A model generated the notes under the pieces. That model was not told where the DNA came from, ran no database searches, and saw only the letters and a program-made list of their open reading frames with translations. Position numbers and translations under genes: made by a program. DNA of 45,427 nt from assembly GCA_947442625.1 (NCBI GenBank), contig CANEWJ010000004.1:1-45427 (forward strand), in the 5' to 3' direction. This document shows, in pieces, positions 1 through 45,427 of this stretch. How positions within the stretch are numbered: the stretch's first letter is position 1; the number at the start of each line of letters is the position of its first letter. Source of the DNA: Chitinophagaceae bacterium. GTDB taxonomy: Bacteria > Bacteroidota > Bacteroidia > Chitinophagales > Chitinophagaceae.

Positions 1-2286
1 CTTCTGCAATGAATCACTCAAGGCCTCAACAGATCCATCCACATCACCCTTGATGATGATGTTGAGTTCCTTGAAGTTACCGAGTGCCAACCTGCGGCCA
101 ATCTCATCCAGCGTAATATGTTTCTTGGTCCTGATACCCTGCTCACGCATGATCTGGGCCCTTCTTCCTGCAATTTCCTTGGCATCAGACTCCTCTTGGT
201 AAACCTTGAACTTCTCACCTGCCTGCGGTGCACCATTCAGACCAAGAATCAGGACGGGTGATGAAGGTGGAATGGCGTCTACACGCTTGTTCCTTTCGTT
301 CATCATGGCCTTGACCCTTCCATAATGCTGACCACTCACCACCAGGTCACCCTGCTGAAGTGTTCCGTTCTGCACAAGAATGGTGGCCACATATCCACGG
401 CCCTTGTCGAGCGTTGCTTCAATGATGGTACCACTGGCTTCCCTTTCAGGATTGGCTTTCAAGTCGAGCAATTCTGCTTCAAGCAAAATCTTTTCTAGCA
501 GCTTATCAATGTTCAAACCAGATTTGGCAGCGATTTCTTGGCTCTGGAATTTTCCTCCCCACTCTTCCACAAGGATATTCATCCCGGCAAGCTGTTCGTA
601 TATCTTCTGGGAGTTGGCTCCGTCCTTATCTATTTTGTTGATTGCAAAAATCATGGGTACACCCGCCGCTTGTGCGTGGCTGATGGCCTCTTTTGTTTGA
701 GGCATCACCGCATCATCTGCTGCAATCACTATAACAGCAATGTCAGTGACCTTGGCACCACGGGCACGCATCGCCGTAAAGGCCTCATGACCAGGTGTAT
801 CCAAGAAGGTGATGGATTTTCCGGTAGGAAGATCAACATGGTAAGCACCAATGTGCTGGGTGATACCACCCGCCTCACCGGCAACCACATTTGCGTTGCG
901 GATATAGTCAAGCAAGGATGTTTTACCGTGGTCAACGTGACCCATGATGGTAACGATGGGAGCGCGGGGAAGCAGTTGCTCTGGAGCATCAACTTCTTCT
1001 TCCTCTTCCATCTCCATTTGCTTTTCCATGTCGATGAATTCCACTTCGAATCCGAACTCACCTGCAACCAGCTCAATTACTTCGGCATCAAGCCTTTGGT
1101 TGATGGAAACCATGATACCAAGGCTCATACACTTGCCAATGATTTCTGCAAAGTTGACATCCAGCAAACTGGCCAGTTCACTCACACTGATAAATTCAGT
1201 CAACTGGATTTTTTCATTCCCTTCTCCTTCTGCACCAGCTTCGATTTCCTCACGTTTTAGGCGACGAAGCTTGGACTTGGTTATCTTGGCTTTTGAGCCA
1301 CCACCGCCACCAGAGAGTTTGGCTTGTGTTTCCTTGATCTTGTTTTGGATTTCCTTCTCATCAATCTCCTTTACTTCTCCTCTCCTGACCACGCGAGGTC
1401 CACCTGCACGAGGTGCTGAAGGACGCTGAGGTGCTGCAGGTGCTCCTCCTTTTTGAATGGATGGTTTAGTTCTTTCCGGCTCCTTTTTCTCTATCGGAAT
1501 CCGAATTCGTTTTCTTTTCACATCAGCATTGCGGCTCCTGTCATCCATCTCAGGCTTGAGTTCAATCCTGCCTACAATCTTTGGACCTTCTAGCTCAGGA
1601 GCTTCTATTTTAACCCTATCAGGTTCTGCTGGTTTTGGTGCTTCTACAGACAGTATTTCTTCAGGTACAACTGGTGCAACCTCAGGAGCCTTCTCTTCAG
1701 GTTTTGCAACTGCTTTCTTCTTGGCTTCACCGCGTTTAGGCCGTGTAGACGCATTGATAGCATCAAGGTCAATCTTATCCAAAATTTTAGGACCATGCAA
1801 TTCAGGGGCCTCGATTTTTGTGATCTCCACTTCAGGCACAACAGGACTGACCACTTCTTCTGAAGGAGCGGGTGCCGGAGCATCCACTGCTGGTTCTTCT
1901 GCTGCCACCACTTCCGGCACTTCAATGGGAACAGGCACTGGTTCTGGCACAGGTGTAGGGGCAGGAGCAGGTTGCTCTACCACCACTTCAGGCTCTGCCT
2001 TTTTCTTGGTATCTTTTTTGAAAACAATCTCTTCTTCGTCCTTCTTTTTCTTCGCCTCGCCTGATGATCCCTTTGGGATTTCAATGGCATCACTTTTTGC
2101 TTTCGCTGCCTTATCAGAAGAGAATTCCTGTTGCAGGGAATGATACATGTCTTCCGTTAATTTGGAAGTTGGCTTTAGGTCATCCTTGCTGAATCCCTTA
2201 CTGACAAGAAAGTCCACCAACGTATCCTTACCGATGTTGAACTCCTTGGCCGCGGCCATTAACCTGGGTGTGTTTAATTCTGACAT
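1..2286 (-). CDS. infB: Translation initiation factor IF-2 (3' end missing)
   Basis: GTPase that brings initiator fMet-tRNA to the 30S subunit and promotes 70S joining. The reading frame is open from the ATG at 2286 to the window edge (762 codons), so it is absent from the ORF track only because its stop lies outside. The N-terminus ([16 protein letters not shown]) is an IF2_N-type domain. A long Ala/Pro/Glu/Lys-rich linker follows (about residues 60-330), then a second IF2_N-like helical segment. The GTPase domain has G1 GHVDHGKT (about residue 449), G2 GITQHIG, G3 DTPGHEAF and G4 NKID (about 550). The G5 segment reads AAKSG. Domain II follows; the C-terminal fMet-tRNA-binding domains are cut off. 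It is the last visible gene of rimP-nusA-infB, 50 bp after nusA. The family assignment is certain; only the end is unknown. Confidence 0.97.
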
Positions 2287-2336
2287 TTATCCTCCTGGGC
2301 TTTTTTTGCTTGTTTCTTATTTACTTGCTGTACTGA

Positions 2337-3584
2337 CTAGTCTTTCTCGAATTCTGCCCTCAAAACATTGCGAAGTTCCTCGATGGTTTCTTTTTCGAGA
2401 TCTGTCCTGCGTTCCAATTCTGTTGCAGTAAGATCCAACACACTGCGCGCAGTGTCACAACCGATGCGCTTCAATTCTTCAATAATCCATCCTTCAATCT
2501 CATCGCTAAATTCATCAAGATCGATATCGTATTCAGCCATTTCACCTTCATTGTCGCGGTACACATCAATATCAAAATCGGTAAGGTCTTCAGCCAATTT
2601 GATGTTTACCCCGCGCTTACCAATGGCCAATGAAACCTGGTCCGGTGATACAAATACTTCAGCACGCTTTCCTTCATTGTCAATGTTCATCCTGGTGATC
2701 TTCGCTGGTGTCAGAGAACGCTGGATGAGCAATTGAATATTGTTGGTGAAATTGATTACATCGATGTTTTCATTCTTCAGTTCACGCACAATGCCATGGA
2801 TCCGGCTACCCTTCATGCCCACACATGCACCCACCGGATCGATGCGGTCATCGTAGCTTTCAACAGCCACCTTGGCGCGCTCTCCCGGCTCACGAACGAT
2901 TTTACGGATCACGATGAGACCATCAAAAATTTCTGGCACCTCAATTTCAAGCAGTTTCGCAAGGAAAGATGGATGGGTCCTGGAAAGGATGATCACAGGT
3001 GCATTGTTTTTCAATTCCACCTTTTTGATCACCGAACGGATGCTTTCTCCTTTTTTGAAATAATCAGAAGGGATCTGCTCAGATTTTGGCAGGATCAACT
3101 CATTGCCATCTTCATCGATGAGCAAGACTTCTTTTTTCCATACCTGGTAAACTTCAGCGTTGATGATGTCTCCAACACGATCACCGTATTTTTTTACAAG
3201 AGCGTTCTTCTTGAGGTCTCCAATGCGGCTTGCCAATGTTTGCTTGGCAGCGAGAATGGCACGGCGGCCAAAATCCATGATGTCCACTTCTTCGTAGAGT
3301 TCTTCCCCAACTTCAAAATCTGGTTCGATCTTCACAGCTTCACTGTATTCGATCTCCATCAGTGGGTTTTCAACTGCACCATCTTCTACAATCATGCGGT
3401 GGCGCACGATTTCAAGGTCACCTTTTTCAGTATTGACGATTACGTCAAAACTTTCGTCGGATCCATATTTCTTGCGGAGCAGCGTCTTGAATACATCTTC
3501 AAGCACTTTCATGAGCGTGGGACGATCGATGTTCTCTGCATCTTTGAAGTCCTGGAAAGATTCGATCAGATTGATACTTGCCAT
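2337..3584 (-). CDS. nusA: Transcription termination/antitermination factor NusA
   Basis: RNA polymerase-binding elongation factor that modulates pausing, termination and antitermination. At 415 aa it has the short Bacteroidota-type architecture. It has an N-terminal polymerase-binding domain (about 1-130), an S1 domain (about 135-200), then two KH domains: KH1 around 'GACVGMKGSRIHGIVREL' and KH2 around 'VSLAIGKRGVNIKLAEDL', each with the GxxG-type loop. The acidic C-terminal tail is a helix-hairpin-like segment (LTATELERRTDLEKETIEEL) rather than the full acidic repeats of Escherichia coli NusA. It sits between rimP and infB, the classic conserved order, so co-transcription from the promoter upstream of rimP is expected. 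The ATG at 3584 is the natural start, followed by MASINLIESFQDFK, typical of the phylum. Confidence 0.97.
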   Translation of the reverse strand: MASINLIESFQDFKDAENIDRPTLMKVLEDVFKTLLRKKYGSDESFDVIVNTEKGDLEIVRHRMIVEDGAVENPLMEIEYSEAVKIEPDFEVGEELYEEVDIMDFGRRAILAAKQTLASRIGDLKKNALVKKYGDRVGDIINAEVYQVWKKEVLLIDEDGNELILPKSEQIPSDYFKKGESIRSVIKKVELKNNAPVIILSRTHPSFLAKLLEIEVPEIFDGLIVIRKIVREPGERAKVAVESYDDRIDPVGACVGMKGSRIHGIVRELKNENIDVINFTNNIQLLIQRSLTPAKITRMNIDNEGKRAEVFVSPDQVSLAIGKRGVNIKLAEDLTDFDIDVYRDNEGEMAEYDIDLDEFSDEIEGWIIEELKRIGCDTARSVLDLTATELERRTDLEKETIEELRNVLRAEFEKD

Positions 3585-3618
3585 AAAATATCCATTTAGT
3601 GTTCTTGTCTTTTATTTT

Positions 3619-4089
3619 TTAGAATACAATTTTAACCGTTGTCGTTTTAATGTCATCAAAAAGCAGGACATGTTTGATGACTTCAAGCTTTTTCCCCTTT
3701 CCTTTTTCCTCGTCCACTTCGATGCCTTTTTCGTCTGCTGCGAGCAATTTTCCTTCAAATGCACGGCCATCTTTCATTTCCAATTCAACAACCCTGCCAA
3801 TGTTCTTGGTAAACTGTCTTCGCAACAAAAGCGGTTCGTCAATCCCTGGAGAAGAGACCTCCAGTCCAAACTCACCATCCTTGCAAATCTCCTGCTCAAC
3901 AATTTCTTTGTACAATGCCCTGTTGAGCTTGACGCATTTTTCAATGGTCACACCCTCATCACCATCCACATAAACACTGATATTGTTGATAGGGCGAACA
4001 TTAACCCTCACCAAAAAGTATTGGGGCTCATCTTCGAGCAATTTTTCGGCCAATGCCTTAACCTGAACTGTTTTTTCTTCTGTTGCCAT
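3619..4089 (-). CDS. rimP: Ribosome maturation factor RimP
   Basis: Cytoplasmic factor needed for 30S subunit maturation. The ORF track extends it to 4152, but the family-like start is the ATG at 4089 (MATEEKTVQVKALAEKLL). The upstream extension runs through a perfect palindrome and the presumed promoter, so it is almost certainly non-coding. This gives 156 aa, normal for the family. The N-terminal alpha/beta domain includes 'YFLVRVNVRP...ISVYVDGDEGVTIEKCVKLNRALYKEI' and the signature 'GLEVSSPGIDEPL'. The C-terminal SH3-like barrel follows (VVELEMKDGRAFEGKL). It is the first gene of the rimP-nusA-infB operon, 34 bp ahead of nusA. Confidence 0.94.
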   Translation of the reverse strand: MATEEKTVQVKALAEKLLEDEPQYFLVRVNVRPINNISVYVDGDEGVTIEKCVKLNRALYKEIVEQEICKDGEFGLEVSSPGIDEPLLLRRQFTKNIGRVVELEMKDGRAFEGKLLAADEKGIEVDEEKGKGKKLEVIKHVLLFDDIKTTTVKIVF

Positions 4090-4104
4090 CTTCTGTGAAA
4101 TAAA

Positions 4105-4128
4105 GAAGGGAACGGCACCGTTCCCTTC
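4105..4128 (-). promoter_or_regulatory. Perfect 24-bp palindrome in the rimP leader
   Basis: GAAGGGAACGG-CA-CCGTTCCCTTC is a perfect 11-bp inverted repeat with a 2-bp centre, 15 bp upstream of the rimP start and downstream of the predicted promoter. It would therefore be transcribed as a strong hairpin close to the ribosome-binding region, or act as a dimeric repressor site in DNA. No T-run follows it on the minus strand, so it is not an obvious intrinsic terminator. Its function is unknown; a role in controlling the operon is an inference. Confidence 0.55.
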
Positions 4129-4149
4129 ATCTGTTTCATGTTTCCGAAG

Positions 4150-4181
4150 CAAAGATAGGGGTTTGGGGGGAAATGACCAAA
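4150..4181 (-). promoter_or_regulatory. Predicted promoter of rimP-nusA-infB
   Basis: On the minus strand the sequence reads TTTG (4181-4178), 20 bp spacer, TATCTTTG (4157-4150). This fits the Bacteroidota sigma-ABfr pattern TTTG / TAnnTTTG. Transcription would start near 4142, giving a leader of about 53 nt that contains the perfect palindrome. The upstream half already lies in the G-rich repeat tract. Confidence 0.6.
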
Positions 4182-4509
4182 TTGTAGAGGTTTAGGGGTT
4201 TAGGGTGTAGGGGTGTAGAGGTTTAGGAGTGTAGGGGGGTAGAGGTTTAGGGGTGTAGGGGTTGAGGGGTTGAGGGGTTGAAGGTGTAGGGGTTTAGAGG
4301 TTTGGGGAATGAGGGGGTAGAGGTTTAGGGGTGTAGGGGGTGAAGGTGTAGAGGTTTAGGGGTGTAGAGGTTTGGGGAATGAGGGTGGAATCAATCAGTT
4401 GAGGTGATGACGAAGGTCATGTGTCGATGGTATTAATGAGATAACTTTAACGATTAATAAATTCAACCCCTAAACCCCTAAACCCTTACACCCCAAACCC
4501 CTCAACCCC
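4158..4509. repeat. G-rich minisatellite-like tract (4158-4388) facing a C-rich tract (4464-4509)
   Basis: About 230 bp of degenerate tandem units of the type GTTTAGGGGTGTAGGGG. A larger duplicated block, AGAGGTTTGGGGAATGAGGG, occurs twice about 68 bp apart. After a unique spacer of about 75 bp, the complementary pattern CAACCCCTAAACCCCTAAAC runs right up to the ATG of the next gene at 4510. The two tracts are therefore partly complementary (an inverted arrangement), and the G-rich strand has many runs of four or more G that could form quadruplexes. No gene is seen in this stretch. The unique spacer contains TAACTTTAACG, a weak candidate promoter element for the downstream gene. Confidence 0.85.
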
Positions 4510-4881
4510 ATGCCTTCCCCAGAAAACCTCAAAGACTTTTACAACGAAAACAGGAAACTGCTCACGGAATACCTTGAAACCAGGCTGCAGTTGCTCAAAC
4601 TGACTTCGGTCAGGAGTCTTTCCAGGACCCTGAGCATGCTGATCTTGATTGCGCTGATCAGTTTCATGGTACTTTTCTTCCTGCTCTTCCTTGTCATCGC
4701 TTTTTCCTGGTTCATGGCCAATTCGCTGGGAAGTGCCACACTGGGATTTCTTTGTGGAGGCGGCGTTTTTCTGCTGATCATTTTTCTTTCCGTCCTGTTC
4801 AGAAAACCATTATTTCTTAACCCCCTGATCCGCCTGTTCATTCATACATCAACACAGGAGGAAGAGGATGAAGACTACTAA
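4510..4881 (+). CDS. Phage holin-like (superfamily III type) membrane protein
   Basis: 123-aa protein resembling the 'phage holin family / Holin-X superfamily III' proteins common in Bacteroidota chromosomes next to other small envelope proteins; it is not evidence for a prophage. The N-terminus is a soluble helix (MPSPENLKDFYNENRKLLTEYLETRLQLLKL). Two transmembrane helices follow, at about residues 42-66 (LILIALISFMVLFFLLFLVI) and 77-97 (LGFLCGGGVFLLIIFLSVLF). The tail is acidic (TQEEEDEDY). The ATG lies directly after the C-rich repeat, with no Shine-Dalgarno sequence, which is odd. The next ORF overlaps its end by 14 bp. Function unknown; membrane-stress or envelope roles are only inferred for this family. 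Confidence 0.75.
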   Translation: MPSPENLKDFYNENRKLLTEYLETRLQLLKLTSVRSLSRTLSMLILIALISFMVLFFLLFLVIAFSWFMANSLGSATLGFLCGGGVFLLIIFLSVLFRKPLFLNPLIRLFIHTSTQEEEDEDY

Positions 4882-5164
4882 CATGAGCAAACCCATTCGC
4901 AGTATTCAGGCACTGAACATATCTATCAGGGAGTTGCACGACAAACAAAAGGCGCTGGAAAACAAAATGGACGAAAGCCTGATGAACCTGAAAGGAAATT
5001 ATTTCAACATGACCCTCAACTCCGTTTTTGGCGAAAAAAAAGCACGTACGCATTTCTGGGCAAGCATTCTTTCCCGGTTCATGGAAAGCGAAAAAGTGCA
5101 AAAGGGTATTGGCAACCTGATGGACAAAATAGCTGATAAGCTGGGCAATGCCTTCAAAAAGTGA
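4868..5164 (+). CDS. Small helical protein of unknown function
   Basis: 98-aa, basic, predicted mostly helical. A coiled-coil-like stretch (LNISIRELHDKQKALENKMDESLMNLK) is followed by a motif with FGEKKARTHFWASILSRFMES. The C-terminal helix (LMDKIADKLGNAFKK) looks amphipathic. There is no signal peptide or clear transmembrane segment. The ATG at 4868 is chosen because a good AGGAGG lies 6 bp upstream; a second ATG at 4883 is possible. It overlaps the holin-like gene by 14 bp in another frame, so the two are very likely co-translated and functionally linked. I do not recognise a named family. Confidence 0.7.
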   Translation: MKTTNMSKPIRSIQALNISIRELHDKQKALENKMDESLMNLKGNYFNMTLNSVFGEKKARTHFWASILSRFMESEKVQKGIGNLMDKIADKLGNAFKK

Positions 5165-5271
5165 TGGCGATAAAGGAAAAAATGCGTTGGGAGCAGTAAA
5201 ATATGATGACGTTACAGCAGGTTTCATGTCAATTCCAAAGCCCAACATTTAACCTGGCATTGATCCTGTTG

Positions 5272-5303
5272 TTTGTTAAGCGTTTCATATTTTACTAATT
5301 TTG
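5272..5303 (+). promoter_or_regulatory. Predicted promoter of the DUF4834 gene
   Basis: TTTG (5272-5275), 20-bp spacer, TAATTTTG (5296-5303) fits the Bacteroidota housekeeping promoter. The ATG at 5308 begins only 5 bp after the -7 element, so the transcript would start at or next to the initiation codon, suggesting a leaderless or nearly leaderless mRNA. Confidence 0.55.
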
Positions 5304-5307
5304 CATC

Positions 5308-5553
5308 ATGTTGAGATACATCCTCCTTGCCTTTACCATCTATTTTGCCTACCGGTTTATTGTCAACTTTCTCATTCCTGTGGTGAAAACAACCAGGCAG
5401 GTGAAAAAACAATTTGACAGCGTAAGGGAACAACAAGCATACCAACAACAGGCGCAACAACCCCATCAACACCAACAGGCCAAGCCTTCACCGGTCCAAA
5501 AAAATAGTAAGGCGAGTGATGATGACTACCTGGAGTTTGAGGAAATCAAGTAA
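5308..5553 (+). CDS. DUF4834-type small membrane protein
   Basis: 81-aa protein that fits the Bacteroidota DUF4834 family. It has one N-terminal transmembrane helix (MLRYILLAFTIYFAYRFIVNFLIPVV), then a basic juxtamembrane segment and a low-complexity Gln/His-rich stretch (QQAYQQQAQQPHQHQQ). It ends in the conserved acidic tail 'DDDYLEFEEIK'. The function is not known. It stands alone between the small envelope genes and the convergent PAS protein, with its own promoter. Confidence 0.8.
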   Translation: MLRYILLAFTIYFAYRFIVNFLIPVVKTTRQVKKQFDSVREQQAYQQQAQQPHQHQQAKPSPVQKNSKASDDDYLEFEEIK

Positions 5554-5665
5554 TGCTTGATCATTCTAGAAGGTAAAATATACTTTCAATAAGTGATCTT
5601 ATTTAGATTTTAGAATGAATAGATTACTGGGCCATTACATTATTTCTGAAAGTCAATGACTGATA

Positions 5666-6784
5666 TCAAACAGGTATCAACGCCTTGAATAAAACGCCCT
5701 CGTTTTTATTTTTTTCCAGGTGAAAAGTACCACCAAAAAGATCACAGCGATTGACAATATTTTTAATGCGGAGATTGGCAGACAAGAGATTGATATTTAG
5801 TTTTTTATCATCGCAAAATACCTCAAGCATCATGAAATCATTGTTGCTTTCAAGACGAATGGTTGCGAACTGCGCAGCAGACTCATGAACAATGGCTTGC
5901 ATACATTCCTGTATGGCCCTCAGGATGGTCAACTCATGGTCCTTGTTCTTTTTCTTGGTGGGGGAAAAGCCGCTGTGATCAAAAATGATGGATATTGTTT
6001 TCCCTTTGTTCAACCGATTGACCAGGTCTGCTACCAGGTCTGTCAAAGGAATATGGAGCAGTGAATCCGGATTGATGTCATTGCAAATCTTGTTGACTTC
6101 GTCAACGGCACTGTACATGATCTGTTTTACTTTTTCTGTAAACTCTCCTATCGCCTTGTCCATGACCGGTAAAAATTCAAGCATCATCCTGCCTGCAGTA
6201 AGGATTTGATTGACATTTTCATGCAAAATACTGGCAATCTCTTTCCTGTCCAGTTCAGTTCGTTCAATGACAGCCTTTACAATTTCCTTGTGCTGCTGGT
6301 CCAAGAGAGAGGAAATCTTTTGCTGCAGTTCCTTTGTGGTTGTGATATCAACATGGGTTCCGACCACTAGAACAGGCTTTCCTTGTTCATCCTTCTCTAC
6401 CACCACACCCCTGTCCAACACCCAGTGCATCTTTCCCTTGTCGTCAAAAATCCTGTATTCCAAGGCATGGCGCTCCTGCTTCATGTTCTTGTAAGCATGA
6501 TCGTTCTCGTTTAGCAGGTGACGGTCATCAGGATGGGTGCTTCCCTTCCAGATATTGTCTGCCTGAGTAGCCTTAAGATCAGCAGGAATAAAACCAACAA
6601 ACGGATTGTGTTGTGAAGAGAACCAGGTAGTTTCTGTCCTGAAATCATGCGACCATGCACTGTCGCCGAGATTGCTCAAGATTTCCCGAACACGGCCATA
6701 GCCATCGGTTTGAGGTAAGGCCTCATTGACTAAAGGGAGCGTAGTTATGCTCTTGCTTTGTGTAGGTGGTGTTTTGGAGCTCAT
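5666..6784 (-). CDS. PAS-domain protein with degenerate histidine-kinase module
   Basis: 372-aa cytoplasmic protein; the ATG at 6784 (MSSKTPPTQSKS) is preferred to the track start at 6844 because the extra 20 residues look non-coding. A PAS/PAC domain occupies about residues 30-150 (HPDDRHLL...YRIFDDKGKMHWVLDRGVVVEKDEQGKPVLVVGTHVDITTTKEL). A helical region follows with ELDRKEIASILHENVNQ (His near 188), resembling the HisKA_3 phosphoacceptor of NarL-type kinases. The ATPase-like part keeps the fold pattern (AIQECMQAIVHESAAQ...GGTFHLEKNKNEGVLFKALIPV), but the N-box Asn is replaced and the DxGxG loop reads FCDDKKLN. ATP binding is therefore doubtful. No response regulator lies nearby. It may be a pseudokinase sensor; this is inferred from the motifs. 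Confidence 0.75.
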   Translation of the reverse strand: MSSKTPPTQSKSITTLPLVNEALPQTDGYGRVREILSNLGDSAWSHDFRTETTWFSSQHNPFVGFIPADLKATQADNIWKGSTHPDDRHLLNENDHAYKNMKQERHALEYRIFDDKGKMHWVLDRGVVVEKDEQGKPVLVVGTHVDITTTKELQQKISSLLDQQHKEIVKAVIERTELDRKEIASILHENVNQILTAGRMMLEFLPVMDKAIGEFTEKVKQIMYSAVDEVNKICNDINPDSLLHIPLTDLVADLVNRLNKGKTISIIFDHSGFSPTKKKNKDHELTILRAIQECMQAIVHESAAQFATIRLESNNDFMMLEVFCDDKKLNINLLSANLRIKNIVNRCDLFGGTFHLEKNKNEGVLFKALIPV

Positions 6785-6877
6785 GGTAGTTGCAAATGCA
6801 ATATAGCTACTTTTAAAGGTAGCATTACTACTAATATGCAACAACGATCAATTAACTTGTTCAATCATCCACTTTGG

Positions 6878-8416
6878 CTACTTGCTATCATTGAACACTT
6901 TCAGGGCTTCCTCATCCTTATACTCAAGAATAAGTGATTTCAATTGCCCTTTCAGGTCAGTGATCATCCCCTTCATTTTGGGGTCATCAATCAAGTTGTG
7001 TAGCTCTTGACGATCATTTTTAAGGTCGAACAGCTCCCATGTATCGTAAGGGCCATAAAAGCGGATCAATTTATACCGTTCTGTGCGCACGCCAAAATGA
7101 GGGGCAACATGGTGGGGCTGGGGAAATTCATAATAGTGATAAAACATGGCCTTTCTCCAATCCTTCGTATTGGGTTTTTCAGCCAGCAATGGCGCAAAAC
7201 TTTTGCCCTGTATGTCTTCGGGTACCTTTGCACCTGCCATGTCGATGATGCTTGGTGCAAAATCAATGTTAACCACCATGCCATCTACAACGGTTCCAGG
7301 TTTGACCTTTCCGGGATATTTCATCACAAAGGGCGTGCGCAGGCTTTCCTCATACATGAAGCGCTTGTCAAACCAACCATGCTCACCCATGTAAAATCCC
7401 TGGTCTGAAGTGTAAATAACGATGGTGTTTTGTGAAAGCCCTGTTGAATCAAGATAATTCAGTATCCGGCCAATATTCCTGTCCATTGATCGTGCAGTAG
7501 CGAGATAGTCCCTGAGGTAGCGCTGGTATTTCCATTTGAGCAGGGCAACACTATCATCCTTTACCTTTTTGTATTCAAGCTCGGCCTTGTCGTAATAATT
7601 TTTGTAAACAGCTTTCTCCTCAGGAGACATCCGGCCAAACATGCCCGGCCTGGTATAATCGACTCCCATTTTGAGGTCATCACGCAATACCATGGTTTTG
7701 TCAATCGTCATGTCTTGGTCTGCTGCTGCTCTTCTTCCCTTATAATCATCATTGAAATTGGCGGGAAAGGCAAATTCCCTGTTTTCAAACTCTGCAAGGT
7801 CTTGTGGATCAGGCATCCAGTTCCTATGTGTTGCCTTTTCTCCCACCACCATGAAAAATGGTTTCTGTTTGTCGCGGCCATCCAACCATTCCAAAGCAAA
7901 GTCACTGATCAGGTTGGTAACATATCCTTTGTGCCTCACCGTGTCCTTGTTCATGTGCACAAAATCTGGTTGAAAATAGTTCCCCTGGTCTGGCAATACC
8001 CTCCAGAAATCAAATCCACCTGGGAGGGTATTAAGATGCCATTTTCCAATCCAGGCTGTCTGGTAATTGTATTGGGAAAGCACGCGTTGGATCTGTTGCT
8101 GGTTGGAATCAAATGCACGGCGCGGACTGTTGTCACGCAAACCATTGACATGGCTGTATTTTCCTGTCAGGAGCACCGCTCGGCTCGGGGCACAGATTGA
8201 ATTGGTCACAAATACATTTTTGAACAAGGCCCCTTCTTTTGCAATCCGATCAATATTGGGCGTTTGCATCAACTTGCTTCCATATGCACTGATGGCCTGC
8301 TCGGTATGGTCGTCAGAAAAGATAACCAGGATATTGGGCCGCTTCTCCTGCGCAATTGACGCAAGTGAAAAAAGACAAAATGTCAATACCGAAAAGACCT
8401 GGCATGCTTTTTTCAT
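6878..8416 (-). CDS. Secreted type I (formylglycine) sulfatase
   Basis: 512-aa arylsulfatase-family enzyme that would hydrolyse sulfate esters, probably on polysaccharides or glycans in the periplasm or outside the cell. The start is the ATG at 8416 (MKKACQVFSVLTFCLFSLASIAQ, signal peptide); the longer track ORF would overlap porP. Seen motifs are metal-binding FSDDH near residue 35, the formylglycine motif C-A-P-S-R with LLTGKY (Cys near 75), GKWHL, and the second metal site TSDQGFYMGEHGWFDKR. The Cys needs conversion by a formylglycine-generating enzyme or anSME, neither in this window. It is the last gene of a minus-strand run with DUF1080, PKD/CHU_C and PorP genes. The substrate cannot be told from the sequence. 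Confidence 0.93.
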   Translation of the reverse strand: MKKACQVFSVLTFCLFSLASIAQEKRPNILVIFSDDHTEQAISAYGSKLMQTPNIDRIAKEGALFKNVFVTNSICAPSRAVLLTGKYSHVNGLRDNSPRRAFDSNQQQIQRVLSQYNYQTAWIGKWHLNTLPGGFDFWRVLPDQGNYFQPDFVHMNKDTVRHKGYVTNLISDFALEWLDGRDKQKPFFMVVGEKATHRNWMPDPQDLAEFENREFAFPANFNDDYKGRRAAADQDMTIDKTMVLRDDLKMGVDYTRPGMFGRMSPEEKAVYKNYYDKAELEYKKVKDDSVALLKWKYQRYLRDYLATARSMDRNIGRILNYLDSTGLSQNTIVIYTSDQGFYMGEHGWFDKRFMYEESLRTPFVMKYPGKVKPGTVVDGMVVNIDFAPSIIDMAGAKVPEDIQGKSFAPLLAEKPNTKDWRKAMFYHYYEFPQPHHVAPHFGVRTERYKLIRFYGPYDTWELFDLKNDRQELHNLIDDPKMKGMITDLKGQLKSLILEYKDEEALKVFNDSK

Positions 8417-8444
8417 AACTTGGTTTGAAGGGTAATACAATGAA

Positions 8445-9482
8445 TCAATAAGGCGAATTGTACCGTCCAATTTTTCTGCGGTAGGTAGGAAGATACTTCT
8501 TATACATGAAAGAGAGCTCTACGGATCTATAATTGACCGATCCTGTTTTCGAAGTGGTAGCACTCACATCATAACTCAATCCAAACTGGAACCCATTGAA
8601 GACATAGCCCACATAAGGGGTTATGGCATCGTTTACGCGGTAATAAAGACCAAGGTTGATCATCCTTACCTTATTCTCCTCAAATCCGCTGGCACCGTGT
8701 TGAATTCCCATGATGGCCCCCAGTGAAGTGACGGACATGCCATCCTGAATAAGGTGTAAAGCACTAAAATTAGCGCTGATGACCTCATTGATGGCTGCTC
8801 CAAAATCTGCATGGGCGCTGTATCTTGGAGAAATCTTTTTTGTGGGATCGTTCATCAGGCTCCGCTTGGTTTTGACAAACCGGTAACCGGAAATGCCAAT
8901 ATTCAAAAAAGAAAACTCAGCATCATAGGTGTACAAAAGACCTGCAGTTGCTGAGGTGAACGAAGTTGAATTTCCAAGATTCATTTCTGTTATGGGCAAG
9001 GCCTGATTGAATCCCCTGCTTGAAAGCTGTTGGTCAAATGTCAACCCGCCAAGATCCACCCTGGTGCTGTTATTGACTACGCCCAATGCAACAGAAATGC
9101 CATTTCCATTATCATCCAGTGCCTGATGGTAGCTTGCATTCAGGTTGATAAAATTGCTTTTGTACAATCCGTCCATGGCTTTTTCTGAAAGCACCATTCC
9201 TCCCAGGCCAAAATAACTTTGGTCTTCGAGTGTTCTCAATTTTCCATCAATCGAAATGGTTTGGGTGCTGTAAGGGGATATGTTTCCTATCCATTGGCGC
9301 CTGATATTGCTGACCGCTCGCCAGTCTGCATCACTTGATCCTGCCAAGGCAGGGTTGATGGACAAGGGAGAGGCAATGAACTGAGAAAAATTCGGTTCTT
9401 GCGCCAGCAATCCAGCAGGAAGGCATGCCATCAAAGCAAACCCAATGCATATACATCTTATATACTTACTTGATTTTTTCAT
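8445..9482 (-). CDS. PorP/SprF family type IX secretion-associated outer membrane protein
   Basis: 345-aa protein with a signal peptide (ends CLPAGLLAQ) and the typical mature N-terminus 'EPNFSQFIASPLSINPALAGSSD', the hallmark of PorP/SprF. The rest is a predicted beta-barrel with alternating strands and ends 'VELSFMYKKYLPTYRRKIGRYNSPY'. Family members are encoded directly after giant CHU_C proteins and are thought to help display or anchor these cargo proteins in type IX secretion and gliding. That is the context here: the start codon lies 1 bp after the stop of the 1914-aa protein, implying translational coupling. Confidence 0.93.
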   Translation of the reverse strand: MKKSSKYIRCICIGFALMACLPAGLLAQEPNFSQFIASPLSINPALAGSSDADWRAVSNIRRQWIGNISPYSTQTISIDGKLRTLEDQSYFGLGGMVLSEKAMDGLYKSNFINLNASYHQALDDNGNGISVALGVVNNSTRVDLGGLTFDQQLSSRGFNQALPITEMNLGNSTSFTSATAGLLYTYDAEFSFLNIGISGYRFVKTKRSLMNDPTKKISPRYSAHADFGAAINEVISANFSALHLIQDGMSVTSLGAIMGIQHGASGFEENKVRMINLGLYYRVNDAITPYVGYVFNGFQFGLSYDVSATTSKTGSVNYRSVELSFMYKKYLPTYRRKIGRYNSPY

Positions 9483-9483
9483 G

Positions 9484-12400
9484 TCATCGCATTAACAATA
9501 CGCTACCAGTTTGTTGAACCTTGTTTCCATTGATATCAATTCCCTCTGCTATCCAGAGGTAAGCATCCATCGGTTGTTGCCTTCCAAAACTCATTCCGTT
9601 CCATCCTTCTGCAGTTGTTCGGGTTTCGTAAACCAGTTTTCCGAATTTATTGAAAATCTTCATGTAGGTCAAAGATTTCATCCCTGCGATATAAGGATAG
9701 AGCACATCATTTACGCCATCTCCGTTTGGAGTGAAGGACTTGGGCACAAAAATATTCACCAGTGCTGAATCAAATACCAGCACCTTGATGGTGTCTACGG
9801 TTATACATCCTGCAGGCGAAGTCATTTTAATGTAATACGACTGGGTTTGGTTGTACGTGAAAACAGGATTGTTTATTCTGTAGAAATTAAGCCCCCACGA
9901 AGGTTGCCAATCATACGCATAATTGATGCCCTCAAACGTTCTGGCCTTGAGCTGAATAGGCCTGGCTGAGTTTGTACTCACCGTTTCCAGTTTCGCAGCA
10001 CGGATGGGCTCAGCAATCACGATCAGGCTGTCCTTTGAAATGGAATAGGTACAAGAAGGCACACTTGCCGAAAGGGTGATTTTCTTCAATCCTCCCCTCT
10101 TAAACATTGTTGTTGCATTGTATAACTTGGAGGAATCTTCTCCATTGAAATTCCATTTCCAGGTGATGTTTCTGACGGATGAAGTATCAGAATAATTGAC
10201 GAATTGTTTTACCGTATTGATACAATTGACAGGATCATTGGAGAATGAAATGCCAAACGTTTTCAGGTCTGCCATCCTGATGCTGTTGACGGTCATGTTG
10301 CTACAACCCAATGAATCAATCACCATTGCGGAATACTTACCCTCCATGTAGGCGTTGAAATTGACACTGTTGGCATTGTTGATCAGGGTATCATTCCTGT
10401 ACCATTGGTACACCTTGGCCAGTGGCGAGATAAACATGGGTTGGAACTGTCCAATACAGATAAGGGTTCCATTGGGCGCATTGATGGTATTCAATGGCAA
10501 TTTGTTCAATCGCTGAACAATGCTGGCAACCCCATTTGGAGATGAGCTTGTATCACTGGAGCAATACGCATCACTTACATTCATGATGGTCATCCGGTAT
10601 ACTGAATCTTTAGGGAGATTGGATTGAACAAAAATTGAATTGGGTTTTGAAAAGCCTCCAACCTGTGTAAGGAAGCCATCCTTGTTGTCAATATAACTGA
10701 TGGACCATGGGCCTGTTCCGGTAAAACTGAGGTTCAAGGTATCATTGGCATTAATGCAAACATTAGAAGGCCCTGTGAGCTTTACCCTTGGGGTTGGATT
10801 GACGGCAACCCTCAACTGGAAAGGATTACCCACACAGCCATTGGTGCTTGTCTGGACCTGATAACCAGCATATACAATGCTGTTGCCAGAATTGGACAAG
10901 GTTTGCGCTATACTTGACCTATAAGCGGTATCATTGGAAGTGTATCCGCCCAATGCAAACGAAGGATTCACTTCATTGAATTTCCATTTGTAAAGGGTAT
11001 TGCTGGGCACACCTGATGGGCTGAATATGATCTGTTTGCCATTACAACTGTTGGTATTCTGATCGCCAATTTTAGCAATGGGCTTAACAGTAACAAATAC
11101 ATTGAATGGTTTGAGTGCACAGACCGGATTAGAAGGAATGATGGTATACACCGCCAGTGCATTGGAGTTGATGCCGCTGTTCAGCGTATCATATACCAGG
11201 GTTTGCGGAGCAGTTTTCCGGGTGAAGCTGCTCAATGATCCTGATGGCAAAATGGTTGGAGCCTCCCAGGTATAGGTAGTGCGCATTGGCTCAAGATCAA
11301 CAGGCAGGCTGAACTGGCTTCCACTGCAAATGGTAATCTTCTGGTCTGGCACAATGGGTGCAGGATTAACGATGAAGGTTACAAACTGAGTACTGTCTGT
11401 ACATCCATTGAAAGTGGTCCTGTAGTTATAGGTAACCTTGACTGGATTGATGGTAGTATCCAGCAGGGTTTCATCAATTAGAAAACTTCCTCTTGAAGAC
11501 AGGTTGCTCAGTCCTGCTATATTGTCCCTGGTCCAGGTAAATATGGTACCTGGTGTCTTGCTGGTTGGGATATAGGTAAATGGTGTGCCACTGCATATAT
11601 CAGGCAATGATTTAGGACTGCTCAACACAGGGATAGGATTCACAACCACACTCAACTTGAATGGATTGCCCAAACACCCTCCTGAACTGGCTCCTGGAAT
11701 GATTGGCGTAAGGCTATACTCGGCAACTGATGGAAAATCGGTGAGGTTCTTGAGACTTCCTGTGACATTGGTTGCTGGGATGATGGTGTTTTCAGTTCCG
11801 CCAATCAATCCAACGCCCAGACTGGGCCTGCTCCATAGGAAAACAGCACCCACACTGTTGGGTGGGTTGATGTTGAAATTGGTGCCACTGCAAACAGGGG
11901 TTGTCTGGTCATTCAAGGTAAGTACAGGATTGACCACCTCATAAACAGTTTGCTGGTTGGTACATCCATTTGCCGTCATTGTAAATACATAGGGAACCTG
12001 CACCGTATTGAAAGTGGTATTGGTGAGCTTTTCGCTGATGCTGTTGAAGCCCTGTGTCAATGGTTCCGTTACCCCCACAACATAAGACCTGGACCAACTG
12101 AAACTCACATCCCTGGTGCTGCTGACAGGCGTATAATTAAAAAGGTTCTCAGAACAAATAGGCGTAGGCTTGATGGGGCTGGTAAGAATAGGCTGCGGAT
12201 TAACAACTACAGAAACAATTTGCGTTTTTGCATTCAAACATCCATTGTAAAGCAATGAAAACCGGTAGTTGACCGTAATCGGATCTCCTATGGAGTCTAT
12301 GAGCAATTCACTGATATCAGCATAGCCAGATGTAGCAGGATTTTGAAGCCCTGGTATCCCATCCCTTACCCAAATAAAGGCCGTTCCAGGAAAATTGCTG

Positions 12401-15228
12401 GTCGGCACATAATTCAAAGTGGTTCCACTACATATCGCAGGCAGGTTCAAGGGGCTGGTCAATGTTGCAGAGTTGGCTTTCACATTCACCTGTACAACAA
12501 AAGTACTGCCTACACAGCCGTTGGCAACAGGTGTGACACTGTAAAAGGCACGCCCGGTGGTTGTATCACTGTTGGTATTCCTAAGGGTCTGGCTGATCAA
12601 GTCCTGTAATGCATTTTGCGGAGAGCCTCCTGTTATTCCATTGCTGTAAGTAGGTTCTACCCATTTATACAATGATCCTGAAGGAAGATTGCTGGGCATG
12701 GCCACAGTGAATGGACTTCCGCTACAAACTGTTGAAACCAAGGTGTCTGTAATATAGGGGGATGCCTTCACTGTTACCACAATCGAAAATGGCTTTCCCA
12801 CACAATCACCAAACCTCGGCGTCATCTTGTAGGTGGACATCACATCAATGGAATTGGTAGTATTGGTCAATACCTGACTGAAACTGGGCACTGGCGTGGT
12901 TTGCGAACGGCCACCGAGTACGGCATTGGGTATATTGAATACCGGAGCATCCCAGGTATAGGTGGTGATAAAGGGCAAGGGAGATGGATTCATTGAAAAT
13001 GGATTCCCCGGACAAATAGTGGTATCCTTGTTCAAAATAGTAGGCGTTGGATTCACTGTCGCCACAAAAGTGAAAGGCTTACCCGGACAACCCTGTGCAA
13101 TCGGCGTAACAGTATAGGTGGCCTGTGAAATATTGTTGGAAACATCCAACAAATTTTGTGTTATGCTTTGTACTGGAGAGGTATTGGCAGAAGCGCCCAC
13201 CAGTGCATTGGCTGGAACAACCACAGGCAATCCCCAGGTATATGATGTGGTGATCCCAGTAAGATTACTGGTTGGAGAAGTGGAAAACTGTGCCCCACTG
13301 CAGGCAATCCTTGATGCAGTTGACACCACCGGCAAAGGCCTTACGGTAACCACCAAACTGAAAGGATTTCCTATGCAATTACCACTTTTGGGGACAACGG
13401 TGAATGAGGCATTTGCACCGGTACTTACACCAGTAAAATTCAAATTTCCAGTGATGGCTGTATCTCCCAAAAGATTGATATTCCTTTCTCCATCATTCAA
13501 AATAAGGCCTGTAGCAAGTGTAGGAGAACTCCAGGTATATGTAGTGCCTTGAGGAACAGGGTTGGGGGTAGAGATGAAATTATCATTGCTGCAGGCAACA
13601 AGGGTTTGTGTTCCTATAGCAACCACAGGATTTACCCTCATCACAATCTTGAAGGCAGGGCCTGCACAAGTGGTGGTAGGGCTGGGTGCAATGTTATAAA
13701 CAGTGCTAGGTGTTACCACATAGCTCGCAAAAGAGGTTGTTGTCCGCAAGTTGGTGAGGGAGGGAGCAAAAACAGTCTGGTTGGATTGGGCAGAAACACC
13801 TGTCCCTGCAAGCGATCCGGCAGGTTGTAACTGTGGCGTTGTCCAGTTATAAAAAGTAACCATCCCTGTCCCTGTTGGGGTGGGTGTGAGTGAACTGAAT
13901 ATGGGCAGCGATCCGCTGCATATCTGAAGTGTATCAGATGGGGGCGTGACCTTTGGCGTTGGGAAAACTGTCACAACAAGATCAAAAGGCTGGGAAGACT
14001 CACAATTTCCTGCTTTTGCAAAAATATTATATGTCGCGAATTGTGGCACCAAACCACGGTTGGTTAAAATTTGCGAAACAGGGGCATCCACATATTCGCC
14101 AGCTGCCTTGTTCAGCCCAGATCCACCCTTCAACAATGCTGTATCACTGTACTGCGGCGCTGACCAGGTATAAACAGTACTGGCTGGGATGATGGTACTC
14201 CCTGAAACACCCACAGGTGGAGAATACCGGAAAGGAGTTCCACTGCATGCCACTGTTGTCTGGGTTGCCAGCAACTGTGGCCTGGGGTTTACAGTAACAG
14301 TATACTGAATGGAAGAAGTAGCCGCACAGTAGGCAGTATTGCTTGTGAGGATATAGGGGTAAATGGGTGTCAGGCTGTACGTTACACTGATAGGAAGTGC
14401 TGTCGAATTGATAATCTTCTGTTGGTTAAAGTTACCCAACTTAGACACTGGATTGGTAACTTGATAGGTTCCGGCAGTTATCCCTGACAGCCCGGCTGCA
14501 AATGGGACAGCCCAAATCATGTTAACACCACTGCTGATCTGGGTTTTGGGGATGAAAGCCTTGATGCCTACATCACTACAAATAGTGTCATATATATTGA
14601 ATTCAGTAATGACTGGCGTAGGATTTATTTTATACGTCAGCGTATCCTGCACAAGACAACCAATGGCTGAATACATTGAAATAATAAAAGGAATATTGGC
14701 AACAGATCCAGTGGTGTCAATAATATTATCTGTGATGTTCTGAGAGTTTCCTCTTGCTTCCGGACTACCCCAAATGGTATTCCTTATCCAACTGAACCCT
14801 CCTGTTGTTTGCAATGCTCCAGAAACACCTACATTAAAGTTGATGCTGCCGCATCCATTGGCATAAGTACTCCAGGTACTTTTGTTATTAATAAAAGGAA
14901 GTGCGAGAATATCAATGGTAAGGTTATAAATTTTTGCATCCGATGCAGTTACCCTTAAGACCAATCGCCCATTACCAGCAGAGTTTACCAGCCCTATGTT
15001 TTGGGTTACGGTAGGCGAAGCCGTTGGTTGGGGGGTATGGTTTTTTACGTTGATAGCGCCTGCAACCGTCCAGGTAAAGGTAACTCCAGGTGCGAGTGTT
15101 CCAAAGGATGTGGAAAAGTCCCTGGACGTACCCGGACAATAATCACTCACGGTAACATTGATCTGCCCATTTATCGATGTAAAAGCAAAGGCAAAAATCA
15201 GGGGAAGTAAAAATTTACGTATCAGCAT
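9484..15228 (-). CDS. Giant PKD-like repeat protein with gliding-type (CHU_C) C-terminus
   Basis: 1914-aa secreted surface protein. A signal peptide (MLIRKFLLPLIFAFAFTSINGQ) is followed by a long array of about 13 PKD-like units of roughly 100 aa. Each opens with a 'CSGxxF' motif, has a central 'TYTW' strand, and closes with 'GCxGxPFxxxVTV' and a short 'NPxP' linker. The recurring Cys pairs suggest one disulfide per unit. Near the C-terminus come more divergent Ig/PKD-like domains. The end is the type IX sorting-type domain (FVPKSFTPNGDGVNDVLYPY...GKLVYETR...GSVLLMR). It is probably exported by type IX secretion as an adhesin or matrix protein. It is followed by porP at 1 bp and preceded by the DUF1080 gene 21 bp upstream, so an operon is likely. 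Confidence 0.93.
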   Translation of the reverse strand: MLIRKFLLPLIFAFAFTSINGQINVTVSDYCPGTSRDFSTSFGTLAPGVTFTWTVAGAINVKNHTPQPTASPTVTQNIGLVNSAGNGRLVLRVTASDAKIYNLTIDILALPFINNKSTWSTYANGCGSINFNVGVSGALQTTGGFSWIRNTIWGSPEARGNSQNITDNIIDTTGSVANIPFIISMYSAIGCLVQDTLTYKINPTPVITEFNIYDTICSDVGIKAFIPKTQISSGVNMIWAVPFAAGLSGITAGTYQVTNPVSKLGNFNQQKIINSTALPISVTYSLTPIYPYILTSNTAYCAATSSIQYTVTVNPRPQLLATQTTVACSGTPFRYSPPVGVSGSTIIPASTVYTWSAPQYSDTALLKGGSGLNKAAGEYVDAPVSQILTNRGLVPQFATYNIFAKAGNCESSQPFDLVVTVFPTPKVTPPSDTLQICSGSLPIFSSLTPTPTGTGMVTFYNWTTPQLQPAGSLAGTGVSAQSNQTVFAPSLTNLRTTTSFASYVVTPSTVYNIAPSPTTTCAGPAFKIVMRVNPVVAIGTQTLVACSNDNFISTPNPVPQGTTYTWSSPTLATGLILNDGERNINLLGDTAITGNLNFTGVSTGANASFTVVPKSGNCIGNPFSLVVTVRPLPVVSTASRIACSGAQFSTSPTSNLTGITTSYTWGLPVVVPANALVGASANTSPVQSITQNLLDVSNNISQATYTVTPIAQGCPGKPFTFVATVNPTPTILNKDTTICPGNPFSMNPSPLPFITTYTWDAPVFNIPNAVLGGRSQTTPVPSFSQVLTNTTNSIDVMSTYKMTPRFGDCVGKPFSIVVTVKASPYITDTLVSTVCSGSPFTVAMPSNLPSGSLYKWVEPTYSNGITGGSPQNALQDLISQTLRNTNSDTTTGRAFYSVTPVANGCVGSTFVVQVNVKANSATLTSPLNLPAICSGTTLNYVPTSNFPGTAFIWVRDGIPGLQNPATSGYADISELLIDSIGDPITVNYRFSLLYNGCLNAKTQIVSVVVNPQPILTSPIKPTPICSENLFNYTPVSSTRDVSFSWSRSYVVGVTEPLTQGFNSISEKLTNTTFNTVQVPYVFTMTANGCTNQQTVYEVVNPVLTLNDQTTPVCSGTNFNINPPNSVGAVFLWSRPSLGVGLIGGTENTIIPATNVTGSLKNLTDFPSVAEYSLTPIIPGASSGGCLGNPFKLSVVVNPIPVLSSPKSLPDICSGTPFTYIPTSKTPGTIFTWTRDNIAGLSNLSSRGSFLIDETLLDTTINPVKVTYNYRTTFNGCTDSTQFVTFIVNPAPIVPDQKITICSGSQFSLPVDLEPMRTTYTWEAPTILPSGSLSSFTRKTAPQTLVYDTLNSGINSNALAVYTIIPSNPVCALKPFNVFVTVKPIAKIGDQNTNSCNGKQIIFSPSGVPSNTLYKWKFNEVNPSFALGGYTSNDTAYRSSIAQTLSNSGNSIVYAGYQVQTSTNGCVGNPFQLRVAVNPTPRVKLTGPSNVCINANDTLNLSFTGTGPWSISYIDNKDGFLTQVGGFSKPNSIFVQSNLPKDSVYRMTIMNVSDAYCSSDTSSSPNGVASIVQRLNKLPLNTINAPNGTLICIGQFQPMFISPLAKVYQWYRNDTLINNANSVNFNAYMEGKYSAMVIDSLGCSNMTVNSIRMADLKTFGISFSNDPVNCINTVKQFVNYSDTSSVRNITWKWNFNGEDSSKLYNATTMFKRGGLKKITLSASVPSCTYSISKDSLIVIAEPIRAAKLETVSTNSARPIQLKARTFEGINYAYDWQPSWGLNFYRINNPVFTYNQTQSYYIKMTSPAGCITVDTIKVLVFDSALVNIFVPKSFTPNGDGVNDVLYPYIAGMKSLTYMKIFNKFGKLVYETRTTAEGWNGMSFGRQQPMDAYLWIAEGIDINGNKVQQTGSVLLMR

Positions 15229-15249
15229 TTCAGCAAATTGTCGTTAATA

Positions 15250-16170
15250 TTATTTCGCAGGAGTGATGATGATATTCCTGTATTCAATCGGTCCATGATC
15301 TCCTTGCAACATGATGGGTCCGGGTTCGCCTTCCTTGCTGTCCAAGGCCCCACCGGTGATGCCGGGAATGATCTGGTCGGTGATGATCTTTTTTCCATTC
15401 GCCACAACCGTCACCCTTCTTCCAACCAGTGTTATATCGTAGGTCTGCCACTCTCCTGGTGCTTTTGCGGCCATTTCATTGGGTGTGATGAACCCATAAA
15501 TGCCTCCGAAAAAGGTTGAGGAGGGTTCTTGTCCCCTGCTATCCTCCACTTGAATCTCATACCTACCCCTCAGGTAAACGCCACTGTTGCTGCCTTCAGG
15601 ATACCTGAACTCAATATGCAATATAAAATCATTGAATTTCTGATCGGTGATGATATTGGCGCCTGATTGGGGGCTTTTCATGATGCCGTTTTCTGCAACC
15701 CACTGATTTTTCTTTTTAGACGCATGCCAGCCATCAAGGTTTAATCCGTTGAAAATGTTAATGGGTTCACCCCAGGTCACGGGTGACGTTCTTTTGAGCA
15801 AAGGAGCCCTTTCTCCGATAAGCGTTTGCCGCTGTCCCTTGCTGCTTAAGATGGTTCCAGTCAATTTATCGTCCTTTAGTACTGCTTCAAAAGCCATGTC
15901 CTTATCGGTATCTTCCCACTGTGGAGGTATGCTGAAGCTGATTTTACCATCAACAAAATTCACTTTGGATATGGGCCTTGCACTGCCCCCTTCGGCAACA
16001 AAATAACCCACAAGGGTCTTGATGCCAGAAAGCTTTACCTCAAGCCATGATGGTACCACTTTATCACCTAAATCCACCATCAGATCCCAGCGACCAATCG
16101 GTGATTCATTTTGGGCACTGACACAAGAAATGGTTGATGAAAGCAAAAAAACCACCATCAATCTGCGCAT
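15250..16170 (-). CDS. Secreted DUF1080 (3-keto-disaccharide hydrolase-type) protein
   Basis: 306 aa from the ATG at 16170 (MRRLMVVFLLSSTISCVSAQ, a compact signal peptide). ATGs at 16203 and 16263 lengthen the N-terminus and are less likely. The N-terminal half (about 20-130) is a beta-rich domain (GRWDLMVDLGDKVVPSWLEVKL). The C-terminal half is the DUF1080 concanavalin-like fold (IFNGLNLDGWHAS...FILHIEFRYPEGSNSGVYLRGRYEIQVEDS...GEWQTYDITLVGRRVTVVANGKKI...GPIMLQGDHGPIEYRNI). Some DUF1080 enzymes act on 3-keto-glycosides, hence the name; activity here is inferred. It is the first gene of the minus-strand run leading to the giant CHU_C protein, porP and sulfatase, and is divergent from the second giant gene. 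Confidence 0.88.
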   Translation of the reverse strand: MRRLMVVFLLSSTISCVSAQNESPIGRWDLMVDLGDKVVPSWLEVKLSGIKTLVGYFVAEGGSARPISKVNFVDGKISFSIPPQWEDTDKDMAFEAVLKDDKLTGTILSSKGQRQTLIGERAPLLKRTSPVTWGEPINIFNGLNLDGWHASKKKNQWVAENGIMKSPQSGANIITDQKFNDFILHIEFRYPEGSNSGVYLRGRYEIQVEDSRGQEPSSTFFGGIYGFITPNEMAAKAPGEWQTYDITLVGRRVTVVANGKKIITDQIIPGITGGALDSKEGEPGPIMLQGDHGPIEYRNIIITPAK

Positions 16171-16290
16171 ACTTAGAAAGGAAGCATTTTGGAAAATACT
16201 CATATTGCTTTGGTTATTGGGAGAACAAGTTAATGAAATCAGTCGAAAAACCATAAAAATCAAATCTTAATGTATCTTACTTTTCCGAAT

Positions 16291-19200
16291 ATGAAGATCT
16301 CAGGTAAAATCATCATAACAGTCCTGCTCTATATTGGCTCCATCAAGGGCTATTCACAGGCAGATACCCAGTTCTGGTTTGCAGCACCCGACCTGCAACA
16401 GGCCCATGGAGACAGGCCGATTTTCCTTAGGATGGCGGCCTCCAAGCTTGCTGCAACCGTCACAATTTCCATCCCCGCCAATGCAGGGTTCATACCCATT
16501 TCAATAAACATTGCCGCCAACAGTTCCCAGTCTGTAGACCTCACCCCATTTATTGGAATCATTGAAAATGGGCTACCCAACACTGTATATCAAAGAGGTC
16601 TGTTGATCACGGCAACTGTTCCCATTGCCTGTTATTATGATATTGCCCATAACAACAATGGTGATATCTATGCCCTAAAAGGCAAAAATGCCCTGGGGAA
16701 AAAGTTCACCATCCCTTTACAGATGGATTTCAACAACAGAATAGCGCCAAATACAACCTATACAACAGATTTTATCATTGTTGCCACTGAAGACAATACG
16801 AACATCACCATCAGCCCCAAAAATGCACTGATTGGAAGGGCCGGGCCTTTTACCATCGTACTCAACCGAGGAGAGACCTATGTGTGTAGCTCTACAAGCA
16901 ACGTAGGGTCTTTGAAACCAGGTGGAACAACCGTGGTTTCAAACAAGCCCATTGCCATATCCACAAAAGATGATTCCATTGCTCTACCCAGCCAAGGCTG
17001 TTCTGACACAGCGGGCGACCAATTGCTGCCGGATGATCTTGCAGGAAATGAGTTCATCGTTGTCAAAGGATACCTGAACAGCACCCCAGACCACTACTAT
17101 GTATATGCCACAAGCAATGCAACAACCATTAAAATCAACGGCAACAATGTTGGCACCATCAATGCTGGGGAATACTACACGGGCAAGCTGACGGATGTTT
17201 CTTGTTATATAGAATCCGATAAGCCAACCCATGTATTTCACATCACGGGTTTTGGGTGTGAAGTGGGAGGTGCCGTCATTCCTCCTATCAGGTGTACAGG
17301 CTCCACATCTGTCAATGTTACAAGGGCAACCTCAACAGATGCATTTTATGTGAATGTCATTTCACCGTCAGACATCATCAACAGTTTCAAATTGAATGGG
17401 TCTTCAACACTGATTGACGCATCACAATTTCAAGCCATCCCGGGAACAGGAGGAAAATGGTTGGCATCAAGGATTACCATACCTACAAATGTGGCCGGTG
17501 CAGGACAGACAGTGACGGTGGAAAACCCCAACGGTAAATTCCATGTTGGCATCATCCATGGAAGCCCCACAGGTACCACCCGGTATGGCTTCTTCTCAGA
17601 TTTCAGCAGCAATACCATTGTGCTCAAGAACCAGGAAGATTCAACAAAAGAATTGAGTGATAGCATCACACTTTGCAACAGGAGCAATACCAGGATCAAT
17701 GCCAAGAATTTCAGTGCAGACACCTATCGCTGGACGGGGCCCAATGGTTTCAGCAGCGACAGTTCCATGCTGATCATCAATCCCTACCAGTCTAAGGATA
17801 CAGGGATGTATACCATCACCACATCAGGGGCTGGTTGTGGCACGGCTGTGGACAGCATCAGGCTCTTCATCGATCAGCCGCTTGCCGATTTTCAGCTATC
17901 TACCAATGGTTGCGCTCAGGATGGTGTATCCTTCACAACGCCCGCCAGTGCCGGTGTGCGGTGGGTATGGGATTTTGGCAATGGAAAAAAACTCGATACC
18001 AACAGTGCACTGATTCCACCAGTGGTGCTCGGACTTGCGGGTGATGTCCCCGTCAAACTCAAGGTGGGTTCCCCACGAGGATGCTTCTCTGATGATGTCA
18101 CAAAAACAGTTAAGTTGTCATCCAAACCGCTGCCCGCCTATACGGTGCCGAGCATCACCTGCATCAATACCAATATCACTTTCAAAGACGCTTCCACCAT
18201 CCAGTCCGGCACTATTGTAAAGTGGAGATGGAACCTCGACAATGGGGCTGGGTTCAAAGAGTATACAAACAACGGTGATCAGGTCAGTCCTTATTCTAGC
18301 TTCGGGGCCAAAAATGTGCGGCTCGTGGCGGAGTCCCAAACAGGTTGCGTCAGTGATACCTTCAGGCTCAACAGCTTTGTCGTGAACCCATTGCCTGTTC
18401 CGGGTTTTGTCGTCCCAGAAGTTTGTCTCGATGATGCAAAAGCAAAATTCATTGACAGCACCAAAAGCCCCGATGGCTTTACCGGGTTTTCATACAAGTG
18501 GGCCTTCAACACAGGCAATCCGCCTGTTGCCAATGGCCCAACCTTTACAGCAGCCAATACTACAGAAAAAGATCCTTCGATAAAGTACAATGCCACAGGG
18601 CAGTACCTGGTGAAGCTGGTGGTTGAGTCAAGGGGTTGCAGCGATTCCATCAGCCAATCGTTTAAAGTTTTTGGCACCAACCCAACACCGGCCTTTGACA
18701 TCCTTGCGCCAGACTCGCTCTGTGGCAACGACTCCGTAAGAATCGTCAACCGATCTACCATTGATTTTGATAACGTCACAAGACTGGAGATCTACTGGGA
18801 CCTCAACAATCCTGCATTGAAAACCATTGATGAGAACCCTTTCGTTGGCAAGGTCTATGCCTTCCGGTATACCGACTTCCAGTCGCCCCTCACAAAATCA
18901 TTTGGCGTAACCCTCAGGGCCTTCTCCGGAAATGCTTCCTCCTGCAGCAAGGCCATCACCAAAACAATCACCGTCAATGCCAGCCCCAGGGTAGGTTTTA
19001 CTCCCATGCCGGGCATCTGTCTTGATGCTGTGCCAAGACAGATCACGCAAACATCATTTGATCCCATTGTGCCGGGAACATTTGTTTTTGCAGGAAAGGG
19101 GGTCAGCAATACTGGCCTTTTTGATCCGGCTGCTGCAGGTGTGGGAACGCATATGATTAAATATGTTTACAGTTCTTCAGCAAGCGTTTGCAAAGACTCT

Positions 19201-20514
19201 GCTTCCCGCAACATCACCGTATGGCCCTTGCCCACAGCAGACTTTACCATATCAACCCTCAACTGTGAGAAGAACCCCATCAGCTTTACCAGCACCGCAA
19301 CCACTGCCGTTGGCAAGCTTGCCAAATGGGTATGGAACTTTGGGGATGCAACAACACCTGTCAATGCCCTCAATGGTAATCCTGTGCCGCATGCCTTTGC
19401 CGTGTATGGAAAATACACCATCTCCCTTGTTGTTACTTCGGATAGTGGTTGTGTGAGCCAGCCAAAAAACATCCCCCTTGATGTGTTTGCGTTGCCAAGG
19501 CCAGCCTTCGATCTGCCCAACGTCTGTCTGCCTGAAGGAAGGGCCCTGTTCAACAACAATACCACCATCCCCGATGGTACCGATAACCTCCTGACCTACC
19601 GATGGAACTTCGGTAATCCACGCAACAGCAATCCTGCTGTGGTAAAAAATGGCCTCCACAATTACAGTGCAACAGGGCCCTACAATGTGCAGCTCATCGT
19701 TACCAGCAACAAAAACTGCAAAGACTCCCTGACCCAACAACTGGTAACGGTGTACGAGCAACCCAAGGCAGGCTTCGCTTCCGAAGACTCCCTCTGTCTG
19801 GGAAACATCCTACGCTTTACAGACAGCAGCAAAACAAAAAATGGTGTCTTCAACAAATGGTTCTGGAACTTCGGGGACGCAGCAACAGCAACTCTACAAA
19901 ACCCTGCACACCGCTACACCACAGCCTCCATCAATACCATCACCTTCTTCGCTCAAACAGACCTGGGGTGTTATACCGATACCATCAAAAAACAAATCGA
20001 AGTATTTGCTTATCCTGTCATCTCTGCAGGACCAGACCTCTTCGTCCTTGATGATGGACAGAAAAAAACAAAAGCCACTGCAACAGGAAGAATCATCTCC
20101 TACACCTGGACACCGTCCATCTACCTCAGCGATACCACCATCCTGCAACCCACCATCATCAAACCAAAAGAAGATACCTACTACTACCTCGCCGTAAAAG
20201 GAAGAGGCGACTGCATCAGCCATGATACACTCTTCATCGTATCACTGGCCATGCCTAAACCACCCAATACCTTCACACCAAACGGCGATGGCATCAACGA
20301 CACTTGGGAAATCAAATACCTCGATCAGTATGAAGGATGTGTGGTGGAAATTTATTCAACAACAGGTCAGCTGGTGTTCAGGGATACGGGATATACCCAA
20401 CCTTGGAACGCCACATACAAAGGCCAGGCTGTTCCTGCAGGAACCTATTACTACGTCATCGATCCAAAGAATGGAAGAAAGAAAGTTGCAGGGTATGTGA
20501 CAATTTTACGGTAA
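16291..20514 (+). CDS. Giant PKD-domain protein with IgGFc-binding-like N-terminus and CHU_C C-terminus
   Basis: 1407-aa secreted protein; the ATG at 16291 (MKISGKIIITVLLYIGSIKGYSQ) gives a clean signal peptide, better than the track start at 16270. The N-terminal ~430 residues (DTQFWFAAPDLQQAHGDRPIFLRM...TTDFIIVATEDNTNITISP) resemble the IgGFc-binding-type domain found in Bacteroidota surface proteins. An Ig-like domain follows (YRWTGPNGFSSDSSMLIINP), then several PKD domains with WDFGNG/WNFGD cores (for example VWDFGNGKK, VWNFGDATTP, FWNFGDAATAT). The end is the type IX-associated CHU_C domain (FTPNGDGINDTWEIKY...AGTYYYVIDPKNGRKKVAGYVTILR). It is divergently oriented to the DUF1080/PKD/PorP/sulfatase run, and an adhesive or surface role is likely. 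Confidence 0.92.
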   Translation: MKISGKIIITVLLYIGSIKGYSQADTQFWFAAPDLQQAHGDRPIFLRMAASKLAATVTISIPANAGFIPISINIAANSSQSVDLTPFIGIIENGLPNTVYQRGLLITATVPIACYYDIAHNNNGDIYALKGKNALGKKFTIPLQMDFNNRIAPNTTYTTDFIIVATEDNTNITISPKNALIGRAGPFTIVLNRGETYVCSSTSNVGSLKPGGTTVVSNKPIAISTKDDSIALPSQGCSDTAGDQLLPDDLAGNEFIVVKGYLNSTPDHYYVYATSNATTIKINGNNVGTINAGEYYTGKLTDVSCYIESDKPTHVFHITGFGCEVGGAVIPPIRCTGSTSVNVTRATSTDAFYVNVISPSDIINSFKLNGSSTLIDASQFQAIPGTGGKWLASRITIPTNVAGAGQTVTVENPNGKFHVGIIHGSPTGTTRYGFFSDFSSNTIVLKNQEDSTKELSDSITLCNRSNTRINAKNFSADTYRWTGPNGFSSDSSMLIINPYQSKDTGMYTITTSGAGCGTAVDSIRLFIDQPLADFQLSTNGCAQDGVSFTTPASAGVRWVWDFGNGKKLDTNSALIPPVVLGLAGDVPVKLKVGSPRGCFSDDVTKTVKLSSKPLPAYTVPSITCINTNITFKDASTIQSGTIVKWRWNLDNGAGFKEYTNNGDQVSPYSSFGAKNVRLVAESQTGCVSDTFRLNSFVVNPLPVPGFVVPEVCLDDAKAKFIDSTKSPDGFTGFSYKWAFNTGNPPVANGPTFTAANTTEKDPSIKYNATGQYLVKLVVESRGCSDSISQSFKVFGTNPTPAFDILAPDSLCGNDSVRIVNRSTIDFDNVTRLEIYWDLNNPALKTIDENPFVGKVYAFRYTDFQSPLTKSFGVTLRAFSGNASSCSKAITKTITVNASPRVGFTPMPGICLDAVPRQITQTSFDPIVPGTFVFAGKGVSNTGLFDPAAAGVGTHMIKYVYSSSASVCKDSASRNITVWPLPTADFTISTLNCEKNPISFTSTATTAVGKLAKWVWNFGDATTPVNALNGNPVPHAFAVYGKYTISLVVTSDSGCVSQPKNIPLDVFALPRPAFDLPNVCLPEGRALFNNNTTIPDGTDNLLTYRWNFGNPRNSNPAVVKNGLHNYSATGPYNVQLIVTSNKNCKDSLTQQLVTVYEQPKAGFASEDSLCLGNILRFTDSSKTKNGVFNKWFWNFGDAATATLQNPAHRYTTASINTITFFAQTDLGCYTDTIKKQIEVFAYPVISAGPDLFVLDDGQKKTKATATGRIISYTWTPSIYLSDTTILQPTIIKPKEDTYYYLAVKGRGDCISHDTLFIVSLAMPKPPNTFTPNGDGINDTWEIKYLDQYEGCVVEIYSTTGQLVFRDTGYTQPWNATYKGQAVPAGTYYYVIDPKNGRKKVAGYVTILR

Positions 20515-20535
20515 TTTTTTGCGCTGGAACAACAC

Positions 20536-21264
20536 TCAGTTGTACGCCTTCTCCAGCAACCGATCCAACTGCTCAACCTCTGCAGGAGTAAGGTATCTCC
20601 ATTTGCCAACTGCCAGGTTGCCCAACTGGATGTGCATGATGCGGATGCGTTTGAGGTCTTTTACCTTATAGCCAAACTCTGCGCACATTCTCCTGATCTG
20701 CCGGTTCAGCCCTTGTTTCAGGATGATGCGAAATTTTCTTGGAGCTTCTTGCCTGATATAACAAGGCTTGGTGCGTTCTCCCAAAATTTTCACACCACTG
20801 CCCATCTGACGTATCATTTCTGGTGTGAGTTCCTTGTCTACTGACACAACATATTCCTTTTCGTTGTTGTTGCCTGCACGCAAAATCTTGTTGACAATAT
20901 CGCCATCATTGGTGAGCAAAATCAATCCCTCCGAATCCTTGTCCAGACGGCCTACGGGGAAAATGCGTTTGGGATGGTTCATGAAACGGATGATATTGGA
21001 CTTGTCCGTTTCATCGGTGGTGGAGGTAACGCCAACCGGTTTGTTGAGGGCTATGTAAATCGGCTTTTGCTTGTTCTTGATTTTCTCTCCATCAATGGCC
21101 ACAACATCTCCCGGGAAAACACGGGCAGTGAGAAGCACCATTTCATCATTGATCGTCACACGGGCCTGTTCAATCAGTTTTTCCGCTTCCCTTCGGGAAC
21201 AGAAACCTGAATTGCTGATGTACTTGTTGATTTGAATCCCATCTTCCTTTTGAACAGATTTCAT
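20536..21264 (-). CDS. rluF: 23S rRNA pseudouridine(2604) synthase RluF
   Basis: 242-aa pseudouridine synthase that isomerises a uridine in 23S rRNA (U2604 in Escherichia coli). The N-terminal S4 RNA-binding domain (INKYISNSGFCSRREAEKLIEQ) is followed by the catalytic domain with the RluB/E/F signature GRLDKDSEGLILLTNDG, which contains the catalytic Asp. The RluF-like block GDIVNKILRAGNNNEKEYVV and 'QGLNRQIRRMCAEFGYKV' follow. The close match to E. coli RluF along the whole chain supports the specific assignment over RluB/RluE. It converges with the giant PKD gene 21 bp away and diverges from the hydrolase at 21312. Confidence 0.92.
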   Translation of the reverse strand: MKSVQKEDGIQINKYISNSGFCSRREAEKLIEQARVTINDEMVLLTARVFPGDVVAIDGEKIKNKQKPIYIALNKPVGVTSTTDETDKSNIIRFMNHPKRIFPVGRLDKDSEGLILLTNDGDIVNKILRAGNNNEKEYVVSVDKELTPEMIRQMGSGVKILGERTKPCYIRQEAPRKFRIILKQGLNRQIRRMCAEFGYKVKDLKRIRIMHIQLGNLAVGKWRYLTPAEVEQLDRLLEKAYN

Positions 21265-21311
21265 AGAACCCCGAAGATAGATAAGAAAGGAAAAACCAAT
21301 ATATTTATGTT

Positions 21312-23765
21312 ATGCAAAAACTCATATCGAACAGTTTCATGGGATTGTGTTGTCTTTTCACCGTTGCACTGAACGGACAAGCAAAGTATTTATTTCCTGA
21401 AGGATTGGCCATTGGCAGTGTACATCAGTACGGCAGAGAGGCCTTGTACAGTGATGGATTGGCCTTCCAACTCTACAATGCAGGTATACAACCAGCAGCT
21501 GGCGGATCCCTTTCTTTTGCAGGAGGAAGCAAGAAAGCTGAATGGACAGCCATCAAACCCGATAGCGCAGGAAATTTCAGGAGCGCAGCCCTTGGCAGCG
21601 GATACCTTTACCTCACCTATACATCCCCCAAAAACCAAACGGCTGTACTTGTTGCTACTGGACATTCGATGGTCTATGTGAATGGCGCGCCACATGCCGG
21701 AGACATGTACAGGTATGGATGGATGAACATTCCGGTGCAATTGAAAAAAGGGGTGAATGAAATCTATATCAGGTCTGCAGGGATGGGAAGGTACGCGATG
21801 ATCAACGCCAGGCTTGAGTTTCCGAGCAAACAATTGTCGATATTGAAAACAGACCCCACCCTTCCCTTCCTTGTAAAAGGTGAATCAAAAGGAGAGCTGG
21901 TGGGCGGTATTGTGGTGCTGAACACTTCAACCACCAACGCAAAAAACCTGAGCATCAAAACCAGCCTGGCAGGCAAGACCGCTGTTTCCATCCTGCCATC
22001 CATTCATGCATTGTTGAGCAGAAAAGTGGCCATCACCATACCTGTGCCAGATGCCATCAACAAAGGAATATATGACATGCAGCTGAGCCTTTATGACGGC
22101 AACAAACTCATTGATTCAACCTCCATGCCCATCACTGCTGTGAACCAGGGAGAACATGCCAGCTATACTTTTGTCAGCAAGATTGATGGTTCAGTGCAGT
22201 ATTATGCAGTTGCTCCACAAACAGTACCCACAAAAAACCCATCGCTGTTCTTCTCTGTGCATGGTGCGGAAGTGGAAGCCATTTCACAGGCAAGGGCTTA
22301 TGCACCAAAGGCAGAGGGCCCTGTGGTAGCGCCGACCAACAGAAGACCAAGGGGGTTCAATTGGGAAGACTGGGGCAGGATGGATGCACTGGAAGTGCTG
22401 GATATTGCCAAGAGCAGGTTCAGCCCAGATCCGCAACGGGTCTATCTTACTGGACATTCCATGGGAGGCCATGGCACCTGGTACCTTGGCGCCACCTATG
22501 CAGGAAATTGGGCCGCGATTGCCCCTTGCGCAGGTTATCCTACCCTTGCAGAATACGGGTCGCATGATGGAAAGGTTCCTACAGAAGCCACAACGGATAC
22601 CAAAAAATTATTGATCAGGGCCAGCAATACCGGCAATGTCATCAATCTTTCAAAAAACTACAAAGCAGGCGGAGTATATATTTTCCATGGGGATGCTGAT
22701 CCAACCGTATCCGTGGAATATGCCAGGCAAATGAGAAAGGTATTGGCTGAATTCCATCCTGATTTCAGCTACAAGGAATATCCCGGCGGCTCACATTGGT
22801 TTGGCAACGAAAGTGTGGACTGGCCTCCGATATTTGAATACTTCAAACAACATACCATTCCAACAAGCGATGCCGTCAATGAAATTGATTTTACCACGGC
22901 TTCAGTTGGCATTTCATCCACACACCATTGGATAAGATTGCTGCAACAAAACCAACAGTACCAATTCAGCAAGGTGATGTTGAAGCGGGACATGAAATTG
23001 AAATCCATCAAGGGTAACACCAGCAACCTGAAGAGATTACAGTTTGACCTGAAAGACTTCAAGGCTGGAGATACCGTCAACATTGAGTTGGATGGCCAAT
23101 CCATCACAACCATTGCAACAAAAAATGCACCACTGGTCTTGTTGAAATTTGAAGACAAGTGGGTAAAAAATGAGATTGCTCCATCGAATGAAAAAGGGGA
23201 AATGAGGAATGGCGGATTCAAGGAAGCCTTCCAGCACAAGATGGTTTTTGTGTATGGAACAAAAGGAAATGCAGAAGAAAATGCATGGATGCTGAACAAG
23301 GCCAAATACGATGCAGAAACCTGGTACTACCGTGGAAACGGCGCGATTGATATCATTGCAGACAATGAATTTGATTCAGTGAAATATGCGGGAAGAGGCA
23401 TCATTCTTTTTGGCAATATGACTACCAATGCCGTTGCTGGAAAGTTATTGAGTGATTGCCCCATCAAGATCAACAGCGGTTTCGCTGTTGTTGGTGCAGA
23501 TACGTTGAAGGGAGCTGATCTTGGCAGTTACCACCTCTGGCCCAACAAGAACAATGGTTTCAGCTCGATTGCCCTGATCGGTGGTACAGGATTGAAAGGC
23601 ATGCGGGCAGCCGAGGCCAACCAGTATTTCGCAGGAGGCAGTGGATTCCCAGACTTCATGATTTTTTCATTGGACATGTTGGAAAAAGGCGAAACTGCTG
23701 TTAAAGCGGCCGGCTATTACAACAACAAATGGCAGCTGGGAAAAGACATGACCGTCTCGCGTTAA
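21312..23765 (+). CDS. Secreted alpha/beta hydrolase (S9/prolyl-oligopeptidase-like) with large flanking domains
   Basis: 817-aa exported protein (signal peptide ends VALNGQ). The first ~270 residues are beta-rich, with a carbohydrate-binding-like look (MVYVNGAPHAGDMYRYGWMNIPVQLKKGVNEIYIR). The alpha/beta hydrolase core follows, with nucleophile elbow GHSMGGHG (Ser near 381), an Asp in FHGDADPTVS (about 460) and a His in GGSHWFGNES (about 494). These make a complete catalytic triad of the prolyl-oligopeptidase/esterase type. About 300 C-terminal residues beyond the hydrolase have no family I recognise. It could be an esterase acting on plant or microbial polysaccharides or a peptidase; the sequence does not decide. 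It stands alone on the plus strand between two minus-strand genes. Confidence 0.82.
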   Translation: MQKLISNSFMGLCCLFTVALNGQAKYLFPEGLAIGSVHQYGREALYSDGLAFQLYNAGIQPAAGGSLSFAGGSKKAEWTAIKPDSAGNFRSAALGSGYLYLTYTSPKNQTAVLVATGHSMVYVNGAPHAGDMYRYGWMNIPVQLKKGVNEIYIRSAGMGRYAMINARLEFPSKQLSILKTDPTLPFLVKGESKGELVGGIVVLNTSTTNAKNLSIKTSLAGKTAVSILPSIHALLSRKVAITIPVPDAINKGIYDMQLSLYDGNKLIDSTSMPITAVNQGEHASYTFVSKIDGSVQYYAVAPQTVPTKNPSLFFSVHGAEVEAISQARAYAPKAEGPVVAPTNRRPRGFNWEDWGRMDALEVLDIAKSRFSPDPQRVYLTGHSMGGHGTWYLGATYAGNWAAIAPCAGYPTLAEYGSHDGKVPTEATTDTKKLLIRASNTGNVINLSKNYKAGGVYIFHGDADPTVSVEYARQMRKVLAEFHPDFSYKEYPGGSHWFGNESVDWPPIFEYFKQHTIPTSDAVNEIDFTTASVGISSTHHWIRLLQQNQQYQFSKVMLKRDMKLKSIKGNTSNLKRLQFDLKDFKAGDTVNIELDGQSITTIATKNAPLVLLKFEDKWVKNEIAPSNEKGEMRNGGFKEAFQHKMVFVYGTKGNAEENAWMLNKAKYDAETWYYRGNGAIDIIADNEFDSVKYAGRGIILFGNMTTNAVAGKLLSDCPIKINSGFAVVGADTLKGADLGSYHLWPNKNNGFSSIALIGGTGLKGMRAAEANQYFAGGSGFPDFMIFSLDMLEKGETAVKAAGYYNNKWQLGKDMTVSR

Positions 23766-23799
23766 AACATATAAATTTTATCCGTGCAGGGATGAAGGG

Positions 23800-24870
23800 T
23801 CATTTCAAGATCTGCTTCAATTCCTTTTCAATGGCATTGGCTATGCGATAAAAACCAAGATCAGTCATGTGAACACCGTCCACTGTGGCTTCTCCGTCAT
23901 CACCAATCAATCCGGTTGAAGGAAGAAAATAGATGCCCTTGTACCCTTCTTTCTTCATGGCATTGAAGGCATCCAGAAAATGTGCATTGACTTCTTTGGT
24001 TTTTTTGGCTACCGTGGCATTGAACCTTGCATGAGGATAGTCAATGTTGGAGACCAATAAAATTGGTGTGCTTGGTTTCAGTTTTTTGAGTTGCTTCAGA
24101 AAGGGAAGCGTGCGTGCTGCAGCCATTTCCGGACTGAGGTTAGGACCACAATCCACCACATAACAGGCCGCATCAATCGTAGACATGATCACCGCCAGCA
24201 TGGAGTCCAACTGTCCATTACCACTGAAGCCTAGGTTGATGGTTTCGGTCTGCAACCTTCTTTCAAGGATGGCAGGATAGGCCATTCCCGGACGCATGGC
24301 AGAAGCTCCTTGCAGGATGCTGGTGCCATAAAAAACAATGGGAAGGGCTGAAGCCATCACTGGTGCAGCAGGCATTTGCAGGATGGCATGCTCATCAATG
24401 CCAATCTCCACTGAATCAGTATTGTCATAACAAGGCAGGTACAATACATACTGGCGCATGGCACCATCAAGGCCTTTGATGATGGATGATTCATGGCGCG
24501 TGCCGTTGGAAGGACGACCAATCCCGGCATAATACCATTTGTTGCCATCCAGCCCATACAAATCAACCCCCTTCACCAATGTTCCTGCAACGTGCTGAAA
24601 ACTCACCTCACCACCAGTCTTCCATTTGGCAGCCACCTGGGTTGAATTGGTCTCAAAATAAATGGCGATCCCTGCACTGTTCTTGCTGAGGCTCCAGACG
24701 GGTTTGCGCAGGTGCATTTCAAGGCTGTCAGGGAAGCGCTTATAGATGGTTTGCTGAGGGAAAGGCCTGCCCAAGATCTTCAACATTGAAGCAGCATGGT
24801 ATTGGAGTTTAGGCTGCGAAAAGGCCGAAACATTGGCCACAAGAAGCAGAATACATATCATCCTTTTCAT
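23800..24870 (-). CDS. Secreted SGNH/GDSL hydrolase with GxDLY domain
   Basis: 356 aa from the ATG at 24870 (MKRMICILLLVANVSAFSQ, signal peptide); the track start at 25047 runs into the upstream nucleosidase gene and is rejected. The N-terminal beta-sandwich carries the 'KGVDLYGLDG' signature of the GxDLY domain. The C-terminal SGNH domain has block I 'FYGTSILQGASAMRPG' (nucleophile Ser), block II 'LGFSGNGQLD' and the terminal 'DGVHMTDLGFYRIA' with the catalytic Asp/His pair. This two-domain layout is that of the Lipase_GDSL_3 family, usually carbohydrate or lipid esterases. It follows the nucleosidase gene by 25 bp, so co-transcription with the RlmL-like and nucleosidase genes is possible although function differs. 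Confidence 0.88.
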   Translation of the reverse strand: MKRMICILLLVANVSAFSQPKLQYHAASMLKILGRPFPQQTIYKRFPDSLEMHLRKPVWSLSKNSAGIAIYFETNSTQVAAKWKTGGEVSFQHVAGTLVKGVDLYGLDGNKWYYAGIGRPSNGTRHESSIIKGLDGAMRQYVLYLPCYDNTDSVEIGIDEHAILQMPAAPVMASALPIVFYGTSILQGASAMRPGMAYPAILERRLQTETINLGFSGNGQLDSMLAVIMSTIDAACYVVDCGPNLSPEMAAARTLPFLKQLKKLKPSTPILLVSNIDYPHARFNATVAKKTKEVNAHFLDAFNAMKKEGYKGIYFLPSTGLIGDDGEATVDGVHMTDLGFYRIANAIEKELKQILK

Positions 24871-24895
24871 ACAATGCAATTGGGTTGATTCAACC

Positions 24896-25447
24896 TCAAG
24901 ATAGCATTTCGATGACCTTTTGGGATGAGATTTCACAGTTTTCCTTCCACTTGCTGAAATCGCCATCATCTGAAACCCATTTGTAGGAGGAAAGACCAAC
25001 CCCGTGGCGTAAACAGGTCTTCGCAATAGCATACAATTCCATGTCAAAAACAGAGCAAGATTTGATCATCTCCAGATAGGCCGGAGCATACTTGCTGTGC
25101 TGGGAATGGTCAAAAAAATAGTCTGTCGTGAAACAGGAAAAAGGAGACAATTCATCCAGGGTGATGCAATGGCTTTCGGCTTCAAATGGAGTATGCCCAT
25201 AGGGGCTGATGGGTGTTCCATCAATATCCTGGAATACTTTCCCCACTTTGATGATCTCACCAAGCTTGTGTTGTGTTGAACCGCATGAACCAACATTGAT
25301 GATTTCGGTTGCGCCCTGTTGGATCAGGGTATATGCACCAATGGTAGCATTGATCTTTCCGACGCCTGAGTAAAGCACCATTGCCCCATTGATGGTTGCT
25401 ACATGGTTCACCTCTTCACCCAATGCGATGATAAAGGCCTTTTTCAT
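24896..25447 (-). CDS. Nucleosidase of the MTA/SAH nucleosidase (PNP/UDP) family
   Basis: 183-aa cytoplasmic protein, shorter than typical MTA/SAH nucleosidases (about 230 aa). It keeps 'YSGVGKINATIGAYTLIQQGATEIINVGSCGS', equivalent to the GxGKxnAa...GxaG substrate and ribose region, and 'CSVFDMELYAIAKTCLRHGV', equivalent to the catalytic-site 'vDMEgaA' motif. The late 'YKWVSDDGDFSKWKEN' fits the segment carrying the catalytic Asp. It is likely to cleave a purine nucleoside (methylthioadenosine or adenosylhomocysteine). Its ATG overlaps the stop of the upstream methyltransferase by 4 bp (ATGA). A nucleosidase that could clear SAH next to a SAM-dependent methyltransferase makes metabolic sense. 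Confidence 0.8.
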   Translation of the reverse strand: MKKAFIIALGEEVNHVATINGAMVLYSGVGKINATIGAYTLIQQGATEIINVGSCGSTQHKLGEIIKVGKVFQDIDGTPISPYGHTPFEAESHCITLDELSPFSCFTTDYFFDHSQHSKYAPAYLEMIKSCSVFDMELYAIAKTCLRHGVGLSSYKWVSDDGDFSKWKENCEISSQKVIEMLS

Positions 25448-26610
25448 TTGTCAGTTCTTTTTGTACCTGCATACAATTCAAATTCCAGCAACCTGCAATC
25501 AATGGTAGCATTGAAGAACTCAATGCGCCTGCTTGTTTTCAGGCGAATGGCCTTTGCAAGATCCAGGTTGCCAGTAAATACATAGCCCGTCTTGCCCTTG
25601 CACCGCTGCTTCAGAAAATCACCGATCCTGGCATAGGTGGCATTCAGCTCAACCTCATCACCCAAGCGTTCTCCATACTCAGGATTGAACATCACCACAC
25701 CCTCTCCTTCCGGAATGTTGGTGTCTTCAAAATCACAGACTTCAAAATCAATCAGGTGGTCTACCCCTGCCGCTGCTGCATTGATCCTGGCAATATCAAT
25801 GGCCCGCTCACTCATGTCTGAGGCAATGATGTTCATGCCAGGCAGCTCAACCACCTGCTCATCCAGCTTGATTCTTTCACTGGTATACATTTCTGTTTCA
25901 TAGCCCAAGATATGCATGAAGGCATAATTGTTGCGCAGCAGTCCCGGAGCTCTTTTGGTGGCCATCAGCGCAGCTTCAATGGCCAGTGTTCCTGAGCCAC
26001 ACATCGGATTGATGAAGGGTGTGGCATGATCCCACTTCGTGGAAAAAATGGTGCCGGCTGCAAGGGCCTCCAACATGGGTGCCTGACCGGGTAACTTTCT
26101 ATAGCCATGCTTGGCAAGGGTTTCGCCTGAGGTATCGATGAATATTTCTGCCTGATCGTTCTTCCAATAGAGATAAATGACCGCACCCAATAAATCGGAT
26201 CCGGTGGTTGGGCGACGCCTGATGGTATCGCGCATCCGGTCAACAATGGCATCCTTAACCCTTAGGTTGGCAAAAAGATTGGTTGAGATACTGGGATGAA
26301 AAACATTGCTGGTAACAGAGAAATAGCCGTTGGGAGGGATGAGCTTTTCCCAGTGCAGGGTCACCAGGTTCTGGTGAAGTTCGTCAGGATCTTCGCAGAG
26401 GAAGGATTTGAGCGAATACATGACTTGACTGGCACAGCGCAGGTGAAGGTTCAACCGAATACAATCCTGCATGGTGCCCATGAGCTCAACGCCTGTTTGA
26501 AAAACACGCTCGGGAGTAAAACCAAGCGCAATAACTTCTTTTTCAAGGGATGGGGCCAGCCATTTGTGGCAGGTAATGATGATTTTTCGTCTGTAGGTGA
26601 ATACGTGCAT
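25444..26610 (-). CDS. RlmL/Trm-type THUMP-domain RNA methyltransferase
   Basis: 388-aa SAM-dependent RNA methyltransferase resembling the RlmL (23S rRNA G2445) half of RlmKL. An N-terminal ferredoxin-like/THUMP region (residues about 10-160) is followed by a Rossmann methyltransferase. SAM motif I is in 'FINPMCGSGTLAIEAALMA', motif II in 'NIIASDMSERAIDIARINAAAAG', and motif IV in 'VVMFNPEYGERLG'. Motif IV has NPEY where most relatives have NPPY; the substrate-base contacts Asn and Tyr are retained. No RlmK-like C-terminal domain is fused. The gene is translationally coupled to the nucleosidase by a 4-bp overlap. The exact target base is inferred only. Confidence 0.85.
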   Translation of the reverse strand: MHVFTYRRKIIITCHKWLAPSLEKEVIALGFTPERVFQTGVELMGTMQDCIRLNLHLRCASQVMYSLKSFLCEDPDELHQNLVTLHWEKLIPPNGYFSVTSNVFHPSISTNLFANLRVKDAIVDRMRDTIRRRPTTGSDLLGAVIYLYWKNDQAEIFIDTSGETLAKHGYRKLPGQAPMLEALAAGTIFSTKWDHATPFINPMCGSGTLAIEAALMATKRAPGLLRNNYAFMHILGYETEMYTSERIKLDEQVVELPGMNIIASDMSERAIDIARINAAAAGVDHLIDFEVCDFEDTNIPEGEGVVMFNPEYGERLGDEVELNATYARIGDFLKQRCKGKTGYVFTGNLDLAKAIRLKTSRRIEFFNATIDCRLLEFELYAGTKRTDK

Positions 26611-26670
26611 GGCGACAAACTTAAGCCAATCTTGAAAACAGGCTTGATTTATTTGCTGAAGACTAGTTCA

Positions 26671-27645
26671 CTATGTATAAATCCAGTTGAACTTGTAATC
26701 CAACGGCGCTTTGATGGAAACGCGCTCTGATATTTTTTTGAACCTTTCGGGTAAGGTCATCAGGTAATCTCTTCCTTTTTCTGCAACATCAGTGAGTTTA
26801 CAGATGTTGCCGATATTCCACTCCTTGATCAGTGAATCCAGGATATTGGCATAGTCCATGCTGGTGTATACTCCCAGGCGTTGGGCGGCATCGCTGAAAT
26901 GGGCCCAGCTCTGCCCAATTTTCTCCCCCTGTTGACGCATGAAATGTGCCGGCATGACAATTTTTTTCCTCATCATGTCTTCAAAAGCCAGCATCATCTG
27001 GCTGGGATCCAATTCAAATATTTTGGCTACAAAACTTTTATATGCCCGGGCATGCCGCAATTCATCTGCAGCAATCACACCACAAATTTTTGAGAGCTGT
27101 AGATTGTCATGCTGTTTGGCAATGGTGGCTGTTCTCCTGTGAGAAATATTGGTGGCCAGTTCCTGAAAAGAAGTGTACACAAAATTGCGGTAAGGATCCC
27201 GTGCCGTGCCAATCTCCATACCATCCGCAATCAAGTGCTGTGTGGTGATTTCCATTTGTTGCATGTTCACCCGCCCTGAGAGGTAAATATATTTGTTCAA
27301 AAGGTCGCCATGGCGGTTCTCTTCTGCCGTCCACCTTCTGATCCATTTGCTCCAGCCCTGGGGTTCCTCTTTGCTGATGCCTTCAATATCAATCAACCAG
27401 CTTTCATAGGTAGGCAAAGCTTCTTCTGTTATGATATCGCCTACCAAAACCGCCATGTAATCATAGGGAAGTTCCTTACACTGCTCCTGGATTTCCTTGA
27501 TTTCTTTCACAAAATCAGGATGATTGCTTTCAGGCAAAAAATCGGAGGGTTGCCAATTGGTGTCGATATCCTTCAGGTATTCATCAATCTCCTGATCAAT
27601 CTGCTTCGCTAAAAACTGCATTACTTCAATCCTACTTGAATTCAT
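26671..27645 (-). CDS. Soluble acyl-ACP desaturase (diiron, stearoyl-ACP type)
   Basis: 324-aa desaturase of the plant-type soluble family, which introduces a cis double bond into an acyl chain on ACP using O2 and ferredoxin. The two diiron ligand motifs are clear: EENRHGDLL (about residues 107-115) and DELRHARAYKSFVAKIFELDP (about 195-215). Upstream, 'EEALPTYE' provides a further Glu ligand. Its length and the block 'GRVNMQQMEITTQHLI' match the family. It gives an aerobic route to unsaturated fatty acids. It stands as a single gene, with 148 bp of upstream non-coding sequence before fbp. A Rieske ferredoxin is encoded 10 kb away, but any link is speculative. Confidence 0.92.
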   Translation of the reverse strand: MNSSRIEVMQFLAKQIDQEIDEYLKDIDTNWQPSDFLPESNHPDFVKEIKEIQEQCKELPYDYMAVLVGDIITEEALPTYESWLIDIEGISKEEPQGWSKWIRRWTAEENRHGDLLNKYIYLSGRVNMQQMEITTQHLIADGMEIGTARDPYRNFVYTSFQELATNISHRRTATIAKQHDNLQLSKICGVIAADELRHARAYKSFVAKIFELDPSQMMLAFEDMMRKKIVMPAHFMRQQGEKIGQSWAHFSDAAQRLGVYTSMDYANILDSLIKEWNIGNICKLTDVAEKGRDYLMTLPERFKKISERVSIKAPLDYKFNWIYT

Positions 27646-27794
27646 TGTGTTAAAGGTTAGGGATTGTTGGCAATTTTTAGGAAATCACGGAAATCCGGTC
27701 AACGATAAGCTTCGGTGAAAATATCTATTTATTTTGATATTCAGGGGATTAGCGACTATTCCCTTGCATGAATAGTTGAGATTTATCAAAAAGA

Positions 27795-28796
27795 TTAATG
27801 CTCTTTGCCTAAAAAATCCTCCAGCATTTCCACCATCCGGAGGGAGCCGATGAACAGGGGAGATTTTTGGTGTATTTGGGTGGGTTCTATATCAAGTATT
27901 CTTGTTTCGCCATCAGTAGCCTTTCCGCCCGCCTGCTCAACAACAAAAGCAAGGCTGTTGGCTTCAAACATCAACCTGAGCTTTCCTTTAGGGTGATGGA
28001 TGGTGGCAGGATAGAGGTAGATTCCACCTTTCAACAAATTGCGGTGAATGTCTGCCACCAAAGAGCCAATGTACCGGGCAGCAAAATGTTGATCTTTGCA
28101 TTGGTTCAGGTAATCATGAATGCCTGGCTGGACAAATGATTTTGAAATGCCTTCATTGATGGAATAGGTGTTGGCATCGGCCTTGATGTGCATATCGGGA
28201 TGAGACAAAACATACTCTCCCAATGTTGCCTCATACGTAAAACCGTTTACGCCCTGTCCTGTAGTATAGACCAACATGGTAGAAGATCCGTATAAAATAT
28301 AACCAGCAGCAACCTGTGCTGAACCGCGCTGCAAACAATCTTCCTGGGTAATGGCCGTTCCAACCAATGATTTCCTTCTGAAAACAGAAAAAATTGTGCC
28401 GATGGATACATTGACATCAATGTTGCTGGAACCATCCAAAGGATCGATGGCGACGATGTATTTCGCATCTGGATTGAGCTGAACAATACCTTCTTCTTCC
28501 TCTGAAATGATGGCACAGGCTGCACCACCTTTTGAAAGAGCCCTTGTGAAACGAATATCAGCCAATACATCTAGTTTTTGCTGTTCGTCCCCTGCGGCAT
28601 TTTGATTGCCCACAGCGCCCATGATATCAATCAGGCCTGCCTTGTTGATCTCACGATTCACCACTTTTGATGCAAGGGCAATATCCCTTAACAACTGTGA
28701 AAACTCACCAACAGACTGAGGATATTGTTTCTCGTTGCTGCGGATGAATCGATCCAAAGTCACGCCAATTGAAATGGCAATGCGGGATGATTCCAT
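27795..28796 (-). CDS. fbp: Class 1 fructose-1,6-bisphosphatase
   Basis: 333-aa gluconeogenic enzyme that hydrolyses fructose-1,6-bisphosphate to fructose-6-phosphate. Seen motifs are the metal-binding acidic block 'AIISEEEEGI', the signature 'AIDPLDGSSNIDVNVSIGTIFSVFRR', and the substrate region 'GGIYLYPATIHHPKGKLRLMFEANSLAFVVEQAGGKATDG'. Length and motif order are those of class 1 FBPases. It lies 12 bp downstream of the beta-barrel protein gene at 28809-29684 and may share its transcript. No regulatory site is evident. Confidence 0.97.
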   Translation of the reverse strand: MESSRIAISIGVTLDRFIRSNEKQYPQSVGEFSQLLRDIALASKVVNREINKAGLIDIMGAVGNQNAAGDEQQKLDVLADIRFTRALSKGGAACAIISEEEEGIVQLNPDAKYIVAIDPLDGSSNIDVNVSIGTIFSVFRRKSLVGTAITQEDCLQRGSAQVAAGYILYGSSTMLVYTTGQGVNGFTYEATLGEYVLSHPDMHIKADANTYSINEGISKSFVQPGIHDYLNQCKDQHFAARYIGSLVADIHRNLLKGGIYLYPATIHHPKGKLRLMFEANSLAFVVEQAGGKATDGETRILDIEPTQIHQKSPLFIGSLRMVEMLEDFLGKEH

Positions 28797-28808
28797 ATAT
28801 GCGGTATT

Positions 28809-29684
28809 TTATTTTTCAAACTTGTACGTATACCCAACAACCGGAATAAAAGGAGCCCCTCCCATACCGGATGCAGCAATACTCCATATCCCCAAATCGA
28901 AGGATGATTTTCTTCTGTTGTTATTGAATATCCGCAAACAGGGTCCGCCAAAAAACACACCAACCTCAGGCAGGTACCAGAGCTCCCCCATGAGGCTCAG
29001 GTTTCTGGAAAGCCGCTGATTGCCTGAAAGGCTCATTACCGGTGAATTTCCCCCTCTGTCGTTTTGTTGATTGATCCAAGCATATCCTCCTGCAATGGTA
29101 AGGTTGGACTCTCTGGTACCATGGGTAAAGGCCCCAAATCCTATCCCCAGATTGGTCTGTGTTCCCCAACCAACCACGCCGGCCAAACCACCAAAGGCCA
29201 GTGTATTTTTCTCGTCAATCTTGATAGAATACTTGGCTGTGAGGGCCAAGGGTGTACCCACAATGGTGGTGGTGGCGCCTAATGAGAAGTTTTCGGTTAC
29301 CCCAAACTGCACCTGGTAGGCCACGGCATAGAGGGTTTGGATATAGATTTCCCCCTTGTCCATGGGGATGGCAGAGGGGGTATAAAAATATCGGGAAGGA
29401 TGTGGGTTGGCGAACACAGGCTTACCTTTGATAAGGGTGGAGCCAGAAAGTTTTTTGATTGATTTGACGGTGTAAGTGGGGATGATGAGCAATTTTCCAT
29501 TTTGCAAACGGATCGACACCTCTCTGGCATCTTCTGAAACAATGGTACCGACAAATTCCTCACCGGAGTTGGTTGTCAAAACAACAAGTCCTGAATCAGG
29601 ACTCGATTTTTGTTCTTTATCTTGTGCAACAGTGGTTGAAAGGAAAGAGAATGACAAAAGCAGGCAGATGATGATTCTTGTCAT
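28809..29684 (-). CDS. Predicted outer-membrane beta-barrel protein of unknown function
   Basis: 291-aa exported protein (signal peptide MTRIIICLLLSFSFLSTTVAQ). The segment 'GLVVLTTNSGEEFVGTIVSEDAREVSIRLQNGKLLIIPTYTVKSIKKL' (about 32-80) resembles a small SH3/Sm-like barrel ('gneyiGtI...i.l.t..G.i.ip...Ik.i') seen in many Bacteroidota proteins. The remaining 200 residues alternate hydrophobic and polar residues with many Gly and aromatics and end in 'PVVGYTYKFEK', as expected for an outer-membrane barrel. No specific function is recognised. It is 12 bp upstream of fbp and diverges from the serine hydrolase gene with only 39 bp between the starts. Confidence 0.75.
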   Translation of the reverse strand: MTRIIICLLLSFSFLSTTVAQDKEQKSSPDSGLVVLTTNSGEEFVGTIVSEDAREVSIRLQNGKLLIIPTYTVKSIKKLSGSTLIKGKPVFANPHPSRYFYTPSAIPMDKGEIYIQTLYAVAYQVQFGVTENFSLGATTTIVGTPLALTAKYSIKIDEKNTLAFGGLAGVVGWGTQTNLGIGFGAFTHGTRESNLTIAGGYAWINQQNDRGGNSPVMSLSGNQRLSRNLSLMGELWYLPEVGVFFGGPCLRIFNNNRRKSSFDLGIWSIAASGMGGAPFIPVVGYTYKFEK

Positions 29685-29723
29685 AAAATCTATTTGATTT
29701 GAATGTAAACATAAATTGAAAAA

Positions 29724-31031
29724 ATGAATACGCCTTTACAAAATCTACAAACAGGCATTTTTTGTGCAATCCTGATGATGTCAATTTCAGCGAATGCACA
29801 ACAAAACGATTCAACCATTGCGCGAATTTTGGCCAAGATCCAACATGAACAAGCAAAAAAAATCATTGCGGACCCCCATCACTACCGCTGTCAGGTGATT
29901 TACACCCAAATCGACAGAAATGAAAAAGGGTCTCCCCGCTTCACCCACCACCGGTTCAATGTTGACAGCAACCTCTATTTCAACCCCGCCTCGATGGTCA
30001 AAATGCCTTTGGCATTTCTTTCCCTGGAGAAGTTGAACGAATTAAAAATACCTGGTCTGGATAAATTCACTACCATGGCCTTTGACAGCAGCCATGAAAA
30101 ACAGGTGGCCTTGATGACCGATTCATCTGCCAAAAATTTCAAGCCCTCGATTGCACAGTTCATCAGAAGGGCCATGCTGATCAGCGAAAATGATCCTTAC
30201 AACAGGATGTACCAGTTTGTAGGACAGGAAGCCGCCAACCGAAAACTGATTGAAAAAGGCTATACTTCTTCGAGGATTACCAGGCAGTTCATGGGATATA
30301 CCGAAGAGCAGAACAGGCATACCAATGGCATTCGGTTTTTTGATGCTCTAGGAAAATTGGTCTATCACCAACAACCTGCCTACAACAAAGACAGCTTTCT
30401 TTTCCCCTCTCCTATCCTGATCGGCGACAAACACATCAACAGAAACGATGAACTGGTCAATGGCCCTTTTGATTTCACCAGACATAACAATATTTCATTG
30501 GATGACATGCGGCAAATGCTGCAGGCCATGATTTATCCATCATCGGTTCCTAAGCATCAACGGTTCAATATTACTGAAGCTGACAGGCTATTTATGCTAC
30601 AGTACATGTCTCAGTATCCGTCAGAAACCCCTTACCCCAACTACGATTCAATCATCTTTTATGATAGCTATGTGAAGTTCTTTTTCCAGGATTCAACACA
30701 TAAAATACCTCCGCAAATCAGGGTTTTCAACAAGGTGGGATGGGCCTATGGATTTTTGACCGATGTATCCTATGTGATAGACACCAAACACAATATCGAC
30801 TACATGCTGTCCGCAACTGTTTATGTAAACAGCGATGGTGTCATCAACGATTCAAAATATGATGAAGAGAGCATGGGCTTTCCTTTTTTCAGGGAATTGG
30901 GCAAAGCGGTTTATCAACATGAACTTCAAAGGCCCAGATCACATCAGCCCCCGCTGAAGATGAAAAGCATAGTATACGAAAAACGCGACCCCAAAGACAA
31001 AAGACCCACCATCAAAATGGCAGACAATTAG
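29724..31031 (+). CDS. Exported serine hydrolase of the beta-lactamase/penicillin-recognising fold
   Basis: 435-aa protein with a signal peptide (MNTPLQNLQTGIFCAILMMSISANAQ). It carries the three active-site elements of the class A-like fold: SxxK in 'NPASMVKMPLAFLSLEKL', an SxN-like element in 'LISENDPYNRMYQFVG', and a KTG-like triad in 'FNKVGWAYGFLTDVSYVI'. The triad reads KVG, and no clear class A Glu166 loop is seen. A true beta-lactamase activity is therefore not supported; a peptidase or esterase of the Beta-lactamase2 type is more likely. The C-terminal ~60 residues are basic and proline-rich. It converges with the deaminase gene 8 bp away. Confidence 0.82.
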   Translation: MNTPLQNLQTGIFCAILMMSISANAQQNDSTIARILAKIQHEQAKKIIADPHHYRCQVIYTQIDRNEKGSPRFTHHRFNVDSNLYFNPASMVKMPLAFLSLEKLNELKIPGLDKFTTMAFDSSHEKQVALMTDSSAKNFKPSIAQFIRRAMLISENDPYNRMYQFVGQEAANRKLIEKGYTSSRITRQFMGYTEEQNRHTNGIRFFDALGKLVYHQQPAYNKDSFLFPSPILIGDKHINRNDELVNGPFDFTRHNNISLDDMRQMLQAMIYPSSVPKHQRFNITEADRLFMLQYMSQYPSETPYPNYDSIIFYDSYVKFFFQDSTHKIPPQIRVFNKVGWAYGFLTDVSYVIDTKHNIDYMLSATVYVNSDGVINDSKYDEESMGFPFFRELGKAVYQHELQRPRSHQPPLKMKSIVYEKRDPKDKRPTIKMADN

Positions 31032-31039
31032 GCCATGGT

Positions 31040-31537
31040 TTAAACATCTTTTGCATCAAATGAAAGCACAATCCGGTCAACCGATGCCACCACTTTTCGG
31101 TAGGCAATTCCTGCCTTGTCCAGCATCAGTTTGGAGGCCCTGGCCGCGTCTGATTGCTCATACTTGTCAGACAAATACACCACGGTAGAAATGCCCGATT
31201 GAATGATGGCCTTGGTGCATTCGTTGCAAGGAAACAAAGCTGTATAAATGGTACAACCCTTCAGGTCCATACCAATATTGTTCAGGATGGCATTGAGTTC
31301 TGCATGACAAACGAAGGGATACTTGGTATCCATAAAATCTCCCTCCTTGCTCCATGAAAATTCGTCATCATGGCAGCCTATGGGAAGCCCGTTATAGCCG
31401 GCACCTACGATCTTGTTCTTGTCATTTACAATGCAGGCCCCTACCTGTGTGTTGGGATCCTTGCTCCGCTGCGCAGAAAGCAAGGCAACCCCCATAAAAT
31501 ATTCATCCCAGGAAATATAATTGGTCCGTTTTTTCAC
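31040..31537 (-). CDS. Deoxycytidylate (dCMP) deaminase family protein
   Basis: 165-aa zinc-dependent deaminase, likely converting dCMP to dUMP for thymidylate synthesis. The zinc-binding and catalytic motifs are 'VCHAELNAI' (H-A-E) and 'FPCNECTKAI' (PCxxC). The N-terminal block 'DPNTQVGACIVNDKNKIVGAGYNGLPIG' is typical for ComEB/dCMP deaminases. The start is a GTG at 31537; no in-frame ATG lies upstream and the family N-terminus (SWDEYFMGVALLSAQRSKD) is complete. It is a single gene between two convergent or divergent neighbours. Confidence 0.92.
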   Translation of the reverse strand: MKKRTNYISWDEYFMGVALLSAQRSKDPNTQVGACIVNDKNKIVGAGYNGLPIGCHDDEFSWSKEGDFMDTKYPFVCHAELNAILNNIGMDLKGCTIYTALFPCNECTKAIIQSGISTVVYLSDKYEQSDAARASKLMLDKAGIAYRKVVASVDRIVLSFDAKDV

Positions 31538-31624
31538 TTGTTCGATATGTTATTGTTAAGAAGCCTTGATATTTTTTAAGATTTATAAAATAAAGCATAA
31601 GTTCACATTTTAAAAATATTATTT

Positions 31625-32248
31625 ATGAGCAAGGCCCTTTTGTCCATTTCATTGATTGTTTGCATCTTGTTTTCTTCCTTTGGATTCGCTCAGGATTCAA
31701 GCCTCAACCTGCAGTCTTATGCTGCGAATTTTAAAATGGCAGAAAACCAATACATCAAGAAACTTTCAGTTTCAGTAAAAGACAATAAACTGGTGGCCAC
31801 TTCAGATGCAAGCCCCAATGAATTTGTGGAATTGGCTCCATCTGGCACCAAAGACTTGTTTAAGACAAAGATCCAAAGCTATGATGCCGAATTCCTGTTC
31901 ACCCGTACTGAAGGAGGCGTCAATGCTGTGAAAATATCCATTGCAGGTGGTCAAGTGGTATTGTCTGGCAATAAAGAAGTTTCTGATTATGCCTCTACTT
32001 TCAAGATGGCAGAAAACCAATATTGCAAAAAGATTTTCATCATAGAAAAGGATGGCAAGTTGTTTGCACAATCTGACGCCAGCCCCGGCGAATCATGGGA
32101 ATTGAAAAGCAAATCAACAGATGCTTTCAGCGCTACCATCCAAAACTACCCAGCTGAACTGGTGTTCATCAGGGATGGCGGAAAAATCAAATCCATCAAG
32201 TTGTCTGTGGCTGATGGACAGGTTGTCTTGACTGGGGAGAAGGAATAA
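31625..32248 (+). CDS. Exported protein with two tandem ~90-aa beta-rich domains (DUF3471-like)
   Basis: 207-aa exported protein (signal peptide ends SSFGFAQ) made of an internal duplication. Residues about 27-117 and 118-207 align along their whole length, sharing 'FKMAENQY.KK', 'DNKL/DGKLfA.SDASP.E', and ending in 'VVLSGNKE' and 'VVLTGEKE'. The duplication is still visible in DNA as the identical stretch ATGGCAGAAAACCAATA. Each copy looks like the small beta domain (DUF3471-like) often found at the C-terminus of serine hydrolases, here free-standing. The function is unknown. The gene is divergent from the deaminase and convergent with fic. Confidence 0.75.
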   Translation: MSKALLSISLIVCILFSSFGFAQDSSLNLQSYAANFKMAENQYIKKLSVSVKDNKLVATSDASPNEFVELAPSGTKDLFKTKIQSYDAEFLFTRTEGGVNAVKISIAGGQVVLSGNKEVSDYASTFKMAENQYCKKIFIIEKDGKLFAQSDASPGESWELKSKSTDAFSATIQNYPAELVFIRDGGKIKSIKLSVADGQVVLTGEKE

Positions 32249-32393
32249 GGCTTACAGAGCTGATTTAACTTCTCCGTCCACAATAAGAATTGGTCTAACT
32301 TGTGGGATTTCAATGGTGATGAATAACAACGAATGTTATTTGATCCGGTAAAAATACAATCCAGGTAAAAAGATGAATTGGTTGAATACCCAT

Positions 32394-33440
32394 TTATACC
32401 GAATAATATCCCGTTGCCCTGCCTACACCTTCTTTGGTAATCACTTTCTTTTCCAGTAGTTCCATGAGCGATTTTTTCACTGTTGGAAGGGGGATATCCA
32501 ATTTAGCTGAAATATTTCCTGAACTACATCCTGCGTGATGCTGAATGAAAAAACGAATTCTTTCTTCACGAGGAGATAGGTTTTCACTTGCTTTTTTATT
32601 TTCTTCTAACTTCAATAATAAGTTGGTTTGAATGGTATTGAGACAGCTCAAAAAAAATGTAAGCCATTGTGTAACATTTTCACCAGGCCTGTTTTTTTGG
32701 GTGTCCATCAGGACCTTGTAATATGCTGATTTTCTATTTTCAATTTCATGTTCGAAACTCACGTATTGTATCCAGGAGTATCCATTCTTTAATAACAATA
32801 AACTGGCCAATAATCTACTCAATCTGCCATTGCCATCCTGAAATGGATGGATGCTTAAAAATTCATATACAAACAAGGCATCCTTAACAAGTGGCAAGGT
32901 CTCCTCATCACTGTTGTACCATTCAATCAAACGCATCATTGCATCATTGGTTTGAAGTCCGGGTTCAGTTGTATTAAAGATTGTTCGCCTGGTACCGTCT
33001 GACAAATTGGCTTCAACCGCGTTTGTTACTTGTTTGTATTCACCTTTGTGCCAAGCATCCTTTATGCTATGCTTCATTAATAAATTATGCAGGCTCTTAA
33101 TTTGGCTTTCTGTAATTCCGATTCTTGTATAATTTTCAGCAATGGTGTCCAAGGTTTCAAAATAGCCTGCTACTTCTTGCTGATCTCTTTCTTCAAATGA
33201 AGAGATGTTTATGTTTTCAATTAAAACACTCACCTCATCATCTGTCATTTTAGATCCCTCAATTCTTGTAGAGGCTCCAACACTTTTAACTGTTGCAATA
33301 CTTTTTAATTGCTTTAATGTAGAACCCTCCCTTTTTTCAATGCTCGCCCATCTGGCATCAAAACGGTCAATTGTAGACAGTTCAGACATGATTCTCATGC
33401 TTAGGTCAAGTTCGAGATTGTTTATTTTTAAACTCGTCAT
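32394..33440 (-). CDS. Fic/DOC family protein (predicted AMPylase) with C-terminal winged helix
   Basis: 348-aa Fic protein. The catalytic motif 'HPFQDGNGRLSR' (residues 198-209) is intact (HxFxxGNGRxxR), so nucleotide transfer, usually AMPylation of a target hydroxyl, is expected. An N-terminal inhibitory-helix motif [S/T]xxxE[G/N] is present as 'STRIEG' (Glu61), marking a class II self-inhibited Fic. The C-terminal ~60 residues (ERIRFFIQHHAGCSSGNISAKLDIPLPTVKKSLMELLEKKVIT) form a winged-helix DNA-binding domain. This layout suggests autoregulation, and two operator-like repeats lie exactly at the start codon and 53 bp upstream. The gene is AT-richer than the core genes around it, hinting at accessory origin. 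Confidence 0.92.
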   Translation of the reverse strand: MTSLKINNLELDLSMRIMSELSTIDRFDARWASIEKREGSTLKQLKSIATVKSVGASTRIEGSKMTDDEVSVLIENINISSFEERDQQEVAGYFETLDTIAENYTRIGITESQIKSLHNLLMKHSIKDAWHKGEYKQVTNAVEANLSDGTRRTIFNTTEPGLQTNDAMMRLIEWYNSDEETLPLVKDALFVYEFLSIHPFQDGNGRLSRLLASLLLLKNGYSWIQYVSFEHEIENRKSAYYKVLMDTQKNRPGENVTQWLTFFLSCLNTIQTNLLLKLEENKKASENLSPREERIRFFIQHHAGCSSGNISAKLDIPLPTVKKSLMELLEKKVITKEGVGRATGYYSV

Positions 33441-33517
33441 ATCCGTATTTATCCGTAAATATACGAAAAGACAATCAATCTCTCAATCAAAATATTCGTA
33501 TATATCTGTAAATATCC
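33440..33517 (-). promoter_or_regulatory. Two 25-bp direct operator-like repeats upstream of fic
   Basis: On the minus strand, GGATATTTACAGATATATAC... (33517-33493) and GTATATTTACGGATAAATAC... (33464-33440) match at 21 of 25 positions, 53 bp apart (about five helical turns). Each contains an inverted repeat: TATTTA-CGGA-TAAATA is perfect in the downstream copy and TATTTA-CAGA-TATATA nearly so. The downstream copy reaches the A of the fic ATG and overlaps a TATATTTA sequence that could serve as a -7 box. This looks like an autoregulatory site for the winged helix of the Fic protein; binding is inferred. Confidence 0.6.
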
Positions 33518-33557
33518 GGAGAGGTCTCCATAAATGAGTAAATACCCTTCGCATTTG

Positions 33558-34481
33558 TTATTTGCCTTCTTCTTTTTTTATAAGTAAACCCATCATTTGT
33601 TTCATCGTCTTATCCATCCCATCAGGACTGCCATCTAAGAATATCACATTGCCTTTGCCATATTCAGCAAAATTCTTGATAGCCTCAGTCCACATACTGA
33701 AAAGTATAACGTTTGTATCCAAATTTGCTTGTTTCATTTCTTCTGCAGCCTCAGTCATCCCCTTAGCAACTTCTTGTCTAAACAGCGCAACGCCTTGTCC
33801 TCTTAATTGAGCAGCTTCTTTCTCTGCTTGTGCAGATATTTTGATTGAATTCCCTTCTGCTTCAGCAGCTTTGGTCTTTGTAATCAATAATGCCTGTCCT
33901 TCATTTTCGGCAGCAGCTTTTAAATTATTGCTTGCCACTACCTTGCTCATGCTTTCCATGACCACTTGATCAAAAGTGATGTCATTAATTTGAAGATCTT
34001 GCAAATGATATCCCCATTCTTCCAAACTATTATCGATCTGCTCTTTTACGAAGTCTACAATTTCCCTTCTTGCTGTCAAAACCTCTGCTTGTCTCTTTGT
34101 TGCAACATAAGCCCTGATACTTCCCTCAACCGTTCTTACTAATGCCTGCATCAAATCTTTGTTACTAATAAATTTGAAAGCAACCTTTTTCATGGTTTCT
34201 TCTTCAGAGTTTTGAACAGAATACAACAACATACTCTTGAAGTATACATTCGCTTGGTCGATAGTAACAGCCTGAAATTCGAGCTCTATGCTTTGGTTCT
34301 GAATACTTACTCTTCGAAATATACTCTCAATCAAAGGGATCCTAAATCTCAATCCTGGTTGCAATATTCTTCGATACTTGCCAAACATTGTAATAATGGC
34401 AATTGTACCTTGATTTACAGTTACTAGTCCTAAAAAAACCAGAATCAGTACTATGCTAAAAAAGATTATTGTACCTAACAT
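33558..34481 (-). CDS. SPFH/Band 7 (stomatin-like) membrane protein
   Basis: 307-aa protein with an N-terminal transmembrane helix (MLGTIIFFSIVLILVFLGLVTV). An SPFH domain follows (NQGTIAIITMFGKYRRILQPGLRFRIPLIESIFRRVSIQNQSIELE...AVTIDQANVYFKSMLLYSV), then a Glu/Ala-rich helical region (AAENEGQALLITKTKAAEAEGNSIKISAQAEKEAAQ) that would form oligomers. Such proteins scaffold membrane microdomains and often bind proteases. No nfeD-like partner is adjacent. It sits between fic and the tRNA relic in an AT-richer patch. A second, different SPFH protein is encoded at 42631. Confidence 0.88.
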   Translation of the reverse strand: MLGTIIFFSIVLILVFLGLVTVNQGTIAIITMFGKYRRILQPGLRFRIPLIESIFRRVSIQNQSIELEFQAVTIDQANVYFKSMLLYSVQNSEEETMKKVAFKFISNKDLMQALVRTVEGSIRAYVATKRQAEVLTARREIVDFVKEQIDNSLEEWGYHLQDLQINDITFDQVVMESMSKVVASNNLKAAAENEGQALLITKTKAAEAEGNSIKISAQAEKEAAQLRGQGVALFRQEVAKGMTEAAEEMKQANLDTNVILFSMWTEAIKNFAEYGKGNVIFLDGSPDGMDKTMKQMMGLLIKKEEGK

Positions 34482-34645
34482 TGTTGCTAAATTTTATGAT
34501 TGAAGCTACGGATTCTTTCTCTAGTCTATTTACAATAATTGATATTCCAAAGCTACATTAGCTTTTTCCATAGAGCCGAGTACTATAACGTACTTTCCTT
34601 CCTGTTTTCTTCTTAAAAATTCAAAACCTGGCCAGAACTTGGCTA

Positions 34646-34683
34646 AAATAAAAAACCACCTATGAAACAAATCATAAGTGGTT
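34646..34683 (-). terminator. Intrinsic terminator after the tRNA relic
   Basis: Minus-strand stem AACCACTTATGA / TCATAGGTGGTT pairs at all 12 positions (one G-U) with a 6-nt loop and is followed by TTTTATTTT. It lies 11 nt beyond the tRNA-like 3' end, the same architecture as the terminator of the intact tRNA at 35559-35632. Confidence 0.8.
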
Positions 34684-34740
34684 GATTTTCAAGTGGGCCC
34701 ACCTGGACTTGCACCAAGCCTAATATCCATCAGAGCTATG
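34682..34740 (-). pseudogene. tRNA relic with T-arm and acceptor 3' strand, no anticodon arm
   Basis: A 30-bp stretch (34682-34711) is identical to the 3' end and flank of the CAU tRNA at 35547-35576. Reading on, the T-arm still folds (CTTGG/CCAGG) but its loop has TGC instead of TTC. The anticodon arm is missing, and a D-arm-like remnant (ATAGCTCTGATGGATAT, compare ATAGCTCAGCTGGTTAG) follows. It is not a functional tRNA. It is either a decayed tRNA duplicate or the 3'-end copy left by an integration event; the D-arm remnant favours the former. The rest of the 34482-34793 gap holds the terminator and no gene. Confidence 0.65.
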
Positions 34741-34793
34741 ATTGTGAGGTATATTTTGCCTTATTTTTAGTAACTTTATTGTCAATCCAGGTT

Positions 34794-34988
34794 ATGAATA
34801 TTGCTCCAGTTGTACACAAAGCACCAATCAAAGCATTTGACGAAAAAATGAATGATTTGAAATATTGGTTAGCTCAACCTTTGGTTAAACGACTTGAAGC
34901 AGTGACATTCTTAATATCTCAAACTGTAGATCTAACTACTACCAGAATGGACAAAACACATGTTGTCAGAAGAAAACTGAAAGCATGA
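34794..34988 (+). CDS. Small protein paired with nucleotidyltransferase
   Basis: 64 aa from the ATG at 34794 (MNIAPVVHKAPIKAFDEKMNDLKYWLAQPLVKRLEAVTFL); the track start at 34779 adds five residues. It is helical and basic at the C-terminus. Short proteins of this look ('VxxxxIKxFEEKxxDLxYWLxxxPxERLEAVxxLR') are commonly encoded just upstream of DUF6036-type nucleotidyltransferases in Bacteroidota. That is so here, with a 4-bp ATGA overlap. This suggests a two-gene module, possibly toxin-antitoxin-like, but which role this protein plays is unknown. Confidence 0.7.
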   Translation: MNIAPVVHKAPIKAFDEKMNDLKYWLAQPLVKRLEAVTFLISQTVDLTTTRMDKTHVVRRKLKA

Positions 34989-35443
34989 CATTGGCCCAAG
35001 ATTTTGAAGATTTTGTTAAACTCCTCAACAAACACCAAGTTGATTATTTGGTAGTTGGTGGTTATGCCTTGGCATTTCATGGCAAACCAAGACATACGGG
35101 TGATTTAGATATATGGATCAACAGTTCGGAATCCAATGCAGAAAAATTGGTCAATGTTATTAAAGAATTTGGACTGGCAAGTTTAGGCTTAACCAAGTCA
35201 GATTTTATGCAAGAGGGTTATGTCACTCAAATAGGATATCCGCCATTGAGAATTGCTATTTTGAATACTATTGATGGTGTGAAATTCGAAAATGCATATC
35301 CAAACAAATTGCTTGTAGATGTCAATGGTATTGAAGTAAGGTATATTGGTTTAAAAGAATTTATAGAAAACAAAACTGCATCAGGCAGAAGTCAGGACAT
35401 TGCCGACTTAAAAGAAATCAAGAAAATCAATAAGGGACAATAA
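34985..35443 (+). CDS. Minimal nucleotidyltransferase (DUF6036/AbiEii-like)
   Basis: 152-aa protein of the DNA polymerase beta-like nucleotidyltransferase fold. The signature is 'YLVVGGYALAFHGKPRHTGDLDIWI', with the GG at residues 25-26 and the catalytic Asp pair at 40 and 42. Relatives transfer nucleotides to RNA or proteins and include toxins of the AbiEii/MNT class. Here it is coupled by a 4-bp overlap to a small upstream gene. It lies in an AT-richer segment between the tRNA relic and the intact CAU tRNA, so horizontal acquisition is plausible. The substrate is unknown, and a toxin role is inferred from context only. Confidence 0.82.
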   Translation: MTLAQDFEDFVKLLNKHQVDYLVVGGYALAFHGKPRHTGDLDIWINSSESNAEKLVNVIKEFGLASLGLTKSDFMQEGYVTQIGYPPLRIAILNTIDGVKFENAYPNKLLVDVNGIEVRYIGLKEFIENKTASGRSQDIADLKEIKKINKGQ

Positions 35444-35514
35444 AGTCCTATCCTCCCACTGAATTTTCCCCTTCGGAAAAGTACAATCTTTGTCAAAGAC
35501 TTACCTCAAATAAA

Positions 35515-35548
35515 AAGGGTCTACGAAGTTTTACCTTCATAAACCCTT
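35515..35548 (-). terminator. Intrinsic terminator of the CAU tRNA
   Basis: Minus-strand stem AAGGGTTTATGAAG / CTTCGTAGACCCTT pairs at all 14 positions (two G-U) around a GTAAAA loop and is followed by TTTATTTG. It lies 11 nt after the tRNA 3' end. Confidence 0.8.
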
Positions 35549-35558
35549 GATTTTCAAG

Positions 35559-35632
35559 TGGGCCCACCTGGACTTGAACCAGGGACCCTCTGATTATGAG
35601 TCAGATGCTCTAACCAGCTGAGCTATAGGCCC
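35559..35632 (-). tRNA. tRNA with anticodon CAU (Met or Ile2)
   Basis: 74-nt cloverleaf starting GGGCCTATAGCTC and ending GTGGGCCCA. Acceptor GGGCCTA/TGGGCCC has one T-G wobble, the anticodon stem is TCTGA/TCAGA with loop CTCATAA, and the T-arm is CCTGG-TTCAAGT-CCAGG. The anticodon is CAU. The GGGCC acceptor start is reminiscent of tRNA-Ile, so this may be the lysidine-modified Ile2 tRNA rather than elongator Met; sequence alone does not settle it here. The 3' CCA is not encoded. Confidence 0.92.
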
Positions 35633-35879
35633 AAAGAACATTGCTGTTCTTTTAGGACTGCAAATTTAGGTAATTATTTTAATTCTTCCGAGTTCCAATG
35701 GCCCAACTGTTAAAGCAGCCAGTGGACAAGCAAAGCATTACCTGATAAAATGGCAACCTGGAATTCTCAAACTAATGGTGCAAGTCGCCAATATTCCCCA
35801 AACTAAACTACCTTTACCCCCTGAATCTTAACCTTTCATTAACCCGTTAGGAGATACTTTTGACCACACAAAATTGATT

Positions 35880-36629
35880 ATGAAGCAGATACTAGGAATG
35901 CTGATGCTGATGGTTTCCCTCAGCGCCGTTGCACAAGATAAAAAAGCCAAGGTAAAGGTTCAAGAGCCCAAGGCGCCCAAGGTTAAGCCAGATTATAGCA
36001 AAATCGACCTTTCAAAGCGTGCGTCAGACCATTTCATGCTCCAGTTCGGGATCGCAGGATGGGGCAACAAAGACGAAAACAAGATAACCACCAAGGGCTT
36101 CAACAGGAGCTTTAACGGATATTTTCTGTTTGATTTCCTTTTCAAATCCAATCCACACCTTAGTGTTGCGGTGGGGCCTGGTGTCGGATCAGACAATATA
36201 TACTTCGACAACATGACCGTGGACCTCAACACCAGAAACGGTGCAACCTTCAGGCGTGACACCATCACCCAATACAAAAAAAACAAGCTGGAAACCAGCT
36301 ATCTTGAGGCACCTATCGAGCTCAGGTACTCTGCCAGCCCAGGCAACATGAACAAAGGCTGGAAGTTTGCTTTCGGTGCAAAAATTGGAACCCTTGTGAG
36401 CTCCAAGGTAAAATCCAAAGTAGACCTGGATGCTACCGGTACTGGCGGTTACATCAGCAAGGAAAAAGACAAGCGCTACCTCAATACCACCCGCTTTGCC
36501 CTCACAGCAAGGGCCGGCTTGGGTAATCTGAGCTTTTTTGGAACTTATACGGTTACCAGCTTCTTCAAAGAAGGACTTGGGCCATCAGTAAGGCCTTTCT
36601 CGTTTGGATTGGCTTTAAGCGGACTATAA
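35880..36629 (+). CDS. Outer-membrane beta-barrel protein (PorT/OmpW-like fold)
   Basis: 249 aa from the ATG at 35880 (MKQILGMLMLMVSLSAVAQ, signal peptide); the track start two codons earlier is a TTG. A Lys/Pro-rich segment (KKAKVKVQEPKAPKVKP) after the cleavage site is followed by the barrel (HFMLQFGIAGWG...LSVAVGPGVGSDNIYF...LEAPIELRYSA...FAFGAKIGTLVSSKVKSKV...FALTARAGLGNLSFFGTYTVTSFFKEGLGPSVRPFSFGLALSGL). This arrangement of strands is that of the Bacteroidota outer membrane beta-barrel family. The function is not known. hflX follows 12 bp downstream. The 247 bp upstream (35633-35879) hold no gene. Confidence 0.85.
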   Translation: MKQILGMLMLMVSLSAVAQDKKAKVKVQEPKAPKVKPDYSKIDLSKRASDHFMLQFGIAGWGNKDENKITTKGFNRSFNGYFLFDFLFKSNPHLSVAVGPGVGSDNIYFDNMTVDLNTRNGATFRRDTITQYKKNKLETSYLEAPIELRYSASPGNMNKGWKFAFGAKIGTLVSSKVKSKVDLDATGTGGYISKEKDKRYLNTTRFALTARAGLGNLSFFGTYTVTSFFKEGLGPSVRPFSFGLALSGL

Positions 36630-36641
36630 AAACATTCATTT

Positions 36642-37856
36642 TTGTTAGAAAAATCAAGCCTATTCCAACAAGCTGAAAGAGCCATCCTGGTTGGGGTTGG
36701 ACTAAAAGAACAAAAAGATCTTCAGGTTAGGGAATACCTTGAGGAACTTGAATTTCTTGCCACTACCGCTGGGGCAACTACCGTAAAAACGTTCATCCAA
36801 AAGTTGCAACACCCAGATTCCAAAACCTATATTGGAAAGGGAAAACTCGAAGAGATAAAGCAATATGCTGCAGGCAAAGACATCAGCCTCCTGATCTTTG
36901 ACGATGAACTCAGTGGCGCACAGATCGGCAACATCGAAAAGGCCGTCAACATTAAAACCATCGACCGCAGTGACCTGATTCTCGATATTTTTGCCCATCG
37001 TGCCAAAACAGCTCAGGCAAAGGCCCAAGTTGAACTGGCGCAATACCAATACATTTTGCCCCGATTGCGCGGGATGTGGAAACATCTTGAGCGCCTTGGT
37101 GGCGGTATCGGTACCAGGGGTCCGGGTGAATCTGAAATTGAAACAGATCGTAGGATTGTCCGCGAAAAAATCAACCTGCTGAGAAGAAAGTTAGGTGAGA
37201 TTGAGAAGCAGGCCTTCACCCAAAGAAAAGAGAGGGGCGAATTCATCCGCGTAGCGCTGGTTGGGTATACCAATGTTGGAAAGTCAACACTGATGAACCT
37301 CTTGAGCAAGAGTGAAGTGTTGGCTGAAAACAAACTCTTTGCAACGCTGGACACCACAACTAGAAAAATCGTTTACGAAAACACACCTTTCTTATTGAGC
37401 GATACCGTAGGTTTCATCAGAAAACTCCCCCATCACCTCATTGAAAGTTTCAAGAGCACGCTGGATGAGGTGAAGGAAAGTGACATCCTCATGCATGTAG
37501 TAGACATCTCGCATCCGCAATACGAAGACCAGATGAAGGTGGTCAATACAACCCTTGCAGAATTGGGTTGTGCAGACAAGCCCATGATCACCATTTTTAA
37601 CAAGATGGATCAATACGAGGACAGGACTTTTGACGAATGGCTTGAGCCTGAAGTGAAAGAGAACCTGCTCAGCGAATTGTATAAACGCTGGCAAAATGAA
37701 ACCCGCTCCAGCTGTGTTTTTGTATCCGCAACGCAGAGAAGGGAAATCGATAAACTTCGCACCACCATCCTCAACCAGGTCCGCGAAATGTACGCCAAAC
37801 GCTACCCTTATAAAACAGGATATCAGTCAATCGACTATGGCAACCAAGGAATATAA
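36642..37856 (+). CDS. hflX: Ribosome-associated GTPase HflX
   Basis: 404-aa GTPase that acts on stalled ribosomes. The N-terminal HflX domain contains 'YIGKGKLEEIK', 'LLIFDDELSGAQIGNIEKAVNIKTIDRSDLILDIFA' and 'RLRGMWKHLERLGGGIGTRGPGESEIETDRR'. The G domain has G1 GYTNVGKST (about residues 206-214), G3 DTVGFIRKLPHHLIESFKSTL, G4 NKMD and G5-like VSAT. The start is a TTG at 36642: an in-frame stop lies five codons upstream and no ATG intervenes. The end overlaps the Rieske gene by 20 bp. Confidence 0.96.
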   Translation: MLEKSSLFQQAERAILVGVGLKEQKDLQVREYLEELEFLATTAGATTVKTFIQKLQHPDSKTYIGKGKLEEIKQYAAGKDISLLIFDDELSGAQIGNIEKAVNIKTIDRSDLILDIFAHRAKTAQAKAQVELAQYQYILPRLRGMWKHLERLGGGIGTRGPGESEIETDRRIVREKINLLRRKLGEIEKQAFTQRKERGEFIRVALVGYTNVGKSTLMNLLSKSEVLAENKLFATLDTTTRKIVYENTPFLLSDTVGFIRKLPHHLIESFKSTLDEVKESDILMHVVDISHPQYEDQMKVVNTTLAELGCADKPMITIFNKMDQYEDRTFDEWLEPEVKENLLSELYKRWQNETRSSCVFVSATQRREIDKLRTTILNQVREMYAKRYPYKTGYQSIDYGNQGI

Positions 37857-38175
37857 TTGGGAATTTGTTGCCGATTCTGTTGAACAACTTGGTTTTGGCA
37901 AGTATGATATCGTTCAAGCCGAGATTGGCGAACGCACCATTTGCATTGCCCGTTTCAAAAACCAGCTTTATGGCTTTCAATCCAAATGCCCGCATGCAGG
38001 GGCCAAGATGGTCATGGGCTATATCGATGCGCAGGGCAATGCCGTTTGCCCGCTTCACCGCTTCAAGTTTGCACTGCGCAATGGATACAATGTAACTGGC
38101 GAAGGATACAACATGAAAACCTTCCCCATTGAATTGAGGGAAGACGGCGTATTCGTTGGTTTTTTAAAATTATAA
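37837..38175 (+). CDS. Rieske [2Fe-2S] ferredoxin
   Basis: 112 aa from the ATG at 37837 (MATKEYNWEFVADSVEQLGFG); the longer ORF in the track runs inside hflX and is not coding. Cluster ligands are present as 'SKCPHAGAKMVMG' (C-x-H) and 'NAVCPLHRFKFALRNG' (C-x-x-H). There is no transmembrane helix or oxygenase partner, so it is a soluble Rieske electron carrier, like NirD-type and dioxygenase ferredoxins. It overlaps hflX by 20 bp and is followed 10 bp later by the TonB receptor, forming a tight three-gene run. The redox partner is unknown. Confidence 0.9.
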   Translation: MATKEYNWEFVADSVEQLGFGKYDIVQAEIGERTICIARFKNQLYGFQSKCPHAGAKMVMGYIDAQGNAVCPLHRFKFALRNGYNVTGEGYNMKTFPIELREDGVFVGFLKL

Positions 38176-38185
38176 ACATAGATTG

Positions 38186-40108
38186 ATGAAAAGAACGCTG
38201 ATTGTGTTGATCTTGATGGCAGGTTTTTCCATCACTTCATTTTCTCAGGTGCCTGAACTGGATCCAGTGTTGATCTCCTCGTCAGTGCAGCAAAAAAGGA
38301 TCAGGGAAACGGGAAGAAATATTGCCATCCTCACCAAAGAAGACATCAAAAATATTCCTGCCAATTCATTGGATGAGCTGCTGCGTTTTGTTCCCGGAAT
38401 TGAAGTGCAGCAAAGGGGTCCGCAGGGAGCACAGGCAGACCTGATCATCCGCGGAGGCACTTTTCAACAGGTCTTGGTGGTGATTGATGGGATGCGGGCC
38501 AATGAGCCGCTGACTGGGCATTTCAATGCCTACATCCCCATTCATCCAGAGGAGATTGAAAGGATTGAAGTCATCAAAGGCGCTGCAGCAGCCATTTTCG
38601 GGCCAGACGCAGTCGGTGGGGTCATCCATGTCATCACAAAAGCGTTTGCACAAGAATTTGCAGCAAAAAACAAAACAGTGTTTGCTGCCCTTCAAACCGG
38701 ACAATACAATTTGTTCAATGGTAAAATTGGGTTTACTGCCAGCAATGAAAAATCTTACCTCTCAGTAGGGTTGCAACAACAGAAAGCAAAGGGCATGCCA
38801 CTGAGGGGAACCACGGGGTATTTTGACAATGACCTGGGATCCATCAGCTATTCAAGAAAGTTGAACAAGCAGTGGAGGTTGATGTTGCGGGGTGCTGCAG
38901 ACAAACGCGATTTCAATGCACAGAATTTTTACACCAGCTTTCTCAGCGATACGGCAAATGAAACGGTTAGTTCCACATGGCAACAGATGGCATTGACAAA
39001 AACAGCAGAAAAATCCAGCTTTTCGTTCCTGGTCAATGCACGTCAATTGAAGGACCGTTATGCATTTCGACCAGCTGCCATCCCCAACCAAAACAGCACA
39101 GCACTGCTCAACATCGATGCCCGAAACAGTGTTCGCCTCAAGTGGCAACAAGCAAGGTTGACGACGGGCGTACAAGTGTTCAGCAAGCAGATCAAATCCA
39201 ATGACAGGGGCAATCACCAGCACCTGCACACGGGCATCTATGCCAACCTTCAACACCAATTGTTGAACAGGCTTTTTCTAACCGAGGGTATCCGCGCAGA
39301 TTGGGACCAAAGCTACAAATGGGCACTGATCCCTCAACTCAATCTTGCCTATACCGGATCGATGGCAACCATCAGGGCAAGCATCAGCAAAGGCATGAGG
39401 GATGCTGATTTTACTGAACGGTACAACAATTACAACAAAAAATTGGTTACCGGCGGAAGCATTGGCAACCCCGCACTGGAAGCCGAAAGAAGCCTCAACA
39501 TGGAAATGGGTGCAGACCTTTTCCTGGATAAACCTGTTCAAATCCATGCAACGCTCTTCCAACGGAACCAGGCCTCTCTGATCGATTGGGCTCCCACCGT
39601 TTATGCAGACATGCCCATCCGGAACAACCTGATTCCAACGGGCATTTATGCCTTGGCCAGCAATATTGCCAATGTCAAAACCAGGGGGGCTGAATTGGAC
39701 CTTTCTGGTGATCACGGCCTGGGCAAGGGAACCCGATTAAAATGGAACAGTGGAATCACGCGCCTGAGGTCTACAGGCAAAGGCAATACCCTGCCCTCCT
39801 TTTACCTTTCATCCCACGCAAAACTCTTGTGGAATACCAACCTCCGGATCATGAACAAAGCAGGATCCATCTCTGTGGGAACGGTCTACAAAGAGCGAAA
39901 CAAACAAACCGCCAATGCGATCAATGCCAAGATCAGTCCGGAGTATTTAACGGTCAACCTCCGCATCGAAAAATACCTGTTCAAGAAAAAAGCAGGGTTG
40001 ATGCTTCAGGTAGATAACCTGACCGATGTTGCGTATTCAGACCTGCTTGGATCCATCATGCCCGGAAGATGGATGCAGGCTGGGGTTTGGATGAATTTAA
40101 GTCGGTAG
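38186..40108 (+). CDS. TonB-dependent outer-membrane receptor (BtuB-like)
   Basis: 640 aa from the ATG at 38186 (MKRTLIVLILMAGFSITSFSQ, signal peptide). There is no carboxypeptidase-like N-terminal extension, unlike SusC. The plug domain is clear: 'ILTKEDIKNIPANSLDELLRFVPGIEVQQRGPQGAQADLIIRGGTFQQVLVVIDGMRANEP' and 'IERIEVIKGAAAAIFGPDAVGGVIHVITK'. A beta-barrel follows, ending in 'NLTDVAYSDLLGSIMPGRWMQAGVWMNLSR'. The length is typical of BtuB/cobalamin or siderophore receptors. No corrinoid or iron genes lie nearby, so the ligand is unknown. It is downstream of the Rieske gene by 10 bp. Confidence 0.93.
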   Translation: MKRTLIVLILMAGFSITSFSQVPELDPVLISSSVQQKRIRETGRNIAILTKEDIKNIPANSLDELLRFVPGIEVQQRGPQGAQADLIIRGGTFQQVLVVIDGMRANEPLTGHFNAYIPIHPEEIERIEVIKGAAAAIFGPDAVGGVIHVITKAFAQEFAAKNKTVFAALQTGQYNLFNGKIGFTASNEKSYLSVGLQQQKAKGMPLRGTTGYFDNDLGSISYSRKLNKQWRLMLRGAADKRDFNAQNFYTSFLSDTANETVSSTWQQMALTKTAEKSSFSFLVNARQLKDRYAFRPAAIPNQNSTALLNIDARNSVRLKWQQARLTTGVQVFSKQIKSNDRGNHQHLHTGIYANLQHQLLNRLFLTEGIRADWDQSYKWALIPQLNLAYTGSMATIRASISKGMRDADFTERYNNYNKKLVTGGSIGNPALEAERSLNMEMGADLFLDKPVQIHATLFQRNQASLIDWAPTVYADMPIRNNLIPTGIYALASNIANVKTRGAELDLSGDHGLGKGTRLKWNSGITRLRSTGKGNTLPSFYLSSHAKLLWNTNLRIMNKAGSISVGTVYKERNKQTANAINAKISPEYLTVNLRIEKYLFKKKAGLMLQVDNLTDVAYSDLLGSIMPGRWMQAGVWMNLSR

Positions 40109-40110
40109 AA

Positions 40111-40656
40111 TCAACAGAAAGCATCAGCAGGCCTTCTGATTTCATAAACAAAGTTCCACCGCGAAGGCTCCCCAAAATAAGCAACCTCCTCCTCCCCTGT
40201 TTTGACGGCGCCTAATTTCTCCATGGCTTTTTGAGACCGGATGTTGGAAGCGCCTACATGAAATACGACCCTTTCTACAAAAATGAAGGCATGGGCCAGC
40301 ATCAGCTGTTTTACATTACTGTTAAAGGGCTTTCCCCAGCATGAACGGGCAAAAAAAGTATAGCCAATCTTGATCTGGCGATGTTCCGGTTCATGGTCAT
40401 AAAACCTGGAGGAGCCGATGACAGCACCCGAGATGAGGTCGCGGATCAGGAAAGCACCTCTGGATTCGATGGCTCCGGTAAAATAATTCGAAAAAACCGG
40501 TCTTTGGTATCGGTCAGGATTGGGATGCTGCTCCCAGATCAAAGGATCAGAAGCCACGGCATAAAGCTTCTCAAAATCAGCTATAGACAATGGTGTCAAC
40601 TGAACCAGTTCGTTCTGAAGGTGGATGGGCTGTAAGTTCACAGATACTATAGGCAT
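40111..40656 (-). CDS. GNAT-family N-acetyltransferase (RimJ/RimL type)
   Basis: 181-aa acetyltransferase of the Acetyltransf_3 kind. The family layout is visible: 'LVQLTPLSIADFEKLYAVASDPLIWEQHP', 'GAVIGSSRFYDHEPEHRQIKIGYTFFARSCWGKPFNSNVKQLMLAHAF' (acetyl-CoA region, with a relaxed R/QxxGxG equivalent) and 'VVFHVGASNIRSQKAMEKLGA' (motif B). It may acetylate a protein N-terminus or a small molecule. It is convergent with the TonB receptor gene, 2 bp apart. The region 40657-40790 upstream carries the tRNA-Asn promoter. Confidence 0.88.
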   Translation of the reverse strand: MPIVSVNLQPIHLQNELVQLTPLSIADFEKLYAVASDPLIWEQHPNPDRYQRPVFSNYFTGAIESRGAFLIRDLISGAVIGSSRFYDHEPEHRQIKIGYTFFARSCWGKPFNSNVKQLMLAHAFIFVERVVFHVGASNIRSQKAMEKLGAVKTGEEEVAYFGEPSRWNFVYEIRRPADAFC

Positions 40657-40742
40657 AATGGCCTAAAATTAATGCCTAAAGGATGAAATCGTGTCAATAA
40701 GAGCGCAGGAATGATAATTTAGATATTACGGCAGTTTTTTCT

Positions 40743-40772
40743 TTTGAAAAATGTTGAAAAACCCTATTTTTG
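40743..40772 (+). promoter_or_regulatory. Predicted promoter of tRNA-Asn
   Basis: TTTG (40743-40746), 18-bp spacer and TATTTTTG (40765-40772) fit the Bacteroidota consensus. Start of transcription is expected near 40779, 12 nt before the mature tRNA. Confidence 0.65.
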
Positions 40773-40790
40773 CATCCCCATAAGGGAAAT

Positions 40791-40864
40791 TCCTCAGTAG
40801 CTCAGTTGGTTAGAGCATCTGACTGTTAATCAGAGGGTCACTGGTTCAAGTCCAGTCTGAGGAG
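40791..40864 (+). tRNA. tRNA-Asn (GUU)
   Basis: 74-nt cloverleaf. Acceptor TCCTCAG/CTGAGGA with discriminator G, D-arm GCTC..GAGC, anticodon stem TCTGA/TCAGA with loop CTGTTAA (anticodon GUU), T-arm ACTGG-TTCAAGT-CCAGT. CCA is not encoded. It marks the left boundary of the AT-rich accessory region. I found no second copy of its 3' end in the window. Confidence 0.95.
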
Positions 40865-40877
40865 CAGATATAAAAGT

Positions 40878-40916
40878 AAAAGGGTTATACTTTGATAGTA
40901 TGACCCTTTTTTATTT
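40878..40916 (+). terminator. Intrinsic terminator of tRNA-Asn
   Basis: Stem AAAAGGGTTATACT / AGTATGACCCTTTT pairs at all 14 positions (one G-U) with a TTGAT loop, followed by TTATTTG. It ends tRNA-Asn transcription before the toxin-antitoxin operon. Confidence 0.85.
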
Positions 40917-40961
40917 GGATTCTTTTTAAAATGTACATATTTTTGTACAAATAAAAGTACA
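40914..40961 (+). promoter_or_regulatory. yefM-yoeB promoter with three TGTACA-type operator cores
   Basis: TGTACA at 40932-40937 and 40944-40949 and a variant AGTACA at 40956-40961 are spaced exactly 12 bp start to start. A -7-like TATTTTTG (40938-40945) lies between the first two, with TTTG at 40914-40917 as a possible -33 (20-bp spacer). TGTACA is the known core of the Escherichia coli YefM-YoeB operator palindromes. Repressor binding would cover the promoter and shut it off. The last core ends 3 bp before the yefM ATG. Confidence 0.75.
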
Positions 40962-40964
40962 CAA

Positions 40965-41219
40965 ATGTTAACGACAACACTCTCAGACTTTCGTAGAGAT
41001 ATCAAAAGTTACCTAGATAAGGTTACTCAAAGCTTTGAAACATTGATTATTAACCGGGGAAAAGATACCGGTGTAGTAGTTATTTCTCTAGAAGAGTATA
41101 ATGCTCTGAAAAGCACCCAGCACGAATTGTCTTCACGTATTAATCAACAACGTTTGGATGCATCTATAGAAGCCCTTAAATCCGGGAAGAAAATGATCAA
41201 AAAACTGGATGAGCAATGA
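40965..41219 (+). CDS. yefM: Antitoxin, Phd/YefM family
   Basis: 84-aa antitoxin. The N-terminal Phd/YefM DNA-binding domain (MLTTTLSDFRRDIKSYLDKVTQSFETLIINRGKDTGVVVISLEEYNALKST) is followed by a flexible charged C-terminus that would wrap the toxin. It overlaps the toxin gene by 4 bp (ATGA) and is preceded by TGTACA operator cores, so conditional autoregulation with YoeB is expected. It is the first gene after tRNA-Asn. Confidence 0.93.
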   Translation: MLTTTLSDFRRDIKSYLDKVTQSFETLIINRGKDTGVVVISLEEYNALKSTQHELSSRINQQRLDASIEALKSGKKMIKKLDEQ

Positions 41220-41473
41220 AATTAGTATTCACGGAATTATCCTGGGAAGATTATCTTTTCTGGCAAAAAAACGATAAACAAAAATTAAAGCGTGTCAATG
41301 AGTTGTTGAAAGATATCTCACGTAGCCCATATGAAGGAATAGGCAAACCCGAACCATTGCGTTTTAATTATTCCGGCTTCTGGTCAAGAAGAATTGATGA
41401 GGAACACCGATTGATTTACAGAGTTGTGGACGATGAGATCCAAATTGCTAAATGCAGATTTCATTATGATTAA
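41216..41473 (+). CDS. yoeB: Toxin YoeB (ribosome-dependent mRNA endonuclease)
   Basis: 85-aa RelE-superfamily toxin that cleaves mRNA in the ribosomal A site. It matches Escherichia coli YoeB along its length, including 'KPEPLRFNYSGFWSRRIDEEHRLIYRV'. The catalytic residues fall at the same numbers: Glu46, Arg65, His83 and Tyr84. One extra Asp follows Tyr84 at the C-terminus. All active-site residues are intact, so it should be functional. It is directly followed (from 41481) by the first repeat element of the cassette-like array. Confidence 0.95.
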   Translation: MKLVFTELSWEDYLFWQKNDKQKLKRVNELLKDISRSPYEGIGKPEPLRFNYSGFWSRRIDEEHRLIYRVVDDEIQIAKCRFHYD

Positions 41474-41480
41474 AGGGTAA

Positions 41481-41590
41481 TATAGCTGCATCTTTCGTTG
41501 AAAAGGGGAGCCACACTGGACAAGCCATCCCGATTAATCGGGGTGGCTTTTTCTTTGTCCATCAGTGAGTTAGGGTAGTTGCATCTTTTA
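41481..41590 (+). repeat. Element A (hairpin form, no ORF)
   Basis: It starts with a 38-bp stretch (41481-41518) that is identical at 37 positions to 42256-42293. The hairpin AGCCAtCCCGAT / ATCGGGgTGGCT follows, with further pairing of CACTG with CAGTG and GGACAA with TTGTCC interrupted by bulges on one side only. It ends GGTAGTTGCATCTTTTA, a direct copy of its own left border AGCTGCATCTTTC. A T-rich run after the inner stem means it could also terminate yoeB transcription. Confidence 0.75.
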
Positions 41591-41682
41591 GTTATTAGAG
41601 GTATATATTTTTTGAAAAGCTACAACTCAATATCTTTGTTTTTATAGTGGGATTTCCAATAAATCAACTCATCTCCCTAAAT

Positions 41683-42210
41683 ATGACAAACTATTTAATT
41701 GTTCCTGGTCTGGGTAATTCAGGCCCAGAACATTGGCAAACTTATTTCCAAAACTCCGCTGCTAATTTTTCCCGAATTGAACAGGCCGATTGGGATACCC
41801 CAACTTGTGAAGATTGGATTAGAAATATGGATGCTATGATAACATCGTATGAATTATCATCTGTCGTTTTAACTGGACATAGCCTAGGTTGTTCAACCAT
41901 TGCACATTGGTCTGCCAAGTATAAAAGAAATATTAAAGGAGCTATGCTAGTAGCACCGAGTGATTTGGAAGCACCCAATTATACTTTTCCCACAAAAGGA
42001 TTTTCACCGATACCACTAGATAAATTAAATTTCAAATCTATTGTTGTAGCCAGTTCAAATGATATTTGGGTTTCTTTAGACAGAGCAAAATATTTTGCTG
42101 AAAATTGGGGCAGTGAATTTATAAACATTGGCGATGCCAGTCACATAAATACATCTTCTGGTCATACGAATTGGGAAGAGGGATTAACGATATTGAAAAA
42201 ACTGGGATAG
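41683..42210 (+). CDS. RBBP9/YdeN-type serine hydrolase
   Basis: 175 aa from the ATG at 41683 (MTNYLIVPGLGNSGPEHWQTYF); the track start is an upstream GTG. Family marks are 'IVPGLGNSGPEHWQ', 'QADWDTPTCEDW', the nucleophile elbow GHSLGC (Ser), the Asp in 'VVASSNDIWVSLDRA', and the His in 'GDASHINTSSG'. So the Ser-Asp-His triad is complete. RBBP9-like enzymes are small alpha/beta hydrolases with peptidase or esterase activity; the natural substrate is unknown. The gene is AT-rich, and its stop codon abuts the left end of the next repeat element, as in compact gene cassettes. Confidence 0.9.
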   Translation: MTNYLIVPGLGNSGPEHWQTYFQNSAANFSRIEQADWDTPTCEDWIRNMDAMITSYELSSVVLTGHSLGCSTIAHWSAKYKRNIKGAMLVAPSDLEAPNYTFPTKGFSPIPLDKLNFKSIVVASSNDIWVSLDRAKYFAENWGSEFINIGDASHINTSSGHTNWEEGLTILKKLG

Positions 42211-42270
42211 TTTACCCCTTTAATTTCCTGATAGATACGTACTCAATCATAGCATTATAGTTGCATCTTT
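42210..42270 (+). repeat. Element B1 (short form)
   Basis: Aligned to element D (44194-44254) without gaps, 41 of 54 positions match, including TACTCAATCAT in full and the right end AGTTG-A-CTTT. The left end here is GTTTACC, where D has GTACAAC, so the terminal inverted repeat seen in D is lost in this copy. It begins at the stop codon of the RBBP9-like gene. Confidence 0.7.
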
Positions 42271-42361
42271 CGTTGAAAAGGGGAGCCACACTGAAAAATC
42301 CATTCGCAGCGCCGTATGGATTGTCTGTATCTATCAATGATTTATGGTAAATTCTTCTTTT
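42256..42361 (+). repeat. Element B2 (hairpin form, no ORF)
   Basis: It shares the 38-bp left part with element A (37/38) but has a different hairpin: AATCCATtCG / CGtATGGATT around a CAGCGC loop (42297-42322). It then has TATCAATGATTTATGGTA, matching the right halves of A and C. The arm sequences differ from A and C, yet pairing is kept. It directly adjoins B1, sharing the AGTTGCATCTTT border. Confidence 0.7.
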
Positions 42362-42630
42362 GAAAGTCAGCAAATTAGATATGTCTAATAGCTTTATCTT
42401 AATTTTTACATATAATCACCTTCGGGAAGCAAAATGACGCAGACAGAAGGACTTTGTGTAAATAATTTAATCAATTAACAATATGATACTTGTAATATTA
42501 AAATTGGTGCAAGAAAATATTAGAATAATTAATTTTATTATTATCTATAAGATATTTTATAACAAATAAATTAAACAACTATAATAATTGAATGGTTATT
42601 TGGAAATATAATTCAAATAAAATTTCGTTT
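42362..42630 (+). other. AT-rich non-coding stretch upstream of the prohibitin-like gene
   Basis: About 270 bp, very AT-rich, with no ORF of meaningful length, no tRNA and no clear hairpin. It contains several TATAAAATA-like and TTTG sequences that could act as promoters for the next gene, but none fits the Bacteroidota pattern convincingly. Confidence 0.5.
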
Positions 42631-43542
42631 ATGAAAAAGATTATTGTCTTATTTACATCATTTTTTGTAACACTTTCCTCATGCACAATTATACGTCAAG
42701 GTGAGGTAGGTGTGAAAAGACGTTTAGGAAAGATTGATCCAGAGTATATTCAACAGGGGCCCAACGGATATAATTTTTTGACGACTACAATTATAAAAGT
42801 CCCAACCAGAACAGTTAACATTGAAGTAAAACCAGATCTGCCATCAAAAGAAGGACTAACCATCAGATCTGAAATTTCAATCTTATACAGGATGAAGCCA
42901 GAAGCAGCTCCAAAAATCGTACAAAATATCGGCCTCAATTATGAAAGTGAAGTAATCTTACCCGTATTCAGATCAGCAGCGGCAGATGTAACTGCAAAAT
43001 TTCTTGCAAAGGATATGCACAGTGGAGAAAGAACACAAATAGAACAGGCTATACGCAAGGAAATGACAGAAATTCTTGAGCCCTCAGGATTTGTAATTGA
43101 TAATGTACTTATGAAAAGTATAAAGCTGCCTGATGGACTAGCAAAAACAATCGAAGAAAAACTACAAGCAGAACAAGAAGCACAAAGAATGGAGTTTGTA
43201 AAAGAAAGAGAGAAAAGAGATGCAGAAAGAAGAATAATTGAAGCGGAAGGGAAAAAAGAAATAGCTCGTATTCAAGCAGAAGGAGAAAGGAATGCTTCAA
43301 TTATTCAAGCGGAAGGAAGAAAATCAATACTGGAAATTGAAGCCCAGGGTAAAGCAAATGCGATGAAAATTGAAGCTACGGCGATAAAGATGGCAAATGA
43401 CACCATAAACAAAACGCTTACCCCTTCAATTTTAAAATTAAGACAAATTGAAGCTTTTCGTTCCCTATCAAACAGCAATAACTCAAAACTAATCATGACT
43501 GATGGAAAAACACCATTCCTATCACTACCAGATAAATTTTAG
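42631..43542 (+). CDS. Prohibitin-like SPFH lipoprotein
   Basis: 303 aa from the ATG at 42631 (MKKIIVLFTSFFVTLSSC, a lipoprotein signal with lipobox LSSC); the track start at 42592 adds 13 residues that spoil the signal. The SPFH domain 'RQGEVGVKRRLGKIDPEYIQQGPNGYNFL...TRTVNIEVKPDLPSKEGLTIRSEISILYRM' matches prohibitin-type proteins. It is followed by a long Glu/Lys/Ala helix (EEKLQAEQEAQRMEFVKEREKRDAERRIIEAEGKKEIARIQAEGE) for ring assembly. It differs clearly from the SPFH protein at 33558: lipid-anchored rather than transmembrane. It is AT-rich and flanked on both sides by repeat elements. The role is unknown; membrane scaffolding is inferred. Confidence 0.88.
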   Translation: MKKIIVLFTSFFVTLSSCTIIRQGEVGVKRRLGKIDPEYIQQGPNGYNFLTTTIIKVPTRTVNIEVKPDLPSKEGLTIRSEISILYRMKPEAAPKIVQNIGLNYESEVILPVFRSAAADVTAKFLAKDMHSGERTQIEQAIRKEMTEILEPSGFVIDNVLMKSIKLPDGLAKTIEEKLQAEQEAQRMEFVKEREKRDAERRIIEAEGKKEIARIQAEGERNASIIQAEGRKSILEIEAQGKANAMKIEATAIKMANDTINKTLTPSILKLRQIEAFRSLSNSNNSKLIMTDGKTPFLSLPDKF

Positions 43543-43550
43543 TAAAGGAC

Positions 43551-43661
43551 ATGATTGAGAACCTTCCTGTTTGTGAAAGAGATATATCAATTGGGGAGAT
43601 AGAAATAAATGCATTTGCCCGGCTTGCTGATAAGTTCAAGCCAAAAATTTCTATTTCCTGA
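43551..43661 (+). CDS. Possible 36-aa small ORF
   Basis: ATG at 43551 to TGA at 43661 encodes MIENLPVCERDISIGEIEIN and 16 further residues. It starts 8 bp after the stop of the prohibitin-like gene. No family is recognised and no ribosome-binding site stands out. It may be a small downstream cistron, a decayed gene remnant or chance; the rest of 43543-43851 holds element C. Confidence 0.25.
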   Translation: MIENLPVCERDISIGEIEINAFARLADKFKPKISIS

Positions 43662-43711
43662 TACACAAAACTAAAAGAAAGAGATCATTTAAATTTCAAA
43701 GATTGATGCAA

Positions 43712-43806
43712 ATCTACGCAGTAATAAGCGTCAAACTGTACAAGCCATTCGCCGAGTTGAATGGCTTGTACTTTGTCAATCAATGATATAGCGTAGATGT
43801 GTCTTT
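43712..43806 (+). repeat. Element C (hairpin form, best paired)
   Basis: Outer stem ATCTACGC (43712-43719) / GCGTAGAT (43791-43798) and inner stem GTACAAGCCATTC (43738-43750) / GAATGGCTTGTAC (43759-43771), with a GCCGAGTT loop; both stems are perfect. Right half CTTTGTCAATCAATGATATA matches element A's CTTTGTCCATCAGTGAGTTA. The two-stem design with an unpaired stretch between them is reminiscent of folded integron attC sites. Confidence 0.75.
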
Positions 43807-43851
43807 GAATTTATTAATTAACTTTAACGTTATAAGACATCAATCCAAAAA

Positions 43852-44163
43852 ATGAAAAAGATTATACTCCTATTTCTGATTATTGCACCATTTCTTGCTT
43901 TTACTCAAAATATTCCAATGACTTTTCATAATGGTTCATTCGTCTCAATTTATTTAAGTATTCCTGGCGTTATGAATCCTAATTTATCACCCAAATCTAA
44001 TAGTGGAGTAAGTCTAGATGCGGGTCAGGTAGTCTATTTCTTTCCAAAAGGTAAAAATGGTAAAAAGGAAATTTTATTTACAGTAACTCCCACTTGGAAA
44101 AAGGACACCATTTTACAAATAGATAAAATCGTCAAAACACGCAAGAAAGCTTTAGGGTATTAA
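43852..44163 (+). CDS. Small exported protein of unknown function
   Basis: 103-aa protein with a signal peptide (MKKIILLFLIIAPFLAFTQ) and a mature part of about 84 residues. It is beta-rich at first ('NIPMTFHNGSFVSIYLSIPGVMNPNLSP', 'GVSLDAGQVVYFFPKGKNGKKEILFTVT') and ends basic (KIVKTRKKALGY). I do not recognise a family. It is AT-rich, lies between elements C and D, and has the same orientation as its neighbours, so it would be the sole gene of its putative cassette. Confidence 0.65.
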   Translation: MKKIILLFLIIAPFLAFTQNIPMTFHNGSFVSIYLSIPGVMNPNLSPKSNSGVSLDAGQVVYFFPKGKNGKKEILFTVTPTWKKDTILQIDKIVKTRKKALGY

Positions 44164-44193
44164 TCAAATTGTCACCTCCTGCAAACTTGCATG

Positions 44194-44254
44194 AGGTACA
44201 ACCTTTTTATCTCCTAATAGTCACATACTCAATCATCGTATTTCAGTTGTACCT
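44194..44254 (+). repeat. Element D (short form with perfect terminal inverted repeat)
   Basis: AGGTACAAC (44194-44202) and GTTGTACCT (44246-44254) form a perfect 9-bp inverted repeat around 43 bp. Counting the 7-bp cores GTACAAC and GTTGTAC, the element spans 57 bp and has the AAC...GTT ends that integron attC sites require. The remaining core positions deviate from RYYYAAC/GTTRRRY by one base each. Internal pairing is weak. It precedes the GNAT gene by 17 bp. Confidence 0.65.
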
Positions 44255-44271
44255 TTTTTGTATTATTGTAT

Positions 44272-44856
44272 ATGATTATTAAATCGCTTGAGATAACAAG
44301 GGTATCAGGCCCAAGTGAGATAATTGGCATCAGGGATTTGCAATCATTGAATTTAAGGCAGAATATAACAGCTGAAGAGGCCATTGAACAGGGTTTTCTT
44401 ACTGCCGCCTACACAATAGACTATTTGCAGGAGATGAATTCAGCTTCTCCTTCGATCATTGCAAAGGATGGCGACAAAGTCGTTGGGTATGCGTTGGTTG
44501 CAACAAAAGGTAGCAGAAAGGGACATGACCTTATTGAAGGTCTTTTTGACGCCATTGATGAATGCGAATACAACGGGAAAACATTAAAAGATGTTAACTA
44601 TGTGGTTGTTGGTCAACTGTGTGTAGCAAAAGAATACCGTGGGCAGGGTCTCGTGCAAAAACTATACGGACATTTCAGGGATTGTCTTTCAAATGAGTTT
44701 ACTTACCTCGTTACAGATGTAGCACAAGCAAATGTTCGTTCTCTTAAAGCACATAAGAAAAGGGGGTTTAAAGTCATCAATGAATTGATGTATGGTGGTT
44801 TTGGATGGGATATTGTACTTTGGGATTGGAATGAAGATGATCAGCTTCTATCTTAA
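44272..44856 (+). CDS. GNAT-family N-acetyltransferase
   Basis: 194 aa from the ATG at 44272 (MIIKSLEITRVSGPSEIIGIRDLQSLNL). The acetyl-CoA-binding motif A is 'VVVGQLCVAKEYRGQGLVQKLYGHFRD' (Q/RxxGxG as YRGQGL), and motif B is 'DVAQANVRSLKAHKKRGFKVINEL'. The central 'PSIIAKDGDKVVGYALVATKGSR' strand is typical. The substrate is unknown. The gene is AT-richer than the core genes and follows element D. Acetyltransferases are frequent in mobile cassettes, which fits the array hypothesis but does not prove it. Confidence 0.88.
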   Translation: MIIKSLEITRVSGPSEIIGIRDLQSLNLRQNITAEEAIEQGFLTAAYTIDYLQEMNSASPSIIAKDGDKVVGYALVATKGSRKGHDLIEGLFDAIDECEYNGKTLKDVNYVVVGQLCVAKEYRGQGLVQKLYGHFRDCLSNEFTYLVTDVAQANVRSLKAHKKRGFKVINELMYGGFGWDIVLWDWNEDDQLLS

Positions 44857-45003
44857 GAATACGTTATTATTTTATTATTAAATAGGCAATTTTTACATTG
44901 TAAATGGCTTAGTAGAAGAAAAGAAGATCAAACTATAGCCAATCAGTAACTTATAAAAAAATAATCTAACTTTACTTGAAAATTGGAAGTAATTGATCAA
45001 AAT

Positions 45004-45427
45004 ATGTTAAATACTACGAAAGTATCTGTATTAATGACGGTTTTTAATACGGATTTTTCTTACACGAAAAGAGCTATTGACTCGGTCTTAAATCAGGATT
45101 TCCAAGATTTTGAGCTAATTATCATTGACGATGGCAGCAAGGGAAATGATAGGGAATTGTTAATGGATTATGTAGAAAAAAAAGAGGACAAAATTAGCTA
45201 TATCCGACACAACAATCGCGGTCAATCTGAATCAATCAATCGTGGCGTTTTATATAGTTTGGGTGAATATATTACAATAATTGATAGTGACGATGAATAC
45301 AAATACAATCATTTGAGCAGTTGCTTAATGGAAATAAATGACTTGGACTTGATTTGCTCAACCTCGGAAACAATCGTGGATAACGACAACGATTACTATG
45401 TACCCGATAAAAACGACTTAAGTAAAC
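45004..45427 (+). CDS. Family 2 glycosyltransferase (3' end missing)
   Basis: The frame is open from the ATG at 45004 to the window edge (141 codons) and is not in the ORF track because it lacks a stop. The N-terminus 'VSVLMTVFNTDFSYTKRAIDSVLNQDFQDFELIIIDDGSKG' is the GT-A fold of GT2 enzymes, with the nucleotide-sugar Asp pair in DDGS. 'YIRHNNRGQSESINRGV...GEYITIIDSDDEY' gives the DxD-type metal motif. It probably transfers a sugar in polysaccharide or O-antigen synthesis. It is AT-rich, in the same orientation as the upstream genes, with a non-coding gap of 147 bp after the GNAT gene in which I see no repeat element. Confidence 0.92.
   Translation, partial: MLNTTKVSVLMTVFNTDFSYTKRAIDSVLNQDFQDFELIIIDDGSKGNDRELLMDYVEKKEDKISYIRHNNRGQSESINRGVLYSLGEYITIIDSDDEYKYNHLSSCLMEINDLDLICSTSETIVDNDNDYYVPDKNDLSK

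Follow-up and report, generated by a model that had tools for sequence, protein, structure and literature searches.

A dispersed G-rich minisatellite family at gene edges of a Chitinophagaceae genome: sites and polarity persist in relatives while the repeat word changes

Results

Repeat tracts between rimP and a small membrane-protein gene

The window, by which we mean the whole stretch of 45,427 nucleotides analysed, carries two facing repeat tracts between a pair of divergent genes. As the original prediction had recognised, a divergent operon lies leftward, here rimP-nusA, and a small membrane protein is encoded rightward; the match of the latter to PF07332 is weak and under the cut-off. 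The features of the locus are as follows.

3619-4089, minus strand: rimP, first gene of the rimP-nusA operon
4150-4157, minus strand: rimP-nusA operon promoter, predicted -7 box TATCTTTG
4178-4181, minus strand: rimP-nusA operon promoter, predicted -33 box TTTG, with 20 nt separating it from the -7 box
4183-4386, plus strand: G-rich arm of the minisatellite, with about 24 degenerate units of the form T[TG][TG]A[GA][GA]GG (consensus TTTAGGGG)
4295-4315 and 4365-4385, plus strand: internal duplication TAGAGGTTTGGGGAATGAGGG, 21 bp, starts 70 bp apart
4407-4420: palindrome ATGACGAAGGTCAT (ATGACnnnnGTCAT), centred at about -41 from the predicted transcription start
4442-4449, plus strand: membrane-protein gene promoter, predicted -7 box TAACTTTA (consensus TAnnTTTG), with transcription predicted to start at about 4454
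4465-4509, minus strand: C-rich arm, CCCCTAAA on the plus strand and TTTAGGGG on the minus strand, abutting the ATG
4510-4881, plus strand: small membrane protein (123 aa) with weak similarity to holin superfamily III (PF07332)

Tandem Repeats Finder gave the G-rich tract a period of about 8, alternatively 23, 31 or 70, with a top score of 197, and the C-rich tract a period of 8/15 with a score of 62. Two consecutive TTTAGGGG units, with up to three mismatches allowed, matched 19 times in the window, always within 4154-4505, against a shuffling expectation of 0.39. The two arms are 77-88% complementary over 32-57 nt. The C-rich tract ends at 4509 and the ATG occupies 4510-4512; the G-rich arm lies between the two divergent predicted promoters and is absent from both predicted transcripts. 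A minisatellite between divergent promoters, opposite a C-rich tract that reaches the start codon without a gap, had been predicted and was found, and the proposed sign of slippage or unequal exchange also held, internal duplications being typical of either. Some measurements had to be revised: the array is present but spans about 204 bp (4183-4386), not about 230 bp; the beginning of the interval first delimited from 4158 falls outside the array proper, 4158-4177 being the predicted rimP promoter spacer; and the duplicated block, described as 20 bp repeated 68 bp apart, is actually 21 bp repeated at 70 bp.

Predicted promoters and leaders of the flanking genes

Promoters and transcription starts are predictions from consensus sequences. 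The published placement of the -7 box, at -12 to -5 with the consensus TAnnTTTG (PMC6847099), puts the predicted start of the membrane-protein gene near 4454 and the centre of the palindrome near -41. In relatives, the palindrome has the core TGAnnnnnnTCA, mostly within ATGACnnnnnTCAT, and its distance to the -7 box is exactly 35 nt wherever both were recognised. A position near -41 is presumably the usual one for a Crp/Fnr-type activator, and the palindrome, read in this way, looks like a conserved putative activator site of that type. The predicted rimP promoter (-33 TTTG at 4181-4178 and -7 TATCTTTG at 4157-4150, minus strand) is likewise recognisable in relatives. The rimP leader (4090-4145) contains a hairpin, GAAGGGAACG...CGTTCCCTTC, that is conserved genus-wide, occurs as k-mers in some other Chitinophagaceae and matched no Rfam family. 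At another gene (L284, G012:C84), CCCCTAAACCCC immediately precedes a -7 box (TATCTTTG), an arrangement that the rimP promoter of relatives also has.

The start codon of the membrane-protein gene is kept in close relatives, and the distance from its -7 box to the ATG varies among relatives from about 25 to 79 nt. The last 50 nt upstream of the ATG contain 0% G here, the range over this genome and its five closest relatives (L084, L056-L059) being 0-6%, and the predicted leader has a minimum free energy of 0 kcal/mol, i.e. it is unstructured. This G-poor, unstructured composition, together with the variable distance, indicates that the C-rich arm is additional leader and not a substitute ribosome-binding site: between the predicted start and the ATG of the membrane-protein gene, it supplies 5′ leader that varies in length, lacks G and is unstructured. 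The tract had originally been thought to replace a normal ribosome-binding site, a view that has to be abandoned, since Bacteroidetes naturally lack Shine-Dalgarno sequences, initiation being tuned by mRNA structure in Flavobacterium johnsoniae (PMC6847099), and a site that Bacteroidota do not have is not replaced. In tract-free orthologues, moreover, the -7 box and the ATG are only about 25 nt apart.

A genome-wide family at gene edges

The 2.6-Mb draft genome of this apparently freshwater bacterium, in which the window is contig C4, contains 172 matches to two consecutive TTTAGGGG units with up to two mismatches, against 0 for the reversed control. The search for further tracts that had been proposed at the outset therefore shows that the tract is not a one-off: the locus is one copy of a dispersed gene-edge minisatellite family. 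The closest named matches of the host NusA include several metagenome-assembled genomes with isolate names pointing to lakes and reservoirs.

Statistics were derived from a 772-kb sample in which genes were mechanical ORFs of at least 90 aa with ATG starts only. The sample combined stretches of C1-C20, the largest contigs, with others; most of the latter (C33, C36, C37, C38, C42, C45, C73 and C106) were chosen as known carriers of matches, so that tract density is over-estimated. This choice of contigs should not affect the figures for polarity and edge distance, which are conditional on tracts. Among 46 tracts of at least two units, 37 did not overlap a called ORF although ORFs cover 91% of the sample, i.e. 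tracts are over-represented in non-coding DNA. In intergenic regions of 60-600 nt, the G-rich strand pointed outward from the nearest gene edge in 36 of 37 tracts (p 3e-10 in a binomial test that treats neighbouring arms as independent), and in 25 of the 26 tracts at stop edges. Thirty of the 37 intergenic tracts lay no more than 20 nt from a gene edge, against an expectation of 18.3, and 1 of 10,000 random placements reached the observed count; at stop edges, a short distance is to some extent inherent, since the repeat brings stop codons of its own. Adjacent tract pairs were G-first in 13/13 cases. Tracts were present in 10/31 convergent, 13/138 aligned and 2/67 divergent gaps, a mechanical count in which the gap studied here, itself divergent, was missed as such owing to a spurious opposite-strand ORF.

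TAG stops were more frequent in tract-edged genes (12/26) than in others (104/545; p 0.002), with the repeat continuing into the stop codon. Several convergent gaps (C2 36762, C42 10712, C2 29777) contain terminator-like native hairpins between the arms, so the arms do not replace terminators. The arms also failed as intrinsic terminators when inspected by eye, the C-rich arms being followed by the gene edge with no T run. The end of contig C45 (L201 16368-16479) is a near-perfect array of the 16-nt double unit TTTAGGGGTGTAGAGG that runs off the contig and is a likely cause of assembly breaks.

The repeat word differs among relatives at the same sites

With up to one mismatch, the doubled octamer TTTAGGGG matched 48 times in this genome and at most 6 times in any of 398 other genomes of the order; with up to two mismatches, congeners gave 0-8 matches against 172 here. 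Other TTTAGG octamers (TTTAGGHG) gave just 5 matches across the genus, confined to two genomes. Judged by these counts, the octamer is essentially private to this species. A 9-mer, GGTTGAAGG, matched 40-167 times in each of eight congeners (G004, G006, G009, G011, G012, G014, G027 and G030), 23 times here and 0-29 times in the remaining 32 genomes of the genus. In 642 kb sampled from G009, tracts of its own unit pointed outward in 20/22 cases (p 6e-5) and pairs were G-first in 6/6; neither convergent enrichment nor divergent scarcity of tracts was significant in this sample.

Four of six syntenic gaps that carry octamer arms here hold G-rich or C-rich arms of other words in G009. At C2 36762, for example, the same hairpin is flanked by GGTTTAGAGGTGTAGGGG here and by GGTTGAGAGAGGTTGAGGG in G009. 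At the rimP/holin locus, the G-rich arm persists in close relatives, as does a leader rich in C and A with almost no G, both differing in sequence from those here, beside conserved promoters, activator-like palindrome and ATG. Relatives thus hold repeats at the same places in a different word: the pattern is conserved, the sequence is not. An absent or unrelated tract in close relatives had been named as what would refute the prediction; the outcome was intermediate, the architecture being kept and the repeat word replaced. The relative L084, whose NusA is 100% identical to that of the host, has a rimP-side sequence matching G006, a 9-mer user, and the octamer would therefore be, most simply, a recent species-private replacement of the 9-mer.

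In the relative L085, with a NusA identity of 99%, no membrane-protein gene was found beside rimP, and the tract is for the most part absent. More distant congeners (L066, L068, L065 and L067) carry other words at this locus (GGACGCTTGGCGCTT; TATTGCCTCCTGCC; GTTGACAGTTCACAG), so that word turnover exceeds the two units studied. In tracts of congeners (L057, L058 and L286), small REP-like palindromes (GGCCTNNGGCC; TTGCCTGCCGAAGGCAGG) were seen within GTTGAAG-type repeats.

Discussion

Origin and maintenance of the tracts

The explanation that we favour, with a probability of roughly 60%, is that the repeats expand near-neutrally in spare DNA and that selection acts on their polarity. Short G-rich units would expand by slippage or unequal exchange directly after stops and before starts, staying outside promoters and terminators and in a single polarity, the G-rich strand outward from the gene. 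At the present locus, the C-rich arm would have been added as leader between the predicted start and the ATG, and the G-rich arm would serve as a spacer of the divergent promoters. Between species, the word may be swapped genome-wide, from the 9-mer GGTTGAAGG to the 8-mer GGTTTAGG, without a change of sites or polarity. At start edges, selection could maintain the polarity by disfavouring leaders that are rich in G, structured or similar to a Shine-Dalgarno sequence; a G-rich sense leader would be both of the latter. Conserved promoters, palindrome and ATG beside variable tracts make the latter look like length-variable spacer DNA, from which we infer that the tracts are near-neutral filler. 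Against this, filler by itself leaves the stop-edge polarity and the dominance of one word at dozens of loci unexplained. Simple copying of blocks between loci was not seen, as shared blocks were no longer than unit shuffles within arms give. Base skew at gene edges alone, which is present near starts in the genus, is too weak to account for the tracts.

Because polarity ignores gene direction, a Rho gate is an attractive alternative: RNA polymerase moving inward, sense or antisense, would first make C-rich, G-poor, rut-like RNA, and unless this RNA is translated, Rho would halt read-through and antisense transcription. Rho is encoded in the genome, the inward RNA is C-rich and unstructured, start and stop edges have the same polarity, and tracts are commonest between convergent genes, where read-through is antisense. 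Most gene edges have no tract, however, the convergent enrichment was not significant in G009, and a rut-like leader could also lower the expression of its own gene; on balance, we regard this model as unlikely. A dedicated process might also write, in the outward direction at gene borders, one G-rich word specific to the species and renew all copies in the genome when the word changes (9-mer to 8-mer). With the C-rich inward RNA gating invading transcription, it would in effect mark gene ends, but we take it to be a long shot.

Structural readings are weakly supported. The arms could pair across each intergenic region as a hairpin or cruciform that acts as a terminator or barrier, in keeping with their complementarity of 77-88% at the locus, a 330-nt RNA that folds better than its shuffles (z -2.9) and the G-first order of every pair. 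Arms from the same region were nonetheless not more alike than arms from different regions (0.614 vs 0.634), and co-evolution of the arms was rejected on this ground; many regions have a single arm only, and native terminator-like hairpins sit between arms. The gene's own predicted promoter separates the two arms, so that the predicted transcript at the locus holds the C-rich arm alone, at 0 kcal/mol, which speaks against the large imperfect hairpin of the original prediction and makes the pairing scheme quite improbable. G-quadruplexes had been predicted too, and could regulate neighbouring genes: motifs with runs of at least three G occur at 4250-4277 and 4491-4520 (minus strand), with one other in the window, and quadruplex formation in vitro is documented for the related Xanthomonas and Nostoc repeats (PMC4692102). 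Yet the motif is kept in just 10/46 arms and 8/25 long arms of the genome sample, because AGAGG and AAGGG units, in which A for G breaks the G runs, are common in tracts, and nothing ties the neighbouring genes together. A regulatory role of this kind is very doubtful.

Insertion of a mobile REP- or MITE-like repeat between genes would agree with the dispersed copies and with small palindromes such as CCTGCCGAAGGCAGG inside some tracts of the genus, but the copies have no element body in common and no Y1/REP-type transposase gene was found in the genome. Native promoters and terminators between the arms also mean that an arm pair is not one insertion, and we consider a mobile origin highly improbable. 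A REP/RAYT origin was rejected, PF01797 having no match in this genome (G000; controls 5/14), as was an Rfam identity, the search yielding sub-threshold chance matches only (MIR2118, 25 bits vs a gathering score of 85). An assembly or binning artefact is hardly credible: the genome is a draft of 211 contigs and C45 ends within an array, but many tracts are internal to contigs, with flanks that are syntenic in other genomes.

Comparison with known repeats

Literature searches for this repeat in Chitinophagaceae returned nothing specific. The closest precedent is the dispersed G-rich intergenic repeats GGGAATC of Xanthomonas and GGGGAYT of Nostoc described by Rehm et al. 2015 (PMC4692102), from which the strand and edge rule is already known. 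These repeats have quadruplex-competent runs with a preference for four units and lie at most 50 bp from an ORF, occupying its non-coding strand when upstream and its coding strand when downstream; they are rare between divergent ORFs, form inverted pairs, occupy the same gaps in relatives with variable length and are of unknown function (PMC4692102). The dispersed non-coding location, the outward-G edge rule, the scarcity between divergent ORFs, the inverted pairs and the retention of repeats of variable length in the corresponding gaps of relatives are common to both systems. In contrast to the heptamers, the present unit is an 8-mer (TTTAGGGG), or a 9-mer in sister species, and the host belongs to Bacteroidota; quadruplex-competent runs are not maintained (8/25 long arms match), the word differs among congeners at the same sites, and tracts enter stop codons with a frequency above expectation.

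One strand and edge rule is now found, with unrelated words, in three phyla: Xanthomonas and Nostoc in the literature and Chitinophagaceae here. Inside a single genus, different words occupy unchanged sites in unchanged polarity, so the rule is separable from the sequence, and what the agent that selects or makes the tracts acts on would seem to be gene borders and G/C polarity rather than the motif. Several words at orthologous sites of one genus amount to a natural experiment on mutational bias versus selection, for which leader structure, Rho and read-through are the candidates on the side of selection.

The STRR sequences of cyanobacteria are also dispersed short tandem intergenic repeats, made of heptamers and belonging to another phylum. 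A second, looser precedent is the TAACTGA heptamer repeats of Beggiatoaceae, Cyanobacteria and some Bacteroidetes (MacGregor 2015, PMC4679880). Like the present tracts, they are short direct repeats immediately upstream of start codons, at diverse genes including ribosomal ones and without canonical ribosome-binding sites; unlike them, they have an unrelated, non-G-rich unit and lie mainly upstream of starts. The minisatellite of Porphyromonas gingivalis is alike in being a minisatellite in a Bacteroidetes genome and differs in riding on a mobile element, a MITE (PMC4596501), no such element having been found here. Eukaryotic telomere repeats resemble the tracts in their G-rich strand only, the tracts being internal, degenerate and placed at the edges of bacterial genes.
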